Assembly (NCBI GenBank): GCA_025999455.1
Contig: AP024683.1
Span: 3,536,451 to 3,600,450 of the forward strand
DNA from: Geminicoccaceae bacterium
GTDB taxonomy: Bacteria; Pseudomonadota; Alphaproteobacteria; Geminicoccales; Geminicoccaceae
Length of the DNA stretch: 64,000 bases
Direction: 5' to 3'
The stretch's first letter is position 1, and each line of letters starts with the position of its first letter. The translations under genes were made by a program, and so were the position numbers. The notes below the pieces were generated by a model that was not told the DNA's origin, did not search any database, and saw only the letters and a list, made by a program, of their open reading frames with translations. Shown one piece after another: positions 1 through 64,000 of this stretch.

Positions 1-534
1 CTGGGCGCGGGCGGTCGCGAGCCCGGCCGTGACCTCGGCCGCCCAGTGCGCCGCCCCGGCCCCACCCGCCGGCAGGACGGGAGCGGGGGCGAACAGCAGC
101 TCGAGCACCGGCCGGGCGAGCGCCACGGCGCGCGGATCGCCGCCCAGGAGCAGGACCCGGCCCCGGGGCCCGTCGAGTTCGGCCGCATCGAGATGGTAGA
201 GGGCGCGGTGGCGCAGCCGGCGGTGGCGGCGCAGCGTGTCGCACCACCAGGAGGTCGAGAAATCGACGACGACGTCGCCGGGCTCGATCTCGCGCGAGGC
301 CGCATCGATCACCGCGTCGACCTCTTCGACCCGGGCATCGAGCAGAAAAACACGCGGCGGCTCGAGCCGCTCGACGAGCTCCAGGAGCGCGCCCACCGTC
401 TCGATCGGGCCCGTGGCGGTTCCCCCCGCGGCGTCGAGGTCGGCCGTGCGCACGAACGGCCGGAGCCCCGCCGCCACGGCCCGGTCGAGCCACCGCTCGA
501 CCTCACCCAAGAGCACGATCCCGAGCTCGCCCAT
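1..534 (-). CDS. Degenerate 6-phosphogluconate dehydrogenase-like protein (partial)
   Basis: The reading frame starts at ATG 534 and runs off the left edge after 178 codons. Its layout follows the N-terminal half of decarboxylating 6-phosphogluconate dehydrogenases: PPRVFLLDARVEEVD matches the PRvvWlMvPaG block, GDVVVDFSTSWW matches GDviIDGGNSxY, LLGGDPRAVALARPVLE matches the mvGGd block, and GAGAAHWAAEV matches GAGHFVKMVHN. The dinucleotide loop is eroded (LLGEVE instead of GLGRMG) and the catalytic Lys/Asn of the last block are absent. I infer a divergent, possibly inactive paralogue. The family assignment is moderate because only about half the protein is visible. Confidence 0.5.
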   Translation of the reverse strand, partial: MGELGIVLLGEVERWLDRAVAAGLRPFVRTADLDAAGGTATGPIETVGALLELVERLEPPRVFLLDARVEEVDAVIDAASREIEPGDVVVDFSTSWWCDTLRRHRRLRHRALYHLDAAELDGPRGRVLLLGGDPRAVALARPVLELLFAPAPVLPAGGAGAAHWAAEVTAGLATARAQ

Positions 535-596
535 GCACGGTCTCCCCGGCCTGCTACGGGAACCTTGCTGGAGGGAGGGGTGTCCCTCGAAAAGCG

Positions 597-625
597 GAAA
601 GGGCCGGGGACGACCCGGCCCTTTC
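597..625 (-). terminator. Intrinsic terminator of the small exported-peptide gene
   Basis: A perfect 12-bp stem (597-608 with 614-625, loop GACGA) lies 40 bp past the stop of the minus-strand gene at 665. In the minus direction the stem is followed by CCGCTTTTCG, a short T-rich run. It also insulates the downstream gene that starts at 534. Confidence 0.75.
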
Positions 626-664
626 GCCCGACCCCGTGGTCGGCTGCGGTTCGTGTCGAAGCGT

Positions 665-838
665 TCAGCTCTCGGGCGTGGGACGGCTCTGGTTCGACTG
701 CGCCTGGCTCTGCGCGACCGTCGTTTCCTTGGACTTGGACGCGGTCGCGACCCAGTTCGCGCAGCCACCCTCAGCGAAGGCGGCGCCAGCCGCCGCCACG
801 AGCATCGCCGCTGCGAGCACGAAGGCAGAGATACGCAC
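665..838 (-). CDS. Small exported peptide (57 aa)
   Basis: A GTG start at 838 opens a 57-codon gene. The first 22 residues form a clean Sec signal peptide: MRIS, a hydrophobic core FVLAAAMLVAAAGA, and an AFA cleavage site before EGG. The mature peptide is about 35 residues, rich in Ser, Gln, Thr and Lys, with one Cys in GGCANWVATASKSKE and a PTPES end. The gene has its own strong ribosome binding site and its own terminator, which argues that it is real and well expressed. It follows prmC on the same strand after about 115 bp. I do not recognise a family; short exported peptides of this kind are common hypotheticals in Rhodospirillales-like genomes. Confidence 0.7.
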   Translation of the reverse strand: MRISAFVLAAAMLVAAAGAAFAEGGCANWVATASKSKETTVAQSQAQSNQSRPTPES

Positions 839-854
839 TGGATCACCTCCTTTC
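838..854 (-). promoter_or_regulatory. Full-length Shine-Dalgarno, complementary to the whole 16S rRNA 3' tail
   Basis: On the minus strand the sequence GAAAGGAGGTGATCCAG ends on the first base of the GTG start. It is perfectly complementary to the conserved 3' end of bacterial 16S rRNA (CUGGAUCACCUCCUUUC) over 17 bases. The AGGAGG core lies 7 nt before the start, which is optimal. It decides the start of the 57-aa gene. Confidence 0.8.
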
Positions 855-952
855 GCTGTCGTGGCCTACGAACCGAACATGCCCGAGCGGGAGGCGAAAG
901 CAAGCGGAAAATCGCGACCGATCGCCGCACCCGAGCGGGCGTCGCCGGCGCG

Positions 953-1795
953 TCACGGCGGAGCGGGTCGGAGCACGAGGCAGCGCGGGATGCCGGCGAG
1001 ATCGGGCCGCGTCGCGACCGCGAACCCGGCCGCCTCGAAGAGCGCGCGGAGCGCCGGCTCCTGGCCCCGACCGATCTCGAGGCAGGCGACCCCGCCCGGG
1101 GCGAGGAGCCGGACGAGATCGGGCAGGAGCGCGCGGTAGGCGGAAAGCCCGTCCGGCCCGCCGTCGAGGGCGAGCCGCGGTTCGTAGTGGGCGACCTCGG
1201 GGGCGAGCCCGGCGAGCTCGTCGGACGCCACGTAGGGCGGGTTCGCGACGACGAGCTCGAAGCTCCCGGAAAGCGCCCGCCCCCAATCCCCCGCCACGAA
1301 GAACGCCCGGCGGGCGAGGCCGAGCCGGCGGGCGTTCTCGGCGGCGATCGCGAGGGCGCGTTCGGAGCGGTCGACGCCGAGGCCCCGGGCGTTCGGCAAG
1401 TCGTGCAGGAGCGCCAGGAGAAGACAGCCCGAGCCCGTGCCGAGATCGAGGATCCGCAAGCGCGCCTCGCGATCCTGGACGAGCTCGAGGGCCGCCTCGA
1501 CGAGCGTCTCGGTCTCCGGCCGCGGCACGAGCACGCCCGGCGCCACATGGAACGGCAAGGACCAGAACTCGCGCTCGCCCGAAAGATAGGCCATCGGCTC
1601 GCGGGCGGCGCGGCGGGCGACCAGGGCTTCGAAACGGGCGCGTGCGGCCGGATCGAGCCGCCGCTCGCGTTCGACGACGAGAGTTTCGGGGGCGAGGCCC
1701 GTCGCGGCGCGCAAGAGGAGCCGGGCTTCGGCCCGCGGCTCGTCGATCCCCGCGGCCCGCAGCCGGCGCGTCGCCGCACAGAGGGCCGCGGCCAT
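953..1795 (-). CDS. prmC: Peptide chain release factor N5-glutamine methyltransferase PrmC
   Basis: PrmC uses SAM to methylate the glutamine of the GGQ loop of RF1 and RF2. The 280-aa length is normal. The SAM-binding motif LDLGTGSGCLLLALL and the diagnostic catalytic NPPY motif (VVANPPYVAS) are both present, with the family's PRPETETLVE block before them. The start ATG at 1795 lies 5 bp after the stop of prfA, so the enzyme is co-transcribed with the gene for its own substrate, as is usual in bacteria. Confidence 0.95.
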   Translation of the reverse strand: MAAALCAATRRLRAAGIDEPRAEARLLLRAATGLAPETLVVERERRLDPAARARFEALVARRAAREPMAYLSGEREFWSLPFHVAPGVLVPRPETETLVEAALELVQDREARLRILDLGTGSGCLLLALLHDLPNARGLGVDRSERALAIAAENARRLGLARRAFFVAGDWGRALSGSFELVVANPPYVASDELAGLAPEVAHYEPRLALDGGPDGLSAYRALLPDLVRLLAPGGVACLEIGRGQEPALRALFEAAGFAVATRPDLAGIPRCLVLRPAPP

Positions 1796-1800
1796 GGTCG

Positions 1801-2892
1801 TCACGCCGCCTCGCCCCTTCCGGCCTCGGCCAATCGGGCGGCTTCGTCCGCGGTGACGAGGGCTTCGACGATCCGGCCGAGCGCCTCGCCGGTCAGGACC
1901 CGGTCGAGGGCGTAGAGGGTGAGGTCGATCCGGTGGTCGGTCACCCGGTTCTGCGGGAAATTGTAGGTGCGGATCCGCTCGCTGCGGTCGCCCGTGCCGA
2001 TCTGCACCCGCCGGTCGGCGGCGCGCGCGGCACTCTTGGCGGCCCGCTCCCGCTCGAGCAGCCGCGAGCGCAGAAGGGCGAGCGCGCGGGCCTTGTTGCG
2101 GTGCTGCGAACGTTCGTCCTGGACGACGACGCTCGTTCCCGTGGGCTTGTGGGTGATGCGGACCGCACTCTCGGTCCGGTTGACGTGCTGGCCGCCCGCG
2201 CCGGAAGCGCGGAACACGTCGATCTCGAGGTCGCGTTCGTCGAGCGCGAGGTCGACCTCCTCGGCCTCGGGAAGGACCGCCACGGTCGCCGCGGAGGTGT
2301 GGATGCGGCCGCCCGCTTCCGTGACCGGCACGCGCTGCACGCGATGGACGCCGGCCTCGAACTTGAGCTCGGCGAAGACCCCCCGCCCCTCGATCCGCGC
2401 CACCGCCTCCTTCACCCCGCCGAGGTCGGTCTCGGAGATGTCCAAAAGCTCGAAACGCCAGCCGCGGAGTTCGGCGTAGCGGCGGTACATGGCGAGGAGG
2501 TCGGCGGCGAAGAGGGCGGCTTCCTCGCCCCCCGTCCCGGCCCGGATCTCGAGGATGGCGCTCTTCTCGTCGGCCGCGTCCTTGGGCAGCAGCGCCTTGC
2601 GCACCTCGCGCTCGAGCCCGGCGAGGCGCTCTTCGAGGGCGACCCGCTCGTCGCGCGCGAGCGCCCGCATCTCGGGGTCGGTGTCGGGATCCGCGAGGAG
2701 CGTGTCGAGCCCCTCGAGCTCGCGGCGCGCACGCCGCCACGCCTCGACCTTCTCGGCCACGGGCTCGAGCTTGGCGAGCTCCTTGGCGAGCACGGCGTAT
2801 CGGGCGGGCTCGGCCTCCGCCAAGAGGGTGGCGAGCTCGTCGCGGCGGGCGAGGATCGAGTCGAGCTTGGCTTCGAGATCGGGCGAGGTCAC
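1801..2892 (-). CDS. prfA: Peptide chain release factor 1 (RF1)
   Basis: RF1 terminates translation at UAA and UAG. The protein has 363 residues, as expected. It shows the RF1-type codon-recognition tripeptide PVT in [12 protein letters not shown] and the hydrolytic GGQ loop in [16 protein letters not shown] at 2892 is chosen because it opens directly onto the conserved helical N-terminus and leaves 32 bp after the upstream transporter gene. prmC follows at 5 bp. In related genomes prfA usually follows hisS directly; here a transporter gene sits between them. Confidence 0.96.
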
Positions 2893-2924
2893 GGCCCGGC
2901 AGGTGGGCTCGGCCGCGGGGCCGA

Positions 2925-4574
2925 TCAAGGGTTCGAGCCGGCCCGGGCCTCGCGGGCGAGGCGGCTCGGGGCGAGTTCGCCGCGCCGCTCGAGGATCGGG
3001 TAGGCGACCGCCGTCAGGTGCGAATTGATCCGCTTGAGGTCGCGGATCACGTCGAGGTGCAGGCTCGAGGTCTCGATCGTCGGGGCGAGCCGGGCGCCCA
3101 GCCGGTCGAGATGGCGTTCGGTCGCGAGCCGTTCGGCGTCGCGTGCCGCCACCTTGCGCTCGAGCAGCTCGCGCGCGAGCCGTGGGTCGCGGGTGATGAA
3201 GACGTTGACCGCGAGCTTGAAATTGTCCGTGACCATGGCGTGGAAGCGGCGGATCTCGGCGAAGCCCTCCTCCGAGAAGCGCAAGCGGTGGCGCATCTTC
3301 TTGGCCGCGAGTTCCATGAGGTTCTTGTCGATGATGTCGCCGATGTGCTCGAGGTTCGTGGTGAAGCTCAAGATCTCGTAGTGCCGGGCAGCCTCGTCGG
3401 GGTCGAGATCCTGGCGGGTGACCGAGGTCAAATAGATCTTGATCGCCTCGTGCAGGGCATCGAGCACGTCGTCCTCGGCCTCGACCTCGCGCGCGAGCCG
3501 CTCGTCGTCGGTCTCGAACACGGCGATCACCCGGCCGAGCATGCGCTCGACGTGGTCGCCCATCCGCAGCGCCTCGCGCGCCGCGCAGGCGAGCGCCTCG
3601 GCCGGGGTGTCGAGGGCAGCGGGGTCGAGATGGCGCGGCCGGCGCTCGTCCTCGGGGCTCGGGCGGTCCGGCACGAGGCGGGTCACGAGCTTGCCGAGCG
3701 GGCGGACGAGCGGCAGGCCCACGAGCACGAGCGCGGCGTTGAAGGCCAGGTGTGCGTCGACCACCCACCGGCCGGGCTCGGCCGCGAGGCCACGCAGGAG
3801 CGCGCCGAGCTCGCCCGCGAGGGGCAGGAGCGCGAGGGCGAGCCCGCCACGTAGCAGGAGGTTGCCCACGACCGGCCGGCGGGCCGGCTCGGGTGCGCCG
3901 AGCGTCGCGACGAAGGCCGGCAGCCCGGCGCCGAGATTGATCCCGAGGACGAGCGCGACGAGGAGCTCGGCGGGCAACGCCATCTGCCCGGCCAGAGCCA
4001 TGAGCGCGATCACGAGGGCGAGGCTCGAATGGGCCGCCCAGGTGGCGAGTGCCGCGAGGAGCAAGGCGAGGAAGGGCAGACCCGCGAGGAGTTGGGCGAG
4101 CGTCGCGAGCGTGGCGGCCTCGCGCAGCGGGGCGGCACTCTCGACGAGGAGCCGGAGCGCCAGGAGCACGAGCCCGAGGCCGATCGCGATCCGGCCGACG
4201 TGGCGGACGCGGGCGCTGCGCGCCAGGAGGAACGCGGCGACGCCCGCGATCAAGAGGAGCGGCTGCAACCGGCCGAGATCGCGGGCCAGGAGCTGCGGCA
4301 GGGCGGCACTCGCGAGATCGGCCCCCAAGAGGAGCGCGAGGCCGCTCGGCAGCGGCACGAGGTTGCGGCCGGCGAAGGAGGCGACGATCAGCGCGACCGC
4401 GGTGCCGCTCTGGAGGAGCAGCGTCACGGCGAGCCCGGCGAGGAACGCGCTCGGCACGTGGGCCGAACGGCCGGCCACGAGACGCCGGAGATCGGCGCCG
4501 AAGGCCCGCGTCGTGCCGGTGCGGACCATGCGCACGCCCCAAAGCAGCAGGGCGACGCCACCGCCGATCGCCAG
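2925..4574 (-). CDS. Na+/phosphate cotransporter of the YjbB/NptA type with C-terminal PhoU-like domain
   Basis: The protein is close in layout to E. coli YjbB. An N-terminal membrane half carries two related NptA repeats, with the [16 protein letters not shown] block near the start and [12 protein letters not shown] in the second repeat. A soluble PhoU-like helical half follows, recognisable by [13 protein letters not shown] and [20 protein letters not shown]. It should move phosphate with sodium across the inner membrane. The first ATG/GTG/TTG is GTG 4535, but that cuts off half of the first helix: upstream in-frame codons read [20 protein letters not shown], matching the YjbB N-terminus. 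I therefore place the start at CTG 4574, 6 nt after a GGAG. A promoter lies just upstream. Confidence 0.85.
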
Positions 4575-4645
4575 AGCCGGCTCCGTCTCTCGTCCCTCCG
4601 CAGCTGCGAAACGCCGGAGCCGGGCGGAACACCCGGCGGCCCGGG

Positions 4646-4674
4646 ACGCTAGGCCCGACCGACGGCGCTGTCAA
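4646..4674 (-). promoter_or_regulatory. Sigma-70 promoter for the transporter-prfA-prmC unit
   Basis: On the minus strand TTGACA (4674-4669) and TAGCGT (4651-4646) are separated by exactly 17 bp, with an AT-rich patch (GAATTTT) just upstream of the -35. Predicted transcription starts near 4639, about 65 nt before CTG 4574. The site lies just beyond the 3' end of hisS, so the transporter, prfA and prmC can be transcribed independently of hisS. Confidence 0.65.
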
Positions 4675-4692
4675 AAATTCGTCACACGACCG

Positions 4693-5946
4693 TCACGGAA
4701 CTTCCCGCAAGCGTGCCACGAGGTCGGTGCGCGGCACCTCCTCTTCCCGGCCGCTGTCGAGGAGCCGGAGCTTGACCGTGCCGCGGGCCCGCTCCTCCTC
4801 ACCCAGGAACAGCGCCACCGCCGCACCCAACCGGTCGGCGCGCTTCATCCGCTTGGCGGGCTTGCCCTCGAAGGCGAGCTCGACCGCGAAGCCGGCGCGG
4901 CGGAGGTCGCGGGCGAGCACCCAGGCCTCGGCCTCGGCCGCCTCGCCGATCGGCACGATCGCGACCGGCCGAAGGGCGGGCGGTGTCTCGGCGAGGAGAA
5001 GGGAAAGCCGCTCGACGCCGGCCGCCCAGCCGACGCCGGGGACGTCCGGCCCGCCGAGCGTCTTCACGAGGCCGTCGTAGCGGCCGCCCGCGAGGACCGC
5101 CCCCTGGGCGCCGAGCCGGGTCGTCGTGAACTCGAAGGCGGTGTGGGTGTAATAGTCGAGACCGCGCACGAGCCGCGGGTTCTCGACGTAGCGGACCTCG
5201 AGCCGGTCGAGGGCCTCCTTGACCCGCGCGTAGAAGGTCCGGCTCGCCTCGTTCAAGAACTCGCTCAAGAGCGGTGCCTCGGCGACGATCGCCCGGTCGC
5301 CCTCGTCCTTGCTGTCGAGGATGCGCAAGGGGTTGCGCTCGAGCCGGAGCTTGCTGTCGGCCGAGAGGCGCGCTTCGTGGCCCCGCAGATAGGCGACGAG
5401 CGCCTCGCGGTAGCGGGCCCGGCTCTCGCGGTCGCCGAGCGTGTTCAATTCCAACACCGTCGCCTCGAGCACGCCGAGTGCTTCGAGGGTGTGGGCGCCG
5501 GCCGCGATCACCTCGGCATCGGCCAGAGGCTCGGGTGCGCCGATGCATTCGATGCCGATCTGGTGGAACTGGCGGAGCCGGCCTTTCTGCGGCCGCTCGT
5601 AGCGGAACATGGGCCCGTAATAGAAGAGCTTGACCGGCAATTGCTGCCAGAGACCGAGGCTGATCACCGCCCGACACACGCCGGCCGTGTTCTCGGGCCT
5701 GAGCGTGATCGATTCGCCGCCCCGGTCGGTGAAGGTGTACATCTCCTTGGTGACGATGTCGGAGACGTCGCCGAGCGAGCGGGCGAAGACCTCGGTGTGC
5801 TCGAAGATCGGCGTGACGATCTCTTGGTAGCCCCAGCGCGCCGCGATGGTCCGCCCGGTCTCGGCGACCGCGCGGTGGCGGCGGAGTTCCTCGCCGACGA
5901 GGTCGTGGGTGCCGCGCACGGGGCGGGCGGTCGGGGCCGTGCTCAT
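4693..5946 (-). CDS. hisS: Histidyl-tRNA synthetase
   Basis: A class II aminoacyl-tRNA synthetase of 417 residues. Motif 2 is seen in FRYERPQKGRLRQFHQIG, the histidine-binding block in RGLDYYTHTAFEF, and the PVRGTHD N-terminal motif just after the start. A C-terminal anticodon-binding domain follows (VAIVPIGEAAEAEAW onwards). ATG 5946 is chosen because it places PVRGTHD at residues 9-15, as in the family. An upstream extension to 6021 is Arg-rich and unlike the family. It is divergent from ilvB. Confidence 0.96.
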   Translation of the reverse strand: MSTAPTARPVRGTHDLVGEELRRHRAVAETGRTIAARWGYQEIVTPIFEHTEVFARSLGDVSDIVTKEMYTFTDRGGESITLRPENTAGVCRAVISLGLWQQLPVKLFYYGPMFRYERPQKGRLRQFHQIGIECIGAPEPLADAEVIAAGAHTLEALGVLEATVLELNTLGDRESRARYREALVAYLRGHEARLSADSKLRLERNPLRILDSKDEGDRAIVAEAPLLSEFLNEASRTFYARVKEALDRLEVRYVENPRLVRGLDYYTHTAFEFTTTRLGAQGAVLAGGRYDGLVKTLGGPDVPGVGWAAGVERLSLLLAETPPALRPVAIVPIGEAAEAEAWVLARDLRRAGFAVELAFEGKPAKRMKRADRLGAAVALFLGEEERARGTVKLRLLDSGREEEVPRTDLVARLREVP

Positions 5947-6041
5947 CAGCCATGCTCCGGGGACGGATCGCGGGCGGAGGCCGCGGCGGGAGGCTGTTCC
6001 ACCCCGAACGCCCGCCGTCAAGGCGCGCGCCGGGCGGTGCG

Positions 6042-6070
6042 TTGACCGACGCGCGGCCGGCTTTTAGGTA
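6042..6070 (+). promoter_or_regulatory. Sigma-70 promoter for ilvB
   Basis: TTGACC at 6042-6047 and TAGGTA at 6065-6070 are separated by 17 bp. The predicted transcript starts near 6077 and has a leader of about 50 nt before ATG 6128. No leader peptide rich in Ile/Val/Leu codons is visible, so classical attenuation looks unlikely. Confidence 0.6.
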
Positions 6071-6127
6071 CCAGGGGCCCGCCCGCGCCGGGCCCGAGAT
6101 CCTTTCGAGTTCCCGAGGAGCGCTTCG

Positions 6128-7915
6128 ATGTCGACGTCCCCCGCGCCAACGGCCGACACCGCCCAGCTGACCGGCGCCCAGGTCATCGTCAAGGCGCTGC
6201 AGGAGCAGGGGGTCGAGCTCATCTTCGGCTATCCGGGCGGGGCCGTCCTGCCGCTCTACGACGCGCTCTTCCAGCAAGACAAGATCCGCCACATCCTGGT
6301 CCGCCACGAGCAGGCGGCGGTCCACGCCGCCGAGGGTTACGCCCGCTCGACGGGCAAGGTGGGCGTGGTCCTCGTCACATCCGGCCCCGGGGCCACGAAC
6401 ACCGTGACGGGCCTCACCGACGCGCTCATGGACAGCGTGCCGATCGTCTGCCTCACGGGGCAGGTGCCGACCCACATGATCGGCAACGACGCCTTCCAAG
6501 AGGCCGACACGGTCGGCATCACGCGGCCCTGTACGAAGCACAATTACCTCGTGAAACGGGCCGAGGACCTCGCCCGGATCATCCACGAGGCCTTCTACGT
6601 CGCGCGATCGGGCCGGCCCGGGCCGGTCGTCGTCGACCTGCCGAAGAACATCCAGATGGCGAAGGCGCCTTACGTCGGCCCCTCGGCGGTGCCGCCGCGC
6701 GGCTACCATCCGCGTCGCGAGCCCGACCCGGCGCGGGTCGAGGAGGCGATCGAGCTCTTGGCGCGTGCCCAGCGGCCGATCTTCTACGTGGGCGGCGGGG
6801 TCATCAACGCCGGGCCCGCGGCCTGCGTGCTCCTGACCGAGCTCGTGCGGGCGACCGGGGCGCCGATCACCCTCACCCTCATGGGCCTCGGTGCCTACCC
6901 GGCCTCCGATCCGCAGTTCATCGGCATGCTCGGCATGCACGGCACCTACGAGGCCAACATGGCCATGTACGAGTGCGATCTGATGCTCGCGATCGGGGCC
7001 CGCTTCGACGATCGGGTGACCGGCCGGCTCGACGGCTTCTCGCCGCGCTCGAAGAAGGTCCACGTCGACATCGACCCCTCCTCGATCAACAAGAACGTCG
7101 TGGTCGACGTGCCGATCGTGGGCGATGCCGAGCTCACGCTCGTCGCCATGCTCGATGCCTGGCGGCGGCGCGCCAACCAGGTCTCGCGCGAGCGGCTCGA
7201 GCCCTGGTGGCGGCAGATCAAGGCCTGGCAGGAGGTCGATTCCTTGCGCTTCCGCCAGAACGGCCAGGCGATCAAGCCGCAGACCGCGATCAAGCGCCTT
7301 TGGGAGGCGACCCGCGACCGCGACGTCTACGTCACGACCGACGTCGGCCAGCACCAGATGTGGGCGGCCCAGCACTTCAAGTTCGACAAGCCCATGCGCT
7401 GGCTCACCTCGGGTGGCCTCGGCACGATGGGCTACGGCTTCCCGGCGGCGATCGGCGTGCAGCTCGCACACCCGAAGGCCACCGTGCTCTGCATCTCGGG
7501 CGACGCCTCCTTCGTCATGAACATGCAGGAGATGTCGACGGCGATGCAGTACCGGCTGCCGGTCAAGACCTTCATCCTCAACAACAGCTACATGGGGATG
7601 GTCCGGCAGTGGCAGGATTTCTTCCACGGCTCGCGCCACGCCGAGAGCTACATGGACGCCTTGCCCGACTTCGTGAAGCTCGCCGAGGCCTTCGGCGCGG
7701 TGGGGCTCCGTGCTTCCACGATCGACGAGCTCGACCCGGTGATCGAGGCGGCGTTGAAAGCCGACAAGCCGGTGCTCGTCGACGTCGTCGTGGAGCGCAT
7801 GGAGAACGTCTATCCCATGATCCCCGGCGGCGCGGCGCACAACGAGATCAAGCTCAGCCCCGAGGACGACGGCCCGCACGAGGCGATCTCGGAAGAGGGG
7901 ATGGTTCTGGTCTGA
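6128..7915 (+). CDS. ilvB: Acetolactate synthase, large (catalytic) subunit
   Basis: This ThDP enzyme condenses pyruvate with pyruvate or 2-oxobutyrate, the first common step of branched-chain amino acid synthesis. The 595-aa length is normal. The activating Glu is in VRHEQAAVHAAEGYAR, the ThDP-binding GDx...N motif is SGDASFVMNMQEM...NNSYMGM, and the FAD-binding middle domain is present (GMLGMHGTYEANMAM). GDA in place of GDG is frequent in alphaproteobacteria. It is followed by ilvN and ilvC on the same strand and probably forms one operon with them. Confidence 0.97.
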   Translation: MSTSPAPTADTAQLTGAQVIVKALQEQGVELIFGYPGGAVLPLYDALFQQDKIRHILVRHEQAAVHAAEGYARSTGKVGVVLVTSGPGATNTVTGLTDALMDSVPIVCLTGQVPTHMIGNDAFQEADTVGITRPCTKHNYLVKRAEDLARIIHEAFYVARSGRPGPVVVDLPKNIQMAKAPYVGPSAVPPRGYHPRREPDPARVEEAIELLARAQRPIFYVGGGVINAGPAACVLLTELVRATGAPITLTLMGLGAYPASDPQFIGMLGMHGTYEANMAMYECDLMLAIGARFDDRVTGRLDGFSPRSKKVHVDIDPSSINKNVVVDVPIVGDAELTLVAMLDAWRRRANQVSRERLEPWWRQIKAWQEVDSLRFRQNGQAIKPQTAIKRLWEATRDRDVYVTTDVGQHQMWAAQHFKFDKPMRWLTSGGLGTMGYGFPAAIGVQLAHPKATVLCISGDASFVMNMQEMSTAMQYRLPVKTFILNNSYMGMVRQWQDFFHGSRHAESYMDALPDFVKLAEAFGAVGLRASTIDELDPVIEAALKADKPVLVDVVVERMENVYPMIPGGAAHNEIKLSPEDDGPHEAISEEGMVLV

Positions 7916-8036
7916 GCCCTGGCGGGGCGAGCCCGAGAGCCGCGCGCCGGGCGCGGCCGGCGGCCGCGTCGCGCCGGCTTGCGGCGTGGCCGGTGAGGAT
8001 CTAAGCCCGCGCGGCGGCGCAAGCGATCGAGGATCC

Positions 8037-8555
8037 ATGAAGGCGAGCGAGGAAGAGCGCCGGCACACGATCGTCGTGCTGGTCGACAACGAGCCGGGCG
8101 TGCTCGCCCGCGTCATCGGCCTCTTTTCCGGCCGCGGCTACAACATCGACAGCTTGACGGTGGCGGAGATCGACAAGGTCCGCGGCCTGTCGCGCATCAA
8201 CATCGTGACGACCGGCACGCCCTACGTCATCGAGCAGATCAAAGCGCTCCTCGCCAAGCTCGTCCCGGTCCACAAGGTCCAAGACCTCACCGTCGAAGGC
8301 CCGGCGGTCGAGCGCGAGCTCGCCCTCGTCAAGGTGACGGGCGACCGCGAGCGGCTCGTCCAGGCGCTCCGGATCGCCGACTTCATGCACGCGCGGCTCG
8401 TCGACAGCCGCCCCGACAGCCTGATCTTCGAGGCGACCGGGACCTCGGACGAGCTCGACGCCTTCATCTCGCTCGTCGAGCCGATCGAGGTGAGCCGCGC
8501 CGGTGTCGTGGCGATCGCCCGCGGCCCCAAGGTCCTGACCAGCGATCGCGCCTGA
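8037..8555 (+). CDS. ilvN: Acetolactate synthase, small regulatory subunit
   Basis: The 172-aa protein opens with an ACT domain (VLVDNEPGVLARVIGLFSGRG at about residues 13-33) that binds valine for feedback inhibition, followed by the family's C-terminal domain (ELALVKVTGD onwards). ATG 8037 is preceded by GAGG and gives the usual start just before the ACT domain. It lies 121 bp after ilvB. It should bind and regulate the ilvB product. Confidence 0.95.
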   Translation: MKASEEERRHTIVVLVDNEPGVLARVIGLFSGRGYNIDSLTVAEIDKVRGLSRINIVTTGTPYVIEQIKALLAKLVPVHKVQDLTVEGPAVERELALVKVTGDRERLVQALRIADFMHARLVDSRPDSLIFEATGTSDELDAFISLVEPIEVSRAGVVAIARGPKVLTSDRA

Positions 8556-9623
<1,068 letters not shown>

Positions 9624-9637
9624 GCCCTCGGCACCGC

Positions 9638-9664
9638 GCGACCGCGGGCCCGGCCCGCGGTCGC
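9638..9664. terminator. Hairpin between ilvC and the convergent ATPase gene
   Basis: A perfect 12-bp GC-only stem (9638-9649 with 9653-9664, loop CCG) sits between two converging genes. There is no T-tract on either side, so it may terminate weakly or mainly protect the 3' ends. Confidence 0.5.
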
Positions 9665-9671
9665 GGCGAAT

Positions 9672-11156
9672 TCAGCGCAATAGGAGGAGGCTCGCGAGCG
9701 GCAGCGCGACGATCCGCGGATCGTCCGCGGCTAGCGTTCCGTCGCGCGTGACGAGCAGCCCGAGCGGTGCGCGCGGGCCGTGCTCGTCCAAGAAGCCGCG
9801 AAGGGCGGCGGTGTCGCGGACCGGGTCGATGCGGGCCTGGTACTTGACCTCGACCGGGATCCGGCGATCCCCGACGGTCAACACGAAATCGATTTCCGGT
9901 TTCTTCGAACGTTCCGGGCGCCAAGCGACACCGAGTCCGGTCATCGACGCGAAATAGGCCCCGACGATCCCTTCGGCGACGTGCCCGGCGAGTGACGACA
10001 TCGCCGGGTCGGTGTCTCCGACAAGGGGTACGCGCTCGTGCAACGTCGCTGCCCGGAGCGCGTGATCGCTCAAACAGATCTTCTTGGGCGCTCGCAGCCT
10101 TTTGAGCTGGATCTCGAGCGGATCCACGAGCATCACCAAGAGTGACTGGTAGAGGAAGTCGAGATAGTGGCCGATCCGTTGCGGGCCGACGTTACCAGCC
10201 TGCACGATCCGGATGTCCTCCGCGAGCTTCTGCAGGCGCGGCGCTTGGCCGGTGTAGCGGCAAGCAAGCCGGAACACTTCTCGGAGAAGAACGGGGTCGC
10301 GCCGGCGGCCGCGCTCGCCGAGGCGCAGATCGTGCTCGATCACGCGGTTGACGACGGTCTCGACGAGCTGCGCCGCGATCTCCTCCCAGCCGATGTCGTC
10401 CCTGTGGGCGAGCGGATAGCCGCCGCGTTCGGCGAAAAGCGCGAACGCGGCGTCGCGTCGGTCACGCACCTGCTCCCCGTGGGCGACGAGCTCTCTCCAG
10501 ACGTCGATCTCGGCCCAGTCCTCGAAACCGTTCGAGGGCTGGAACGTCGGCAGGGGCCCGATCCCACGAAATTCGGCGATCTCGCCCAGACGCATCGGGC
10601 CCATTTCGATCATCTGGACGCGGCCGGCCAGGCTGTCGCGACCGCGCGAGATCCGCAGCGCACTCGAGCCCGTGAGCATGACCCGAACGGCCGTGTGGTC
10701 GACCAGGGCTTTGCTCTGTGTCGCCCAGTTCTCGATATTCTGGGCCTCGTCCAAGAACAGGAAGGCGGGCTCGCCACGGGCCGCGGCGGCGTTGAGGTCG
10801 CCCGCGAAGATCTCCGCTTCGAACCAACCGACGAGCTTCGGGATCGGATCCGGACCGACCCGTTTCAGCCAATCGAGCTCGTCGAATTGAACGCGGAAGA
10901 TCCGGTTCGGGGCTACCCCCTCCTCGTGTAACAGTGTCGCGATCAGCTGTTCGAGGAGCGTCGTCTTCCCGACCTGACGCGGGCCCCGCAGCACGAGAAT
11001 GGGAGCGAGGGGGCGCAGCAGACGTTCGCGGAGCTTGGCGAAGGGCCAACGGCGGAAGCGCGGCAGGGGCCGCATCGCCCGACCGCGCCACCAGGGATTT
11101 TGCCGGTGGAGTTCCTCCTCCGTTCGGTCATCCAACTGCGATAGTTTCAGCTGCAT
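9672..11156 (-). CDS. AAA-type ATPase with DUF4143 domain
   Basis: The 494-residue protein has Walker A GPRQVGKTT at about residues 58-66, Walker B FLFLDEAQ, and sensor-like MLTGSSALRISRGRDSLAGR. The C-terminal DUF4143 region ends in a nuclease-like core (EIDFVLTVGDRRIPVEVKYQ, matching the PD-(D/E)xK E-D-ExK pattern). Such proteins are widespread accessory ATPases of unknown role, often horizontally carried. Codon bias is weaker than in its neighbours, with more G/A-ending codons and few long GC runs. It stands alone between the convergent ilvC and the next minus-strand gene. Confidence 0.88.
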   Translation of the reverse strand: MQLKLSQLDDRTEEELHRQNPWWRGRAMRPLPRFRRWPFAKLRERLLRPLAPILVLRGPRQVGKTTLLEQLIATLLHEEGVAPNRIFRVQFDELDWLKRVGPDPIPKLVGWFEAEIFAGDLNAAAARGEPAFLFLDEAQNIENWATQSKALVDHTAVRVMLTGSSALRISRGRDSLAGRVQMIEMGPMRLGEIAEFRGIGPLPTFQPSNGFEDWAEIDVWRELVAHGEQVRDRRDAAFALFAERGGYPLAHRDDIGWEEIAAQLVETVVNRVIEHDLRLGERGRRRDPVLLREVFRLACRYTGQAPRLQKLAEDIRIVQAGNVGPQRIGHYLDFLYQSLLVMLVDPLEIQLKRLRAPKKICLSDHALRAATLHERVPLVGDTDPAMSSLAGHVAEGIVGAYFASMTGLGVAWRPERSKKPEIDFVLTVGDRRIPVEVKYQARIDPVRDTAALRGFLDEHGPRAPLGLLVTRDGTLAADDPRIVALPLASLLLLR

Positions 11157-11217
11157 GCGATCCCGGCTCTGGAGGACCGCGACCACGCCGCCGCCTCGAG
11201 GCCCGGGCTTCGACCGC

Positions 11218-11589
11218 TCAAACCCCCTCCCGGAAATCGACGTGGATGTGGTTGCCGTCCGGGTCGTGGATGTTGACCTGGGTGAGGCCGCTGCCCGGCG
11301 GCGAGCCGAGCTCGTAGGGCACGCCGAGCCGCTCGAGCCGATCGAGGAACTCGCGCAGCCCGCGGCCCTTGAGCGCGAAATGCTCGATCCGGGGCTCGAT
11401 CGCCTTCGGCTTCTCGGCCACCTCGACGAGATGCACGATCGGCTGATCGCCGCAATAGAGCCAGGCGCCGCCGAAGCTGAAGGCGGGCCGGAGCCCCGGC
11501 ACGAGATCGAGCACCTTGCCGTACCACTCGACCATGCGCGCAAGATCGGCCGTGCGGATGTTGACGTGGTCCAGCCCGCGCAGCTCCAT
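11218..11589 (-). CDS. VOC (glyoxalase/bleomycin-resistance fold) family protein
   Basis: A 123-aa single-domain VOC protein. It begins with LDHVNIRTADLARMVEWYGKVLDL and ends with VNIHDPDGNHIHVDF, the two paired beta-alpha-beta modules. Metal-ligand candidates are His8, His in IVHLVEV and Glu/Asp near the end. The substrate cannot be told from sequence. It lies 61 bp before the ATPase gene on the same strand. Confidence 0.85.
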   Translation of the reverse strand: MELRGLDHVNIRTADLARMVEWYGKVLDLVPGLRPAFSFGGAWLYCGDQPIVHLVEVAEKPKAIEPRIEHFALKGRGLREFLDRLERLGVPYELGSPPGSGLTQVNIHDPDGNHIHVDFREGV

Positions 11590-11681
11590 CGCCCCCTCCC
11601 GACCGCCCGAGCCGCTGGCCGGGCGACCCGCTCCTCTCTAACCTCGCGCGCCGATCCTAGCTCGTCGCCGGGGCCCGGACC

Positions 11682-13052
11682 ATGCACGCCGCCTTCGACC
11701 CCGCCCGCTCGCTCTTGCTGACCGACCTCTACGAGCTCACCATGCTCGACGCCTATCGACGCGAGAGCATGGAAGCGGCCGCGAGCTTCGAGTTCTTCGT
11801 CCGCAAGCTCCCACCCTGCCGCAACTTCCTCGTGGCGGCCGGCCTCGCCCAGGTCGTCGAGTTCCTGGAAACCGCCCGGTTCACCGAAGAGGAGCTCGGC
11901 TGGCTCGCCCGCACCGGCCGCTTCGCCCCCGAGACGATCGAGCGGCTGCGCGCGTTCCGCTTCACGGGCGACGTCGACGCCATGCCCGAGGGCACGGTCT
12001 TCTTCGCCGACGAGCCCGTGCTGCGCGTGACCGCCCCTCTGCCCGAGGCGCAGCTCGTCGAATCGCGGCTCATCAACCTCCTCCACTTCCAGATCCTGAT
12101 CGCCTCGAAAGCCGCCCGCATGGTGCTCGCCGCACCGGGCAAGATCCTCTTGGACTTCGGGTTGCGGCGGGCGCACGGCGCCGAGGCCGGTCTGCTCGCG
12201 GCGCGCGCTTCGTACCTCGCGGGCTTCACCGGCACCGCCACCGTCCCGGCCGAGGCCCTCTTCGGCATCCCGATCTACGGCACGATGGCCCATTCCTTCG
12301 TCCAAGCCTTCGGCAGCGAACGCGAAGCCTTCGAGGCCTTCGCCCGCTCGCGCCCGAAATCCCTGATCCTGTTGATCGACACCTACGACACCGAGGCCGC
12401 GGCCCGGCTCGTCGTCGAGATGGCCCCCGAGCTCGCCGCCCACGGCACACCTGTGGCGGGGGTGCGGATCGACAGTGGCGATCTCGCCGCGCACGCCCGT
12501 GCCGTGCGGGCGATCCTCGACGCGGGCGGCCTGCGCGAGGTGAAGATCTTCGCCTCGGGGGGGCTCGACGAGCAGCTCCTCGCCCGCCACCGCGCCGAGG
12601 GCGTGCCGATCGACGGCTACGGTATCGGCACGAGCCTCACGACCTCGACCGACTGGCCGGCCCTCGACTGCGCCTACAAGCTCGTCGCCTACGCCGGCGA
12701 GCCGCGCCGGAAGCGCAGCGAGGGCAAGGCCACCTGGCCGGGCGCCAAGCAGGTCTGGCGCCGCCGGGCGAACGGGCGGATGGAGGGCGACCGGCTCGGC
12801 CTCGCCGAGGAGCGGCAGGAGGGCGAGCCGCTCCTCGTCCCGGTGATGCGCGGCGGAAAGCGCGTCGGTCCCCTCCCCTCGCTCGCCGAAGCTCGCGCCC
12901 GCTGTGCCCGCGAGCTCGAAGCCCTGCCCGAGCCGCTCCGGCGCCTCGAACCCGCGCAGCCGCCCTACCCGGTCGAGCCGACCGAGGCGCTGCGGGCGCT
13001 CGCCGCGGCCTGCGACCGGCGCCAGCGCGAGCGGGCGGGTGGTGGCCCGTGA
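11682..13052 (+). CDS. pncB: Nicotinate phosphoribosyltransferase
   Basis: The enzyme makes nicotinate mononucleotide from nicotinate and PRPP in NAD salvage. Its 456 residues show the family N-terminus (LLTDLYELTMLDAY), the FEFFVRKLPPCRNFLVAAGL block, the phosphoribosylated-His region FGIPIYGTMAHSFVQAF and the phosphate-binding GVRIDSGDLAAHAR and FASGGLDEQ segments. It overlaps the next gene by 4 bp (GTGA), implying coupled translation. nadE, another NAD gene, lies 8.6 kb further on. Confidence 0.93.
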   Translation: MHAAFDPARSLLLTDLYELTMLDAYRRESMEAAASFEFFVRKLPPCRNFLVAAGLAQVVEFLETARFTEEELGWLARTGRFAPETIERLRAFRFTGDVDAMPEGTVFFADEPVLRVTAPLPEAQLVESRLINLLHFQILIASKAARMVLAAPGKILLDFGLRRAHGAEAGLLAARASYLAGFTGTATVPAEALFGIPIYGTMAHSFVQAFGSEREAFEAFARSRPKSLILLIDTYDTEAAARLVVEMAPELAAHGTPVAGVRIDSGDLAAHARAVRAILDAGGLREVKIFASGGLDEQLLARHRAEGVPIDGYGIGTSLTTSTDWPALDCAYKLVAYAGEPRRKRSEGKATWPGAKQVWRRRANGRMEGDRLGLAEERQEGEPLLVPVMRGGKRVGPLPSLAEARARCARELEALPEPLRRLEPAQPPYPVEPTEALRALAAACDRRQRERAGGGP

Positions 13053-14410
13053 GCGGCGCCCCGGGCGAAGGGGACGGCAATCTCGGGCCCTTGCGCGCCG
13101 CCTGGCGCGCCGGGCGGGGCCCCGCCGTCCGCGCGCTGCTCGACCGGGACGAGCGGGTCTTCCTGCGTCAAGTCCTCTCGACCCCCTGCCTCGAGGCCGT
13201 GGTCGGCGCCGAGGGGCCCTGGCTCCTCGGCGCCGACGGGGCCCGGATCCTGGACTTCCACGGCAACAGCGTGCACCAGCTCGGCCACGGCCACCCGGCC
13301 GTCGTCGCGGCGGTGGTGGAAACGCTGCGCACCCTCCCCTTCTGCCCGCGCCGCTACACCAACCCCTCGGCCGTGCGGCTCGCCGAGCGGCTCGTCGCGG
13401 CGCTGCCGGGCGGGCTCGGCGCCTGGAAGTGCCTTCTGGCGCCCTCGGGCTCGGTCGCGGTCGGGATCGCCTTGAAGCTCGCCCGCTACGCCACCGGCCG
13501 GCCCGGCGTCGTGGCCTTCGAGGGCAGTTTCCACGGCGCCGGGCTCGATGCCGCCTCGGTGAGCGGCGAGCCGCTCTTCCGCGACGGTCTGGGTCCGCTC
13601 CTTCCGGGTGTCCGCTTCCTGCCGCCGCCGACCCGGGGTGCCTGCCGTTTCGGCTGCCGCGACACCGCGCATACGGGCTGCACCGAGGCGCTCGAAGAGC
13701 TCCTCGCCCGTTCGCCCGACGTGGGTGCCTTGATCGCCGAGCCGGTCCGCTGGACGACGGTCGAGCTGCCGCCCGAGGGCTATTGGCAGCGGGTCCGGGC
13801 GATCTGCGACCGCTTCGGGGTGCTCTTGATCCTCGACGAGATCCCCTCGGCCCTCGCCCGGACCGGCCGGCTCTTCGCGCACGAGCCGTTCGCCGTCGTC
13901 CCGGACGTCCTCGTGCTCGGCAAAGGGCTCGGCGGCGGGGTGTGGCCACAGGCGGCGGTGCTCGCCCGGGCCGAGCTCGACCGCGTGCCCGAGAAGGCGA
14001 TCGGCCACTACACCCACGAGAAGAGCCCGGCCGGGGCGGCCGCCGCCCTCGCCACGCTCGAGGTGATCGAGCGCGAGGATCTCTGCGGCCGGGCTCGCCG
14101 GCTCGGGGCGCATCTGGTGGCCCGGCTCGAAACGCTGCGCGACCGCCATCCGGCGATCGCCGCGGTCCGCGGCATCGGCCTCATGCTCGGCGTCGAGCTC
14201 CGCCTTGCGGACGGCAGGCCCGCCGCAACCCTCGCCGATCGGGTCCTCTACGCGAGCCTCGCCCGAGGCCTCTCCTTCAAGATCGGCGCCGGTCACGTCC
14301 TCACGCTCTGCCCGCCGATCACGATCGGCGAAGCCGAGCTCGATGCCGCGGTCGCGATCCTCGATGCCGCCCTCGCCGAGGCGGCCGCGGCGGAAGGGCT
14401 GCGATCCTGA
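13049..14410 (+). CDS. Class III aminotransferase-fold PLP enzyme, PbfA-like
   Basis: A 453-residue fold-type I PLP enzyme. The PLP lysine is in LVLGKGLGGGVWP, preceded by the Asp of LLILDEIPSALARTG. The DFHGNSVHQLGHGHP and LPFCPRRYTNPSAVRLAERL blocks resemble (R)-1-hydroxy-2-aminoethylphosphonate ammonia-lyase (PbfA) more than ordinary aminotransferases. That lyase acts in phosphonate breakdown, but no phosphonate genes are visible here. The GTG start overlaps the stop of pncB. Family membership is firm; the PbfA reading is moderate, and another omega-aminotransferase or lyase activity is possible. Confidence 0.75.
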   Translation: MSGAPGEGDGNLGPLRAAWRAGRGPAVRALLDRDERVFLRQVLSTPCLEAVVGAEGPWLLGADGARILDFHGNSVHQLGHGHPAVVAAVVETLRTLPFCPRRYTNPSAVRLAERLVAALPGGLGAWKCLLAPSGSVAVGIALKLARYATGRPGVVAFEGSFHGAGLDAASVSGEPLFRDGLGPLLPGVRFLPPPTRGACRFGCRDTAHTGCTEALEELLARSPDVGALIAEPVRWTTVELPPEGYWQRVRAICDRFGVLLILDEIPSALARTGRLFAHEPFAVVPDVLVLGKGLGGGVWPQAAVLARAELDRVPEKAIGHYTHEKSPAGAAAALATLEVIEREDLCGRARRLGAHLVARLETLRDRHPAIAAVRGIGLMLGVELRLADGRPAATLADRVLYASLARGLSFKIGAGHVLTLCPPITIGEAELDAAVAILDAALAEAAAAEGLRS

Positions 14411-14507
14411 CAGATTCGCGCACCGCCGGCGGTGACGCCGATCACCGCGGCCACGGGCCTTTTCGTGTGGAAGGGAGCGGCAGGGAAAGGTCGAAAGGAC
14501 GCCCTCC

Positions 14508-14660
14508 GTGCAGACGAAACCGAGCCGTCCCTTCCTCTTGATCGTCGTCGAGCCGGCCAACGACCGGGATCCCTCCCCCGCCCTCTTCGCCTTCTGGCGG
14601 ATCCGCTGGCTCCTGACCGGCAGCATCGGCCGCCGACCGGGCCCCGCCCGTTGGCACTAG
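14508..14660 (+). CDS. Possible small protein (50 aa)
   Basis: A GTG at 14508, 9 nt after AAGGA, opens a 50-codon frame ending at TAG 14658-14660. It reads as a short hydrophobic strand (PFLLIVVEPAND) and a Trp-rich helix (FAFWRIRWLLTG). Third positions are GC-rich, like real genes nearby. No family is recognised and the frame could be chance. Confidence 0.3.
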   Translation: MQTKPSRPFLLIVVEPANDRDPSPALFAFWRIRWLLTGSIGRRPGPARWH

Positions 14661-14687
14661 AGGCCCGCCGCCGGCCGATCTTCCCCG

Positions 14688-14725
14688 GCCGTCGCAACGC
14701 CTTGTAGCCGTCGCAACGCCTGGTA
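14688..14725 (+). repeat. Tandem direct repeat, 2 x 19 bp
   Basis: GCCGTCGCAACGCCTTGTA (14688-14706) is followed without a gap by GCCGTCGCAACGCCTGGTA (14707-14725), with one mismatch. It lies in the spacer before the broken methyltransferase gene. Apart from it and the possible small protein, 14411-14778 shows nothing I can name. Confidence 0.75.
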
Positions 14726-14778
14726 GAAGCGGGCCGGGCGGTCCCTCGGCGGTCGGCGGGACCGCGCGGCAGGAGGGT

Positions 14779-15570
14779 GTCACGGCCGATCTGCGCAAGC
14801 TCTTCCGCTCGATCCAGGTCTTCTTCCCCTTCGCCCAGGAGGCGCGCTTCGCCCTCACACGCTTCCTCCAGCGGCGCGGCTGGCGGCCGGTCGAGCCCGA
14901 CCTCCTGGCCTTGCCGCACCTCGGCCTGGCGCCGGATGCGCTCCTCCTCGACGTGGGCGCCAATCGCGGGCTCGTCCTCGAATGGATGCGCCGCCTCATG
15001 CCGCAGGCCCGGATCGTCGCCTTCGAGCCCAATCCGCGCCTCGCCGCGGCGCTCGCGGCACGCTGGCGGCGCGATCCGCGGGTCGAGGTCCGGGCCCAGG
15101 CGCTCGGCGAGCGGGCGAGCCGTGCGACGCTCTGGGTCCCGGTCTATCGGAACTGGTGGTTCGACGGGCTCGCCTCGCTCGATCCCGAGGCGGCCCGCGG
15201 CTGGCTCTCGGCCGAGCGGCTCTAAGGCTTTCGACCCGAGCGGCTTCGGCTCGAGCCCCTGCGCTGCGAGACCGTCCGCCTCGACGATCTCGATCTCGCC
15301 CCGGCCTTCGTCAAACTCGACGTCCAAGGTCACGAAGCCGCGGTGTTGCGGGGTGGGGTGGCGACCTTGCGCCGTCATCGCCCGATCCTGCTCGTCGAGG
15401 CGGGCGAGGCCGAGGCGGTGCGCGCGGTCCTCGACCCCCTCGATTACGTGCCGGCGGCCTTCGTCGAGGGCCGCCTCGTCGCCACGCCGAGCCGCACCGT
15501 CAACACCTTCTTCCTCCCCCGCGAGCGTGGCGAAACGCTCTGGGCCGGCAGCACCCCGGGCCGACCTTGA
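14779..15570 (+). pseudogene. FkbM-family methyltransferase interrupted by an in-frame stop
   Basis: One frame from about 14779 to 15570 encodes a complete FkbM-type SAM methyltransferase: motif I LLLDVGANRGLVLEWMRR, VAFEPNPRLAAAL, then VKLDVQGHEAAVLRGG and a C-terminal FVEGRLVATPSRTVNTFF. A single TAA at 15223-15225 splits it after WLSAERL, and coding continues in the same frame with GFRPERLRLEPLRCETVRLDDL. One substitution from TAC/TAT (Tyr) would explain it. No canonical start is seen before TTG 14911, although the frame looks coding from 14779, right after AGGAGG. It may be a pseudogene, a sequencing error or a recoded gene. Confidence 0.7.
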
Positions 15571-15627
15571 GCCCCGGCTGGCATCGCCCGCCCGCCCCGC
15601 TATGATCGCGCCCGCGGGGAGGGTGGC

Positions 15628-16392
15628 GTGGCGGGCGACGGGACGATCCTCGAGACCCAGGGCCTCACGAAGGAGTTCCGCGGCTTCGTCGCGGTCCGCG
15701 ACGTGGCGCTCCGGGTCCGGCGCGGGAGCGTGCACGCGCTGATCGGCCCGAACGGCGCCGGCAAGACGACCTGCTTCAACCTCCTGACCAAGTTCCTGCA
15801 GCCCACGGCCGGGCGGATCTTCTTCGAAGGCCGCGACATCACGGGCCTCCGCCCGGCCGAAGTCGCCAAGCTCGGGATCGTCCGCTCCTTCCAGATCTCG
15901 GCCGTGTTCGGACATCTCACCGCGCTCGAGAACGTCCGCATCGCGCTCCAGCGCCAGCGCGGCGAGAGCTTCGACTTCTGGCGGTCGGAAAAGCTGCTCG
16001 AGCGCTGGAACGGCCGCGCCCGGGAGCTGTTGGACGCGGTCGGCATCGGCGCCTTCGCCGACGTGCCGGCCGCCGAGCTGCCCTACGGCCGCAAACGCGC
16101 GCTCGAGCTCGCCACGACGATCGCCCTCGAACCGCGGCTCATGCTCCTGGACGAGCCCACGGCCGGCATGGGCCGCGAGGACGTCGGCCGCATCACCGCC
16201 TTGATCCGCGAGGTCGCCAAGGGCCGCACCGTACTCATGGTCGAACACAATCTCTCGGTCGTGGCCGATCTCTGCGACACGATCACCGTCCTGGTCCGGG
16301 GCGAGATCCTGGCCGAGGGCGACTATGCCCGGATCGCCGCCGATCCGCGGGTCCGCGAGGCCTACATCGGCAGCGAGGAGGGGCGCGCGTGA
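15628..16392 (+). CDS. livG: LIV-family ABC transporter ATPase, LivG type
   Basis: A 254-aa ABC ATPase with Walker A GPNGAGKTT, a divergent signature (ELPYGRKRALE, where most ABC proteins have LSGGQ), Walker B LMLLDEPTAGM and switch His in VEHN. The LivG-specific extension (QRGESFDFWRSEKLLERW) and the C-terminal EAYIGSEE tail are present. It energises uptake by the LivHM pore together with LivF. GTG 15628 follows GGGGAGGG. The next gene overlaps by 4 bp. Confidence 0.93.
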   Translation: MAGDGTILETQGLTKEFRGFVAVRDVALRVRRGSVHALIGPNGAGKTTCFNLLTKFLQPTAGRIFFEGRDITGLRPAEVAKLGIVRSFQISAVFGHLTALENVRIALQRQRGESFDFWRSEKLLERWNGRARELLDAVGIGAFADVPAAELPYGRKRALELATTIALEPRLMLLDEPTAGMGREDVGRITALIREVAKGRTVLMVEHNLSVVADLCDTITVLVRGEILAEGDYARIAADPRVREAYIGSEEGRA

Positions 16393-17093
16393 GCACGGCC
16401 CTGCTCGAGGTCGAAGATCTGCACGCCTGGTACGGCGAGGCGCACGTCCTCCACGGCATGCGCTTTTCCGTCCGCGAGGGCGAGGTCGTGACCCTCCTCG
16501 GCCGCAACGGTGCCGGCAAGACCACGACCTTGAAGGCGATCCTCGGCATCGGCCCGCGCCGGACCGGCAGCGTCCGCTTCCGCGGCCAGGAGCTCGTGCA
16601 CTTGCCGCCGCACCGGATCGCCCGGCTCGGGATCGCCTGGTGCCCCGAGGAGCGCGGCATCTTCGCGAGCCTGAACGTCCTCGAGAACCTCCTCCTGCCG
16701 CCGGTCGTGGCCGAGGGCGGGCTTTCGCTCGAGGCGATCTTCGAGCTCTTCCCGAACCTGCGCGAGCGGCTCTCGAGTCAGGGGACCAAGCTCTCGGGTG
16801 GCGAGCAGCAGATGCTCGCGATCGCCCGGATCCTGCGGACCGGGGCGCGCCTTCTCCTGCTCGACGAGCCGACCGAGGGCCTCGCCCCGGTGATCGTCCA
16901 GCAGATCGGCCGGACGATCGAGAAGCTCAAGCGAGCGGGCTTCACGATCCTCCTGGTCGAGCAGAATTTCCGCTTCGCCGCCCGGGTGGCCGACCGGCAC
17001 TACATCGTCGAGCACGGCCGGGTGGTGGACGAGATCGCGAGCGTCGAGCTCGGCCCGGGCCAGGAGCGGCTCGTGGCCTATCTCGCGGTTTGA
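16389..17093 (+). CDS. livF: LIV-family ABC transporter ATPase, LivF type
   Basis: The 234-aa ATPase carries Walker A GRNGAGKTT, signature LSGGEQQML, Walker B LLLLDEPTEGLAP and switch VEQN. The WYGEAHVLHG N-terminus and APVIVQQIG segment are typical of LivF. GTG 16389 overlaps the livG stop (GTGA), so the two ATPases are translationally coupled, as expected for a heterodimer. Confidence 0.94.
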   Translation: MSTALLEVEDLHAWYGEAHVLHGMRFSVREGEVVTLLGRNGAGKTTTLKAILGIGPRRTGSVRFRGQELVHLPPHRIARLGIAWCPEERGIFASLNVLENLLLPPVVAEGGLSLEAIFELFPNLRERLSSQGTKLSGGEQQMLAIARILRTGARLLLLDEPTEGLAPVIVQQIGRTIEKLKRAGFTILLVEQNFRFAARVADRHYIVEHGRVVDEIASVELGPGQERLVAYLAV

Positions 17094-17133
17094 GGCTAGA
17101 AGGCGGACGGGCACGGACGGGAGGCTCAGACCC

Positions 17134-18348
17134 ATGCGGACCTTTTCCCTTCTCGCCGGTGTGGCGGCCCTCGCTCTGGCGGTGGCCGGACCGGCGCGGG
17201 CCGACTTCACCGGCGGCAAGGTGCGGATCGGCGTGCTCAACGACCAATCCTCGCTCTACGCCGACATCACGGGCCAAGGCTCGGTCGTCGCGGCGCGCAT
17301 GGCGGTCGAGGACTTCGGCGGCAAGGTCAAGGGTGCCCCGATCGAGGTCGTCTTCGCCGATCACCAGAACAAACCCGACGTCGGCTCGAACATCGCCCGG
17401 CAATGGTACGACACCGAGGGCGTGGACGTGATCGTCGACGTGCCCACCTCCTCGGTGGCGCTCGCGATCAACGAGGTGACCCGGGAGAAGAACAAGGTCT
17501 TCTTGGTGAGCGGGGCGGCGACCTCCGACCTCACCGGCGCCAAGTGCAGCCCGAACACGGTGCACTGGACCTACGACACCTGGGCGCTCGCCAACGGCAC
17601 CGGTTCGGCGATCGTCCAGACCGGTGGTGACAGCTGGTTCTTCTTGACCGCGGATTACGCCTTCGGCCACGCCCTCGAGCGCGACACGGCCGCGGTCGTC
17701 ACCAAGAACGGCGGCAAGGTCCTGGGCAGCGTCCGTCATCCGCTCAACAATCCCGACTTCTCCTCCTACCTGCTGCAAGCCCAGGCCTCGAAAGCCAAGA
17801 TCATCGGCCTCGCCAACGCCGGCGGCGACACGATCAACTCGATCAAGCAGGCGGCCGAGTTCGGGATCGTCGCGGGCGGGCAGAACCTGGCCGGGCTGTT
17901 GGTGTTCATCACCGACGTCCACGGCCTCGGGCTGCCGATCGCCCAGGGCCTGATCCTGACCGAATCCTTCTATTGGGATCTGAACGAAAATACCCGGGCC
18001 TTCGCCAAGCGATTCGGGGAGCGGATGAACGGGCGGGTGCCGACCATGGTCCAAGCCGGCGTCTACGCCTCGATCCTCCATTATTTGAAAGCGCTCGAGG
18101 CGCTGGGTTCCGACGGTGACGGCAAGGCGGTCGTCGACAAGATGAAGGCGATCCCGACCGACGATCCGCTCTTCGGCAAGGGCGAGATCCGCAAGGACGG
18201 CCGCAAGCTCCACCCGATGTACCTCTTCGAGGTGAAGAAGCCGGCCGAATCGAAGGGCCCCTGGGACTATTACAAGCTCAAGGCCACGATCCCGGCCGAC
18301 AAGGCCTTCCGGCCCTTGGCCGAAGGCGGCTGCCCGCTCGTGCAGTGA
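17134..18348 (+). CDS. livK: LIV-family periplasmic substrate-binding protein
   Basis: A 404-aa type I periplasmic binding protein with a Sec signal peptide (MRTFSLLAGVAALALAVAG, cleavage near ARA-DF). The fold shows in VRIGVLNDQSSLYADITGQG, VFADHQNKPDVGSNIARQW, DVIVDVPTSS and WFFLTADYAFGHALERD. It delivers its ligand to LivHM. Many relatives of this subgroup bind aromatic or other carboxylates rather than leucine, so the ligand is not predicted. It lies between the ATPase and permease genes of the same operon. Confidence 0.9.
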   Translation: MRTFSLLAGVAALALAVAGPARADFTGGKVRIGVLNDQSSLYADITGQGSVVAARMAVEDFGGKVKGAPIEVVFADHQNKPDVGSNIARQWYDTEGVDVIVDVPTSSVALAINEVTREKNKVFLVSGAATSDLTGAKCSPNTVHWTYDTWALANGTGSAIVQTGGDSWFFLTADYAFGHALERDTAAVVTKNGGKVLGSVRHPLNNPDFSSYLLQAQASKAKIIGLANAGGDTINSIKQAAEFGIVAGGQNLAGLLVFITDVHGLGLPIAQGLILTESFYWDLNENTRAFAKRFGERMNGRVPTMVQAGVYASILHYLKALEALGSDGDGKAVVDKMKAIPTDDPLFGKGEIRKDGRKLHPMYLFEVKKPAESKGPWDYYKLKATIPADKAFRPLAEGGCPLVQ

Positions 18349-18383
18349 GCGCGGAACGGCGCGGCGACCCGGAGTAGGCGCGC

Positions 18384-19271
18384 GTGACGGAGCTGCTCGG
18401 CATCCCGGCACCGGTGCTGTTCGGGCAGCTCCTCTTGGGGCTCATCAACGGTGCCTTCTACGCGATCTTGAGCCTCGGGCTCGCGGTCATCTTCGGGCTT
18501 TTGAACATCATCAACTTCACCCACGGCGCCCAGTACATGATGGGTGCCTTCACCGCCTGGATGCTCTTGAACTGGGCGGGGCTCGGCTATTGGTGGGCGC
18601 TCCTCTTGGCACCTCTGTTCGTGGGCTTGACCGGTATCTTGATCGAGCGCTTCTTGTTAAAGCGTCTGGCCGGGCTCGACCATCTCTACGGCCTGCTCTT
18701 GACCTTCGGCCTCGCCCTCGTGATCCAGGGCCTCTACCGGAACGAGTTCGGCTCGACCGGCCTGCCCTACGCCATCCCGGCGGAGCTGCGCGGCGGGCAG
18801 AATCTCGGCTTCATGTTCCTGCCCAACTACCGCGCCTGGGTCGTCGTCGTTTCGCTCGCGGTCTGCCTCGCCACCTGGCTCGTCATCGAGAAGACCCGGC
18901 TCGGCTCGTATCTGCGCGCCGCGACCGAGAACCCCACCCTCGTCCAGGCGATGGGGATCGACGTGCCGCGCATGGTCACGCTCACCTACGGCTTCGGGGT
19001 GGCGCTCGCCGCCTTCGCGGGCGTGCTCGCCGCCCCGATCTACCAGGTGAGCCCCTTGATGGGGGCGGACCTCATCATCGTCGTCTTCGCCGTCGTCGTG
19101 ATCGGCGGCATGGGCTCGATTTTGGGCTCGATCCTCACGGGCTTCGGCCTCGGGGTGATCGAGGGGCTCACCAAGGTGTTCTGGCCCGAGGCCTCCTCGA
19201 CCGTGATCTTCGTGATCATGGCGATCGTGCTCCTGCTGCGGCCGGCGGGCCTCTTCGGAAGGACCGGCTGA
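18384..19271 (+). CDS. livH: LIV-family ABC permease, LivH type
   Basis: A 295-aa inner-membrane protein with about eight helices. It carries the LivH hallmarks GLINGAFYAILSLGLAVIFGLLNIINFTHG, EKTRLGSYLRAATENPTLVQAMGID (the cytoplasmic coupling loop) and VVIGGMGSILGSILTG. It starts at GTG 18384, and its stop overlaps the start of livM by one base (TGATG). Confidence 0.94.
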   Translation: MTELLGIPAPVLFGQLLLGLINGAFYAILSLGLAVIFGLLNIINFTHGAQYMMGAFTAWMLLNWAGLGYWWALLLAPLFVGLTGILIERFLLKRLAGLDHLYGLLLTFGLALVIQGLYRNEFGSTGLPYAIPAELRGGQNLGFMFLPNYRAWVVVVSLAVCLATWLVIEKTRLGSYLRAATENPTLVQAMGIDVPRMVTLTYGFGVALAAFAGVLAAPIYQVSPLMGADLIIVVFAVVVIGGMGSILGSILTGFGLGVIEGLTKVFWPEASSTVIFVIMAIVLLLRPAGLFGRTG

Positions 19272-20248
19272 TGGCCGCGCGCAGCGAACCCGCCGCGATC
19301 GCCGCCCCGCTCGCCACCGCGAACGGGCTGCGCCACCAATATCTCGTGATGGCGGGGATGGCCCTGGCGCTCGCCTCGGCCCCGCTCCTCCTCTACCCCG
19401 TCTTCCTCATGAAGGTGCTGTGCTTCGCGCTCTTCGCCTGCGCCTTCAACCTCCTGATCGGTTACGTGGGCCTCGTCTCGTTCGGCCATGCCGCCTTCTT
19501 CGGCACCGCCGCTTACGCCGCCGGCCACGCCGCCAAGGTCTGGGGCTTCCCGCCCGAACTCGCGGTCGCCTTCGCGACCCTCTGCTCGGCGGCGTTGGGC
19601 CTCGTCTTCGGCTGGCTCGCGATCCGCCGGCAGGGCATCTATTTCGCGATGATCACGCTCGCCCTCGCCCAGATGCTCTATTTCTTCTACCTCCAAGCCC
19701 CGTTCACCGGCGGCGAGGACGGTATCCAGGCGATCCCGCGCGGCCGGCTCCTGGGCGTGCTCGACCTCTCGAACGACCTCGTCATGTACTGGGTCGTGCT
19801 CGCCGTCTTCCTGGGCGGCTTCCTCTTGATCTACCGGACGATCCACTCGCCTTTCGGCCAGGTCTTGAAGGCGATCCGCGAGAACGAGCCGCGGGCGGTC
19901 TCGCTCGGCTACGAGGTCGACCGCTACAAGCTCCTGGCCTTCGTGCTCTCGGCCGCGCTCTCGGGCCTCGCGGGCGGGACGAAGGCTCTCGTCTTCCAGC
20001 TTGCGAGCCTCACCGACGTGCACTGGACCATGTCCGGCGAGGTCGTCTTGATGGCGCTCGTGGGCGGGCTCGGCACGGTGTTCGGGCCGATCGTCGGCGC
20101 CGCGGTCATCGTCTCCCTGCAGAACTACTTGGCCGGGCTCGGCCATTGGGTGACGATCGTCCAGGGCCTCATCTTCGTGGCCTGCGTGCTCGCCTTCCGC
20201 CGCGGCATCGTGGGCGAGCTCGGCCGGCTCCTCGGCAAGCCGCTCTAA
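19271..20248 (+). CDS. livM: LIV-family ABC permease, LivM type
   Basis: The 325-aa permease pairs with LivH. Diagnostic stretches are NLLIGYVGLVSFGHAAFFGTAAY, the coupling loop SPFGQVLKAIRENEPRAVSLGY and VLMALVGGLGTVFGPIVGA. ATG 19271 overlaps the livH stop. Its own TAA overlaps the TAG of the convergent gene at 20245, so the operon ends exactly here. Confidence 0.94.
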   Translation: MAARSEPAAIAAPLATANGLRHQYLVMAGMALALASAPLLLYPVFLMKVLCFALFACAFNLLIGYVGLVSFGHAAFFGTAAYAAGHAAKVWGFPPELAVAFATLCSAALGLVFGWLAIRRQGIYFAMITLALAQMLYFFYLQAPFTGGEDGIQAIPRGRLLGVLDLSNDLVMYWVVLAVFLGGFLLIYRTIHSPFGQVLKAIRENEPRAVSLGYEVDRYKLLAFVLSAALSGLAGGTKALVFQLASLTDVHWTMSGEVVLMALVGGLGTVFGPIVGAAVIVSLQNYLAGLGHWVTIVQGLIFVACVLAFRRGIVGELGRLLGKPL

Positions 20249-21507
20249 CCGGATCGGGGCGGTCCGTCCGCGGTCGCGAGCGCGGCCGGCTCCCGCTCGC
20301 CTCCGACCCCGCGCCCTTCGTCCGCCCCGACCGATGCGGGTCGTGCCGCCCGGCCCGGCGCCAGGAGTGGGGCGATCGCCCGGGTGCAGCGCTCGACCGC
20401 GCGGCGGAGCTCGCCCGCCCGGGTGCGCGTCCCGGGCTCGGCCGCGAGCTCGTGGAGGAGCACGGCCTGGCGTGCCACGAGCGCCAGCGCCTCGGCCACC
20501 TCCTGGACCATCGCCGCGAGCCGCGGCGTACCGATCGGCGGCGGGCCCGCCGCCGGCGCCGCACCACCCTGGAGGGAGGCCGCCGGCCGCGCGAGGAGCA
20601 GGAGCCGCCCGCCCGAGGCGAGCGGGAGCTCGCGCAGGCTGCCGGTCGCGGCGAGCGCCGCCCGCGCCGCCGCATCCAGGGTCCGGCCCGAGCACGCCTC
20701 CGCACCACCTCGCTCCGCCGCCCGGGTGAAGGCGCCGTTCGCGAAGACGAGTCGGCCCTCGCCGTCGACCACCGCCACCCCCTCTTCCACGGCCTCCAGG
20801 GCGGCGAGCAGGGTCGCCTCGGTGGCTTCAGCCGCCGATGCGCGCTCGGCCCGCTCGCGCGCCGCGCGGCGCCCCGCCTCGACCCAGGGGGCAGCCCAGC
20901 CGCGCAGGGCCGCGCCACTCGGCCGTCCGGCCGCGGCCGCGACCAAGGCGTCGAGCGCCGCCACCGCCGGTGCCAGGATCCGCCGACGGACCAGGAGCTC
21001 GGCGACGACCGCGGTCGAAGCGAGGAGCGACAGCGCGAGGAGCCAGGGGGCCGCGCCCGCGATCCCGGCGCGCCGGACCGCGCCCGGCTCGACCCGGTGC
21101 TCGAGCGAAAGCCCGCTCGTCCCGATCGGCCGGCGGAAGGTGAGCGGATCCCCGGCGGCGTCGGCGAGAGCGGGCGCGTCCGGCGCCTCGACGAGCCGGA
21201 CCGTGCCGGCCGGCCAATCGAGGGTCGCCACGAGGTCCCGAAGCCGCTCGCGCGCCCCCGCCTCGTCGCGCGGCAGAAGCGTCGTCGGTACCTCGGCGTC
21301 GGCCGGCCCCTCGAGCAGCGCCAGGGCGTTCCGATGTTGCTCCGCCGCGCGCCGTTCGAGCTCGGCGAGGAACGCGGCGCGCCCTTCCACCCAGCCGCGG
21401 GCCGCGAGCCCGGATGCGAGGAGGATCGCCGGCAGGGCGACGAGGGCCACGAACGGCTCGCTCGTCCCGCCGGCTCGCCTCCGGGCTTCCCGCGCATCGG
21501 CCCGCAT
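20245..21507 (-). CDS. Two-helix membrane protein with PAS-like domain, no kinase domain
   Basis: The 420-aa protein has a membrane helix near residues 19-39, a roughly 110-residue presumed periplasmic domain, a second helix near 155-175 and then a cytoplasmic PAS-like region (EEGVAVVDGEGRLVFANGAFTRAAER). A C-terminal helix follows (RLAAMVQEVAEALALVARQ) and an unstructured tail. This is the front half of a sensor kinase or GGDEF protein, but no H-box, HATPase_c, GGDEF or EAL motif follows. It may sense a periplasmic ligand and act through a partner, or be a truncated sensor. It converges on livM. Confidence 0.6.
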   Translation of the reverse strand: MRADAREARRRAGGTSEPFVALVALPAILLASGLAARGWVEGRAAFLAELERRAAEQHRNALALLEGPADAEVPTTLLPRDEAGARERLRDLVATLDWPAGTVRLVEAPDAPALADAAGDPLTFRRPIGTSGLSLEHRVEPGAVRRAGIAGAAPWLLALSLLASTAVVAELLVRRRILAPAVAALDALVAAAAGRPSGAALRGWAAPWVEAGRRAARERAERASAAEATEATLLAALEAVEEGVAVVDGEGRLVFANGAFTRAAERGGAEACSGRTLDAAARAALAATGSLRELPLASGGRLLLLARPAASLQGGAAPAAGPPPIGTPRLAAMVQEVAEALALVARQAVLLHELAAEPGTRTRAGELRRAVERCTRAIAPLLAPGRAARPASVGADEGRGVGGEREPAALATADGPPRSG

Positions 21508-21691
21508 CCCGCCCCGGCCGCCCCGTGCTCGACCGGAACCGGACCATCGGTCGAACGCCCCGTCAAGCCGTTCGCTTCGAACGCGCGAGCCGAAGGTCGC
21601 GTGGATCCGGCTCGCCCACGCGGCGGCGCGAGCTCTCGCAGCCGGCCGGGCGAGCCGCTAGCTTGCCGCCCGTGCGTTGCGGAGACGTCCG

Positions 21692-23452
21692 TTGAGCGAG
21701 CCTTTGACCATCGCGCTGGCGCAGGTGAACCCGACCGTGGGCGACCTCGAGGGCAATTTCGAGCTCGTCCGCCGGACCCGAGCGCAGGCCGCCGCGTCGG
21801 GAGCCGAACTCGTGGTGTTCCCGGAGCTCGTCACGATCGGCTATCCGCCCGAGGATCTCGTCCTCAAGCCGGCGCTCGGCGAGCATGTCCGCCACGTCCT
21901 CGCCCGGCTCGCCGCCGAGACGGCCGCCGGTGGGCCCGCGCTCGTGGTCGGCACGCCCTGGCGCGACCGTGGTCGGCTCTACAACGCCGCCGCTCTCCTG
22001 GCCGGCGGCCGCCTCGAGGCCTGGCGGGCCAAGCACGCGCTGCCGAACTACGGCGTGTTCGACGAGAAGCGGGTCTTCGAAGCCGGCCCGGTCCCCGGAC
22101 CCGTGCCGTTCCGCCGCCGCGACGGCTCGCTCGTGCGGCTCGGCCTCATGATCTGCGAGGACATGTGGGTCGAGGACGTGGCCGAAGGCCTCGCCGAATC
22201 GGCTGCCGAGCTCTTGATCGTCATCAACGGCTCGCCCTTCGAGCGCGACAAGCCGGACCAGCGTCTGCAGCTCGCGGTCGCCCGGGTGACCGAGAGCGGG
22301 CTACCGCTCCTCTACGTCAACCAGGTGGGGGGCCAGGACGAGCTCGTCTTCGACGGCGGCTCGTTCGCCCTCGACGCCCGGCGCAACCTCGTGGCCCAGG
22401 CCCGCGCCTTCGCCCCCGATCTCCTCCTCACCCGCTGGCGGCAGGAGGGCGAGGGCTGGGTCCCGGCCGAGAAAGGCCGGATCGAACGGCCGCCCGAGCG
22501 GCTCGAGGCCATCTGGCGGGCGATGATGCTGGGCCTCCACGACTACGTCGAGAAGAACCGCTTCCCGGGCGTGGTGCTCGGCCTTTCGGGCGGCATCGAT
22601 TCGGCGGTCTCGGCCACGGTCGCGGTCGACGCGCTCGGCCCCGAGCGGGTGCGGGCCTTGATGATGCCCTCGCGCTACACCTCGACCGAGAGCCTCGAGG
22701 ACGCAGCCGAAGTGGCGCGCCGGCTCGGGATCCGGCTCGACACGATCCCGATCGAGCCGGCGGTCGAGGCCTTCGAGCGGATGCTCGCCCCGCTCTTCGC
22801 GGGCCTGCCTCCCGACACGACGGAAGAGAACATCCAATCGCGGATCCGCGGCGTCCTCTTGATGGCCGTCTCGAACAAGCTCGGCCCCATGGTCCTCACG
22901 ACCGGCAACAAGTCCGAGATGTCGGTCGGCTACGCCACGCTCTACGGCGACATGTGCGGCGGCTATTCGGTCTTGAAGGACGTCTACAAGACCACCGTCT
23001 TCGAGCTCGCCCGCTGGCGGAACCGGGTCAAGCCCGCGGGCGCGCTCGGCCCCGAAGCCGCGCCCGTTCCCGAGCGGGTCATCGAGAAGCCGCCCTCGGC
23101 CGAACTGCGCGCGAACCAGAAGGACGAGGACAGCCTGCCGCCCTACGCGCTCCTCGACCGGATCCTCGAAGGCCTGATCGAGGAGGATCTGAGCCCGGCC
23201 GAGCTCGTCGCCCGCGGCCTGCCGGCCGAGGAAGTCCGCCGGGTCTCCAACCTGCTCGACCTCGCCGAGTACAAGCGCCGCCAGGCACCCCCCGGGGTCA
23301 AGATCACCCGCAAGGCGTTCGGCCGCGACCGCCGCTACCCGATCACCAACGCCTTCCGCCGGCTCGGCCTGACGCCTCTGCCGGCGCTTCCCGCGGAGCT
23401 CGGCGAGGCGGCGGCCCCGACCCACTCGCAGGGGCTCGCGACGCTCGAGTGA
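21692..23452 (+). CDS. nadE: Glutamine-dependent NAD+ synthetase
   Basis: The 586-aa enzyme joins two domains. The N-terminal nitrilase-like glutaminase carries the Glu-Lys-Cys triad (VVFPELVT; RAKHALPNYGVF; MICEDMW). The C-terminal ammonia-dependent synthetase has the PP-loop LSGGIDSAVSA and TTGNKSEMSVGYATLYGDM. It makes NAD from deamido-NAD using glutamine. TTG 21692 is chosen because GGAG lies 7 nt upstream and the protein then begins MSEPLTIALAQ; an upstream TTG at 21677 is the alternative. Confidence 0.95.
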   Translation: MSEPLTIALAQVNPTVGDLEGNFELVRRTRAQAAASGAELVVFPELVTIGYPPEDLVLKPALGEHVRHVLARLAAETAAGGPALVVGTPWRDRGRLYNAAALLAGGRLEAWRAKHALPNYGVFDEKRVFEAGPVPGPVPFRRRDGSLVRLGLMICEDMWVEDVAEGLAESAAELLIVINGSPFERDKPDQRLQLAVARVTESGLPLLYVNQVGGQDELVFDGGSFALDARRNLVAQARAFAPDLLLTRWRQEGEGWVPAEKGRIERPPERLEAIWRAMMLGLHDYVEKNRFPGVVLGLSGGIDSAVSATVAVDALGPERVRALMMPSRYTSTESLEDAAEVARRLGIRLDTIPIEPAVEAFERMLAPLFAGLPPDTTEENIQSRIRGVLLMAVSNKLGPMVLTTGNKSEMSVGYATLYGDMCGGYSVLKDVYKTTVFELARWRNRVKPAGALGPEAAPVPERVIEKPPSAELRANQKDEDSLPPYALLDRILEGLIEEDLSPAELVARGLPAEEVRRVSNLLDLAEYKRRQAPPGVKITRKAFGRDRRYPITNAFRRLGLTPLPALPAELGEAAAPTHSQGLATLE

Positions 23453-23504
23453 GGGGGAGCGCGGCGCGCGAGCGGGGCGGGCCCCGAGCCGCTCTAGACA
23501 TATA

Positions 23505-23533
23505 TTGACAGATTAGGTTGATCGTCCTAAGTC
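23505..23533 (+). promoter_or_regulatory. AT-rich promoter of the orphan gene at 23540
   Basis: TTGACA at 23505-23510 and TAAGTC at 23528-23533 are 17 bp apart in a conspicuous AT-rich island (from 23493, CTAGACATATATTGACA). Between them TTAGG (23513-23517) and CCTAA (23526-23530) form a small inverted repeat that could be an operator. The predicted start point is at or next to A of ATG 23540, so the transcript may be leaderless. Confidence 0.6.
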
Positions 23534-23539
23534 GGGGCC

Positions 23540-24247
23540 ATGAGCAAGACCCCGACCACCCCGACCTTCGACCGCCGCCGTCTGGCACGGCTCGCGAGCG
23601 AAGGTGTCTCGACCGCCGTCCTCGCCGAGATCGCGGGCATGCCGCACCTCGAGCTCGAAGCGGCCCTGCAGATGGAGCCGCAGCTCGCCGAGCTGCGCCG
23701 TTATTACGAAAAGGTCGCGGCCGAGCCGCCCGAAGCCCGCTTCGAGCGCTTGCGCCGCCTGCTGCTCGCCACGATCGAACGCCACCTCGAGGACGGTGAT
23801 CTCAGGAACATCGGCTGGGCGCTCAAGAGCCTGGGCCTCCTGGAGCCGCTCGGCGGCACGCCGCTGCCCGAGGGGAGTGCCGAGAGCGCGCGCGAGGAGG
23901 TCGACCGCACCCTGGAAGGGCTCGGCGAGGAGGAACGCCAGCTCTGGGAGGCGATGGGCTACGAGAACTGGCCGGTCCCGCCGACCATCCCCTGGCGGCC
24001 CGACGCGCCGCGCCCGCGCGGGCCGCTCGAGATCGAGAACGAGGCCGGGACCGAGGCCGAGCGGGCCGCCGCACCGCTCCCCTGGCCGCCGCCGCGCCGG
24101 CGTTCCACGCCCGTCGAGGCCGAGGGGTCGCCCGCCGAGCCCGCGACCGCCGAGGCCGTCCCGCTCGGGCCGACCTCCGGCTCGCCGGGCGAGAAGAGCG
24201 AAGGTGCGGGGACGAGCCGTTGGCCGCCGCATCTGCGGCCCGTCTGA
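23540..24247 (+). CDS. Orphan protein with N-terminal HTH-like region
   Basis: A 235-aa protein of no family I recognise. Residues 10-45 (DRRRLARLASEGVSTAVLAE and onward) look like a terminase-small-subunit-like helix-turn-helix. A Glu/Arg-rich helical region follows (ERLRRLLLATIERHLEDGDLRNI), then a Pro/Glu-rich tail after residue 150 that is probably disordered. It has an AT-rich promoter unlike its surroundings, shared in style with the genes at 40204 and 57285. ATG 23540 has no clear ribosome binding site, consistent with leaderless translation. Confidence 0.7.
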   Translation: MSKTPTTPTFDRRRLARLASEGVSTAVLAEIAGMPHLELEAALQMEPQLAELRRYYEKVAAEPPEARFERLRRLLLATIERHLEDGDLRNIGWALKSLGLLEPLGGTPLPEGSAESAREEVDRTLEGLGEEERQLWEAMGYENWPVPPTIPWRPDAPRPRGPLEIENEAGTEAERAAAPLPWPPPRRRSTPVEAEGSPAEPATAEAVPLGPTSGSPGEKSEGAGTSRWPPHLRPV

Positions 24248-24314
24248 GGGGTCCGGCGGGACGCGGCGCCGGCCCGTCTGGACCGGCGCTCGGGGCAGGG
24301 CCATCTGAGCGGCC

Positions 24315-25349
24315 ATGCAGCTCTCCCCGCACCGCCTCTGCGTCGCACCGATGCTGGACTGGACCGACCGGCACTGCCGGTATTTCCACCGGCTGATCGC
24401 GCCGCGCACCCGGCTTTACAGCGAGATGGTGACGACCGGCGCGCTCCTGTTCGGCGACGCCGCTCGGCATCTCGCCCACGATCCGGCCGAACGGCCGGTC
24501 GCCCTCCAGCTCGGCGGCAGCGAGCCCACCGATCTCGCCCGCTGCGCCCGGCTCGCCGAAGAGGCCGGTTTCGACGAGGTCAACCTCAATTGCGGCTGCC
24601 CCTCCGATCGGGTGCAGCGGGGCCGCTTCGGCGCCTGTCTCATGGCCGAACCGGGCCTCGTGGGCGAGTGCGTCGCGGCGATGATCGCGGCCGTGCGGAT
24701 CCCGGTCACCGTCAAATGCCGGATCGGGATCGACGACGCGCCCGAGCCCGACTGCCTCGTCCGCTTCCTCGAGGCGGTCGAGGCGGCGGGCTGTCGGACC
24801 GTGATCGTCCATGCCCGCAAGGCCTGGCTGCAGGGCCTGAGCCCCAAGGAGAACCGCGAGATCCCGCCTTTGCGCTACGAGCTCGTGCGCGAGGTGGCGG
24901 CGCGGTTCCCGAACCTCTCGATCGTCTTGAACGGTGGCCTGCGCACGCCCGATCAGGCCGTGGCCGCCCTCGATTGGGCGGCGGGCGTCATGATCGGCCG
25001 CCAGGCCTACGAGGACCCTTGGAGCCTGCGCGCCTTCGAGGCCGTGGCCTTCGGCCCGCCGCCGCCGCGCGACCGCCGCGAGGTCGTGGCGGCGATGGCC
25101 GACTACGCCGCCGCCCGTGCCGCGGAGGGCGTGCCGCTCGCGGCGATCGCCCGCCACCTGCTCGGCCTCTTCAACGGCCTGCCCGGAGCACGGGCCTGGC
25201 GGCGGCGGCTCGCCGAGGGCATGCACCGGCCCGGGGCCGGGCCCGAGCTCTTCCTGGCCGCGGCCGCGCTCGTCGCCGACCGCCCCTCGCCACGACCTCC
25301 TGCCCACGACCTCGCCCGCGGCAACGAATCCTTAAGCCCGGCCGTGTAG
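24315..25349 (+). CDS. dusA: tRNA-dihydrouridine synthase A
   Basis: The 344-aa flavoenzyme reduces uridines in the tRNA D-loop. It shows the DusA features: APMLDWTDRHCRYFHRLI at the start, NLNCGCPSDRVQ with the catalytic Cys, KCRIGID, HARKAWLQGLSPKENREIPPL and the FMN phosphate site LNGG...GVMIGRQAYEDPW. It starts 67 bp after the orphan gene on the same strand. Confidence 0.95.
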   Translation: MQLSPHRLCVAPMLDWTDRHCRYFHRLIAPRTRLYSEMVTTGALLFGDAARHLAHDPAERPVALQLGGSEPTDLARCARLAEEAGFDEVNLNCGCPSDRVQRGRFGACLMAEPGLVGECVAAMIAAVRIPVTVKCRIGIDDAPEPDCLVRFLEAVEAAGCRTVIVHARKAWLQGLSPKENREIPPLRYELVREVAARFPNLSIVLNGGLRTPDQAVAALDWAAGVMIGRQAYEDPWSLRAFEAVAFGPPPPRDRREVVAAMADYAAARAAEGVPLAAIARHLLGLFNGLPGARAWRRRLAEGMHRPGAGPELFLAAAALVADRPSPRPPAHDLARGNESLSPAV

Positions 25350-25381
25350 GCTCGGCGGGGTTCGTGACGGAGGGCGGCGCG

Positions 25382-25573
25382 ATGCGCGGCGGTGGCTCGA
25401 TCCTGGCGCGGCTCCTGGCGGATCGGCGCGGCTCCACCGCCGTCGAATACGCGCTCCTGGGCTCGCTCGTGGCGGTCGGCTGCATCGCCGCGATCCTAGC
25501 CTTCGCGAGCAGCCGCGACGGGCTCTGGACGCGCGTCGCCACGGACATCGTGGGCGCGATGGGCGGGCCTTGA
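25382..25573 (+). CDS. Flp/Fap-type pilin
   Basis: The 63-aa prepilin has a class III leader ending RRG before STAVEYALLGSLVAVG. The Gly(-1)/Glu(+5) pattern required by prepilin peptidase is intact. It would build Flp (Tad) pili for surface attachment. No tad/cpa assembly genes are nearby, so assembly must rely on a distant locus. It lies 32 bp after dusA. Confidence 0.88.
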   Translation: MRGGGSILARLLADRRGSTAVEYALLGSLVAVGCIAAILAFASSRDGLWTRVATDIVGAMGGP

Positions 25574-25601
25574 GCCGCCGGCCGGCCCGAACGCGGCGGG
25601 C

Positions 25602-27065
25602 TCAGCGGAAGGCCGGCTCGTCGAAGCTCCGCAGTTTGCGCGAATGGAGCCGCTCCGGGCCCTGCTCGCGCAGGATCCGGATGGTCTCGAGCCCGATGAG
25701 GAGATGCTGTTCGACCCGCTCGCGGTAGAAGGCGTCCGCCATGCCCCTGAGCTTGATCTCGCCGTGCAAAGGCTTGTCGGAGACGCACAGGAGCGTCCCG
25801 TAGGGCACCCGGAAGCGGAAGCCGTTCGTCGCGATCGTCGCACTTTCCATGTCGACCGCGATCGCCCGGCTCTGGTTCAGCCGGGCATGGAGCTCGTCGT
25901 AGCGGAGTTCCCAGTTGCGGTTGGCGGTCGTCGCCACGGTCCCGGTGCGCATCCGCGTCTTGAGGTCGATGCCGGAAAGCCCGGTCACCCGCGCCACCGC
26001 CTCCTGGAGGGCGACCTGGATCTCGGCGATCGGCGGGATCGGCACGAAGCCCGGCACCTCCTGGTCGAGCACGTGGTCCTCGCGGACGTAGCCGTGCGCG
26101 AGCACGTAGTCGCCGAGCCGCTGGCTGCGCCGGAGCCCCGCGCAATGGCCGAGCATGAGCCAGCAATGCGGCCGCAGGACCGCGAGATGGTCGGTGATCG
26201 TGCGGGCGTTCGAGGGCCCCACCCCGATGTTGACGAGCGTGATCCCGCGGCCGTCGCGCCGCACCAGGTGGTAGGCCGGCATCTGCGGCAGATGCCGCGG
26301 CGGCTCGCCGTTGCCGGGAACGGGCGGGGTCACGACGTTGCCGGGCTCGACGAGCCGTTCGTATTCGCGGCCCTCGGCCACGAGCCTGCGCCCGAGTTCG
26401 ACGAAATGGTCGACGTAGCGCTGGTAGTTCGTGAGCAGCACGAAGCGCTGGAACCATTCGGGCCGGGTGCCGGTGTAGTGGAGGAGCCGGGCGAGCGAGT
26501 AATCGACCCGCTCGGCGGTGAAGAGGGCGAGCGGCGCCGGCTCACCGGGCGCACCGCGCCAGGTGCCGTTCGCGATCGAATCGTCGGTCATCGACAGATC
26601 CGGCATCGCGAAATGGTACTGCAGCTCGTGGGCGCGAGCGGCATCCAGCCCGGCCGTTGCCTCCTCGACGACGAAGGGTAGCGGGATCGGCCGGCGCGAG
26701 ATGCCGACGACGATCGGCACCTTGTGGTTGGCGACCAGGATCCCGAGCTGGGTCCGGTAGTAATCGGCGAAGAGCGCCGGCCGGGTGAGCGTCGTGCCGT
26801 AGAGGCCGGGCTCGTGGAGGACGCCGTAGGCGAGCCGGCCGTCGAGCACGAGGTCCTTGGGGGTGACCCGGACACCCACGAACGGGTAGAAGGCGTCGAC
26901 CGGGCCGCTCGGCGGGATCCCGCGGGCGAAGCGCGCGAACGCGTCCCGGAGCCGCGCCGCCGCCGCCTCGTAGAGCTCGGTCACGCGCGCGACCGCGGCC
27001 TCGGCATTCTCGAGGACGACCGGCTCGCGGATCCCACAGGCGAGGAAGGCGTCGATGAGCGACAT
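25602..27065 (-). CDS. amn: AMP nucleosidase
   Basis: The enzyme hydrolyses AMP to adenine and ribose 5-phosphate. The 487-aa length equals that of E. coli Amn. An N-terminal regulatory domain (residues 1-170) precedes a nucleoside-phosphorylase fold with VNIGVGPSNARTITDHLAVLRP, the LGHCAGLR loop and the MESATIATNGFRFRVPYGTLL catalytic region. It converges on the Flp pilin gene and is divergent from the phosphodiesterase gene. Confidence 0.95.
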   Translation of the reverse strand: MSLIDAFLACGIREPVVLENAEAAVARVTELYEAAAARLRDAFARFARGIPPSGPVDAFYPFVGVRVTPKDLVLDGRLAYGVLHEPGLYGTTLTRPALFADYYRTQLGILVANHKVPIVVGISRRPIPLPFVVEEATAGLDAARAHELQYHFAMPDLSMTDDSIANGTWRGAPGEPAPLALFTAERVDYSLARLLHYTGTRPEWFQRFVLLTNYQRYVDHFVELGRRLVAEGREYERLVEPGNVVTPPVPGNGEPPRHLPQMPAYHLVRRDGRGITLVNIGVGPSNARTITDHLAVLRPHCWLMLGHCAGLRRSQRLGDYVLAHGYVREDHVLDQEVPGFVPIPPIAEIQVALQEAVARVTGLSGIDLKTRMRTGTVATTANRNWELRYDELHARLNQSRAIAVDMESATIATNGFRFRVPYGTLLCVSDKPLHGEIKLRGMADAFYRERVEQHLLIGLETIRILREQGPERLHSRKLRSFDEPAFR

Positions 27066-27120
27066 GCCGCGGGTCTCTCCAGCTCGGCTCGGGCTCCTCT
27101 ACCAGAAAGCGTGGACGGGA

Positions 27121-28104
27121 TTGAGACGGGCCACCCGGCCACTCGCCGGGCTCCTCGCCGCGCTTTCGGGGCTCGCCGCGGCGAGCGTCGCCTTCGCCCA
27201 GGGCTTCGATCTCCAGGCCCATCGCGGCGGCCGCGGGCTCGCCCCCGAGAACAGCCTCGCCGCCTTCGGCCGCGCCCTCGCCCTCGGTGTCTCGACCCTC
27301 GAGCTCGACCTCGTCGTGAGCCGCGACGATCGGATCCTGATCGGCCACGACCTCGAGCTCGACCCGGCCAAGGTCCGCACCGCCGACGGCCGCTGGCTCG
27401 TGGCATCCGGCCCCGCGGTCCGCGCGCTCGATGCCGAGGCCTTGCGCCGGTTCGACGTCGGCCGCCTCGATCCCGAAAGCCGCTACGGGCGGCAATGGCC
27501 CGAACAGATGCCGGCGGACGGGGAGCGCATGCCGACCCTCGCCGAGCTCGCGGCCCTGCTCGAGGCGCGCGGTGCCCGGCACGTCCGGCTCTTCCTCGAG
27601 ACCAAGGTCCGGCCCGACCGGCCGGAGCTCTCCCCCGCCCCCGAGCGCTTCGCCGAGCTCCTGGTGGCCGAGCTGCGCCGGCTCGACCTTCTGCAGCGGA
27701 GCGCCGTGCAGAGCTTCGATTGGCGGACCTTGCGCGCCGTGCGCGCACTCGCCCCCGAGCTCCCGACCGCCTGCCTCACGGCTCGCCAGCGCTGGCTCGA
27801 CAATCTGGCCGACGGGAGCTGGACGGCGGGCCTGCGGCTCGAGGCGGTGGGCGGCAGCGTCCCGCGCCTCGTGGCCGCCGCGGGCTGCCGGATCTGGGCG
27901 CCCTTCCACGGCGATCTCGACCCGCTCGACATCCGCCGCGCCGAGCATCTCGGGCTCCGCGTCGTGCCTTGGACGGTCGACGAGCCCGCGCGGATGCGCG
28001 AGCTCCTGGGCCAAGGCGTGCACGGCCTGATCACCGATTACCCGGATCGGCTGCGGGCGGTCCTGGCCGCAATCGGCATGCCCTTGCCGCCGGCCTTCCC
28101 TTGA
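27121..28104 (+). CDS. Secreted glycerophosphodiester phosphodiesterase
   Basis: A GDPD-family enzyme that splits glycerophosphodiesters to glycerol 3-phosphate and an alcohol. The catalytic HRGGRGLAPENSLAAF, ELDLVVSRDD and FLETKVR motifs are all present. Starting at TTG 27121 gives a Sec signal peptide (LRRATRPLAGLLAALSGLAA, cleavage AFA-Q), so the enzyme is periplasmic. An ATG at 27055 is in frame but would overlap the divergent amn start and bury the signal, so I prefer 27121; the true start remains open. Confidence 0.88.
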   Translation: MRRATRPLAGLLAALSGLAAASVAFAQGFDLQAHRGGRGLAPENSLAAFGRALALGVSTLELDLVVSRDDRILIGHDLELDPAKVRTADGRWLVASGPAVRALDAEALRRFDVGRLDPESRYGRQWPEQMPADGERMPTLAELAALLEARGARHVRLFLETKVRPDRPELSPAPERFAELLVAELRRLDLLQRSAVQSFDWRTLRAVRALAPELPTACLTARQRWLDNLADGSWTAGLRLEAVGGSVPRLVAAAGCRIWAPFHGDLDPLDIRRAEHLGLRVVPWTVDEPARMRELLGQGVHGLITDYPDRLRAVLAAIGMPLPPAFP

Positions 28105-28147
28105 GCGAAGCGCGCGCCGGGATCCGCCCTTCGATCGGAGGAACGCC

Positions 28148-28987
28148 TTGGACCGCCCGAACCCGCCCCCCGCTCGGCTGCCCGAGACGCTCGAGATCGA
28201 CGCCTACGCCCCCGCCCAGATCGCCGACCGGGTCGAACGGGCCGGGGTCGCCAAGGCCCGGCTCCCGTTCCTGCAGACCTTCACGCTCGGCGTGCTCGCC
28301 GGCGCCTTCATCGCGCTCGGCGCCATGCTCTTCACGCTCGTCACGACCGACCACGGCATGGGCTTCGGCCCGGCCCGCTTTTTGGGCGGGATCGCCTTCT
28401 CGCTCGGGCTGATCATGGTCGCGATCGCCGGCGCCGAGCTCTTCACCGGCAACAATCTCCTCGTCATGGCCTGGGTCGACGGCCGGATCCGCCTCGCCGA
28501 GCTCGCCCGCAACTGGGCGATCGTCTACCTCGCCAACCTCGTGGGCGCGGTCGGCATGGCGGTACTCGTCCGGCTCGCCGACGGGCTGGCCCTGGGCCAG
28601 GGCCGGGTGCTCGAGACGGCGGCCGCGATCGCCCGGGCCAAGGTCGAGCTCGGGCCGGCCGAGGCCTTCTTCCGCGGCGTGCTCTGCAATCTCCTCGTCT
28701 GCATGGCCGTCTGGCTCTCCTTCGCGGCCCGCGAGGTGACCGGCAAGATCCTGGCGATCGTCTTCCCGATCTCGGCCTTCGTGGCCCTCGGCTTCGAACA
28801 TTCGATCGCCAACATGTACCTGATCCCGGTCGCCATGGTGCACGGCGTGCCGGGCGTGGGACTCGGCGGGCTGCTCGCCAACCTCGTCCCCGTGACCGCC
28901 GGCAACGTCGTGGGCGGCGGCGGCCTCGTGGCGCTCGCCTATTGGCTCTGCTACCGCCAGCAGCCGACCGTCGCCGGCAGTCGCTGA
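28148..28987 (+). CDS. Formate/nitrite channel family protein
   Basis: The 279-aa membrane protein is of the FocA/NirC family with six helices. Recognisable parts are KARLPFLQTFTLGVLAGAFIALG, the AELFTGNNLLVMA loop, GVLCNLLVCMAVWLSF and FEHSIANMYLIP, which line the anion pore. It probably conducts formate, nitrite or a similar small anion. TTG 28148 follows GGAGG at 28138. It is the last gene before a 2.2-kb gene-free stretch. Confidence 0.92.
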   Translation: MDRPNPPPARLPETLEIDAYAPAQIADRVERAGVAKARLPFLQTFTLGVLAGAFIALGAMLFTLVTTDHGMGFGPARFLGGIAFSLGLIMVAIAGAELFTGNNLLVMAWVDGRIRLAELARNWAIVYLANLVGAVGMAVLVRLADGLALGQGRVLETAAAIARAKVELGPAEAFFRGVLCNLLVCMAVWLSFAAREVTGKILAIVFPISAFVALGFEHSIANMYLIPVAMVHGVPGVGLGGLLANLVPVTAGNVVGGGGLVALAYWLCYRQQPTVAGSR

Positions 28988-31248
28988 CCTCACCGCGACC
29001 ACCCGTGGCGGCGACCGCGCGGCCGGCGGCCGCCGCCGATCTTCACCCGCCCGTCCGGCGGCGAGGATCGCGCGCGCCGCGCGAACCGTCCGGCCCTCCT
29101 CGCCCGGGCGTGGGAGGACTCCCGCGTCCCAGAGGCGGACGCGCGGCCTCGCCGCGGCGACGCACCACGCTCCGGGCCTAGACCCTTCTTTCGGTCTCGG
29201 CTCGCCGCGCGCGCTCCCGACCCGATCGCCTCCGGCTCTCGCAGGGTCTTCGGCGCACAGCCCGGACCCGATCCCCTTGGCGAGGCTCGGCGCCTCGGCG
29301 GCCGACGCTACGCCGGCGATCGCGCCGCCCACCCCTTCGCCGCCTCGCGCCCCGCGCGCCGGTGACCCGAGCACCTCTCGTTCCACGCGCGTCCGCGGCC
29401 GCGCCGCCGTACCAGCCCCGGGGAAGCTCGGCCCGCCGACCACCCACGACTCGATCCGAGTCCCCCGCCTTCCTGCGTCGTGGAGGCTGCCCCCTCAGAC
29501 CCGGGAGCGGCCTCCGTACGGGTCGGTGCCGCTTTCCGTCCGCACACCCGGCGCGACGCCTCGGCCCGCGGGTGGGCCCCGCTCCGAGGCCGAGCCCGCC
29601 ACCGGCTAGACACGCCCTCGGCGCGGGCCGGCGATCCGATCGACGCCAGCGCCCTCGCCTGTGGCTCGGCAGGCGTGTAGGACCCACCGCCTTCGCCGAG
29701 CCGCGGCCGGCCGACGGCCACGTCGACTCTCGAGCGCCCACCGCTCCCGCCTTTCGGCGACTCCGCGACGTCCGCCGCGAGACTGGCCTTGAGCAGCGGG
29801 TGCGCGGGTCGCTGCTCCTTTCTGTCCGCGCGCCCGGCGCGGCTCCCCGACCCGCCGCCGGACACGCTCCGAGGCCCAGCCCGCCTTCCACTCGGCACGA
29901 CCTCGCCGCGCGCAGCCAGCTCGAAGGGCTCTAGCTCCTCGGACCGATACCGCCGGGTACCCGAGACCCATCGCTCCACTGAGCCGCGGCCCACCGACGG
30001 CCAAATCACGAGCCGAACCCACACCGCTGCCGCCTCCTTGCGTCCTGGCGGCTCCCCCCGTCAGATCCGGGAGCGGCTTCGGCACGGGCCGGGGCCCCGG
30101 CGCTACGCCTCGGCCCGCGGGTGGTCCCCGCCCCGAGGCTGAGCCCACCAGCGCCCGGGCCCGACCTCACCGCCCAGCCCGCCGACCCTATCAGCTCCGA
30201 CTCATCGCCAGGCCTGAGCCAAGTGTGCAGGACCGATCGCCACCTGCCGAGCGGCGGCCGGTCGACGGCTCACCAGAGGCCGCGCCCCCCGCTCCCCCTT
30301 CCTGCGACCCGGAGACCGGCCCCCGTGAGACTGGCCTGGGGCGGCTTCCACTCGAGGCAGTGCTCCTCTGCAGTCGCGCACCCGGCGCGACGCCTCGATC
30401 CGCGGGTCGACCGGCTCCGAGGGCGAACCCGCCGGCCACTCGACACCACGTCGATGCGTGCGCCGCCGACCCTACAGCTCCCGCGCCTCGGAAGGTTGCG
30501 CCGGGTGTCGAGGACCTGTCGCCCCTGCCCCGGCCCGGCCGGTCCACCGCCCACGACTTGGCCCGAGCCCCACCGACCCTGCCTTCCTGCGACCGGAAGC
30601 CCAGTCTCGTGCGCCCGACCGCGAGTGGCATCCGGTCAGCTCGGTGCTCCTTTCCGTCCGCACGCCCGACCCGACGCCTCGACCCGCGGGCGCACCTGCT
30701 CCGAGGCCGCGCCCGCCAGCTCCCCGACAAGGCCCCGCCACGCGTACCGTCGACCCGACCGGATCCGGCTCCTCGCAAGGCCCCCGGCCGCCACCTCGCA
30801 CCGGAGCCCCCGGGACTCCCGCGCCTGGACGGATCACGGTCCCCCGATCACCCGGCTCCTCGGCTCCTCGGCTCCCCGCGCGCCTCCGCTTCTTCCAGAA
30901 CCCACCGCCGGCGAGCCACGGCCGGTCGATGGCCGACGCGCCGGGCCGATCCCGCGCTTCGGGTCCTGCAGCTCGGTGCCCCCGCAACGGCACCGGCCCC
31001 TCCGGCTTCCCGTGCGCGTGGCGCCGGACCTGCCGAGCGAGCGCCGAGGGCGAGGACCGGCCGTGCCGCAGCCCATGGGCCGACGGTCGGGCCCCGCTTC
31101 ACCGCGCCCCGACACTCGCGCCGAAGGCGCCCGCCCGAGGCGCACGCTCGCCTCGCCGCTGCCGTACACCCCGCTCGATCGGCAACGCCCGCGGTCGTTG
31201 CCGCCCCGATTCCCGCCTCACGGACGTTGACGATTCCTCAACTCGGCC
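28988..31248. other. Gene-free GC-rich stretch holding a degenerate repeat array
   Basis: No open frame here has a plausible start, codon bias or motif. Frames are open on both strands only because stops are rare at this GC content, and their translations are Arg/Pro/Ser/Ala-rich noise. The middle (about 29424-30950) is a degenerate tandem array described separately. The flanks 28988-29423 and 30951-31248 have the same texture and short echoes of the unit, but no clear copies. Confidence 0.75.
29424..30950. repeat. Degenerate tandem array, about five units of 265-286 bp
   Basis: Three landmarks recur in the same order. Landmark 1, GAGCCGCGGCCGGCCGACGG and variants, occurs at 29698, 29981, 30249, about 30531 and 30913, with a weaker copy near 29424. 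Landmark 2, a TGCTCCTTTCCGTCCGC-like run, occurs at about 29525, 29811, 30359 and 30643. Landmark 3, ACGCCTCGGCCCGCGGGTGG, is identical at 29556 and 30105 and variant at about 29840, 30390 and 30674. Spacings are 265-286 bp, except the last landmark-1 gap (about 382). In four units (29559, 30108, 30393, 30677) landmark 3 forms a hairpin, GCCTCG paired with CGAGGC or a close variant. The period is not a multiple of three, so no coding frame survives across units. Confidence 0.75.
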
Positions 31249-31869
31249 GTGGCAGACCCGAAACGACGGAGGTGGATGGTGGCCTCGAGCTCGTCGAGCG
31301 GGACGGCAACGGCGGAGCGGCGCGGACGCGGCGCGGTGCGGCGCCCCGCGGGTCGCGTGTCTGCCGCCGCCGCGTCCGGGACCGGCCGCGCCACGAGCCT
31401 GCGCCCCGTGCTCCTGGTGGTGGGCCTCCTCGCGCTCCTCGGGATCGGCGGCTGGTTCCTCGTCCGCGCGAGTACTCCCCCGCCCACGGCCCCGAAGACC
31501 CAGCAGCCGCACGATCCTTCTCGTGTTTATGCGGTCGCCGAGGCGATCGACCACCGCCAGATGCGGCCCGTCTGGGCCCTCCTCGAGATGGCCGGCCTCG
31601 AGCGGCTCTGCGAGAAAGCCCGCGCCTTCACCGTGTCGCGCCAGGTCGAAGGTCCGGGGGTGGTGCCGACCCGCTTCGTCGTCTATTGCCGCGACCAGGG
31701 CTTCTGGGTGGTCGAGGCCGACCCGGCGCGCGAGCGGTGGAGCACCGTCGGACCGCTCGCGACCCGCGAGGAAGCGGAAGCGGTCATCGACCGCGAGGGC
31801 GAGTTCCTCTGGGGCGCCCGTCCCCCCGGCCAGCGCGGCCTGGTGGGCGGGCTCGCCGCCGGCCGCTGA
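31249..31869 (+). CDS. Single-pass membrane protein of unknown function
   Basis: A 206-aa protein with a basic, Ser/Arg-rich cytoplasmic N-terminus (residues 1-50), one membrane helix (LRPVLLVVGLLALLGIGGWFLV, split here only by description) and an external domain of about 120 residues with the segments LLEMAGLERLCEKARAF and FVVYCRDQGFWVVEADPARERW. The two Cys residues of that domain may pair. No family is recognised. GTG 31249 lies at the right edge of the gene-free stretch, and the coding signature is clear from about codon 45. Confidence 0.65.
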   Translation: MADPKRRRWMVASSSSSGTATAERRGRGAVRRPAGRVSAAAASGTGRATSLRPVLLVVGLLALLGIGGWFLVRASTPPPTAPKTQQPHDPSRVYAVAEAIDHRQMRPVWALLEMAGLERLCEKARAFTVSRQVEGPGVVPTRFVVYCRDQGFWVVEADPARERWSTVGPLATREEAEAVIDREGEFLWGARPPGQRGLVGGLAAGR

Positions 31870-31977
31870 CCTTCGCGTCGCAGCGTCGGGGTGCGCCGTC
31901 GGGATGACGACAGGCGGCGGGCGGTCTATCTCTCGCGCCGCGCGGTCGAGCGCTGCGGGGTCTCGAGGAGGTAGGAG

Positions 31978-33195
31978 ATGCAGGCGAAAGCGGAGCAGAG
32001 CGGCTCGGTGGCGGCGGCGCGCGTGCCCTTCGATTGGGCCGACCCCTTGGCGCTCACCGACCAGCTCGACGAGGAGGAGCGTCAGATCGTCGAGGTCGCC
32101 CGGTCCTACGCCCACGAGCGGCTGATGCCGCGCGTCCTCGAGGCGTTCCGCCACGAACGGTTCGACCGGGCGATCTTCCATGAGCTCGGCGAACTGGGCT
32201 TCCTCGGCTCGACGCTCCCCGAGGAGTATGGCTGTGCCGGCGGCTCCTACGTCGCTTACGGGCTGATCGCCCGTGAGATCGAGCGGGTCGATTCGGGCTT
32301 CCGCTCGGCCATGAGCGTGCAGTCCTCGCTTGTCATGTACCCGATCTGGGCCTATGGCGACGAGCGCCAGCGCCGCCGCTGGTTGCCCAAGCTCGCCAAG
32401 GGCGAGCTCGTGGGCGCGTTCGGCCTCACCGAGCCCGACCACGGCTCCGATCCGGGCGGTATGCGCACGCGTGCCCGGCGCGTACCGGGGGGCTTCCGTC
32501 TCACCGGTACGAAGACCTGGATCACGAACGCGCCGATCTGCGATCTGGCGGTCGTCTGGGCCAAGGACGACGACGGCGAGATCCGCGGTTTCGTGATCGA
32601 ACGCGGCACCGAAGGCTTCGCGACGCCGGCAATCGAGGGCAAGTTCTCCTTGCGGGCCTCGACCACCGGACAGCTCGTCATGGACGAGGCCTTCGTCCCC
32701 GAAGAGAACCTCTTGCCCAACGTCAAGGGCCTCAAAGGCCCCTTCGGCTGCCTGAACCGGGCGCGCTACGGGATCGCCTGGGGCGCCATGGGTGCGGCCG
32801 AATTCTGCTGGCACGCCGCCCGCCGCTACACCCTCGACCGCAAGCAGTTCGGCCGGCCGCTCGCCGCCAACCAGTTGATCCAGAAGAAGCTCGCCGACAT
32901 GCAGACGGAAATCGCGCTGGGTCTCCAAGCTGCGCTCCGGGTCGGCCGGCTCATGGACGAGGGTCGCGTCGTGCCGGAGGCGATCTCGCTCGTCAAACGC
33001 AACAATTGCGGCAAGGCGCTCGAGATCGCGCGGCTGGCCCGCGACATGCACGGCGGCAACGGGATCGCCGACGAGTACCACGTGATCCGCCACGTGTTGA
33101 ACCTCGAGGCGGTCAACACCTACGAGGGCACGCACGACATTCACGCCTTGATCCTCGGGCGCGCCCAGACCGGGATTTCGGCCTTTTCCGGGTGA
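31978..33195 (+). CDS. gcdH: Glutaryl-CoA dehydrogenase
   Basis: A 405-aa acyl-CoA dehydrogenase of the decarboxylating glutaryl-CoA type, acting in lysine, tryptophan and aromatic breakdown. Family marks are [45 protein letters not shown] and the C-terminal [18 protein letters not shown] with the catalytic Glu and FAD contacts. ATG 31978 follows AGGAGGTAGGAG. It is alone between two non-coding stretches; no CoA-transferase or regulator is adjacent. Confidence 0.93.
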
Positions 33196-34521
33196 GACCA
33201 GCCGGCCGTTCGACGGGAGTCGGGCCGGCCCGCCGAGGGTCGGCCTGCGAACATCGTGGGCTGGGGCCGGCCCGGCTCGTCGCCGGACACGGCGCCGGTT
33301 CTGGATGCCGCGCGCCCGCGCTGCCGAACCGGCCTCGGGGCCTCTCGCACGCCGGGCGACGGTCGATCGCCGAGCGAGCCGATCGCCGCGACGCTGGCCT
33401 CCGAACGCTCGGCGGTGGAACGCGACCGCATGGTGCTCGAGGGTCGGCCCGGGCCCTCCGCCCACGATCTCGTCGGAACGCTCCGAGGTGGCCGGGCCGT
33501 CACACCGCTCGGCAGCGCCACCGACTGCGCGGTGGCGCGTGTGCTCCCGAGCGGCGTTCCGTAGACCACGACCGAACTCTCGATCGGCGCCGTCCGGCCG
33601 CGTCGAGAAGCGAACGGGCCGGTGCGCGGCGAAGGGGTGGTCCTCGATGCCGTCGGATACCTCGCGACCGCCGAAGGCCGGCTTTCGGATGTCGCCGACG
33701 CCCGGCTTCGGGCCCACGGTGCCACGGTCGGCACGATCTCGCCCCTCGACCGGGGCGGGCCCGATCGACCTGTCTCCCCGTGGACCGCGAACGCCCAGCA
33801 CGACGCCCACTCGCGGGCACTCGGGAACGCGCATGGCACTCCGCACCCGCTCGACAGCCGGAACGTCGATCGGATCGCAACTCGGCCGCTCCCGGTCGGC
33901 GGCGCGGTCGGCGGACCGGGTCTCGGCCGGCCGGACCCACGCGATCTCGGGCCTCCGCCCGCGCCGTCGACCCGCGAATCCCCGGTTCACGATCGGCGTC
34001 ACCGAAAGGCCGAAGGCAGGCTCGGCCCGGACGGTACCCAGAGCACCGGTCCTTCCGCGGAAGGGCCGGACCGCGTCGGCCTCGCTCGGCCGGAGCCACG
34101 AGCCGCGCGACACCGGGCTCGATCCGCGTGCAGCCTTGCGGTCCCGGCTCTCGGCCGAACAGATCGAACCGTGCCTGCGAGGCTCGGCCCGGGTCACGAG
34201 CCGGTGGATCCCGAACGAAGGTTCCGGCGGCGCTGCGGCATCTCCTCTCGGGGCCGAACCGCCCGGACGTCGATCGGCCTCCCGCTCGCCGGGGTTCGAA
34301 GCCGGTCGCAGCTCGGGCGGAGCCACGTGGCCTCGGTTCACGGCGGCGAGGACCGCAACCTGATCGACACCGACCCGCGGCCGTCCGCCGAGATCGCGTT
34401 CGAGCCGGTTCGTGACGATCTTCTTCACCGTGCATCCGCGGCCGCCGGCGTTCCGCCGGTCCCGCGGTCGCGGACCGTCGCGACCCGGCGCGACCCCGGG
34501 GAGGGACAGGAGAACCGAGCC
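33196..34521. other. Gene-free GC-rich stretch (1.3 kb)
   Basis: No frame has convincing coding character. Short phrases echo within it, such as CGGCCGGAGCCACG-like runs at 33925, 34085 and 34318. A CGGCCCGGGCCCTCCGCCCA run near 33445 resembles part of the array at 30531. No regular period is visible by eye. It may be decayed DNA or a more diverged relative of the 29-31 kb array. Confidence 0.6.
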
Positions 34522-35487
34522 GTGCGGGCGATCGCCGCCAGCTTCGCGCGCCTTGCGGTCGCGCGGCTCGCTCGTTGCTGGGGAGCGGGACCGCTGCGAG
34601 CCGGCGCGGCAACGGGCCCGCGCCGCCTCGGGTGGCGAGGCTGCGTCGCCGCCCTCCTCCTGGCCCTGCTCGCCGCCTGCGCCCGGGAGCGGCTGCCGCC
34701 CCCGGCCGCGGAGGAGGGCGCCCGCGTGCCGCTCCTCCTCGTCCGCCACGCCTGGCACACGGGGCTCGTGGTCCCGGCCACGGCCTTCCCGGAGACCTCG
34801 CCCTTCCGCGCTGCCTTTCCCGGCGCCGACTGGCTCGAGCTCGGCTGGGGCGACCGGCTCTTCTATCCGCACCCCGATCCGTCGCTCGCGACGGCGCTGC
34901 GGGCCGCGCTCTGGCCGACCCCGAGCACCCTCGCCCTCGCGGCCCATCGCGGCCCTGCCGAAACGGTCCCCGGCGAGGAGCTCTGGCTCCTCGAGGTCGG
35001 TGCCGCCGCGGTCGAGCGGCTCCATGCCCGCGCGCTCGCCACCCTCGAACTCGATGCGCAGGGGCGGCCGATCCCGGTCGCCGCCGGCCGCCGACCGAAC
35101 GAGCTCTTCTGGGCTTCGTCCGAGCCCTTCCACCTCTTGCGGACCTGCAACCGTTGGACGGCCGAGCTCCTGCGCGCCGCCGGGCTCCCGGTCGAGCCCG
35201 TCGGGATCGTGACGGCCGGCGACCTCCTGCGTCAGCTGGAGCCCTTCGCCAGACGGATCCGCCGCCGGCGGGCCCGGGCCGGCAGCGAGCCTGCCCGAGC
35301 GAGCCGAGGCCGGGGCGGTCCACGTAGTGCACGGCGGCGAGCGGCGCCGGGTGGCGGCGGGTGCGAGCACGACCGCGACACCCACCGCGGCGAGCACCGA
35401 ACCGAGAACCGCCGACAGAAGCAGCCAGAAAAGCACCGAGGCCGCGCTCCGCTCGTTCCTCGGCACGCTTGTCGCGCGAAAAGGTAA
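34522..35487 (+). CDS. DUF2459 (TIGR02117-type) lipoprotein-like protein
   Basis: The N-terminus holds a basic stretch and a hydrophobic segment ending LLALLAAC, a good lipobox. The DUF2459 domain follows from VPLLLVRHAWHTGLVVPA, through LELGWGDRLFYPHPD, to TCNRWTAELLRAAGLPV. Homologues are secreted proteins of unknown function, sometimes near urease genes. GTG 34522 has a purine-rich site upstream. The domain ends near codon 240, but the frame runs on for about 80 Arg/His-rich codons to 35487. That tail is unlike the family, so a normal stop may have been lost. Confidence 0.8.
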   Translation: MRAIAASFARLAVARLARCWGAGPLRAGAATGPRRLGWRGCVAALLLALLAACARERLPPPAAEEGARVPLLLVRHAWHTGLVVPATAFPETSPFRAAFPGADWLELGWGDRLFYPHPDPSLATALRAALWPTPSTLALAAHRGPAETVPGEELWLLEVGAAAVERLHARALATLELDAQGRPIPVAAGRRPNELFWASSEPFHLLRTCNRWTAELLRAAGLPVEPVGIVTAGDLLRQLEPFARRIRRRRARAGSEPARASRGRGGPRSARRRAAPGGGGCEHDRDTHRGEHRTENRRQKQPEKHRGRAPLVPRHACRAKR

Positions 35488-35585
35488 AGGAAACGTTGAC
35501 GATGGCGGCCCCGCGCCGGCCCCGCTCGACCGCCCGCGCGCGAGGCCCTATGCCCACCGCCGCACGGGCTGGCGGCGAGGGCGCG

Positions 35586-36839
35586 ATGGGCGAAGGGCTG
35601 CGGATCGCGGTGATCGGCGCGGGGATCGTCGGGACGTCCTGCGCGTTCTTCCTGCAGCGCGACGGCCACCGCGTGACGCTCTTGGACCCGCGCGAGCCCG
35701 GCACCGGCACCTCCTTCGGCAATGCCGGGATCATCAGCCTGGGCTCGGTGGCCCCGGTCGTGACCCCGGGCCTGTTGCGCAAGCTGCCGGCGCTCTTGAC
35801 CGATCGCACCAGCCCGCTCGCCATCCGCTGGGCCTATCTGCCGCGCCTTCTGCCCTGGCTCTCGCGCCTCGCCCTCAACGCCCGCCCGGCGCGGCTCGAG
35901 CGGCTCGCGTCGGCGATCGCCGAGCTCACCGCCCGCTGCGACCGCGCCCACGACCTCCTGATCCAGGAATGCGGTCTCGGCGAGCTCGTGCGCTCCGGCG
36001 GCTGGCTCTGGGTGGCGCGCTCGCCGGCGACGTTGCTCGAGGCGAGCGCCACGAACCGCCGGCTCTGGGACCGCTTCGGCCGGCGCTACGAGCTCCTCGA
36101 CGCGGCCGCGGTCCACGCGCTCGAGCCGGCCCTCGCCCCCGATCTGGTGGCCGGGCTGCTCCTCCCCGAGAACCGCTTCGTTCTCGACCCCTGCCGCTAC
36201 GTCCAGGGCATCGCCCGCGGCTTCCTCGAGCGCGGCGGCACCTACCTGCAAGCGGAGGCCGAGGGCTTCGCCTTCGAGGGCTCGCGGATCGCCGCGGTCG
36301 GCACGAGCCGCGGCCTTTTGCCGGTCGACGGCGTGGTGCTCGCAGCCGGCGCCTTCTCGAAGCGCCTCGCGGCGCTCGGTGGCGTGCGCGTGCCGCTCGA
36401 TGCCGAACGCGGCTATCACGTGATGCTGCCGCACCCACCCTCGAGCCTCGGCCGGCCGATCTACGCCTGCGAGCACGGCTTCGTGATGGCGCCCATGGCA
36501 GCCGGCATCCGGATCACGGGCGGGGTCGAGCTCGCGAGCCCCTGGGCGCCGCCCGACTTCCGCCGCATCCGCCGTCTCGTGCCCTTGGCGCAGCGCCTCT
36601 TGCCCGGCCTTTCGGGCGAGATCCTCTCCGAATGGCAGGGCTGCCGGCCGACGCTCGTCGACAGCCTACCGGCGATCGGCCCGAGCCCCACGACGCCCAA
36701 TCTCTGGCTCGCTTTCGGCCACCAGCACATCGGCCTCACGCTCGGTCCGCTCACCGGCCGGCTGATCGCCGACCTCGTGGCCGGCCGCGACCCGGGCTTC
36801 GACCTTTCCGCTTACGCGCCGGGCCGGGAGTATTGGTGA
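35586..36839 (+). CDS. FAD-dependent D-amino-acid dehydrogenase-like oxidoreductase
   Basis: A 417-aa DAO-family flavoprotein. The FAD-binding motif IAVIGAGIVGTSCAFFLQRDG starts at about residue 6, followed by GTGTSFGNAGIIS. The C-terminal flavin-binding part WLAFGHQHIGLTLGPLTGRLIADLVAG is typical of DadA-like enzymes. It would oxidise a D-amino acid or a related secondary amine and pass electrons to the membrane. ATG 35586 is chosen because it opens directly onto the dinucleotide fold with GAGGG upstream. Confidence 0.9.
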   Translation: MGEGLRIAVIGAGIVGTSCAFFLQRDGHRVTLLDPREPGTGTSFGNAGIISLGSVAPVVTPGLLRKLPALLTDRTSPLAIRWAYLPRLLPWLSRLALNARPARLERLASAIAELTARCDRAHDLLIQECGLGELVRSGGWLWVARSPATLLEASATNRRLWDRFGRRYELLDAAAVHALEPALAPDLVAGLLLPENRFVLDPCRYVQGIARGFLERGGTYLQAEAEGFAFEGSRIAAVGTSRGLLPVDGVVLAAGAFSKRLAALGGVRVPLDAERGYHVMLPHPPSSLGRPIYACEHGFVMAPMAAGIRITGGVELASPWAPPDFRRIRRLVPLAQRLLPGLSGEILSEWQGCRPTLVDSLPAIGPSPTTPNLWLAFGHQHIGLTLGPLTGRLIADLVAGRDPGFDLSAYAPGREYW

Positions 36840-36932
36840 TCGGCCGGTGTCGAACGTATTCGGCCGAGGGTTGCGCCGAATCCGAGCCGCCGACCTCGTC
36901 CCGGAAGGCGGCGACGCGCTCGGGCGGCGCGT

Positions 36933-37250
36933 TCACGCCACGGCCTGGAGCCCTTTCTTGGCGACGAGGTTCAAGAGCTCGAGGGAAGGCCCGCGGGGCC
37001 GCTTCTCGCCGCGTTCCCACTGGCTCACGAGCCCCGGCGTGACGTTGAGATAGCGGGCGAAGACCGCTTGGCTCACCTTCTCGCGCAGGCGGATCTGCCG
37101 CACCTGATCGGGCGTCAGTTCTTCGACCGGCCTCAAGCACAGCTCGTCGAATTCCTTCAACGTGCGCTTGTCGATGACGCCCGCCTCGTGGAGATCGACT
37201 GCCGTCTCGTGCACGGCCGCCAACGCGTCGCTTCCGTACCGCTTGCTCAC
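36933..37250 (-). CDS. higA: HigA-like antitoxin, HTH Xre-family regulator
   Basis: The 105-aa protein carries a C-terminal helix-turn-helix (TPDQVRQIRLREKVSQAVFA, then LNVTPGLVSQWERGEKRP). It matches HigA-type antitoxins that begin MSKRYxSDALAAxHE. GTG 37250 is chosen for that reason; it begins one base after the toxin stop (TGACGTG), so the pair is translationally linked. It should neutralise the toxin and repress the operon at the palindrome upstream. Confidence 0.9.
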   Translation of the reverse strand: MSKRYGSDALAAVHETAVDLHEAGVIDKRTLKEFDELCLRPVEELTPDQVRQIRLREKVSQAVFARYLNVTPGLVSQWERGEKRPRGPSLELLNLVAKKGLQAVA

Positions 37251-37251
37251 G

Positions 37252-37617
37252 TCACCCGATTTCCCTGATTGCACCCTTCCGCTTCGCCGCCTCGAGTTGC
37301 CGCTCGTCCAAGGCCGACATCGTGTCGGCGAGCTTTCGGAAGGCCTTCAACTCGTCCGGGCGGATGTCGTCGCGCTCGTTCTTCGCGAAACCGTAGACGA
37401 AGAACGCGCGATCACCGCGCCGCAACAACACGATGCTCCGGAAGCTCCCCGACTTCCCTCGCCCTCGTCGGGCCAGGCGCAGCTCGGCGTCGCCACCGCC
37501 GAGATCCACGACGACGGCCCCCTGCTCCACCCGCTCGATCGAAACGCGAAGCTGCGCGTCGTCGATCCCCACTCGGTCCGCGAAGCGCGCGAAGGCCTTC
37601 GTCACGAAGATGCGCAT
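37252..37617 (-). CDS. higB: HigB-like RelE/ParE-superfamily toxin
   Basis: A 121-aa toxin. It begins MRIFVTKAFARFADRVGI and shows VVDLGGGDAELRLARRGRGKSG, FRSIVLLRRGDRAFFVYGFAKNERDDI, the hallmark of HigB2-type RelE toxins that cut mRNA at the ribosome. Toxin-before-antitoxin order is the HigBA arrangement. The basic/aromatic active-site candidates (RR, K, Y in YGFAKNER) are intact, so the module looks functional. Confidence 0.9.
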   Translation of the reverse strand: MRIFVTKAFARFADRVGIDDAQLRVSIERVEQGAVVVDLGGGDAELRLARRGRGKSGSFRSIVLLRRGDRAFFVYGFAKNERDDIRPDELKAFRKLADTMSALDERQLEAAKRKGAIREIG

Positions 37618-37649
37618 CCGCTCGCTTCGGACCCGTCACCCACACCCGG

Positions 37650-37669
37650 TGATACGGCACTCCGTATCA
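37650..37669. promoter_or_regulatory. Operator palindrome of the higBA operon
   Basis: TGATACGGCACTCCGTATCA is a perfect inverted repeat (8-bp arms, 4-bp centre) lying 33 bp upstream of the toxin start. Palindromes of the form TGATACGGnnnnCCGTATCA are typical binding sites for HigA-type repressors. I infer autoregulation. Confidence 0.7.
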
Positions 37670-37863
37670 GACCGATCGATCGGGCCCGCTCGAGGCGGTC
37701 TCGGCGGACCCACGCCAGCCCCGAGCGGCGTGCGCCGCAGGCACCCACGACCGGCCGCGAGCCTCACCGCCCGCCGGCGGCAGCGAGGGTGCGGTCGAGG
37801 GCCTCGACCCGTGGCCGCGTGGCTCGTCGAGGGTCGGGCGAACGTCCCGGACGAATCCCCACC

Positions 37864-38925
37864 TCAGCGCCTCGGCAGCGGTCCTTCGAGGGTGAGCCCG
37901 AGGTGCTCGAACCCTTCACGCAAGCTCGCGAGATGGTCGGGATCGGGCGCGACGCGGGCGAGGCTCGGGATCTCGCGCCCCGGTCGCGTCCAGCCCAAGC
38001 CTTCGCCGAGATGGACCTCGTCCTTCCGGCTCGGGTCACGGGGCGGCGGGAGGCCGCGCAATCGAAAGGGCGCTCCGGCGAGCTCGAAACGGGGCTCGTC
38101 CGCTTCTCTCGCCGCGCTGAAGTCCACTCCCGCCGCAAGGACGAATATCGCGCGGGTCCAGCGCGATAGTCCCAAGAGCCCGAGTGCGCCGAAGCGCTCC
38201 CACACGTCGTCGCCGACGATCCGTTCGAGTCGACTTTCGACCGCGTCCACGGAGTCGGGCCGGCGATCGCCCGCCAAGCTGTCCGCATGGAACGATTGGA
38301 GGATCACGGACCGAGAGCCACGACGGGTGGTGGCGCTCGACGTGCACCCCCCCAGCCGTTGCAGTTCTTCGGCCGCCTCGCGATCGAGTCGAGAGAGAAT
38401 GTCGAGGGTCTGCAGCGCAACCGAACCGGGACGGCGGGCCTCGCGCGCCAGGACCCGACCCCACAGCCGTTGCAGATCGGCATTCGAGACATCCTGCGCG
38501 AGGCGCCAGAAGCGGTCGATCCATTCGTCGGTGAGACGGGCCCCGGTCGCTCCCTTTCCTTCCTTTCCTTCCTCGCTCACGCCGCCGCGCCATTCCTCGA
38601 TGGCTTCGATCGCCACGGGCTCACGGTTGCGTTGCTGGCGACGCAACTCTTTGGAGACGTGGAGACGCACCCGACCGTCCAAGTCGAGTAGAGCTTCCAT
38701 GGAGACGGGAACGTCGTCCCAAGACGACACCGCCTCCTTCGAGAGGCTCAGAATGTCGACCGAGGCCTTCGCTTGCCGCCGCCGGAGCCACGGCCCGAAA
38801 CCGTGGCCGAGACCAACCCGGGTCGCTCGCACGAGCTCGACCGCGAACTCCCGCAGACCGAGTAGGTCCGATATCTCCACGACCGAGCGATCCGGCGGCG
38901 TAGCTTTCTCGCTTTCGTCGGGCAT
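37864..38925 (-). CDS. DUF2806 domain protein
   Basis: A 353-aa protein with the DUF2806 core: TDEWIDRFWRLAQDVSNADL and LWGRVLAREARRPGSVALQTLDILSRLD near residues 135-185. The N-terminal half is helical and basic. The family has no known function and is often found in accessory regions, sometimes with phage or defence genes. Codon use is less GC-biased than in core genes here, suggesting transfer. ATG 38925 is the only sensible start. It lies 250 bp upstream of the HigBA pair on the same strand. Confidence 0.75.
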   Translation of the reverse strand: MPDESEKATPPDRSVVEISDLLGLREFAVELVRATRVGLGHGFGPWLRRRQAKASVDILSLSKEAVSSWDDVPVSMEALLDLDGRVRLHVSKELRRQQRNREPVAIEAIEEWRGGVSEEGKEGKGATGARLTDEWIDRFWRLAQDVSNADLQRLWGRVLAREARRPGSVALQTLDILSRLDREAAEELQRLGGCTSSATTRRGSRSVILQSFHADSLAGDRRPDSVDAVESRLERIVGDDVWERFGALGLLGLSRWTRAIFVLAAGVDFSAAREADEPRFELAGAPFRLRGLPPPRDPSRKDEVHLGEGLGWTRPGREIPSLARVAPDPDHLASLREGFEHLGLTLEGPLPRR

Positions 38926-39133
38926 CGGTTTCGGTCTCCGAGCGACCTGACCAACGATATCAACGAATTCGGCTTCGGCCGACCCTCCGGAAGATCCTCG
39001 CGTCCCGATCCCTACCAGCGGAGCGGCAACCGCAGGCCGAGAGCCTGCCGCCGGTCCCCTCGGGGATGCGGGAATCGGTTCGAGATCCGCCAGGGACGCA
39101 GTCGAGGTGGAGCTCTTTCGGGCCCCGACTCGC

Positions 39134-40069
39134 CTACGACGAGCCGGGCCCTGTCGGACCAGGGCGTCTCGCCACGGCGAACACCACGGCCGCCACGATC
39201 ACCACCCCGCCCGAAAGCGCCAAGGAACTCGGCCGCTCGCCGATCCAGAGGAACACCCAAAAGGGGTTCAACACCGTGTCGAGCAGCGACAGGAGCGCGA
39301 TCTCGACCGCCGTCAGCCAGCGCGCCGTCCAGATCATGAGGATCGTCGGCACCGCCATCTGCACGAGGCCCAAGAGCAGGCCGAGGGCGAGGTCGCGCGC
39401 CGGCAACTCGAAAAGCCCGCCGCGGAAGAGGAGGACGAGCCCGGCCGTCGCGAGGCCCGCGAGGGCGAAGGCCGGAACGAGCTGCTCGCGCGGGAAGGCA
39501 CGCAGATTGACGAGCTGGAAGGCGAAGGCGAGGGCGAGGCCGAGGGCCGCGAGATCGCCCCGCCAGCCCGCGCCACCCACCGCGAGCCCCTCGCCCACCA
39601 TCGTGGCGGCACCCAGAAGCGCGAGGCAGGCGGCGAGGAGCGTGCGCCGGCTCGGCCGCTCGCCGAGCCGCCACCAGGCGAGGAGCATCGCCCAGAAGGG
39701 CGAGGTGGCCCCGAGACACGCCGTGTTCGCGACCGTCGTGTGCTGGAGCGCGTAGACGAAGAGGTTCGTGCCGGCGGCGAAGGAGAGGAAGATCGCGAGC
39801 AGGGCCCTCGGGTGGACGGCGCGCAGCCGACGCCAGAGAGCACCCCGGTGCACGAAGGCGAGCCAGAGCCCGATCGCCACGCCCGCGGCGCCGGTGCGCA
39901 TGGCGTTGATCTGCCAATTGTCGGCGACCGTCATCGAGCGGACGATCGTGCCCGAGCTGCTCCACATGAGGCAGATCAGGAGGTAGGTGAGGATCGCCCG
40001 CAGCCGCGCCCGGCCGCTCTCGGCCACGCGCGCCACTCCCTCGCGATCGGCTGCGGCCGCGGGCTCCAC
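39134..40069 (-). CDS. EamA/DMT-family transporter
   Basis: A 311-aa membrane protein with ten predicted helices in two EamA repeats. The first starts AILTYLLICLMWSSSGTIVRS and the second GWRGDLAALGLALAFAFQLV. Conserved DMT features include NTACLGATSPFWAMLLAWWRLGE and FWVFLWIGERPSSLALSGG. It probably exports a small metabolite. GTG 40069 may not be the true start; an internal GTG near 40036 would also place helix 1 near the N-terminus. Confidence 0.88.
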   Translation of the reverse strand: MEPAAAADREGVARVAESGRARLRAILTYLLICLMWSSSGTIVRSMTVADNWQINAMRTGAAGVAIGLWLAFVHRGALWRRLRAVHPRALLAIFLSFAAGTNLFVYALQHTTVANTACLGATSPFWAMLLAWWRLGERPSRRTLLAACLALLGAATMVGEGLAVGGAGWRGDLAALGLALAFAFQLVNLRAFPREQLVPAFALAGLATAGLVLLFRGGLFELPARDLALGLLLGLVQMAVPTILMIWTARWLTAVEIALLSLLDTVLNPFWVFLWIGERPSSLALSGGVVIVAAVVFAVARRPGPTGPGSS

Positions 40070-40084
40070 GGGACGTCACCTCCA

Positions 40085-40109
40085 GCCGGGCCCGTCCGAG
40101 GGGCCCGGC
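40085..40109. terminator. Hairpin in the 40070-40203 spacer
   Basis: A perfect 9-bp stem GCCGGGCCC/GGGCCCGGC with a 7-nt loop lies between the minus-strand gene ending at 40204 and the EamA gene. There is no T-tract, so termination is only suggested. Confidence 0.4.
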
Positions 40110-40203
40110 GGGTGATCCTGGCCGCCCCGTTCCCCGCGGTCGAGCGCCACCCCGACATGGGCGGCGCGCGGCGGCGGCGCGGGACGACCCCGCTCGGCTC
40201 TCC

Positions 40204-40764
40204 TCAGTGCCGCCGCGGGCGGAACGGCAGGACGACGCCGCGTTCCTCGTCGTCGCTCCCCGGCTCGGCGAGCCGCGCGCCCGTGGCCGCCGGGGCGGGC
40301 GGATCGACCCGGATCGGCCGGCGGTCGAGGGCGGCCTCGCGGTTCACCCGCAACGCCCAGAGCTCGGCCTCGATCCGTGCCCGCTCGCGATCGAGCCGGG
40401 CGCGGTAGCGCAAGAGCGTCTCGAGCGAGGGTAGGCCGTCGCGCGGCCGATCGTGGAGGATGGCATCCAAGAGACGAACTTCGAGGAGATCGAGCCGCTG
40501 GCGCCGCCAGAGCTGGGCGACGAAGGCATCCGCGGCCTCGCGCTCGGCCCGATCGGCGGGCTTGAGCCGCGCGTGCCAGGCGCGCCGGAGCCGTTCGAAG
40601 GCGAGCCGGTCCTCACCCGGCAAGAGCCGGAAGGGGCCGAAGAGATTGTGGCGGGTGGCGGCCGCGGCGAGGCGGGCCCGGCCTTCCGCCGTGGTGGCCC
40701 CTTTCGAGCGGCGGCCGTTGCGGCGAGCGGCTTCCCTTTGCGCTTCGCTGGGGTTGCGCGGCAT
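40204..40764 (-). CDS. Orphan-family protein (paralogue of the gene at 57285)
   Basis: A 186-aa, very basic helical protein. The N-terminus AARRNGRRSKGATTAEGRARLA matches a widespread family typified by GPxTPEGKARSxxNAxxHG, with no known function. Shared blocks with the protein at 57285 are EGxARxAxxAxRHxL, LLPGED/LLPHED, LWRRQRLDLLE/LWREIRADRLE and LLRYRA. The C-terminus (residues 140-186) is Pro/Asp-rich and probably disordered. It has an AT-rich TTGACG promoter. The basic N-terminus suggests nucleic-acid binding, which I only infer. Confidence 0.72.
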   Translation of the reverse strand: MPRNPSEAQREAARRNGRRSKGATTAEGRARLAAAATRHNLFGPFRLLPGEDRLAFERLRRAWHARLKPADRAEREAADAFVAQLWRRQRLDLLEVRLLDAILHDRPRDGLPSLETLLRYRARLDRERARIEAELWALRVNREAALDRRPIRVDPPAPAATGARLAEPGSDDEERGVVLPFRPRRH

Positions 40765-40802
40765 CTCGGCTTCCGATCCTCGAACTTCGGCTTTCCGCCC
40801 GA

Positions 40803-40831
40803 TCGCTAGCGGATCATAGGCCTTTCGTCAA
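40803..40831 (-). promoter_or_regulatory. AT-rich promoter of the orphan-family gene at 40204
   Basis: On the minus strand TTGACG (40831-40826) and TAGCGA (40808-40803) are 17 bp apart. The island holds two CTAG palindromes: CCTAGG at 40850-40855 upstream and GCTAGC at 40805-40810 over the -10. CTAG is normally rare in such genomes. The predicted leader is about 32 nt. Confidence 0.55.
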
Positions 40832-40873
40832 CATCTTTCTGCTTGAAAACCTAGGATCGGACGCCGAGGCTCG

Positions 40874-42037
40874 TCAATAGGACCGCGGGAGCCCCAGCAC
40901 GTGCTCGCCGAGATAGGCGAGGATCAGGTTCGTCGAGATCGGCGCCACCTGATAGAGCCGCGCCTCGCGCCATTTGCGCTCGACGTCGTACTCCTCGGCG
41001 AAGCCGAACCCGCCGTGGGTCTGCAGACAGGCCTCGGCCGCGGCCCAGGAGGCGTCGGCCGCCAAGAGCTTGGCCATGTTGGCCTCGGGGCCCGGATCCT
41101 GCCCCGCCTCGAAGAGCCGGGCCGCCTCGCGCACGACGAGGGCGGCGGCACGCAACTGCGCGTAGGCCCGCGCGAGCGGGAACTGGATGCCCTGGTTCTG
41201 CCCGATCGGCCGGCCGAACACGATCCGCTCCTTGGCGTAGGCCACGGCCTTGTCGAGGAACCAGCGGCCGTCGCCGAGACATTCCGCGGCGATCAGGATC
41301 CGCTCGGCGTTCATGCCCGAGAGGATGTAGCGGAACCCTTTCCCCTCCTCGCCCACGAGCGCGTCCTCGGGGAGCTCGAGCCCGTCCATGAAGAGCTCGG
41401 TCGTGGCGTGGTTCATCATGGTCCGAATGGGCCGGATCTCGAGCCCCCGACCGCGTGCCTCGCGCAGATCGACGAGGAAGACCGAAAGCCCCTCGGTGCG
41501 CTTCTGCACCGCCTCACGGGGCGTGGTGCGCGCCAGGAGCAGCAGGAGGTCGGAATGCTCGGCGCGCGAGGTCCAGATCTTCTGACCGTGCACGACCCAG
41601 CCGCGCGCGGTCCGCCGGGCGGTCGTGCGCAGCGCGGTCGTGTCGGTGCCGGAGGTGGGTTCGCTCACGCCGAAGGCCTGGAGGCGGATCCGGCCCGCGG
41701 CGATCTCGGGCAGCCAGCGCCGCTTCTGCGCCGCGCTGCCGTGCCGCAGGAGTGTGCCCATCGTGTACATCTGGGCGTGGCAGGCGGCGGCGTTGCAGCC
41801 GGCGGCGTGGATCTCCTCGAGGATCGCGCAGGCCGCCGAGAGCCCGAGCCCGGCCCCGCCATAGTCTTCGGGGATCAGCGCGGCGAGCCAGCCCGCTTCG
41901 GTGAGCGCGCGGACGAACTCGGTCGGGTAGGCGCGTTGCCGGTCGAGTTCCCGCCAATAGCTCCCGGGGAAGCGCTCGCAGAGCCGGCGCACGGCCTCGC
42001 GGATCTCCGGATGGTCGCGTTCGCCCATCTCCGGCAT
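40874..42037 (-). CDS. Acyl-CoA dehydrogenase
   Basis: A 387-aa flavoprotein of the acyl-CoA dehydrogenase family. FAD and substrate motifs are FGVSEPTSGTDTTALRT, HGQKIWTSRAEHSD, AYAKERIVFGRPIGQNQGIQFPLA and QTHGGFGFAEEYDVERKWREARLYQVAPIS. The acyl substrate is not clear. The neighbouring Fsr-like exporter starts 123 bp away on the other strand. Confidence 0.92.
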   Translation of the reverse strand: MPEMGERDHPEIREAVRRLCERFPGSYWRELDRQRAYPTEFVRALTEAGWLAALIPEDYGGAGLGLSAACAILEEIHAAGCNAAACHAQMYTMGTLLRHGSAAQKRRWLPEIAAGRIRLQAFGVSEPTSGTDTTALRTTARRTARGWVVHGQKIWTSRAEHSDLLLLLARTTPREAVQKRTEGLSVFLVDLREARGRGLEIRPIRTMMNHATTELFMDGLELPEDALVGEEGKGFRYILSGMNAERILIAAECLGDGRWFLDKAVAYAKERIVFGRPIGQNQGIQFPLARAYAQLRAAALVVREAARLFEAGQDPGPEANMAKLLAADASWAAAEACLQTHGGFGFAEEYDVERKWREARLYQVAPISTNLILAYLGEHVLGLPRSY

Positions 42038-42159
42038 CGGTGCCCTCCCCGCTCGTCGGCCCGCACGTCCCGGTCGCGTGCACGGGAGCCATCCGGCCCG
42101 CGCTCTTGCCCGAGGGGTCGGCCGGGCGCAAGCAGCGGCGGACGGTCGGGAGACGGGGC

Positions 42160-43410
42160 GTGGCGGCGCGGGTTCGGGTCGCGGACGAGCGGATCGCCGG
42201 GACGCGGGCGACGGGGGTCGCGGTCGCGGCGGGGGGAGCGCTGCCGATCCTCTTCGCGGTGAGCGCCGGGCACCTCGTCAACGACACGCTGCAGTCGGTC
42301 CTCCTCTCGATCTATCCGCTCATCAAGGACCCGCTCGGCTTGAGCTTCGCCCAGATCGGGCTCGTCACCCTCGTCTTCCAGCTCACCGCTTCCGTCCTGC
42401 AGCCCTTCGTGGGCGCCTTCACCGACCGCCGGCCGCTGCCCTACTCCCTCGCCTTCGGCATGGCGGCGAGTGTGACGGGGATCCTGCTGCTCGCCGGCGC
42501 CGGCGGCTTCGCGAGCGTACTCGTGGCCGCGGCCGCGATCGGCATCGGCTCCTCGATCTTCCACCCCGAAGCCTCGCGGGTGGCGCGGCTCGCCTCGGGA
42601 GGCCGGTTCGGCTTCGCCCAATCGCTCTTCCAGGTGGGCGGCAATTCGGGCCAGGCGCTCGGGCCGCTCCTCGTGGCCCTCCTGGTCGTGCCGAACGGCC
42701 AACCGCACGTCGCCTGGTTCGCGCTCCTGGGTCTTCTGGGCATCCTGCTCCTCGCCCGGGTCGGCCGCTGGTACGCCGCCCACCTCGCGGAGGCGCGTGG
42801 CAAACCCGGCCCGACCGCCCGGCCCGCCTCGCCGGTCGGCCGGCGCGCGGTCGTCGTGGCGCTCGTCGTGCTGATCGCCCTCACCTTCTCGAAGAACGTC
42901 TACACGGCCTTCTTCCAGAGCTATTACGCCTTCTACCTCATGCACGAATTCGGCGTGGGCGTGGGTGCCGCGCAGCTCCACCTCTTCCTCTTCCTGGCCG
43001 CGACCGCGGCCGGCACCTTCTGCGGCGGCCCCTTGGGCGATCGGATCGGCCGCAAGCCGGTCCTCTGGCTCTCGATCGCGGGCGTGCTCCCCTTCACCCT
43101 CGCCATGCCCTTCCTCGGGCTCTTCTGGACCGCGCTCTTCGCGGTCCTCGTGGGCTTCGCGATGGCCTCGGCCTTCCCCGCGATCGTCGTCTACGCGCAA
43201 GAGCTCCTGCCCGGCCGGGTCGGGATGATCGCCGGGCTCTTCTTCGGCTTCGCCTTCGGCATGGGCGGGATCGCGGCGGCGGTCCTGGGCTGGCTCGCCG
43301 ACCTCACCTCGATCGAGGCGGTCTTCGCCGGCGTCGCCCTCACCCCCGCGATCGGCCTCCTGGTCTGGTTCCTGCCCGATCTCGACCGGCCGCGGCCGGC
43401 CGCCGGCTGA
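42160..43410 (+). CDS. MFS transporter, fosmidomycin-resistance (Fsr) type
   Basis: A 416-aa MFS protein with twelve helices. The sequence FAVSAGHLVNDTLQSVLLSIYPLIK is characteristic of the Fsr group, as are GIGSSIFHPEASRVARLAS and FCGGPLGDRIGRKPVLW. It probably exports toxic small molecules by proton antiport. GTG 42160 with GGGAGACGGGG upstream is preferred over the far-upstream ATG 42040, whose extension is Arg-rich and unlike the family. Confidence 0.9.
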   Translation: MAARVRVADERIAGTRATGVAVAAGGALPILFAVSAGHLVNDTLQSVLLSIYPLIKDPLGLSFAQIGLVTLVFQLTASVLQPFVGAFTDRRPLPYSLAFGMAASVTGILLLAGAGGFASVLVAAAAIGIGSSIFHPEASRVARLASGGRFGFAQSLFQVGGNSGQALGPLLVALLVVPNGQPHVAWFALLGLLGILLLARVGRWYAAHLAEARGKPGPTARPASPVGRRAVVVALVVLIALTFSKNVYTAFFQSYYAFYLMHEFGVGVGAAQLHLFLFLAATAAGTFCGGPLGDRIGRKPVLWLSIAGVLPFTLAMPFLGLFWTALFAVLVGFAMASAFPAIVVYAQELLPGRVGMIAGLFFGFAFGMGGIAAAVLGWLADLTSIEAVFAGVALTPAIGLLVWFLPDLDRPRPAAG

Positions 43411-43425
43411 GCCCGCCGGGGCGGC

Positions 43426-44208
43426 TCATTCCCAGGGCGGGGCCGCCGGTCGCGGCAGGCCGGCGCGCTCGAGCTCGGCCAGATGCGCCCGGTTCCAGGT
43501 GGGCGTGATCCAGATCTCGGGCAGCGTGACGCGCGGATGGAGGCAGGCCAGCCAACGGACGAGTTCGGCCACGTCCTCGGGCTGCAGCATCCGCGCCCGC
43601 TCCTCGGCCGGGACCGGGATCGGCCGCTTGTCGAGGATCGGGGTCGCGACCTCGCCGGGCAGGATCACGCTCGTGCGGATGCCGTTCACGCCCTCCTGGA
43701 TGTTCAAGGCGTGGCCCGCGGCGACGAGCCCGTGCTTGGCCGCGGTGTAGGCCGGCCCCGACAGGAGACCCACGAGCCGCCCGGCGATCGAGGCGGTGAA
43801 GACGACGAGCCCGTCGCGCTGCGCCCGCATGATCGGCAGGACCGCGAGCGCGCAGTGGAAGGCCTGGGTCAGATTGCCGGCGATCACGGCCTCGGCGTCG
43901 GCCGGCGCGAGCTGCGCCCAGTCGCGGCGGGCGACGTTCGTGCCGGCATTGGCGACGAGGATGTCGAGCCGGCCGAAGCGCGCGCGGACGTCGGCCACGA
44001 CCCGCTCGACCTCCGCCGGGCGGGTGACGTCGCAGGGGGCCACGAGCGTGGGCCCCGCGAGCCCGGACGCCACTTCCTGGAGGGCGGCCGGCCGCCGGCC
44101 CGAGAGCACGATCGTCGCGCCTTCGCGCGCGAGGGCGCGGGCCGTGGCGGCACCGATCCCGCTGCCCGCGCCCGTGACCCACGCGACCTTGCCGTCGAGC
44201 TCGCCCAT
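43426..44208 (-). CDS. Short-chain dehydrogenase/reductase
   Basis: A 260-aa SDR. The NAD(P) motif is TGAGSGIGAATA, followed by NAG, the catalytic Ser in VFTASIAG and the YTAAK Tyr/Lys pair. The C-terminal LHPRVTLPEIWITPTWNR is characteristic of a common alphaproteobacterial SDR group. Substrate unknown. ATG 44208 has GGGGAGG 6 nt upstream. It converges on the MFS gene with 15 bp between the stops. Confidence 0.93.
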   Translation of the reverse strand: MGELDGKVAWVTGAGSGIGAATARALAREGATIVLSGRRPAALQEVASGLAGPTLVAPCDVTRPAEVERVVADVRARFGRLDILVANAGTNVARRDWAQLAPADAEAVIAGNLTQAFHCALAVLPIMRAQRDGLVVFTASIAGRLVGLLSGPAYTAAKHGLVAAGHALNIQEGVNGIRTSVILPGEVATPILDKRPIPVPAEERARMLQPEDVAELVRWLACLHPRVTLPEIWITPTWNRAHLAELERAGLPRPAAPPWE

Positions 44209-44334
44209 CGCCGCCTCCCCGCCTTCCGCTCGCGCGAGGCTCGCCGCCGGCGGCCCGGGCGGCAAGGCCAGACGGGCGGGTCAGCCTTGCCCGGACCTCG
44301 GGGCTCGCCCTCGAGGCCGCGGGCGGGCCCGACC

Positions 44335-45345
44335 TCAGGCCCGGTCGAGGCCGTCGAGCAGCGGCGCGAGCGGCCGTTCGGCCCGGGCTCCGAACTGTTG
44401 GATGATCAGCGCGGCGCAGCGCGCGCCGAGCCGGCCGCAGGCGCCGAGGTCGAGGCCACGGCCGAGCCCATGGAGGAAGCCCGCGGCGTAGAGATCACCC
44501 GCCCCCGTCGTGTCGACGAGCCGCTCGATCGGTGCGGCGTCGATCACGTGGACCTCCTCGCCGCGGACCACGACCGAGCCCTTGGGGCCGCGGGTGAGGG
44601 CGGCGAAGCGGACGTGCCGGCGGACCTCCTGGAGCGCGTCGTCGAAGCGGGGGACCTCGTAGAGCGCCGTGATCTCGACCTCGTTGGCGAACAGGATGTC
44701 GACCTCGCGCTCGACGAGCTCGCGGAACTCCTCGCGCCAGCGGCCGACGCAGAACGGGTCGGAGAGCGTGAGCGCCACCTGCCGCCCGTGCCGGTGGGCG
44801 ATCTCGATCGCCTTGCGGCAGGCGGCCTTGGCCTCCGGCCGGTCCCAGAGATAGCCCTCGAGGTAGAGGATCGAGGCGGCGGCCACGAGCTCGGGCTCGA
44901 CGTCCTCGGGGCCGAGCTCGACGCAGGCCCCGAGATAGGTTTGCATCGTGCGCTGCGCGTCGGGGGTGACGAAGATCAAGCAGCGCGCCGTGGCCGGCCC
45001 GTCGGACGCGGGCTTGGTCCGGAAGGTGACGCCGGCGGCGCGGATGTCGTGGGCGAAGACCCGGCCGAGCTGGTCGTCCTTGACCCGGCCGATGAAGGCC
45101 GGGCGGCCGCCGAGGGCGGCGAGCGCCGCCATGGTGTTGGCGCAGGAGCCGCCCGAGACCTCGCGGGCCGGCCCCATCCGCGCGTAGAGATATTCGACCC
45201 GCGCCTCGTCGACGAGCGTCATGGCGCCTTTCACGAGGCCGAGCTCGCGGACGAGCTCCTCGCTCGAATAAGCGATGACGTCGACGATCGCGTTGCCGAG
45301 ACCCAGCACGTCGAACGCGGCGTCGGGGCTCGGGGCGATCGGCAT
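44335..45345 (-). CDS. PfkB-family carbohydrate/adenosine kinase
   Basis: A 336-aa ribokinase-like enzyme. The N-terminal VLGLGNAIVDVIA, the substrate GG motif VSGGSCANTMAALA and the C-terminal ATP/anion-hole motif DTTGAGDLYAAGFLHGL (catalytic Asp in GAGD) are clear. The NAIVD-type N-terminus resembles the adenosine kinase-like subgroup, so a nucleoside or sugar may be the substrate. ATG 45345 with GGAG upstream is chosen; longer versions extend into promoter-like DNA. Confidence 0.92.
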   Translation of the reverse strand: MPIAPSPDAAFDVLGLGNAIVDVIAYSSEELVRELGLVKGAMTLVDEARVEYLYARMGPAREVSGGSCANTMAALAALGGRPAFIGRVKDDQLGRVFAHDIRAAGVTFRTKPASDGPATARCLIFVTPDAQRTMQTYLGACVELGPEDVEPELVAAASILYLEGYLWDRPEAKAACRKAIEIAHRHGRQVALTLSDPFCVGRWREEFRELVEREVDILFANEVEITALYEVPRFDDALQEVRRHVRFAALTRGPKGSVVVRGEEVHVIDAAPIERLVDTTGAGDLYAAGFLHGLGRGLDLGACGRLGARCAALIIQQFGARAERPLAPLLDGLDRA

Positions 45346-45448
45346 GGTCGGGCTCCGGTCGGTGTCGGCGGGGGTCGGATAAGAGCGCCCGGCCGGGTGG
45401 GCAAGCGGGCCCGCGGTCGCGGCGGTCCGGCGGCGGCGGCGCCCGGGT

Positions 45449-45477
45449 TTGACTTGCGGGGGACGGGAGACTAATGC
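45449..45477 (+). promoter_or_regulatory. Sigma-70 promoter for the bactofilin gene
   Basis: TTGACT at 45449-45454 and TAATGC at 45472-45477 are separated by 17 bp. The predicted leader before ATG 45556 is about 70 nt. Confidence 0.55.
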
Positions 45478-45555
45478 TCCGCGCGCACGGTGACGTGTGC
45501 CGCGGCCCGGCTCCCGGGCCGTGTTCCGGCCTCCGCGAGCCAAGGGGAGCGTGCC

Positions 45556-46083
45556 ATGTTCCGCAGGAAGGACACCGAGCCGGGTCGGCCGGCGGTCGGC
45601 GAGAAGGCTCCCGAGTCACCGCTTCCGCGCCCCTCGAGCGAGAGCAAACCCATGCAGCCAGAGCTTCCGCGTCGGACCGTCGACATCCCGACCGGACCCG
45701 TCGCTCCGACCGCAACGACGTTCGAAGCGGCCAGGCCCCAGCCGAGCACACAGCCGGGCGAGGGCAAGCGGCTCATCGTGGGGCAGGGTATCAGCCTGTC
45801 CGGCGAGATCACGGCCTGCGACCGGCTCGTCGTCGAGGGCAGTGTGCAGGTGACCTTGAACGAGACCCGGGCGATCGAGATCACCGAGACCGGCCGCTTC
45901 ACGAACGGCAAGGCCGAGGTCGAGGAGGCCGAGATCAGCGGCGTCTACGAGGGCGACCTCACGGTCCGGAAGCGGCTCCTGATCCGCTCGACCGGCCGGG
46001 TCCAGGGGACGGTCCGCTACGGCGAGCTCGAGATCGAGCGCGGCGGACGCCTCTCGGGCAGTGTTTCGATGCTGGAGAGCTGA
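45556..46083 (+). CDS. Bactofilin family cytoskeletal protein
   Basis: A 175-aa protein with a disordered Pro/Ser-rich N-terminus (residues 1-70) and a bactofilin beta-helix domain: IVGQGISLSGEITACDRLVVEGSV, then VRKRLLIRSTGRVQGTVRYGELEIERGGRLSGSV. Bactofilins polymerise without nucleotides at the membrane and help place cell-wall or polar machinery. It has its own promoter and GGGGAGC site. No peptidase or other usual bactofilin partner is adjacent. Confidence 0.9.
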   Translation: MFRRKDTEPGRPAVGEKAPESPLPRPSSESKPMQPELPRRTVDIPTGPVAPTATTFEAARPQPSTQPGEGKRLIVGQGISLSGEITACDRLVVEGSVQVTLNETRAIEITETGRFTNGKAEVEEAEISGVYEGDLTVRKRLLIRSTGRVQGTVRYGELEIERGGRLSGSVSMLES

Positions 46084-46149
46084 TCGGCTCTTCGTTTCTC
46101 TGCTGCACTGCGCTAATCTTCGCTTCGCCTGCGGTCGAGGCGGAGAACG

Positions 46150-46584
46150 ATGGTCAGCGGTGCGTGGCGTGGTCCGGCGCGTCTCGGGATCGGGATGACC
46201 GTCCTGTTGCTCGCAGCCTGTGCTTCCGAGCCGCGCCCGGACGAGGCGGCGCGACCGGTCTCACCCGAGGCCGCCCGGCTCGCCGCGCTGCGCGGACCGG
46301 TGCACCTCGTCGGCATGCGCGCGGATGCGGTCGAAGCCCTGCTCGGCCGGCCCGACCTCGAACGGCAGGAGCGGGAGGCCCGCTACCGTCGCTACGACGT
46401 CGACGGCTGCGCCATCGACCTCTACCTCTACGAGGCGCCGAGCAACGGGGCGCCCAAAGTGGCCTGGTTCGAAGTCCGCCCGGCCGATCCCCTGACCGCC
46501 CTCGACCCACGCGCCTGCGCCTCGCTCGAGGAACGGCTCGCGAAGCCCTCCGCCGGACGTCACGCCGGAGAACTCGGCTCCTGA
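46150..46584 (+). CDS. Small lipoprotein
   Basis: A 144-aa protein with a signal ending VLLLAAC at residue 24, a clear lipobox for lipid attachment. The mature part contains VHLVGMRADAVEALLGRPDL and RRYDVDGCAIDLYLYEAP, resembling the BamE/SmpA-like small beta-alpha fold of lipoproteins that test chain ends. That likeness is only suggestive. Its 3' end overlaps the convergent methyltransferase-like gene by 25 bp. Confidence 0.78.
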   Translation: MVSGAWRGPARLGIGMTVLLLAACASEPRPDEAARPVSPEAARLAALRGPVHLVGMRADAVEALLGRPDLERQEREARYRRYDVDGCAIDLYLYEAPSNGAPKVAWFEVRPADPLTALDPRACASLEERLAKPSAGRHAGELGS

Positions 46585-47396
46585 ACGGTCGGCGCCGCCG
46601 CCGGCCCGCCGAACCCGGCGAGCAGGACGAGCTCGACCGTCACGGGATGGGTGCCGTCCGGCCGCACGAAGCGGGTCCGGTAGAGCTCGAGCGCGCGGGC
46701 CAGCACCGCCCGGCGCAAGGGCCGGCGGAGCTCGGGCGCGAAGGCGGCACTCTCGCCCGCCGCGCGCAGGTCGAAGAGCAGCCGGGCCGGGTCGCGATAG
46801 GCGAGGTCGACCCGTTCGACGTCGACCACCGGTGAGGCGAAGCCGGCCCGCTGGAGGAGCGCGGCGCCGTCGCGCGGATCGAGGGTCGGGAAGACCCGCA
46901 AGGCCGCCCCGCCCAGGAGCTCGAGCTCGGCCTCGACGAGGCAGGTCCTGAGCTCGATCAAGCTCGCCCCGCCCGGAAAGAGCGCGAGCAGGAGCCCGTC
47001 GCGCGCGAGCACCCGGCGGATCTCGGCGAGGGCCCGCGGCAGATCGTCGATCCAATGGAGCCCGCCCGCGGCGAGCACGAGGTCGAAGCGGCCGTCGGGA
47101 AAAGGCAGCCGCTCGGGGTCGAGCACGAGGGCCGGCGCGGGCCGGCCGAGCCGCGGCGGGGCCGTGTCGGCGCGCAGGTGCAGCGCGAAGGGCGGCAGCC
47201 CGGCTGCGGCGCGCGCCCGGTCCACTGCATCGTCGGCCGCGGCGAGCTCGAGCACGGTTGTGAACCGGCGGCGCAGATCGACGAGCCGGTCGACGAGCCG
47301 GGCCGCGAGTTCGTCGCGAAAGCTCGGATCGGGCGGCGGATTGCGTCGCGCCCGGCGGCGGCGGAGGAGGTCGCGGTCGAAGGTGCGGCGGATCAC
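46560..47396 (-). CDS. NDUFAF5-like methyltransferase-fold protein
   Basis: A 278-aa protein of the SAM methyltransferase fold, close in layout to NDUFAF5/BioC-like proteins: FDRDLLRRRRARR at the start, LPFPDGRFDLVLAAGGLHWIDDLP and ALAEIRRVLARDGLLLALFPGG. The usual glycine-rich SAM motif I is degenerate (VLELAAADDAVDRA). NDUFAF5 hydroxylates an arginine in complex I during assembly, and alphaproteobacterial homologues may do the same. That role is inferred. Confidence 0.75.
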   Translation of the reverse strand: MIRRTFDRDLLRRRRARRNPPPDPSFRDELAARLVDRLVDLRRRFTTVLELAAADDAVDRARAAAGLPPFALHLRADTAPPRLGRPAPALVLDPERLPFPDGRFDLVLAAGGLHWIDDLPRALAEIRRVLARDGLLLALFPGGASLIELRTCLVEAELELLGGAALRVFPTLDPRDGAALLQRAGFASPVVDVERVDLAYRDPARLLFDLRAAGESAAFAPELRRPLRRAVLARALELYRTRFVRPDGTHPVTVELVLLAGFGGPAAAPTVQEPSSPA

Positions 47397-47438
47397 GGCG
47401 TCGCCAAGCTAGAGCAGCCCGGCGGGCTCGGCGAGCGG

Positions 47439-48791
47439 TCAGGCCGGCGCGAGCCGGCCGGCGCGCAGGAGGAGGAGGAGCCGGCCGCCGAGCAGGAGCG
47501 TCGCGGCTGCACAGCCCACGAGGATGCCGAGCACGAGCCCCGCCACGCCGAGCCCGAACACGATCGCCGCGAGGTAGGCGGCCGGGAGCTGTACGCCCCA
47601 GAACGCCACGAGGTAGAGGAGTGTGGGCACCCGCACGTCCGAGCCGCCGCGCAGCGCCCCGCCGAGCACGCCCTGGGCGCAGTCGAGGAGCAGCGCGGGC
47701 GGCAGCAGGAGGACGACCGGTGCGGCGAGGGCGAGGACCGCCGGGTCGACCGTGTAGGCGGCGAGCAGCTGCGGCCGAAGGAGCAGGAGGAGGAGCCCGG
47801 CGATCCCGGTCGCGAGCAGGCCGGCGCCGAGCCCCGTGCCCGCCGCCCTGGCGGCCTCGCCCAGCACGCCCCGGCCGACCGCGCCCCCCACCCGGACCGC
47901 GGTCGCGGTCGCGACCCCGATCGTCAGCATGTAGACGAGGGCGGTCAGGTTCAACAGGATCTGGAAGCTCGCGAGCGCGGTCGCGCCGAGCCAGCCGGCC
48001 ATCACGATCAAGAGGTTGAAGGCCGTGCTCTCGAGCCCTTGCGAGGCCGCGACCGGCACGCCCAAAGCCAAGAGCCGCCGGCGCAGCCGCAGGACCGGCA
48101 CGGCCGGGCCGACGAGCCCGTAGCTCCGGGCCACCGGCAGGCGGAGGGCGGCCAGGGCGAGGGCCGCGGCCATCCCGATCCGGACGAGCGAGGTGGCGAG
48201 CGCCGCGCCCTCCGACCCCATGGCCGGCAGCCCGAACCGCCCCTCGATCAGGACCGCGTTCAAGAGGAGGTTGGCGAGGTTGCCGCCCACCATGACGAGG
48301 AGCGGCAGCTGCGGCCGCCGGATGCCCTCGAGGAGGAAGCTCGTGACTTGGAAGGCCAAGAGCCCGGGAAGCCCGATCGCGAGCATGCGCAGCGTCGCAC
48401 CGGCGGCTGCGGCGAGCTCGGGCTCTTGGCCGAGCGTGAGGAAGATCGTCCGGCCCGGCAGGAGGAGGAGCGCGCCGAACGCCCCCAAGAAGAGTGCATC
48501 GGCGAGTGCCGTTCGCCAGATCGTCCCGCACTCGGCCTTCCGCCCGGCCCCGTCGGCCTGGGCGACGAGCACGACGGTGCCGGTCACGAGCCCCATGCCG
48601 AGCAGCATGAGAGTCATGAAGACGGCCTGGGCGAGGGCGTAGGCCGCGAGTGCGTCGGCCGCGTAGCGCCCGGTCATGACCGTGTCGACCGTGACGAGGG
48701 CGAGCTGGCCCACGCGGGCGAGCATGACCGGCAGCGCGAGGCGGAAGGTCTCGCGCAGATGCCGGCCGAGCGGTTCGGTGCCGGTGCTCAG
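47439..48791 (-). CDS. MATE-family multidrug exporter
   Basis: A 450-aa membrane protein with twelve helices in two MATE repeats. The first begins RLALPVMLARVGQLALVTVDTVMTG and the second LLALGVPVAASQGLESTAFN. It exports cationic compounds with Na+ or H+. No ATG, GTG or TTG precedes an internal ATG at 48725 that would cut helix 1. The frame opens properly at CTG 48791, whose bases overlap the stop of dctM (CTGA). I take that as the probable, translationally coupled start. Confidence 0.87.
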   Translation of the reverse strand: MSTGTEPLGRHLRETFRLALPVMLARVGQLALVTVDTVMTGRYAADALAAYALAQAVFMTLMLLGMGLVTGTVVLVAQADGAGRKAECGTIWRTALADALFLGAFGALLLLPGRTIFLTLGQEPELAAAAGATLRMLAIGLPGLLAFQVTSFLLEGIRRPQLPLLVMVGGNLANLLLNAVLIEGRFGLPAMGSEGAALATSLVRIGMAAALALAALRLPVARSYGLVGPAVPVLRLRRRLLALGVPVAASQGLESTAFNLLIVMAGWLGATALASFQILLNLTALVYMLTIGVATATAVRVGGAVGRGVLGEAARAAGTGLGAGLLATGIAGLLLLLLRPQLLAAYTVDPAVLALAAPVVLLLPPALLLDCAQGVLGGALRGGSDVRVPTLLYLVAFWGVQLPAAYLAAIVFGLGVAGLVLGILVGCAAATLLLGGRLLLLLRAGRLAPA

Positions 48792-50092
48792 CCGCCGCCC
48801 CGCATCTGCGCGGGCAGCCAGGTGGTGAGCCCGGGAAAGGCCACGAGGATCACCACCATGACGACCATCAAGAGGAAGAACGGGAAGGCGGCGCGGGCGA
48901 TCCAGGTGATCTGCCGGCCGGTCATCCCCTGGAGCACGAAGAGGTTGAAGCCGACGGGTGGGGTGATCTGGGCCATCTCGACCACGACCACGACGAAGAT
49001 GCCGAACCAGAGGAGGTCGATGCCGGCCGCCCGCACCATGGGCTCGATGACCGCCATGGTGAGCACGATCGCCGAGATCCCGTCGAGGAAGCAGCCGAGC
49101 ACGATGTAGAAGACGGTGAGTGCCGCGATCAGCGTCAAGGGCGAGAGCTCGAGGGCGGCGATCCACTCGGCGAGCGCGCGCGGGATCCCGGTGAAGCCCA
49201 TGGCGAGGGAAAGGAACGATGCGCCCATCAAGATGAAGGCGATCATCGCGGAGGTGCGCACCGCTCCCATCAAGCTCTCGGTGAAGGTCTGCCACGAGAG
49301 GGCACCTTGCGCCCGGGCGATCAGAAGAGCCCCGGTGACCCCGAGGGCGGCCGCTTCGGTCGCGGTGGCGATGCCGGTGTAGATCGAGCCGAGCACGGCG
49401 AGGATGAGCGAGAGTACGGGCAAGAGCGAGCGCGAAGCGGCGAGGCGCTCGGAAAAGGGCAGCCTGGGTTCGGGCGGGATCCGGCCGCGGTGGACGAGCG
49501 CCCAGGCCATGACGTAGCCCATGAAGAGGAGCGCCAAGACGAGGCCCGGGAAGACGCCGGCCATGAAGAGGGCGGCGATCGATTCGTTCACCGCCACGCC
49601 GTAGACGATCATGGTGAGGGAGGGCGGGATCATGAGGCCGAGCGTGCCGGCGCCCGCCAAGGAGCCGATCGTGAGGCCGTCGGGGTAGCCCCGTTTGGCG
49701 AGCTCGGGGATCGTCATCTTGCCGATCGTGGCGCAGGTCGCGGCGGAGGAGCCCGAGACCGCGGCGAAGATCGTGCAGCCCACGATGTTGGTGTGGACGA
49801 GCCGGCCGGGCAGGCCCGCGACCCAGGGGGCGAGGCCTTTGAACATGTCCTCGGAGAGCCGGGTGCGGAACAGGATCTCGCCCATCCAGATGAAGAGCGG
49901 GAGTGCCGTGAGCGTCCAGGAGGAGGAGGCGCTCCAGATCGTCGTGATCATGGCGTCGCCCGCCGGCCGGGTGGTGAAGAGCCACATGCCGACGAGCGCC
50001 ACACCCAAAAGCGCGAGCCCGATCCACAAGCCCGAGCCCAGGAGGAGGAAGAGGACGAGGACGAAGATCGCGGTTTCGAAAATCTGCTCCAC
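48788..50092 (-). CDS. dctM: TRAP transporter large permease DctM
   Basis: A 434-aa protein with the DctM pattern: FLLLGSGLWIGLALLGVALVG, ALPLFIWMGEILFRTRLSE, VGCTIFAAVSGSSAATCATIG and MIPPSLTMIVYGV. It forms the Na+-driven pore of a TRAP carboxylate importer. The usual small permease (DctQ) and periplasmic binding protein (DctP) are not next to it, so partners must lie elsewhere or be missing. GTG 50092 has GAGG upstream. It overlaps the MATE gene. Confidence 0.92.
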   Translation of the reverse strand: MEQIFETAIFVLVLFLLLGSGLWIGLALLGVALVGMWLFTTRPAGDAMITTIWSASSSWTLTALPLFIWMGEILFRTRLSEDMFKGLAPWVAGLPGRLVHTNIVGCTIFAAVSGSSAATCATIGKMTIPELAKRGYPDGLTIGSLAGAGTLGLMIPPSLTMIVYGVAVNESIAALFMAGVFPGLVLALLFMGYVMAWALVHRGRIPPEPRLPFSERLAASRSLLPVLSLILAVLGSIYTGIATATEAAALGVTGALLIARAQGALSWQTFTESLMGAVRTSAMIAFILMGASFLSLAMGFTGIPRALAEWIAALELSPLTLIAALTVFYIVLGCFLDGISAIVLTMAVIEPMVRAAGIDLLWFGIFVVVVVEMAQITPPVGFNLFVLQGMTGRQITWIARAAFPFFLLMVVMVVILVAFPGLTTWLPAQMRGGG

Positions 50093-50254
50093 GCCGCCTC
50101 CCGCACGCGCGTCTCGGCCGTTCGTAGAGGGAGGCCGGCGCCGGCGGAAGGGCGAAGCTCGGCCTTCCGGCTGCCCGGCGCCTCCGAACGGCCTACACGA
50201 CGGGGTGGCGCCGGCGCGGGGCGGTTCCACGCCCCCTCCCGGCCGCCATTGGAG

Positions 50255-50728
50255 ATGCGCCCCTCGACGCGTTCCGCGAACCGATCCGCCACCGAACCCC
50301 GCGCGCACCGGGTGACCGGCCGCCTCGACCGGCTCGACGCGCACGAGGAGCTCGCGGGCACGCTCCGGGACGAGGAGGGCACGGCCTGGCCCTGCCTCTT
50401 CCCGCCCGAGCTCGAACCCGAGCTGCGGCACCTCCGGCGGCGACGGGTCGAGGTCGAAGGCACCCTCGAGCCGGCGCGGGGCCGCGAAGAGCGCCCCGCC
50501 ATTCGGGTCGCGCGGATCCTCGCCGTCGAGGGTCCGCTGGACGAAGCGACCCGCCGCTTCCGCGAAGGTCGCACGCTCGCCGAACTCGCGCGTGAGCAGG
50601 GCGCGGAGCCGATCGCCGATCCGACCGAGCTCGACTCGATCTGGGATGCGGAGGAGCTCGAGACCGATCCGTTCGAGGAGATCATGGGCGAACGGCGCCG
50701 GCGGCGACTGGCGGCCTCCGCCGGGTGA
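50255..50728 (+). CDS. Putative antitoxin-like partner of the PIN-domain gene
   Basis: A 157-aa acidic/basic mixed protein. Residues 15-90 (VTGRLDRLDAHEELAGTLRD, then EEGTAWPCLFPPELEPEL) look like a small beta-barrel. A C-terminal segment follows, FREGRTLAELAREQGAEPIADPTEL, then DSIWDAEELETDPFEEIMGE. A compact domain followed by an acidic tail before a PIN gene is typical of type II antitoxins, but I do not recognise this family. It ends 3 bp before the PIN gene. Confidence 0.6.
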   Translation: MRPSTRSANRSATEPRAHRVTGRLDRLDAHEELAGTLRDEEGTAWPCLFPPELEPELRHLRRRRVEVEGTLEPARGREERPAIRVARILAVEGPLDEATRRFREGRTLAELAREQGAEPIADPTELDSIWDAEELETDPFEEIMGERRRRRLAASAG

Positions 50729-50731
50729 GCC

Positions 50732-51391
50732 ATGGTCGCGGACGCGGTCCTCCTCGACACGAACGCCGCGAGCTTTTTCCTCCCGTTCAAGAATCGCCAG
50801 GAGCGGCGGCTCTACGAACCCCTGCTCTCGGGCAAGAGATGGGTTCCGAGTTTCCAGAGCGTCGGCGAGCTTCTCCAGCTGCCCGAACGGAACGGATGGG
50901 GCCCGGATCGGCAGCGGCGGCTCGACCTCTGCCTGACGCGGTTCCTGGTCGTGCCCGCCGACGCCGAACTCGCCGCAACTCGGGCACGAGTCGGCGTCCA
51001 GGCCGAGCGGCTCGGTCGTCGCTTGGAAACGGCCGATGCCTGGATGCTGGCCACCGCGCTGCGCCACGATCTCCCGCTCGTGACCCACGACCGCGATCGC
51101 CTCGTGCTCCGACAACGCGGCGGCCGCGTGATCGGCGCGCTCCCCTGGAGCGTTCCGCCGAGCCCCCGAAAAAACGGCGCCGGGGTGACCGGCGCCGCTA
51201 AAAGAGAACCGAGCGCGAAAGAAAAGATCAGGCTTCGCGCAGGAGGCTCGTGTCGATGGGCAGGTCGCGGATCCGCTTGCCGGTCGCGGCGAAGATCGCA
51301 TTCGCGATCGCGGGCGCGATCGGCGGCACGCCCGGCTCGCCCACGCCCGCCGCCGGCACCGAGAAGGGATGCGGGACGATGTGGACGTTGA
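50732..51391 (+). CDS. PIN-domain (VapC-like) ribonuclease
   Basis: The first 140 residues form a PIN domain with all four acidic positions: Asp in VLLDTNAASFF, Glu in SVGELLQLPER, Asp in ETADAWMLATAL and Asp in LVTHDRDRL. It should cleave RNA as the toxin of a VapBC-like pair with the preceding gene. After SVPPSPRKNG the frame runs through a terminator hairpin and over the 3' end of the convergent oxidoreductase gene, giving about 75 extra Arg/Ser-rich residues. That tail is unlike any PIN protein and may reflect a lost stop. Confidence 0.75.
   Translation: MVADAVLLDTNAASFFLPFKNRQERRLYEPLLSGKRWVPSFQSVGELLQLPERNGWGPDRQRRLDLCLTRFLVVPADAELAATRARVGVQAERLGRRLETADAWMLATALRHDLPLVTHDRDRLVLRQRGGRVIGALPWSVPPSPRKNGAGVTGAAKREPSAKEKIRLRAGGSCRWAGRGSACRSRRRSHSRSRARSAARPARPRPPPAPRRDAGRCGR
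51169..51197 (-). terminator. Intrinsic terminator of the molybdenum oxidoreductase operon
   Basis: A perfect 9-bp stem (51175-51183 with 51189-51197, loop of 5) is followed in the minus direction by six T residues (the complement of A 51169-51174). It lies 31 bp past the stop at 51228 and inside the 3' part of the PIN frame. Confidence 0.85.
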
Positions 51392-53582
51392 CCTGACGTG
51401 GGAAGTTGGTCATCCGGACCATCTCGTAATCGTGGTAGTTCGACTGCTCGGCCCGGCCGTTCTTGAAGGTGACGGCGGAGTGGAAGCAGAGCGTCTGCCC
51501 CATCACGGCGGCCCCTTCGAACTGGGCGCGGATCCGCTCCGGATTGGCCGGGAAGCCGCAATCGACGGCCGTGTCGATGCGCGGGATCGTGACCGTGCCG
51601 TCCTTGGCGACCGCGACCTCGACCACGCTCGCCACGTAGGTGAGGAAGCTCCGGTGCACGGCGAGCCCGAGCCCGGTCCGGGGCGGCATCTTGCGGCCCC
51701 AGCCCGCCTTCTCGCAGGCGAGCTCGACGACCGCCCGCAGCCGGCCGGTGTCGATCGGGTAGACCGAATAGGGATCGCCGTAGTTCCAGAGCTCGCCCTC
51801 GATCCCGGCCGCCACCGGGTCGATCTTCCTGGGCGGGCCCAAGAGCTCGAGCAGGAACTCCTTGTGGTCGCGGCCGAGCTCGTGGGCGAGTTCGCACACG
51901 AAGCTCTGCACCGCCCAGGCGCGCGGGATGTTCGAGACCGAGCGGAACCAGCCGATCCGGACGTGGTTCTTGATGGGCCCGTTCTCGCAGCGGACGTTGG
52001 GGATGTCGAACGGGTTGTCGACCAGGCCCATGCCGAGCTCGATCGCGAACTGGTACTCGGCCTTGTCGAAGGTCGAAAGGATGGTGGGTGCGACGCTCCG
52101 GTGCCGCCAGGCCACCACCTTGCCGTTCGCGTCGAGCCCCGCCTCGATCCGCTCGACCGAGGTCGTGTGGTAATAGGAGTTGCGGATGTCGTCCTCGCGC
52201 GTCCAGGTCAAGAGGACCGGCGCGCCACCCATGGCCTTCGAGAGATAGGCTGCCTCGAGCGCGAAGTCGCCCTTGGATTTGCGGCCGAAGCCGCCGCCCA
52301 GGAGCGTCACGTGGACCGTCACGTTCGCGACGTCGAGCCCCAGGAACTTCGCGATGTCCGTGCGCACCGCGTAGGGTGACTGGGCCGGCGCCCAGCATTC
52401 GCAGCGGCCGTCCTTGACGATGGCGAGCGCGTGCGGCGTCTCCATCGAGGCGTGCGCCATGTGCGGCTGGTAATATTCGGCCGTGACGACCTTGGCCGCC
52501 TTGGCGAGGGCGGCGTCCACGTCGCCCTGGTTGCGCACGACCTTGCCGGGTTTGGCCGCGACCGCCGACATCTCCTTCCGGTAGGCGTCGCTGTCGTAGG
52601 TCGCGTTGGGCCCGTCCTCCCACTGGACGTTCAGCTTCTCGCGGCCCTGGATGGCGGCCCAGGTCGTCTCGGCGACCACCGCCACCCCGCCCATCGGCAT
52701 GAAGGCCGCGGGTTCGGGCGTGCCCGGGATCTCGATCACCTCGACCACCCCCGGCACCGCCTTGGCGGCGGCGGCGTCCCAGGATTTCGCCTTGCCGCCG
52801 TAGACCGGCGGGCGGGCGACCACGGCGTAGAGCTGGCCCGGCTTGCGCACGTCCGAGCCGTAGATCGCCCGGCCCGTGACGATCGCCTTCATGTCGTAGA
52901 GCGGGACGTTGCCCTTGCCGATGTAGCGGAAGGCGCTCTCGGGCTTGAGGACGAGGTCCTTGATCGGCGGGACGGGCAGGTCCATGGCGGCCTTGGCGAG
53001 CTCGCCGAAGCCCGCTTGGCGCCCGGTCGCCTTGTCGACGACGACGTGGACGCGCGCCTCGACCTGGCTCGCCGGCACGCCCCAGGCCGCGGCCGCGGCC
53101 TGCTCGAGCATGGTGCGCACCGCCGCCCCCATCACCCGCATCGTCTGGATGTGGTGGCGCATGCTGCGCGAGCCGTCGGTGTCCTGGTTGCCGTAGGTGG
53201 GCTCGTCACCCGGGGCCTGGACGATCCGCACCTTGGCCCAATCCGCCCCCATCTCGTCGGCCAGCACCATGGGCAGGCTCGTGCGCGAGCCGGTGCCCAT
53301 CTCGGAGCGGTGCGCGGTGATCGTCACGGTGCCGTCCGGAGCGATCGAGACGAACACCTTGGGGTCCCAGACGAGACCGCGCGGCATCGCCTCGCCACCC
53401 GTGGGATAGGGCTCGTAGGCGCCGGCACCGAGCGGTGCCATGAGCGTGAAGGTGCCGGCGAGCCCCAGGAGCTCGAGGAACGAGCGGCGGCTCACGTTGG
53501 TGAGGGTCGGGGCAGAGGGCGCGCCGGGTGCCGCGAGCTGCGGCCGACCCTCGCGCAGGGCCACGAAGCTCGTGAGAGTCAT
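51228..53582 (-). CDS. Molybdenum hydroxylase large subunit, isoquinoline 1-oxidoreductase/aldehyde dehydrogenase type
   Basis: A 784-aa xanthine-oxidase-family catalytic subunit that binds the Mo cofactor. A twin-arginine signal is present (VSRRSFLELLGLAGTFTLMA), so it is exported folded to the periplasm. Family blocks are SEMGTGSRTSLPMVLADEMG, LGGGFGRKSKGDFALEA, and the catalytic Glu in AAGVGEPGVPPIAPAIANAI. Members of this group oxidise aldehydes or N-heterocycles. No CxxCH heme site is present, so electrons must leave through the small subunit. It follows its small subunit at 4 bp. Confidence 0.92.
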   Translation of the reverse strand: MTLTSFVALREGRPQLAAPGAPSAPTLTNVSRRSFLELLGLAGTFTLMAPLGAGAYEPYPTGGEAMPRGLVWDPKVFVSIAPDGTVTITAHRSEMGTGSRTSLPMVLADEMGADWAKVRIVQAPGDEPTYGNQDTDGSRSMRHHIQTMRVMGAAVRTMLEQAAAAAWGVPASQVEARVHVVVDKATGRQAGFGELAKAAMDLPVPPIKDLVLKPESAFRYIGKGNVPLYDMKAIVTGRAIYGSDVRKPGQLYAVVARPPVYGGKAKSWDAAAAKAVPGVVEVIEIPGTPEPAAFMPMGGVAVVAETTWAAIQGREKLNVQWEDGPNATYDSDAYRKEMSAVAAKPGKVVRNQGDVDAALAKAAKVVTAEYYQPHMAHASMETPHALAIVKDGRCECWAPAQSPYAVRTDIAKFLGLDVANVTVHVTLLGGGFGRKSKGDFALEAAYLSKAMGGAPVLLTWTREDDIRNSYYHTTSVERIEAGLDANGKVVAWRHRSVAPTILSTFDKAEYQFAIELGMGLVDNPFDIPNVRCENGPIKNHVRIGWFRSVSNIPRAWAVQSFVCELAHELGRDHKEFLLELLGPPRKIDPVAAGIEGELWNYGDPYSVYPIDTGRLRAVVELACEKAGWGRKMPPRTGLGLAVHRSFLTYVASVVEVAVAKDGTVTIPRIDTAVDCGFPANPERIRAQFEGAAVMGQTLCFHSAVTFKNGRAEQSNYHDYEMVRMTNFPRQVNVHIVPHPFSVPAAGVGEPGVPPIAPAIANAIFAATGKRIRDLPIDTSLLREA

Positions 53583-53586
53583 GGTG

Positions 53587-54042
53587 TCACACTCCCGTGG
53601 CGGCCAAGCGGACCGCGGCGTGGATCCGCTGGTAGCAGCCGCAGCGGCAGATGTTGCCGGCCATCGCCTCGTCGATCTCGGCGTCGGTCGGGTTCTTCTT
53701 CTCGGCGAGGAGGGCCGCGGCGCGCATGATCTGCCCGGCCTGGCAATAGCCGCATTGCGGCACGCCGAGCTGCGCCCAGGCCTTCTGCACCGGGTGGTTG
53801 CCGTCGGGATCGAGCCCCTCGATCGTCGTGATCTTCTTGCCGGCGGCCTCCTCGAGCCGGACGACGCAGCCCAGGACCGCCTTGCCGTCGAGATGGATCG
53901 TGCAGGCGCCACAGGCGCCGATCCCGCAGCCGTATTTCGTACCCGTGAGGTTCAAGATGTCGCGCAGCGCCCACAAGACCGGCATCTCGCCGGGCGCGTC
54001 GACCGCGACCTCGCGGCCGTTCACGATGAGCTTGATCGCCAT
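53587..54042 (-). CDS. Molybdenum hydroxylase small subunit with two [2Fe-2S] clusters
   Basis: A 151-aa protein. The plant-type cluster is bound by the cysteines of [17 protein letters not shown] and the later C of VLGC, the second cluster by [14 protein letters not shown] and NICRCGCYQ. It carries electrons from the Mo subunit to an external acceptor. It has no signal of its own and is probably exported as a complex with the TAT-signalled large subunit. Confidence 0.94.
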
Positions 54043-54202
54043 CTGCCGTGCCTCCCTCGGCGGAACGCCCGGGTCTCGCGCCCGGACCCGGGCCGGAGCC
54101 GTGCCCCGGGCCCGCCGGGCACCGGGGCACGCGGTGGGATCCTCCCCCGAGGCGGCCCGCCGGCCGAGGGGCGCCTCGACCGGCCGGGCGCCCTCCGACC
54201 GG

Positions 54203-54631
54203 CTATTCGGTACCGGTCACCGTCGTCACGAGCGGCAGCGAAACGTGCCGCAAATGCCAAGAATCGCTCGTCTCCGTCACGTAGCTCACGCGGAAGACGC
54301 CGTTGATCGGATGCGGCCCCGGCTTGGTCGGCGTGACCTGGAGCCGGAAGGTGATCGCGTTGCCCTCGAGCGTGCCGCGGAACACCCGGCGGGCGAACTC
54401 GACCCCGCCATCGGCCGAAGAGAGCTCGATCACCCGGTTGCCGCGCGGCGGCGGCTCGATGAACCGGTAGCCCTCGCCGATCGTGAGCTTGGCGAGGATC
54501 TCGGTGGGCCGGCCGACCGGCGCTTCGGCCGTCGCCACCTCCGTGCGGATCGGCGGCCCCTCCTCGGCCACCGCCGCGCCCGCGAGCACGACGAGGGCCG
54601 AAGCTACCACCGCGATCCCGACCTTGATCAT
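54203..54631 (-). CDS. Small exported beta-sandwich-like protein
   Basis: A 142-aa protein with a Sec signal ([19 protein letters not shown], cleavage near AVA-E). The mature part alternates short strands ([20 protein letters not shown], then [19 protein letters not shown]) and has no Cys. It recalls the Ig-like domains of DsbD or SoxYZ-type carriers, but I do not identify it. ATG 54631 has GGGAGGAA upstream. It sits between the PQQ dehydrogenase and the molybdenum hydroxylase, so a role in periplasmic electron transfer or assembly is plausible. Confidence 0.7.
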
Positions 54632-54696
54632 CTGGCGCGTTCCTCCCGTCGCTCCGGGAAAGCCGGGGCGGCCCCGCGGCCACCCCGGCGCCGCTC

Positions 54697-56403
54697 TCAC
54701 TCCTGCAACGCGAAGACCCAGAGCACCCCGCCCTCGGTCGTGGCCTTGGGCCAGCCGGGGATGAGGTTGGCGAGCAGGCCCTGCTGGAACTGCGGGTCGA
54801 CGCCCCAGCCCGCCTGCACGGCGATGTACTGCACACCGTCGATCATGTAGCTCGCCGGCGGCGCGATGATCCCGGAGCTCGTCTTGATCTGCCAGAGCTG
54901 CTCACCGGTCCGGGCGTCGTAGGCGCGGAACATCCGGTCCTGCGTCCCGCCGTTGAAGACGAGCCCCCCGGCCGTGGTCAGGATCGAGCCCCAGTTCATC
55001 GAGTTCGGATAGAGGACCGTCCAGGTCTTCTTACCTGCGCCGATGTCCCAGGCCTGGATCTCCCCGAAGGACTTGGCATCCTTCTTGACGGTGAAACCGA
55101 TGTCCGGGATGTCCACACCGGTCCACCATTTGCCGGCCACGTACTCCTGCACCTTCCCTTCGAGGAAGCCGCAGTGATTGTCGTTGGCCGGGATGTAGAT
55201 CATCCCGAGCTTCGGGTTGTAGGCCTCGAAGGGCCAGTCCTTGCCACCCCACAGCGACGGGCAGAAGCTCGCCTTCTTGCCGGTGCCCGGGACCTTGTCC
55301 GGATGGTAGGTCGGGCGGCCGGTCTTGGGGTCGATCGAGGCGAACACGTCCTGGTAGACGTAGGGCTTCGCGTCGACGAAGCCGATCGCCCCGTTCTGCA
55401 ACCGCTCGAGCCAATAGAGATAGCCGTTGCGCGAGACCTTGATCAGGCCCCTCACGTTGCGCCCTCGGTAATTGTAGTCGACGAGCATGGGCGCGTTCAT
55501 CTCGTCCCAGTCCCAACTGTCGTTCCAGTGGTACTGGAAGTGGCCCTTGATCTTGCCGGTGTCGCCGTCGAGCGCGAGCGTCGAAGCGGTGTAGAGATTG
55601 TCGCCCGGCCGCTGGTCGCCGAACCAGGGCGAGGCGTTGCCCGTGCCCCAATAGATCGTGTTGGTCTCGACGTCGTAATTGCCGGTCATCCAGGCCGAAG
55701 CGCCGCCACGCTTCCAGTCGTCGCCGCGCCAGGTCTCGCTGCCGGGCTCGCCCGGGGCCGGGATCGTGTAGGTCTTCCAGACCTGCTGGCCGGTCTTGGC
55801 ATCGTAGGCGGCGATGAAGCCGCGCACGCCGAACTCACCGCCCGAGATGCCGACGACGATCTTGCCCTTCACGGTCAAGGGCGCCATCGTCATGTATTCG
55901 CCGACCTTCCAGTTGGCGACGGTCGTCTTCCAGGCGACCTTGCCGGTCTTGGCCTCGAGGGCGACGAGGTCGCCGTAGAGCATCGCCACGTAGACCTTGT
56001 CGTCGTACAAGGACACGCCGCGATTGGTGTTGTGGAGCGCGCTGAACTCCTCGGGGCCCTGACCCTGGAAGCGCCAGATCTCCTCACCGGTCCGCGCATC
56101 GAGCGCGATCACCTGATTGTCCGGCTGGGTGATGAACATGTAGCCGTCGTTGACGATCGGCGGCGACTGGTGGCCGGAGCGCTTGCCGGTGGCGAAGGTC
56201 CAGACCGGCACGAGCTTCTTGACGTTGCGGACGTTGATCTGGTCGAGCGGGCTGTAGCTCCAGCCCTGGTAGTTGCCGCGGGTCATCAACCAATTGTGCG
56301 GCTCGGGATTGGCGAGCCGGGCGTCCGTGACGGGCGTGTAGGCCTGCACGGACGCGGTCGAGGCCAACAAGGCCGCGGCCACGAACAAGGAACGCTTGAT
56401 CAC
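54697..56403 (-). CDS. PQQ-dependent alcohol dehydrogenase with lanthanide-type DxD motif
   Basis: A 568-aa periplasmic quinoprotein with a Sec signal (residues 1-21) and an eight-bladed propeller. Blade repeats read VIALDARTGEEIWRF, LVALEAKTGKVAWK and FRAYDARTGEQLWQ. The catalytic Asp is D298 in SWDWDEMNAP. D300, two residues later, is the extra acid that marks lanthanide-dependent enzymes such as XoxF; calcium enzymes have Ala or Ser. Likely metal ligands are E190 in GGEFG and N256 in TGNASPW. The adjacent Cys-Cys pair of methanol dehydrogenases is absent, and there is no heme domain. Confidence 0.92.
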   Translation of the reverse strand: MIKRSLFVAAALLASTASVQAYTPVTDARLANPEPHNWLMTRGNYQGWSYSPLDQINVRNVKKLVPVWTFATGKRSGHQSPPIVNDGYMFITQPDNQVIALDARTGEEIWRFQGQGPEEFSALHNTNRGVSLYDDKVYVAMLYGDLVALEAKTGKVAWKTTVANWKVGEYMTMAPLTVKGKIVVGISGGEFGVRGFIAAYDAKTGQQVWKTYTIPAPGEPGSETWRGDDWKRGGASAWMTGNYDVETNTIYWGTGNASPWFGDQRPGDNLYTASTLALDGDTGKIKGHFQYHWNDSWDWDEMNAPMLVDYNYRGRNVRGLIKVSRNGYLYWLERLQNGAIGFVDAKPYVYQDVFASIDPKTGRPTYHPDKVPGTGKKASFCPSLWGGKDWPFEAYNPKLGMIYIPANDNHCGFLEGKVQEYVAGKWWTGVDIPDIGFTVKKDAKSFGEIQAWDIGAGKKTWTVLYPNSMNWGSILTTAGGLVFNGGTQDRMFRAYDARTGEQLWQIKTSSGIIAPPASYMIDGVQYIAVQAGWGVDPQFQQGLLANLIPGWPKATTEGGVLWVFALQE

Positions 56404-56508
56404 TTCCGTCTCCCTCCCCTTCTTCCCGGGGGCGCCGCCGACCCTCGCGGTCGGCCGTCGCGCCGGTCCCGGTCCTTCGATGCCTCCCCGACGCCTCCCC
56501 CGAATTCC

Positions 56509-57093
56509 TCAGGCGGCGCGGACCGCCCCGATCCGCCCGTCGAACGGGCCGGTGACGACGAGCACGCCGCTTTCGACTTTGACCGGCAGCTGGGCGAGCC
56601 GGCGCGGTGCCGGGCCGAACACGACCGCGGCCTTCTCGCGCGGGTCGAACATGCTGCCGTGGCAGGAGCAGACGAGCATCTTCTCGTAATCGTTCCACAT
56701 GTTCACGGGACAGGCCTCGTGCGAACAGATCGAGGAATAGACGACCACGCCTTCGGCCGCCCCCTTGCGCGTTTCCTCGCCGAGACTCGCGGGATCGAGC
56801 CGCACGGCGACGACCTCGTTGAAACGCGAGCCGTCGAGCACGAGGCCCGAGGGATCCATCGGGAAGGCGAGGACACCCGGACCGCCGAGCGGCAGATCCT
56901 CGACCCGCAGCGGCTGTCCCTTTTTGGGGCCCATCGAGTGGACGAGCCGGTCGCCCGCTTTCGGCCGCCGCTCGTTGTCGGCTGCCGCCGCGACCACCGG
57001 GATCGTCGCGCCCAGGGCCGCGGCACCGAGCACGACCTCGCGCCGTGCGAGCCCGCATCCGCAAACTTGCCGTTCGCGTTCGTGTTCCCCCAT
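56509..57093 (-). CDS. Exported Rieske [2Fe-2S] protein
   Basis: A 194-aa protein. The N-terminus carries a twin-arginine-like signal (LARREVVLGAAALGATIPVV). The Rieske cluster is bound by Cys/His of SSICSHEACPVN and VCSCHGSMFDP. It resembles free-standing Rieske proteins rather than the cytochrome bc1 subunit. Placed directly upstream of the PQQ dehydrogenase, it may serve as its electron acceptor in place of a cytochrome c; that is inferred. The 105-bp spacer to the next gene has no clear terminator. Confidence 0.9.
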   Translation of the reverse strand: MGEHERERQVCGCGLARREVVLGAAALGATIPVVAAAADNERRPKAGDRLVHSMGPKKGQPLRVEDLPLGGPGVLAFPMDPSGLVLDGSRFNEVVAVRLDPASLGEETRKGAAEGVVVYSSICSHEACPVNMWNDYEKMLVCSCHGSMFDPREKAAVVFGPAPRRLAQLPVKVESGVLVVTGPFDGRIGAVRAA

Positions 57094-57222
57094 GCCTCCC
57101 TCGCCTTCTGGTTCTTCGACCTGAACTTATACTGAGGCGAGGTGGCGCGCGCAACGGTGTCGCACGCGCGGCAGCCCCGTGGCTGCCCCGCCTTCCGCGC
57201 AGGTCTCCGGGCACCGCCGGTC

Positions 57223-57251
57223 TTGACATTTTTCCTAGTTACGGTCAATGT
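57223..57251 (+). promoter_or_regulatory. AT-rich promoter of the orphan-family gene at 57285
   Basis: TTGACA at 57223-57228 and CAATGT at 57246-57251 are 17 bp apart, with TTTTTCCTAG in the spacer. GACATT (57225-57230) and AATGT-C (57247 on) form an imperfect inverted repeat flanking the spacer, a possible operator. The predicted leader is about 27 nt. Confidence 0.55.
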
Positions 57252-57284
57252 TCAGGACGCGAAACTTTCCCCGGAGCCGCGCCC

Positions 57285-58226
57285 GTGACCGCTCCCCCGA
57301 CCCCCCGCAAGCGCGGGCCCGCGACCCCCGAGGGCAAGGCCCGAAGCGCCCTCAACGCCCTCCGCCACGGCCTCCGCGCCCGCCGCTTCACGCTCCTGCC
57401 GCACGAGGACCCGGCCGAGTTCGAAGCCCTCGCCGCCGCCACCCGGCAAGCCTACCGGCCCGCCTGCCCGGTCGAGCGCGAGCTCGTCGAGGCCTTGGCC
57501 GTGGCGCTCTGGCGGGAGATCCGCGCCGACCGGCTCGAGGCCGAGATCCTGGCCGACATCCCGCCCGCGGACGATTCGCGGAGCTGCGGCAGCGATCTTT
57601 TGGACGAGCGCCACCGGGCGAGTTTCTCCCTGCTCCTCCGCTACCGGGCGCAGGCCGCCGGGGCGGTCCGCCGGGCCCAAGAGGCGCTCGCCCGCCACCG
57701 CAAGCTCGTGGCCGGCGCCCGCCCGGCTCTCCTCGCCGAGGATCGCCCGAACCCCGAGGCCGAGCGCGTGGCCGCGCAGCGAGAGTGCACGAACGAATTC
57801 GTCGGAGCCGGTGCGGCCGACCGCTCGGCCGGCGAACCGGCGGCGCCGGCGAACGACACGAACGAAATCCTGGACAGCACCGCCCCGGACCCCCTCCCCG
57901 AGGCCGAAGCCGGGCCCGGTAGGCTCGCGCTCCGCGACGCCGTGCGCGCCGCCCGCAACCCGCTCGATCAGCCTCTCTTACGCGCCCTCGGCCGCGATCC
58001 CGAGCTCGTCCTCCCGGTCCCGGGCCTGCCCCCCGAAGCCTGGCCCTGGGCGCAAGCCAAGGCCGATCCGCGGGGCCTGCCGATCGCCGGCCAAGGGCCC
58101 TATCGCCGCGTGCCGCACCTCCCGCCCGACCAGTGGCTCGCCCACCAGCACCTTTTGCCCCCGATGCGCGAAGCCGCCGCCCGGGCCGCGACGCGCGAGG
58201 TGCAGAACGTCCCGATCGCGGCGTGA
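57285..58226 (+). CDS. Orphan-family protein, longer paralogue of the gene at 40204
   Basis: A 313-aa protein. Residues 8-30 (KRGPATPEGKARSALNALRH) carry the GPxTPEGKAR signature of a large uncharacterised family. Residues 30-140 are helical, with LLPHEDPAEFEALAAA, ALWREIRADRLEAEIL and SLLLRYRAQAAGAV matching the protein at 40204. A disordered Asp/Glu/Pro segment follows, then a C-terminal block (PLLRALGRDPELVLPVPGLP onward) absent from the shorter paralogue. GTG 57285 follows CCGGAG by 9 nt. Function unknown. Confidence 0.75.
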   Translation: MTAPPTPRKRGPATPEGKARSALNALRHGLRARRFTLLPHEDPAEFEALAAATRQAYRPACPVERELVEALAVALWREIRADRLEAEILADIPPADDSRSCGSDLLDERHRASFSLLLRYRAQAAGAVRRAQEALARHRKLVAGARPALLAEDRPNPEAERVAAQRECTNEFVGAGAADRSAGEPAAPANDTNEILDSTAPDPLPEAEAGPGRLALRDAVRAARNPLDQPLLRALGRDPELVLPVPGLPPEAWPWAQAKADPRGLPIAGQGPYRRVPHLPPDQWLAHQHLLPPMREAAARAATREVQNVPIAA

Positions 58227-58304
58227 GGCGAAGCGAGCGAACGCGAGCACCGGCCCACTGACCAGCTGCGGCGCTCGTCGTCACGGTTCGGTCGAGATGG
58301 AAAT

Positions 58305-58379
58305 TGGAGCGGGCGAAGGGATTCGAACCCTCGACCCCAACCTTGGCAAGGTTGTGCTCTACCCCTGAGCTACGCCCGC
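58305..58379 (-). tRNA. tRNA-Gly (anticodon GCC)
   Basis: A 75-nt cloverleaf including an encoded CCA. The acceptor stem GCGGGCG/CGCCCGC is perfect, the D arm is GCTC-AGGGGTA-GAGC, and the anticodon loop TTGCCAA carries GCC on a CAACC/GGTTG stem. The T arm reads GAGGG-TTCGAAT-CCCTT (one G-T pair) and the discriminator is T. Confidence 0.96.
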
Positions 58380-58461
58380 GCTCCGAAGGCGCGCCCGTAC
58401 TTAGGGGACCGCGGCCGGCTTGGCAAGCCCGCCGCCCGCCCGGCGGTGTGCCCGATGGCGC

Positions 58462-58968
58462 TCAGGCCGAAAGCGTCGCGTCGAGGTCGAGCTCGATCGG
58501 CGCGTGCCCAGTGGCGGCGGCGAAGCGGCGGAGCTCCGAAGGTGTGACCGCGATCGTCATCGTGTTGACGAGCGGGTGGAAGTTGAGGAGCGGCAGGGCG
58601 AGCATCTTGGCGTCCCAGACGGGCTTCACCCGATGCGCCCGGTCGTTGACGAGGGCGAAGGGGGTGACCGAGCCCGGCTCGACGCCGAGCGCCTCGCGCA
58701 GCCGGTCGGCCGAGGCGAAGCTCACCCGCGGTGCGCCGAGGAGCCGCGCCAGTGCGTTGACCTTGACCGGCTGCCGGTCGAGGCAGGAGACGAGCCAGAG
58801 CCCGCCCGCGCGATCCTCCAGGAACAGGTTCTTGGTGTGGCCACCGGGGAGATGCGCGGTCCAGCGCGCCGCCTCCTCGACCGTGAAGACCGGCGGGTGC
58901 CGGTGGATGGTCGGAACGATCCCCAGTTCCGCGAGGAACGCCAGGAGTTCGTCGGGTGTGAGCGCCAT
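58462..58968 (-). CDS. YbaK/ProX-type aminoacyl-tRNA deacylase
   Basis: A 168-aa protein of the YbaK/ProX superfamily that hydrolyses mischarged tRNA in trans, often Ala-tRNA(Pro). Key segments are HRHPPVFTVEEAARWTAHLPG, HTKNLFLEDRAGGLWLVSC and PGSVTPFALVND, including the catalytic Lys in HTKNLFL. It is a single editing domain. It lies 83 bp from tRNA-Gly on the same strand. Confidence 0.9.
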   Translation of the reverse strand: MALTPDELLAFLAELGIVPTIHRHPPVFTVEEAARWTAHLPGGHTKNLFLEDRAGGLWLVSCLDRQPVKVNALARLLGAPRVSFASADRLREALGVEPGSVTPFALVNDRAHRVKPVWDAKMLALPLLNFHPLVNTMTIAVTPSELRRFAAATGHAPIELDLDATLSA

Positions 58969-59058
58969 GCCTCCTCCGCCGCGACCGGGGCGGTCTTGGC
59001 GGCACCATCACGGCCTCGTCAATTGCCGGGCTCTCCCCACGACCCTAGCCTCGCGATC

Positions 59059-60470
<1,412 letters not shown>

Positions 60471-60474
<4 letters not shown>

Positions 60475-61202
60475 GCGAGGAAGCGCCCGCCGCCGCCACG
60501 GGCACGGGCCGGCTCCGCCGGCTCCTGCCGCTCCTCCTGCTGGCACTCGCCCTCGGTCTCCTCTGGGCGAGCGGGGCGCAGGAGCTGTTGAGCCTCGAGA
60601 CCTTGCGCCGGCACCGCGCCGTCCTCCTCGCCTTCGTGGCCGAACGGCCGGTCACGGCCGCGCTCGCTTACCTCTTCCTTTATGTCGGGGCGACCGCGCT
60701 CTCCGTGCCCGGTGCGGTGTTCTTGACCCTCGCGGGTGGCTTCCTCTTCGGCACGGCACTCGCGACCGGTCTCGTCGTCCTGGGTGCCACGGGCGGTGCG
60801 GTGCTCCTCTTCCTGATCGCCCGGACCGCGTTCGGGGAGCCGCTGCGGGCCCGCGCGGGGCCCTGGCTTTCCAAGATGGCCGAGGGCTTCCGCGCGGACG
60901 CCTTCAACTATCTCCTGGTCCTGCGCCTCGTGCCGATCTTCCCCTTCTGGCTCGTCAACCTCGTCCCGGCCTTGTTGGGCGTGCCGCTCTCGACCTTCGC
61001 GCTCGCGACCGCGATCGGCATCGTGCCGGGGAGCCTCGTCTATGCGAGCGTGGGCGCCGGGCTCGGCCATGTCCTGGAGCGCGGCGAGGAGCCCGATCTC
61101 GGCCTCCTCTTCGAGCCGGCCGTCTTCTTGCCGCTCCTCGGCCTCGCGGCCCTCGCCCTCCTCCCCGTCGCCTGGCGCCGGCTCCGGGCGCCCGCGGGAT
61201 GA
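60471..61202 (+). CDS. TVP38/TMEM64-family membrane protein (DedA superfamily)
   Basis: A 243-aa membrane protein with five to six helices and the SNARE-associated core: GAVFLTLAGGFLFGTALATG, GATGGAVLLFLIAR and LRLVPIFPFWLVNLVPALLGV. The central Arg and Pro residues of the family are present. DedA-like proteins are thought to move or flip lipids or to use the proton gradient. ATG 60471 overlaps the reductase stop (ATGA), so the two are translationally coupled. Confidence 0.9.
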
Positions 61203-61205
61203 GGC

Positions 61206-62162
61206 TCAGCCTTCGGTGGGCCGGCCCATGGCGAGGAACTTTTCCCGGCGTGCTGCCACGAGCGCCGGGCCGTCCCGGCCGGAAAGTTCCGCAAGGTGCC
61301 GCTCGATCGCCTCGCCCACGGCCCGGATCGTCGTCTGCCGGCCGCGATGCGCCCCGCCCAGAGGCTCGGGGACGACCTCGTCGACCAGGCCCAACCCCAG
61401 AAGATCCTGGGCGGTGAACTTCAAGGCCTCGGCCGCTTCCGGTGCCTTCTCGGCAGCCCGCCAGAGGATGGCCGCGCAGCCCTCGGGCGAGATCACGGAA
61501 TAGATGCTGTGCTCGAGCATCAAGACCCGATCGGCCGCGGCGAGCGCGATCGCCCCCCCGGAGCCGCCCTCGCCCACGATCACCGAGACGATCGGCACCT
61601 CGAGCTCGAGGCAGCAGGCGATCGAGCGGGCGATCGCCTCGGCCTGGCCGCGCTCCTCGGCGTCGATCCCGGGATGGGCACCCGGGGTGTCGACGAAGGT
61701 CAGGACCGGCAGCCCGAACCGTTCGGCGAGCCGCATGAGCCGGACCGCCTTGCGATAGCCTTCGGGGCGGGCCATGCCGAAATTGTGCCGGACCCGCTCT
61801 TCGGTGTCGGCGCCCTTCTCTTGACCGATGACCATGACCGAACGGCCGCGGAACCGGCCGAGCCCGCCTTGGATCGCGGCGTCGTCGGCGAACGCCCGAT
61901 CGCCGGCCAAGGGCGTGAAGTCGGCGACGAGCTCGGCCACGTAGTCCTTGAAGCGCGGCCGGTCGGGATGGCGTGCGACCTGCGCCTTCTGCCAGGCGGT
62001 GAGCTTGGCGTAGGTGGCGGCCAAGAGCTTGGCGGCCCGGCTCTCGAGCCGGGCGATCTCCTCGGACAGGTCGAGCTCGCTGCCGTTTTGGAGATGGCGC
62101 AGCTCTTTGACCTTGCCCTCGAGCTCGGCGATCGGCTTTTCGAAATCGAGGAGGGTGCTCAT
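61206..62162 (-). CDS. accA: Acetyl-CoA carboxylase carboxyltransferase subunit alpha
   Basis: The 318-aa subunit transfers CO2 from biotin carrier to acetyl-CoA in fatty acid synthesis. The N-terminus [19 protein letters not shown] and the crotonase-like core [42 protein letters not shown] and [13 protein letters not shown] are as expected. It converges on the TVP38 gene with 3 bp between the stops and follows udh by 75 bp. Confidence 0.97.
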
Positions 62163-62237
62163 GGATCGACGCGGGTCCGGCGCCGCTTCCGGCGCGCGGC
62201 CTTGTGGCGGCGCCGGCCGGCCGCTGTCAATCGCGGC

Positions 62238-63041
62238 TCAGACGATGTCCTCCACCCGGCCGGTGAAGTCGACGCTGCAGAAGGGGCCGCCCACGTGCAG
62301 CTCGTCGACGAGGTGCGGGCTCTTCACCCCTTCGAGCTGCGCCGCCCAGGCCTCGGCGTCGTCCTGCGGCCGGTAGCCGAGCCGTTCGGCGTTGCGATTG
62401 TCCCAGAAGCTCCGGGTGTTGGCCGAGACCCCGTAAACGATCTCGTAGCGGTACCAGGCGGTGAGCCCGACGTCGACGAGCCGGCAGAAATCCGGGTAGG
62501 ACTGCCAGGTCGAGAGCTGGCGTTCGTCCGCGGGCTCGGCGCGGGCACTCCCGATCCGCATGCAGAAGCCTTTGATCCCGTGCTTGTTGGCGTAATAGAG
62601 CGCCAAGATCTCGCCGAACGCCTTCGAGACACCGTAGCGCGAATCGGGCTTGGGCGGTGCGGTGTGGTCGGTGCGCGGCCAGCGCCGGTGGAAGCCCACC
62701 GCGTGGTTGGAGGAGGCGAACAGGATCCGCTCGGTGCCGGCCTTGCGGGCCGCCTCGTAGAGGTTGACGAGGCCCACGACGTTGGCGCGCAGGATCTGCT
62801 CCCAGCTCCCCTCGACGGAATGGCCGCCCAGATGGACGACCGCCTGGATGCCGTCGAGCAGCCGGTCGATCGCCGGCGCATCCGCGAGGTCGGCCTGGAC
62901 CACCTCCTCGCCCGGGCCGGGCGGGTCCATCGGCGCCACGTCGGAGAGCCGCAGGAGCGGGTAGCGGCCGCGCAGATGCGCCCGCAGGACGCGCCCGAGC
63001 GCACCCGCCGCCCCGGTCACGAGCACCCGTTCGATGGCCAT
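62238..63041 (-). CDS. udh: Uronate dehydrogenase
   Basis: A 267-aa extended SDR that oxidises glucuronate or galacturonate to the aldarolactone with NAD. It aligns with the Agrobacterium enzyme: VLVTGAAGALGRVLRAHL, VVQADLADAPAIDRLL, VVHLGGHSVEGSWEQILRAN, LFASSNHAVGFHRR, RYGVSKAFGE and GVSANTRSFWDN. The catalytic Tyr/Lys pair and the SSNH segment are intact. Other uronate genes are not in the window. Confidence 0.88.
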   Translation of the reverse strand: MAIERVLVTGAAGALGRVLRAHLRGRYPLLRLSDVAPMDPPGPGEEVVQADLADAPAIDRLLDGIQAVVHLGGHSVEGSWEQILRANVVGLVNLYEAARKAGTERILFASSNHAVGFHRRWPRTDHTAPPKPDSRYGVSKAFGEILALYYANKHGIKGFCMRIGSARAEPADERQLSTWQSYPDFCRLVDVGLTAWYRYEIVYGVSANTRSFWDNRNAERLGYRPQDDAEAWAAQLEGVKSPHLVDELHVGGPFCSVDFTGRVEDIV

Positions 63042-63111
63042 GGTTCCTCCCCCACACCGTCACCGCCCGCCTTGGAGCACGGCGCGCCACGATCGGGAAG
63101 CCGGGCGCCCC

Positions 63112-63125
63112 TTGATCCAGATCAA
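63112..63125. promoter_or_regulatory. Perfect FNR/ANR-type box
   Basis: TTGATCCAGATCAA is an exact match to the TTGAT-N4-ATCAA consensus of FNR/ANR/FixK regulators, and the symmetry extends one base each way. It ends 58 bp before ATG 63184. Activation under low oxygen is inferred. Confidence 0.75.
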
Positions 63126-63183
63126 GGCTGCGCGTACGGCCCGGGGTCAGGATCGCGCGAGGCGCGAGCGGGAAGGAGCGGGC

Positions 63184-63726
63184 ATGGCGGGCACGGTGCG
63201 CGAGGCGGTGGCGGTGTTCCACGATTGGAGCTCGCTCGAAGCGGCGGTCGACGAGCTGCGGGAGGCCGGCTTCCCCAAGGACGCGATCAGCCTCCTGGCC
63301 GGCAAGGAGACGGTCGAGAAGAAGCTCGGCCACGTCTACGAGCGGGTCGAGGAGCTCGAGGACGATCCGCGGGCGCCGCGCACGGCCTTCGTCTCGGCCA
63401 AGCAGATCGGTGCGCGGGAGGACATGGTCATCAGCTCCTTGACGATCCTGCCCACCCTGCTCGCGGCCGGTGTGGTCGTGGCCTCGGCGGGGGCGGTCGC
63501 GGCGGCGATCGCCGGGACGGCGGTCGTGGGGGCCACGCTCGGGACGATCCTCGCCCGCTGGATGGACAAGCGGCACGCCGATTGGCTGCAGGAGCAACTC
63601 GACCGGGGCGGCATCCTCTTGTGGGTCCGGACCCCGGACGAAGAAGCCGAGCGCAAGGCGATCCGGATCTTGACCGACCACGCCGCCCACGACGTCCACA
63701 TCCACGAGATCCCGGCGCCGAGCTGA
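63184..63726 (+). CDS. Membrane-anchored stress-type protein (YflT/GsiB-like N-terminus)
   Basis: A 180-aa protein. Residues 5-45 (AVAVFHDWSSLEAAVDELRE, AGFPKDAISLLAG) resemble the small ferredoxin-like domain of general stress protein 17M/YflT. Two membrane segments follow (TILPTLLAAGVVVASAGAVA and AIAGTAVVGATLGTILA), then a C-terminal domain echoing the first (ILLWVRTPDEEAERKAIRIL). ATG 63184 follows GGAAGGAG. The perfect FNR box upstream suggests induction when oxygen falls. Function unknown. Confidence 0.75.
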   Translation: MAGTVREAVAVFHDWSSLEAAVDELREAGFPKDAISLLAGKETVEKKLGHVYERVEELEDDPRAPRTAFVSAKQIGAREDMVISSLTILPTLLAAGVVVASAGAVAAAIAGTAVVGATLGTILARWMDKRHADWLQEQLDRGGILLWVRTPDEEAERKAIRILTDHAAHDVHIHEIPAPS

Positions 63727-63773
63727 AGCGGGCGCGAGGAGCCCCGCCCTCCGTCAGGGCACCCGGCCCGGCT

Positions 63774-64000
63774 TCAAGGGAGCTCGAAGGTCGCGACCAG
63801 CGGCGCGTGGTAGCTCTCGGTCGCCCGCTCGACGCGCTCGGAGGGGGCGAGCTCGTCGTCGAGCGTCTCGTTGTGGACCTCGAGCCCGCGGAAGAAGGCC
63901 AAGAGCGCGCGCGACAAGAGAATGTGGTCGAGCACGAGGCGACGGCCGTGGTGGATCGCGGTGAAGCGCCGGTCCTCGGGCAGCGACCGGCAGGTCGGCA
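63774..64000 (-). CDS. Endonuclease/exonuclease/phosphatase family protein (C-terminal part)
   Basis: Only the last 75 codons are in the window. The stop is at 63774-63776 and the 5' end lies beyond the right edge. DRRFTAIHHGRRLVLDHILL and ERATESYHAPLVATFELP match the end of EEP-fold enzymes, where DHIL and SDHxPV normally complete the active site. Here the usual SDH is SYH. The substrate may be a nucleic acid, lipid or phosphoester. Confidence 0.75.
   Translation of the reverse strand, partial: PTCRSLPEDRRFTAIHHGRRLVLDHILLSRALLAFFRGLEVHNETLDDELAPSERVERATESYHAPLVATFELP

Follow-up and report, generated by a model that had tools for sequence, protein, structure and literature searches.

Deletion is commonly held to keep the intergenic DNA of bacteria short, and the units of bacterial VNTRs and minisatellites are near-identical and usually shorter than those described here. 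Other intergenic repeats are of the REP/BIME/REPIN, CRISPR and integron types, and eukaryotic satellite DNA is subject to unequal exchange. The accessible parts of a report on archaeal Borg elements (PMC9879509) describe tandem repeats that are of independent origin, are genome-specific and have partial repeats at their flanks. These repeats can begin in the end of an ORF, and about half lie inside ORFs; they are perfectly repeated, with units of 18-21 nt in one example, and are carried on extrachromosomal elements.

The locus compared here lies between FNT, a formate/nitrite transporter gene, and HYP, a small hypothetical gene, in a 64,000-nt stretch of a Geminicoccaceae genome, the whole of which we call the window (Table 1). 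The array in this gap shares with eukaryotic satellite DNA a middle that is more homogeneous than the edges, a strong two-unit offset and a probable course of birth and decay, but the arrays of this bacterium have only ~3-8 units and lie beside genes. It resembles REP/BIME/REPIN, CRISPR and integron arrays in being an intergenic repeat; it differs from them in that we found no dispersed unit copies, no spacers and no cassettes, and none of the flanking genes checked has a function of these types. In behavior, the array reads as closest to the Borg tandem repeats. The resemblance lies in the occurrence of independent, genome-specific arrays, in repeats that can begin in the end of an ORF, in flanking partial repeats, in a strand composition bias (A-enriched in Borgs, C-enriched here) and in an intergenic Borg example that is likewise missing in a close relative, whereas Borg units are error-free and the arrays here have diverged units of ~190-290 bp and are chromosomal and noncoding (PMC9879509). 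Our literature search, which covered titles and abstract openings, found no description of such arrays in bacteria.

Table 1. Positions of the main array, its units and surroundings, and three further arrays of the genome (window coordinates unless a locus is named)
Feature	Position	Strand	Repeat offset, identity	Evidence or remarks
FNT, formate/nitrite transporter gene	28148-28987	+		Pfam Form_Nir_trans 3.8e-76; stop codon is left border of array region
Whole degenerate tandem array (lineage-specific intergenic expansion)	28988-31225	+		Self-alignment, composition, missing in 4 spanning congeners
Two decayed upstream units	29134-29341, 29348-29494	+		Profile 26.5 and 15.9 bits; neither in profile
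Core unit u2	29501-29786	+		Profile 179 bits
55-bp slowly changing core of u2, holds imperfect hairpin	29546-29600	+		Divergence 0.197 vs. 0.382 for all columns
Core unit u3	29787-30066	+		Profile 169 bits
Core unit u4	30067-30334	+		Profile 146 bits; 17-column gap in alignment
Core unit u5	30335-30618	+		Profile 168 bits
Core unit u6	30619-30902	+		Profile 147 bits
Homologous cores in u3-u6	29832-29885, 30096-30149, 30380-30433, 30664-30717	+		Read off unit alignment
Decayed downstream material	30903-31225	+		30903-31230 vs. core: z 3.5, 0/300 shuffles as high
GTTGACGATTCCTCAAC, right border of array	31226-31242			Junction comparison with congeners
HYP, small hypothetical gene	31249-31869	+		No Pfam match; true start uncertain, 31249 to 31357
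Acyl-CoA dehydrogenase gene, conserved neighbor	31978-33195	+		Pfam; same order in congeners spanning it
L128 array, ~3 units	L128:15573-16164		~195-198, 69%	Between convergent MFS-like and peptide-binding-protein-like genes
L186 array, ~5 units	L186:10983-12539		~189, 72%	Between hexapeptide-type and lysine-tRNA-ligase-like genes
L187 array	L187:1283-3185		~198, 86% by self-alignment	Between lutB-like and lutC-like genes

Extent and composition of the main array

Self-alignment of 28988-31248 gave 368 bits at an offset of ~279 (29009-30591 vs. 29288-30880, 61% identity), compared with a best off-diagonal score of 91.1 in 100 first-order Markov shuffles; no window tile outside the array exceeded 86.8 bits. 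This dot-plot-type comparison bore out a sequence-only reading of the window, which had proposed a tandem array with a period near 283 bp. That reading had placed the array at 29424-30950; the array is real there but larger, extending from the FNT stop codon to 31225. Five core units of ~283 bp each (29501-30902) differ pairwise at 0.30-0.45 of sites, with a mean of 0.38, and their starts lie 286, 280, 268 and 284 bp apart. The 20-mers at 29556 and 30105 are identical, as had been claimed. Since the unit profile was built from these five units, their scores (146-179 bits) are high by construction. In the self-similarity of the array, the two-unit offset of 549 is nearly as strong as the one-unit offset of 284.

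The edges of the array are more decayed than its center (29222-29400 and 30903-31230 aligned to the core with z 3.8 and 3.5, respectively), and local alignment to the core failed to recognize the leftmost part, 29009-29221 (z 0.5). Recognizable repeats start ~150 bp after the FNT stop codon. An extension of the units into 31220-31430 was rejected, as the weak, phase-consistent similarity found there was not significant (z 1.1, 0.3 and 0.6). A large VNTR was the nearest of the readings proposed earlier, and the array does have the head-to-tail copies at one locus and the lineage specificity of bacterial VNTRs and minisatellites. Its units, however, are far too diverged, it is one of several independent arrays, and Tandem Repeats Finder, which had been suggested as a check, reported no row with its period.

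Positional G+C is flat in the array (.75/.78/.78, vs..72/.47/.96 in FNT) and in the unit consensus (.78/.77/.78); the four neighboring genes checked were not flat. This flat composition of array and consensus excludes a coding origin or decayed repeat protein, and the earlier description of the array as noncoding and spacer-free holds.

One part of the unit changes slowly: in a 55-bp core (alignment columns 46-100), unit pairs differ by a mean of 0.20, compared with 0.43 in the rest of the unit. The best 55-column window, of a size chosen after the data had been seen, was matched by 0 of 5,000 column permutations and by 12 of 5,000 block permutations, and base composition accounts for little of the slowness (saturation 0.617 vs. 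0.680). This slow core is our main result against pure neutral decay. The hairpin that the sequence-only reading had described in each copy checked has its outer arms, GCCTCG/CGAGGC, intact in three of the five core units and broken in two. None of its 11 pairs changed on both sides, i.e., there was no covariation across units. RNAalifold gave the units an unfavorable covariation term of +7.76 kcal/mol; of the 60 pairs it predicted, 11 show some two-sided change. Folding of two units yielded z-scores of -0.30 and -0.22, like those of shuffles, although both fold strongly in absolute terms. Given the lack of covariation in the 11 hairpin pairs and the shuffle-like folding of two units, the hairpin is an imperfect palindrome that lies in slowly changing sequence, and an RNA structure is not demonstrated. 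An Rfam search of 28000-36000 returned two sub-gathering matches, both outside the array, and none within it; with the covariation and folding results as they are, the tandem structured RNAs suggested earlier are not supported.

Relatives and age of the array

FNT was present in all five congeners searched, and the four that span the FNT-HYP site (G001, G003, G004 and G005) have no array there; the contig of the fifth, G002, stops ~120 bp past FNT. Alignable HYP starts 180-390 bp after the FNT match in the spanning congeners, compared with 2.4-2.5 kb for the same residues here. The N-terminal part of HYP is not alignable between species, and matches start at residues 47-89. In the nearest sister, G004, GTTGACGATTCCTCAAC contains the FNT stop codon; in the window, the same sequence starts at 31226, at the right border of the array, and FNT has its own TGA stop at the left border.

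As the sequence-only reading had proposed, we searched for the unit elsewhere, using the profile. Beyond the array it gave no convincing match in the genome, a single contig of 3.76 Mb in which 150 of 3,491 first-look candidates were scored (next match 8.5 bits, E 3.6), and no copy in 20 relatives, with up to 89 candidates scored per genome. BLAST matched the array in 26 of 59 relatives (E 2e-6 to 1e-3) and at three short places elsewhere in its own genome (31-53 bp); these matches, 24-102 bp long and scattered, were taken as chance, since the profile finds no unit in the 20 relatives. Plasmids and phages gave no match to the array at E 1e-5, and none of four viral contigs with the core pattern carries a unit. 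A chromosome-wide binding or partition array, another of the earlier suggestions, is unlikely given that no second unit copy was found in the genome and that congeners lack the array.

Four genes, the fourth of them partial, differ from G004 at 0.27, 0.29, 0.34 and 0.33 of their fourfold-degenerate sites, and the mean unit divergence of 0.38 is somewhat above this range. By a rough age correction with saturation near 0.51 and 0.67, the age of the array would roughly equal or somewhat exceed that of the split from G004, if noncoding and fourfold sites evolve alike. Because mean unit divergence exceeds the sister divergence, the array could predate the split, with later loss in relatives.

Elsewhere in the window, 33196-34521 and 37618-39133 are further long intergenic regions without clear repeats, and the former looks longer than the corresponding gap in G005; both are possibly older, fully decayed expansions. 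The intergenic stretch 34327-34382 gave a sub-threshold match to the L31-Actinobacteria leader (29.5 bits; gathering threshold 35).

Further arrays in the same genome

We sampled 60 stretches of 20 kb, about one third of the genome, and looked for arrays in those intergenic regions that reach 280 bp or more, which were delimited with a simple codon-usage gene caller made for the analysis. The first sample and the window yielded 36 regions, two of which were arrays (z 43 and 24); the others all scored below 2. This test did not include L124, which belongs to the first 20 stretches. No new region above z 6.1 was seen among 35 in the second sample, which include some from four extra loci, one re-covering the L128 array. 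In the third sample, two of 51 regions were arrays (z 91 and 83) and two were weaker (z 6.8 and 5.8). Congener intergenic regions, from small samples of fragmented assemblies, gave nothing above z 6.5 in G005 and G003 (0/45) or above z 1.7 in G004 (0/10).

Some weaker signals were left uncounted. The regions L162:16264-17689, L182:4369-7787 and L189:14089-15083 have weak internal repeats (z 5.8-6.8) and are possible old arrays or missed genes; L178 (z 3.6) and, in G005, L200 and L201 (z 5.1 and 6.5) are weaker candidates. Two of 41 intergenic regions scored high in G008, a member of the family, and were not of the same kind as the arrays: L250:2316-2985 contains repeats 94% identical at an offset of 84 bp, and the other is a distant repeat pair.

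The three further arrays lie between genes whose names we assigned by reading translations (Table 1). L187 is the least diverged, with 198-bp units, a 66-bp sub-period and 92% matches in Tandem Repeats Finder. The main-unit profile matched none of the three. All four expanded regions are directly 3' of a gene, with recognizable repeats starting ~10 bp or less after the stop at L128 and L186 and ~300 bp after it at L187, and none lies between divergent genes, though in the first sample and the window such genes border 31 of the 79 intergenic regions that are 150 bp or longer. The L128 array is missing in both readable congeners (G002 and G004), where the stops overlap as TGATCA. The L186 and L187 arrays are each missing in all four readable congeners (G001-G004), where the gene pair is ~150 bp or less apart; G005 was not among the genomes searched for these two sites.

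The L186 array holds four matches to the tail of its upstream gene, with scores of 27, 20, 26 and 23 (99% of the null, 17), with the caveat that the highest null score, 27, is as high as the best of these and that, of three tails from congeners, only one outscored all of its shuffles. The whole tail scored z 5.9, and segments of that gene lying upstream of the tail scored z -0.4 to 0.1. At L187, three decayed copies of the first ~100 bp of the lutC-like gene precede the real start (scores 32, 80 and 41; null maximum 25). Two of the four arrays, L186 and L187, thus visibly include a gene edge in the copied segment, which points to tandem duplication in place. The L128 array showed a moderate match to the tail of the MFS gene (z 5.3-6.7, with other MFS segments at z 3.2 and 4.0); the match was not seen with congener MFS tails (z 2.7 and -0.8). 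Some of these links between array and gene are thus weak, and at L187 the 198-bp units begin only ~300 bp past the stop codon. In the main array, no piece of FNT, HYP, GDPD, the acyl-CoA dehydrogenase gene or congener FNT/HYP was recognizable (z -0.6 to 1.6, with one congener stretch at z 2.2), and no source of the unit was found in FNT, HYP or their neighbors on either strand, so that an in-place origin of the main array rests on analogy. Because the N-terminal part of HYP cannot be aligned between species, our guess is that a seed taken from it could have become unrecognizable.

We dropped the motif GCCTCGRYCC...CGAGGC, which occurs in main-array units and also at L128, as a family linking the arrays, despite 31 genome hits compared with 2 for the reversed control. 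In the first sample and the window, GCCTCGAYCC had 54 hits, 46 of which lie in sequence with a coding-like frame contrast above 0.2; the motif was not evident by eye in L186 and L187, and the main profile misses the other arrays.

Origin and possible roles

We consider it probable, at roughly two chances in three, that the main array is a lineage-specific, noncoding expansion that was born in the FNT-HYP gap near the sister split, has undergone largely neutral decay and is one outcome of a broader process acting on this genome. In such a process, segments of ~190-290 bp beside a gene edge would be duplicated head to tail, slippage or unequal exchange would raise the number of copies, and the older ones would decay, as in eukaryotic satellite DNA. 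Unit divergence lies somewhat above the fourfold-site divergence from G004, as would suit an array born close to the time of that split and decaying ever since outside the core. We infer the duplication by slippage or unequal exchange, the neutral decay and, for the main array, the same mode of origin as for the others. Neither the slow 55-bp core nor the bias toward C over G on the sense strand is accounted for by neutral decay alone.

The plus strand of 28988-31248 is 45.8% C and 31.2% G, and all four arrays are C-rich and G-poor on the sense strand of the upstream gene (GC skew -0.19, -0.14, -0.11 and -0.09; ranks 1, 2, 3 and 6 in a set of 44 3'-type intergenic regions, each 500 bp or longer). 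The arrays had already been found when this bias came to notice, and some shorter regions are equally skewed. The bias may be a cause, a consequence or a survivor effect. One reading of it is a Rho-loading, rut-like terminator array, in which C-rich, G-poor RNA past the stop codon would load Rho and shield the next gene, with more copies strengthening the effect. Following the rut criterion of RhoTermPredict (78-nt window, C>G, C every 11-13 nt; PMC6407284), in a simplified form that omits the pause-site step, 94% of windows in the main array qualified on the plus strand and 1% on the minus strand, compared with 39% on average in 40 control regions, which were other 3'-type intergenic stretches of 500 bp or more; the other three arrays reached 75-94%. 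Windows with C at least 1.5 times G made up 49% of the main array, above the maximum of 32% in the 40 controls, but 17-28% of the other three arrays, inside the control range. A consensus scan found no promoter-like site in the array region and no T-tailed terminator-like one, the latter result being in line with Rho-dependent termination. However, Rho prefers unstructured RNA and the units fold strongly, though no more so than shuffles; congeners manage without the array, and other 3' regions of the genome have no mean skew. We regard a rut-like terminator array as quite unlikely, and any rut-like or binding role of the array is speculative.

The slow core, which stands out from the rest of the unit and is seldom rivaled in permutations, could instead mark a putative protein-binding or structural site selected in several copies, with the rest of the unit as spacer. 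Local gene conversion could likewise keep this stretch alike, and with a core window sized post hoc, a hairpin that shows broken arms and no compensatory change, and a single locus that is missing in congeners, such a functional array seems distinctly improbable. We also think it unlikely that the array formed elsewhere, on a mobile element or plasmid, and was put in after the FNT stop codon. The unit has no local source, the array is lineage-specific, and CG(C/T)TGA occurs at both ends like a target duplication, a match so short that it may be chance; against insertion, no second copy was found in the genome, plasmids, phages and the viral contigs gave none, and in two of the other arrays the derivation from neighboring genes is visible. 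The tandem, intergenic, single-orientation arrangement would also suit small structured RNAs, like sRNA arrays downstream of genes. Such RNAs are highly improbable in view of the Rfam, covariation and folding results and of the consensus scan. Finally, the arrays may come from a strand-aware, ongoing process of this lineage, a satellite-DNA cycle in bacteria, that builds C-rich arrays 3' of genes by copying gene edges in tandem again and again, some copies being kept, as the 55-bp core and the C>G bias may indicate, perhaps as Rho-loading or binding sites; this we hold to be unlikely.

Under the preferred reading, an expansion by tandem duplication with largely neutral decay, the several independent, long arrays of this genome, which stand at differing degrees of decay, form a natural series for the birth, tandem spread and decay of noncoding DNA, and the strand bias and the slow core make retention for termination or binding testable.
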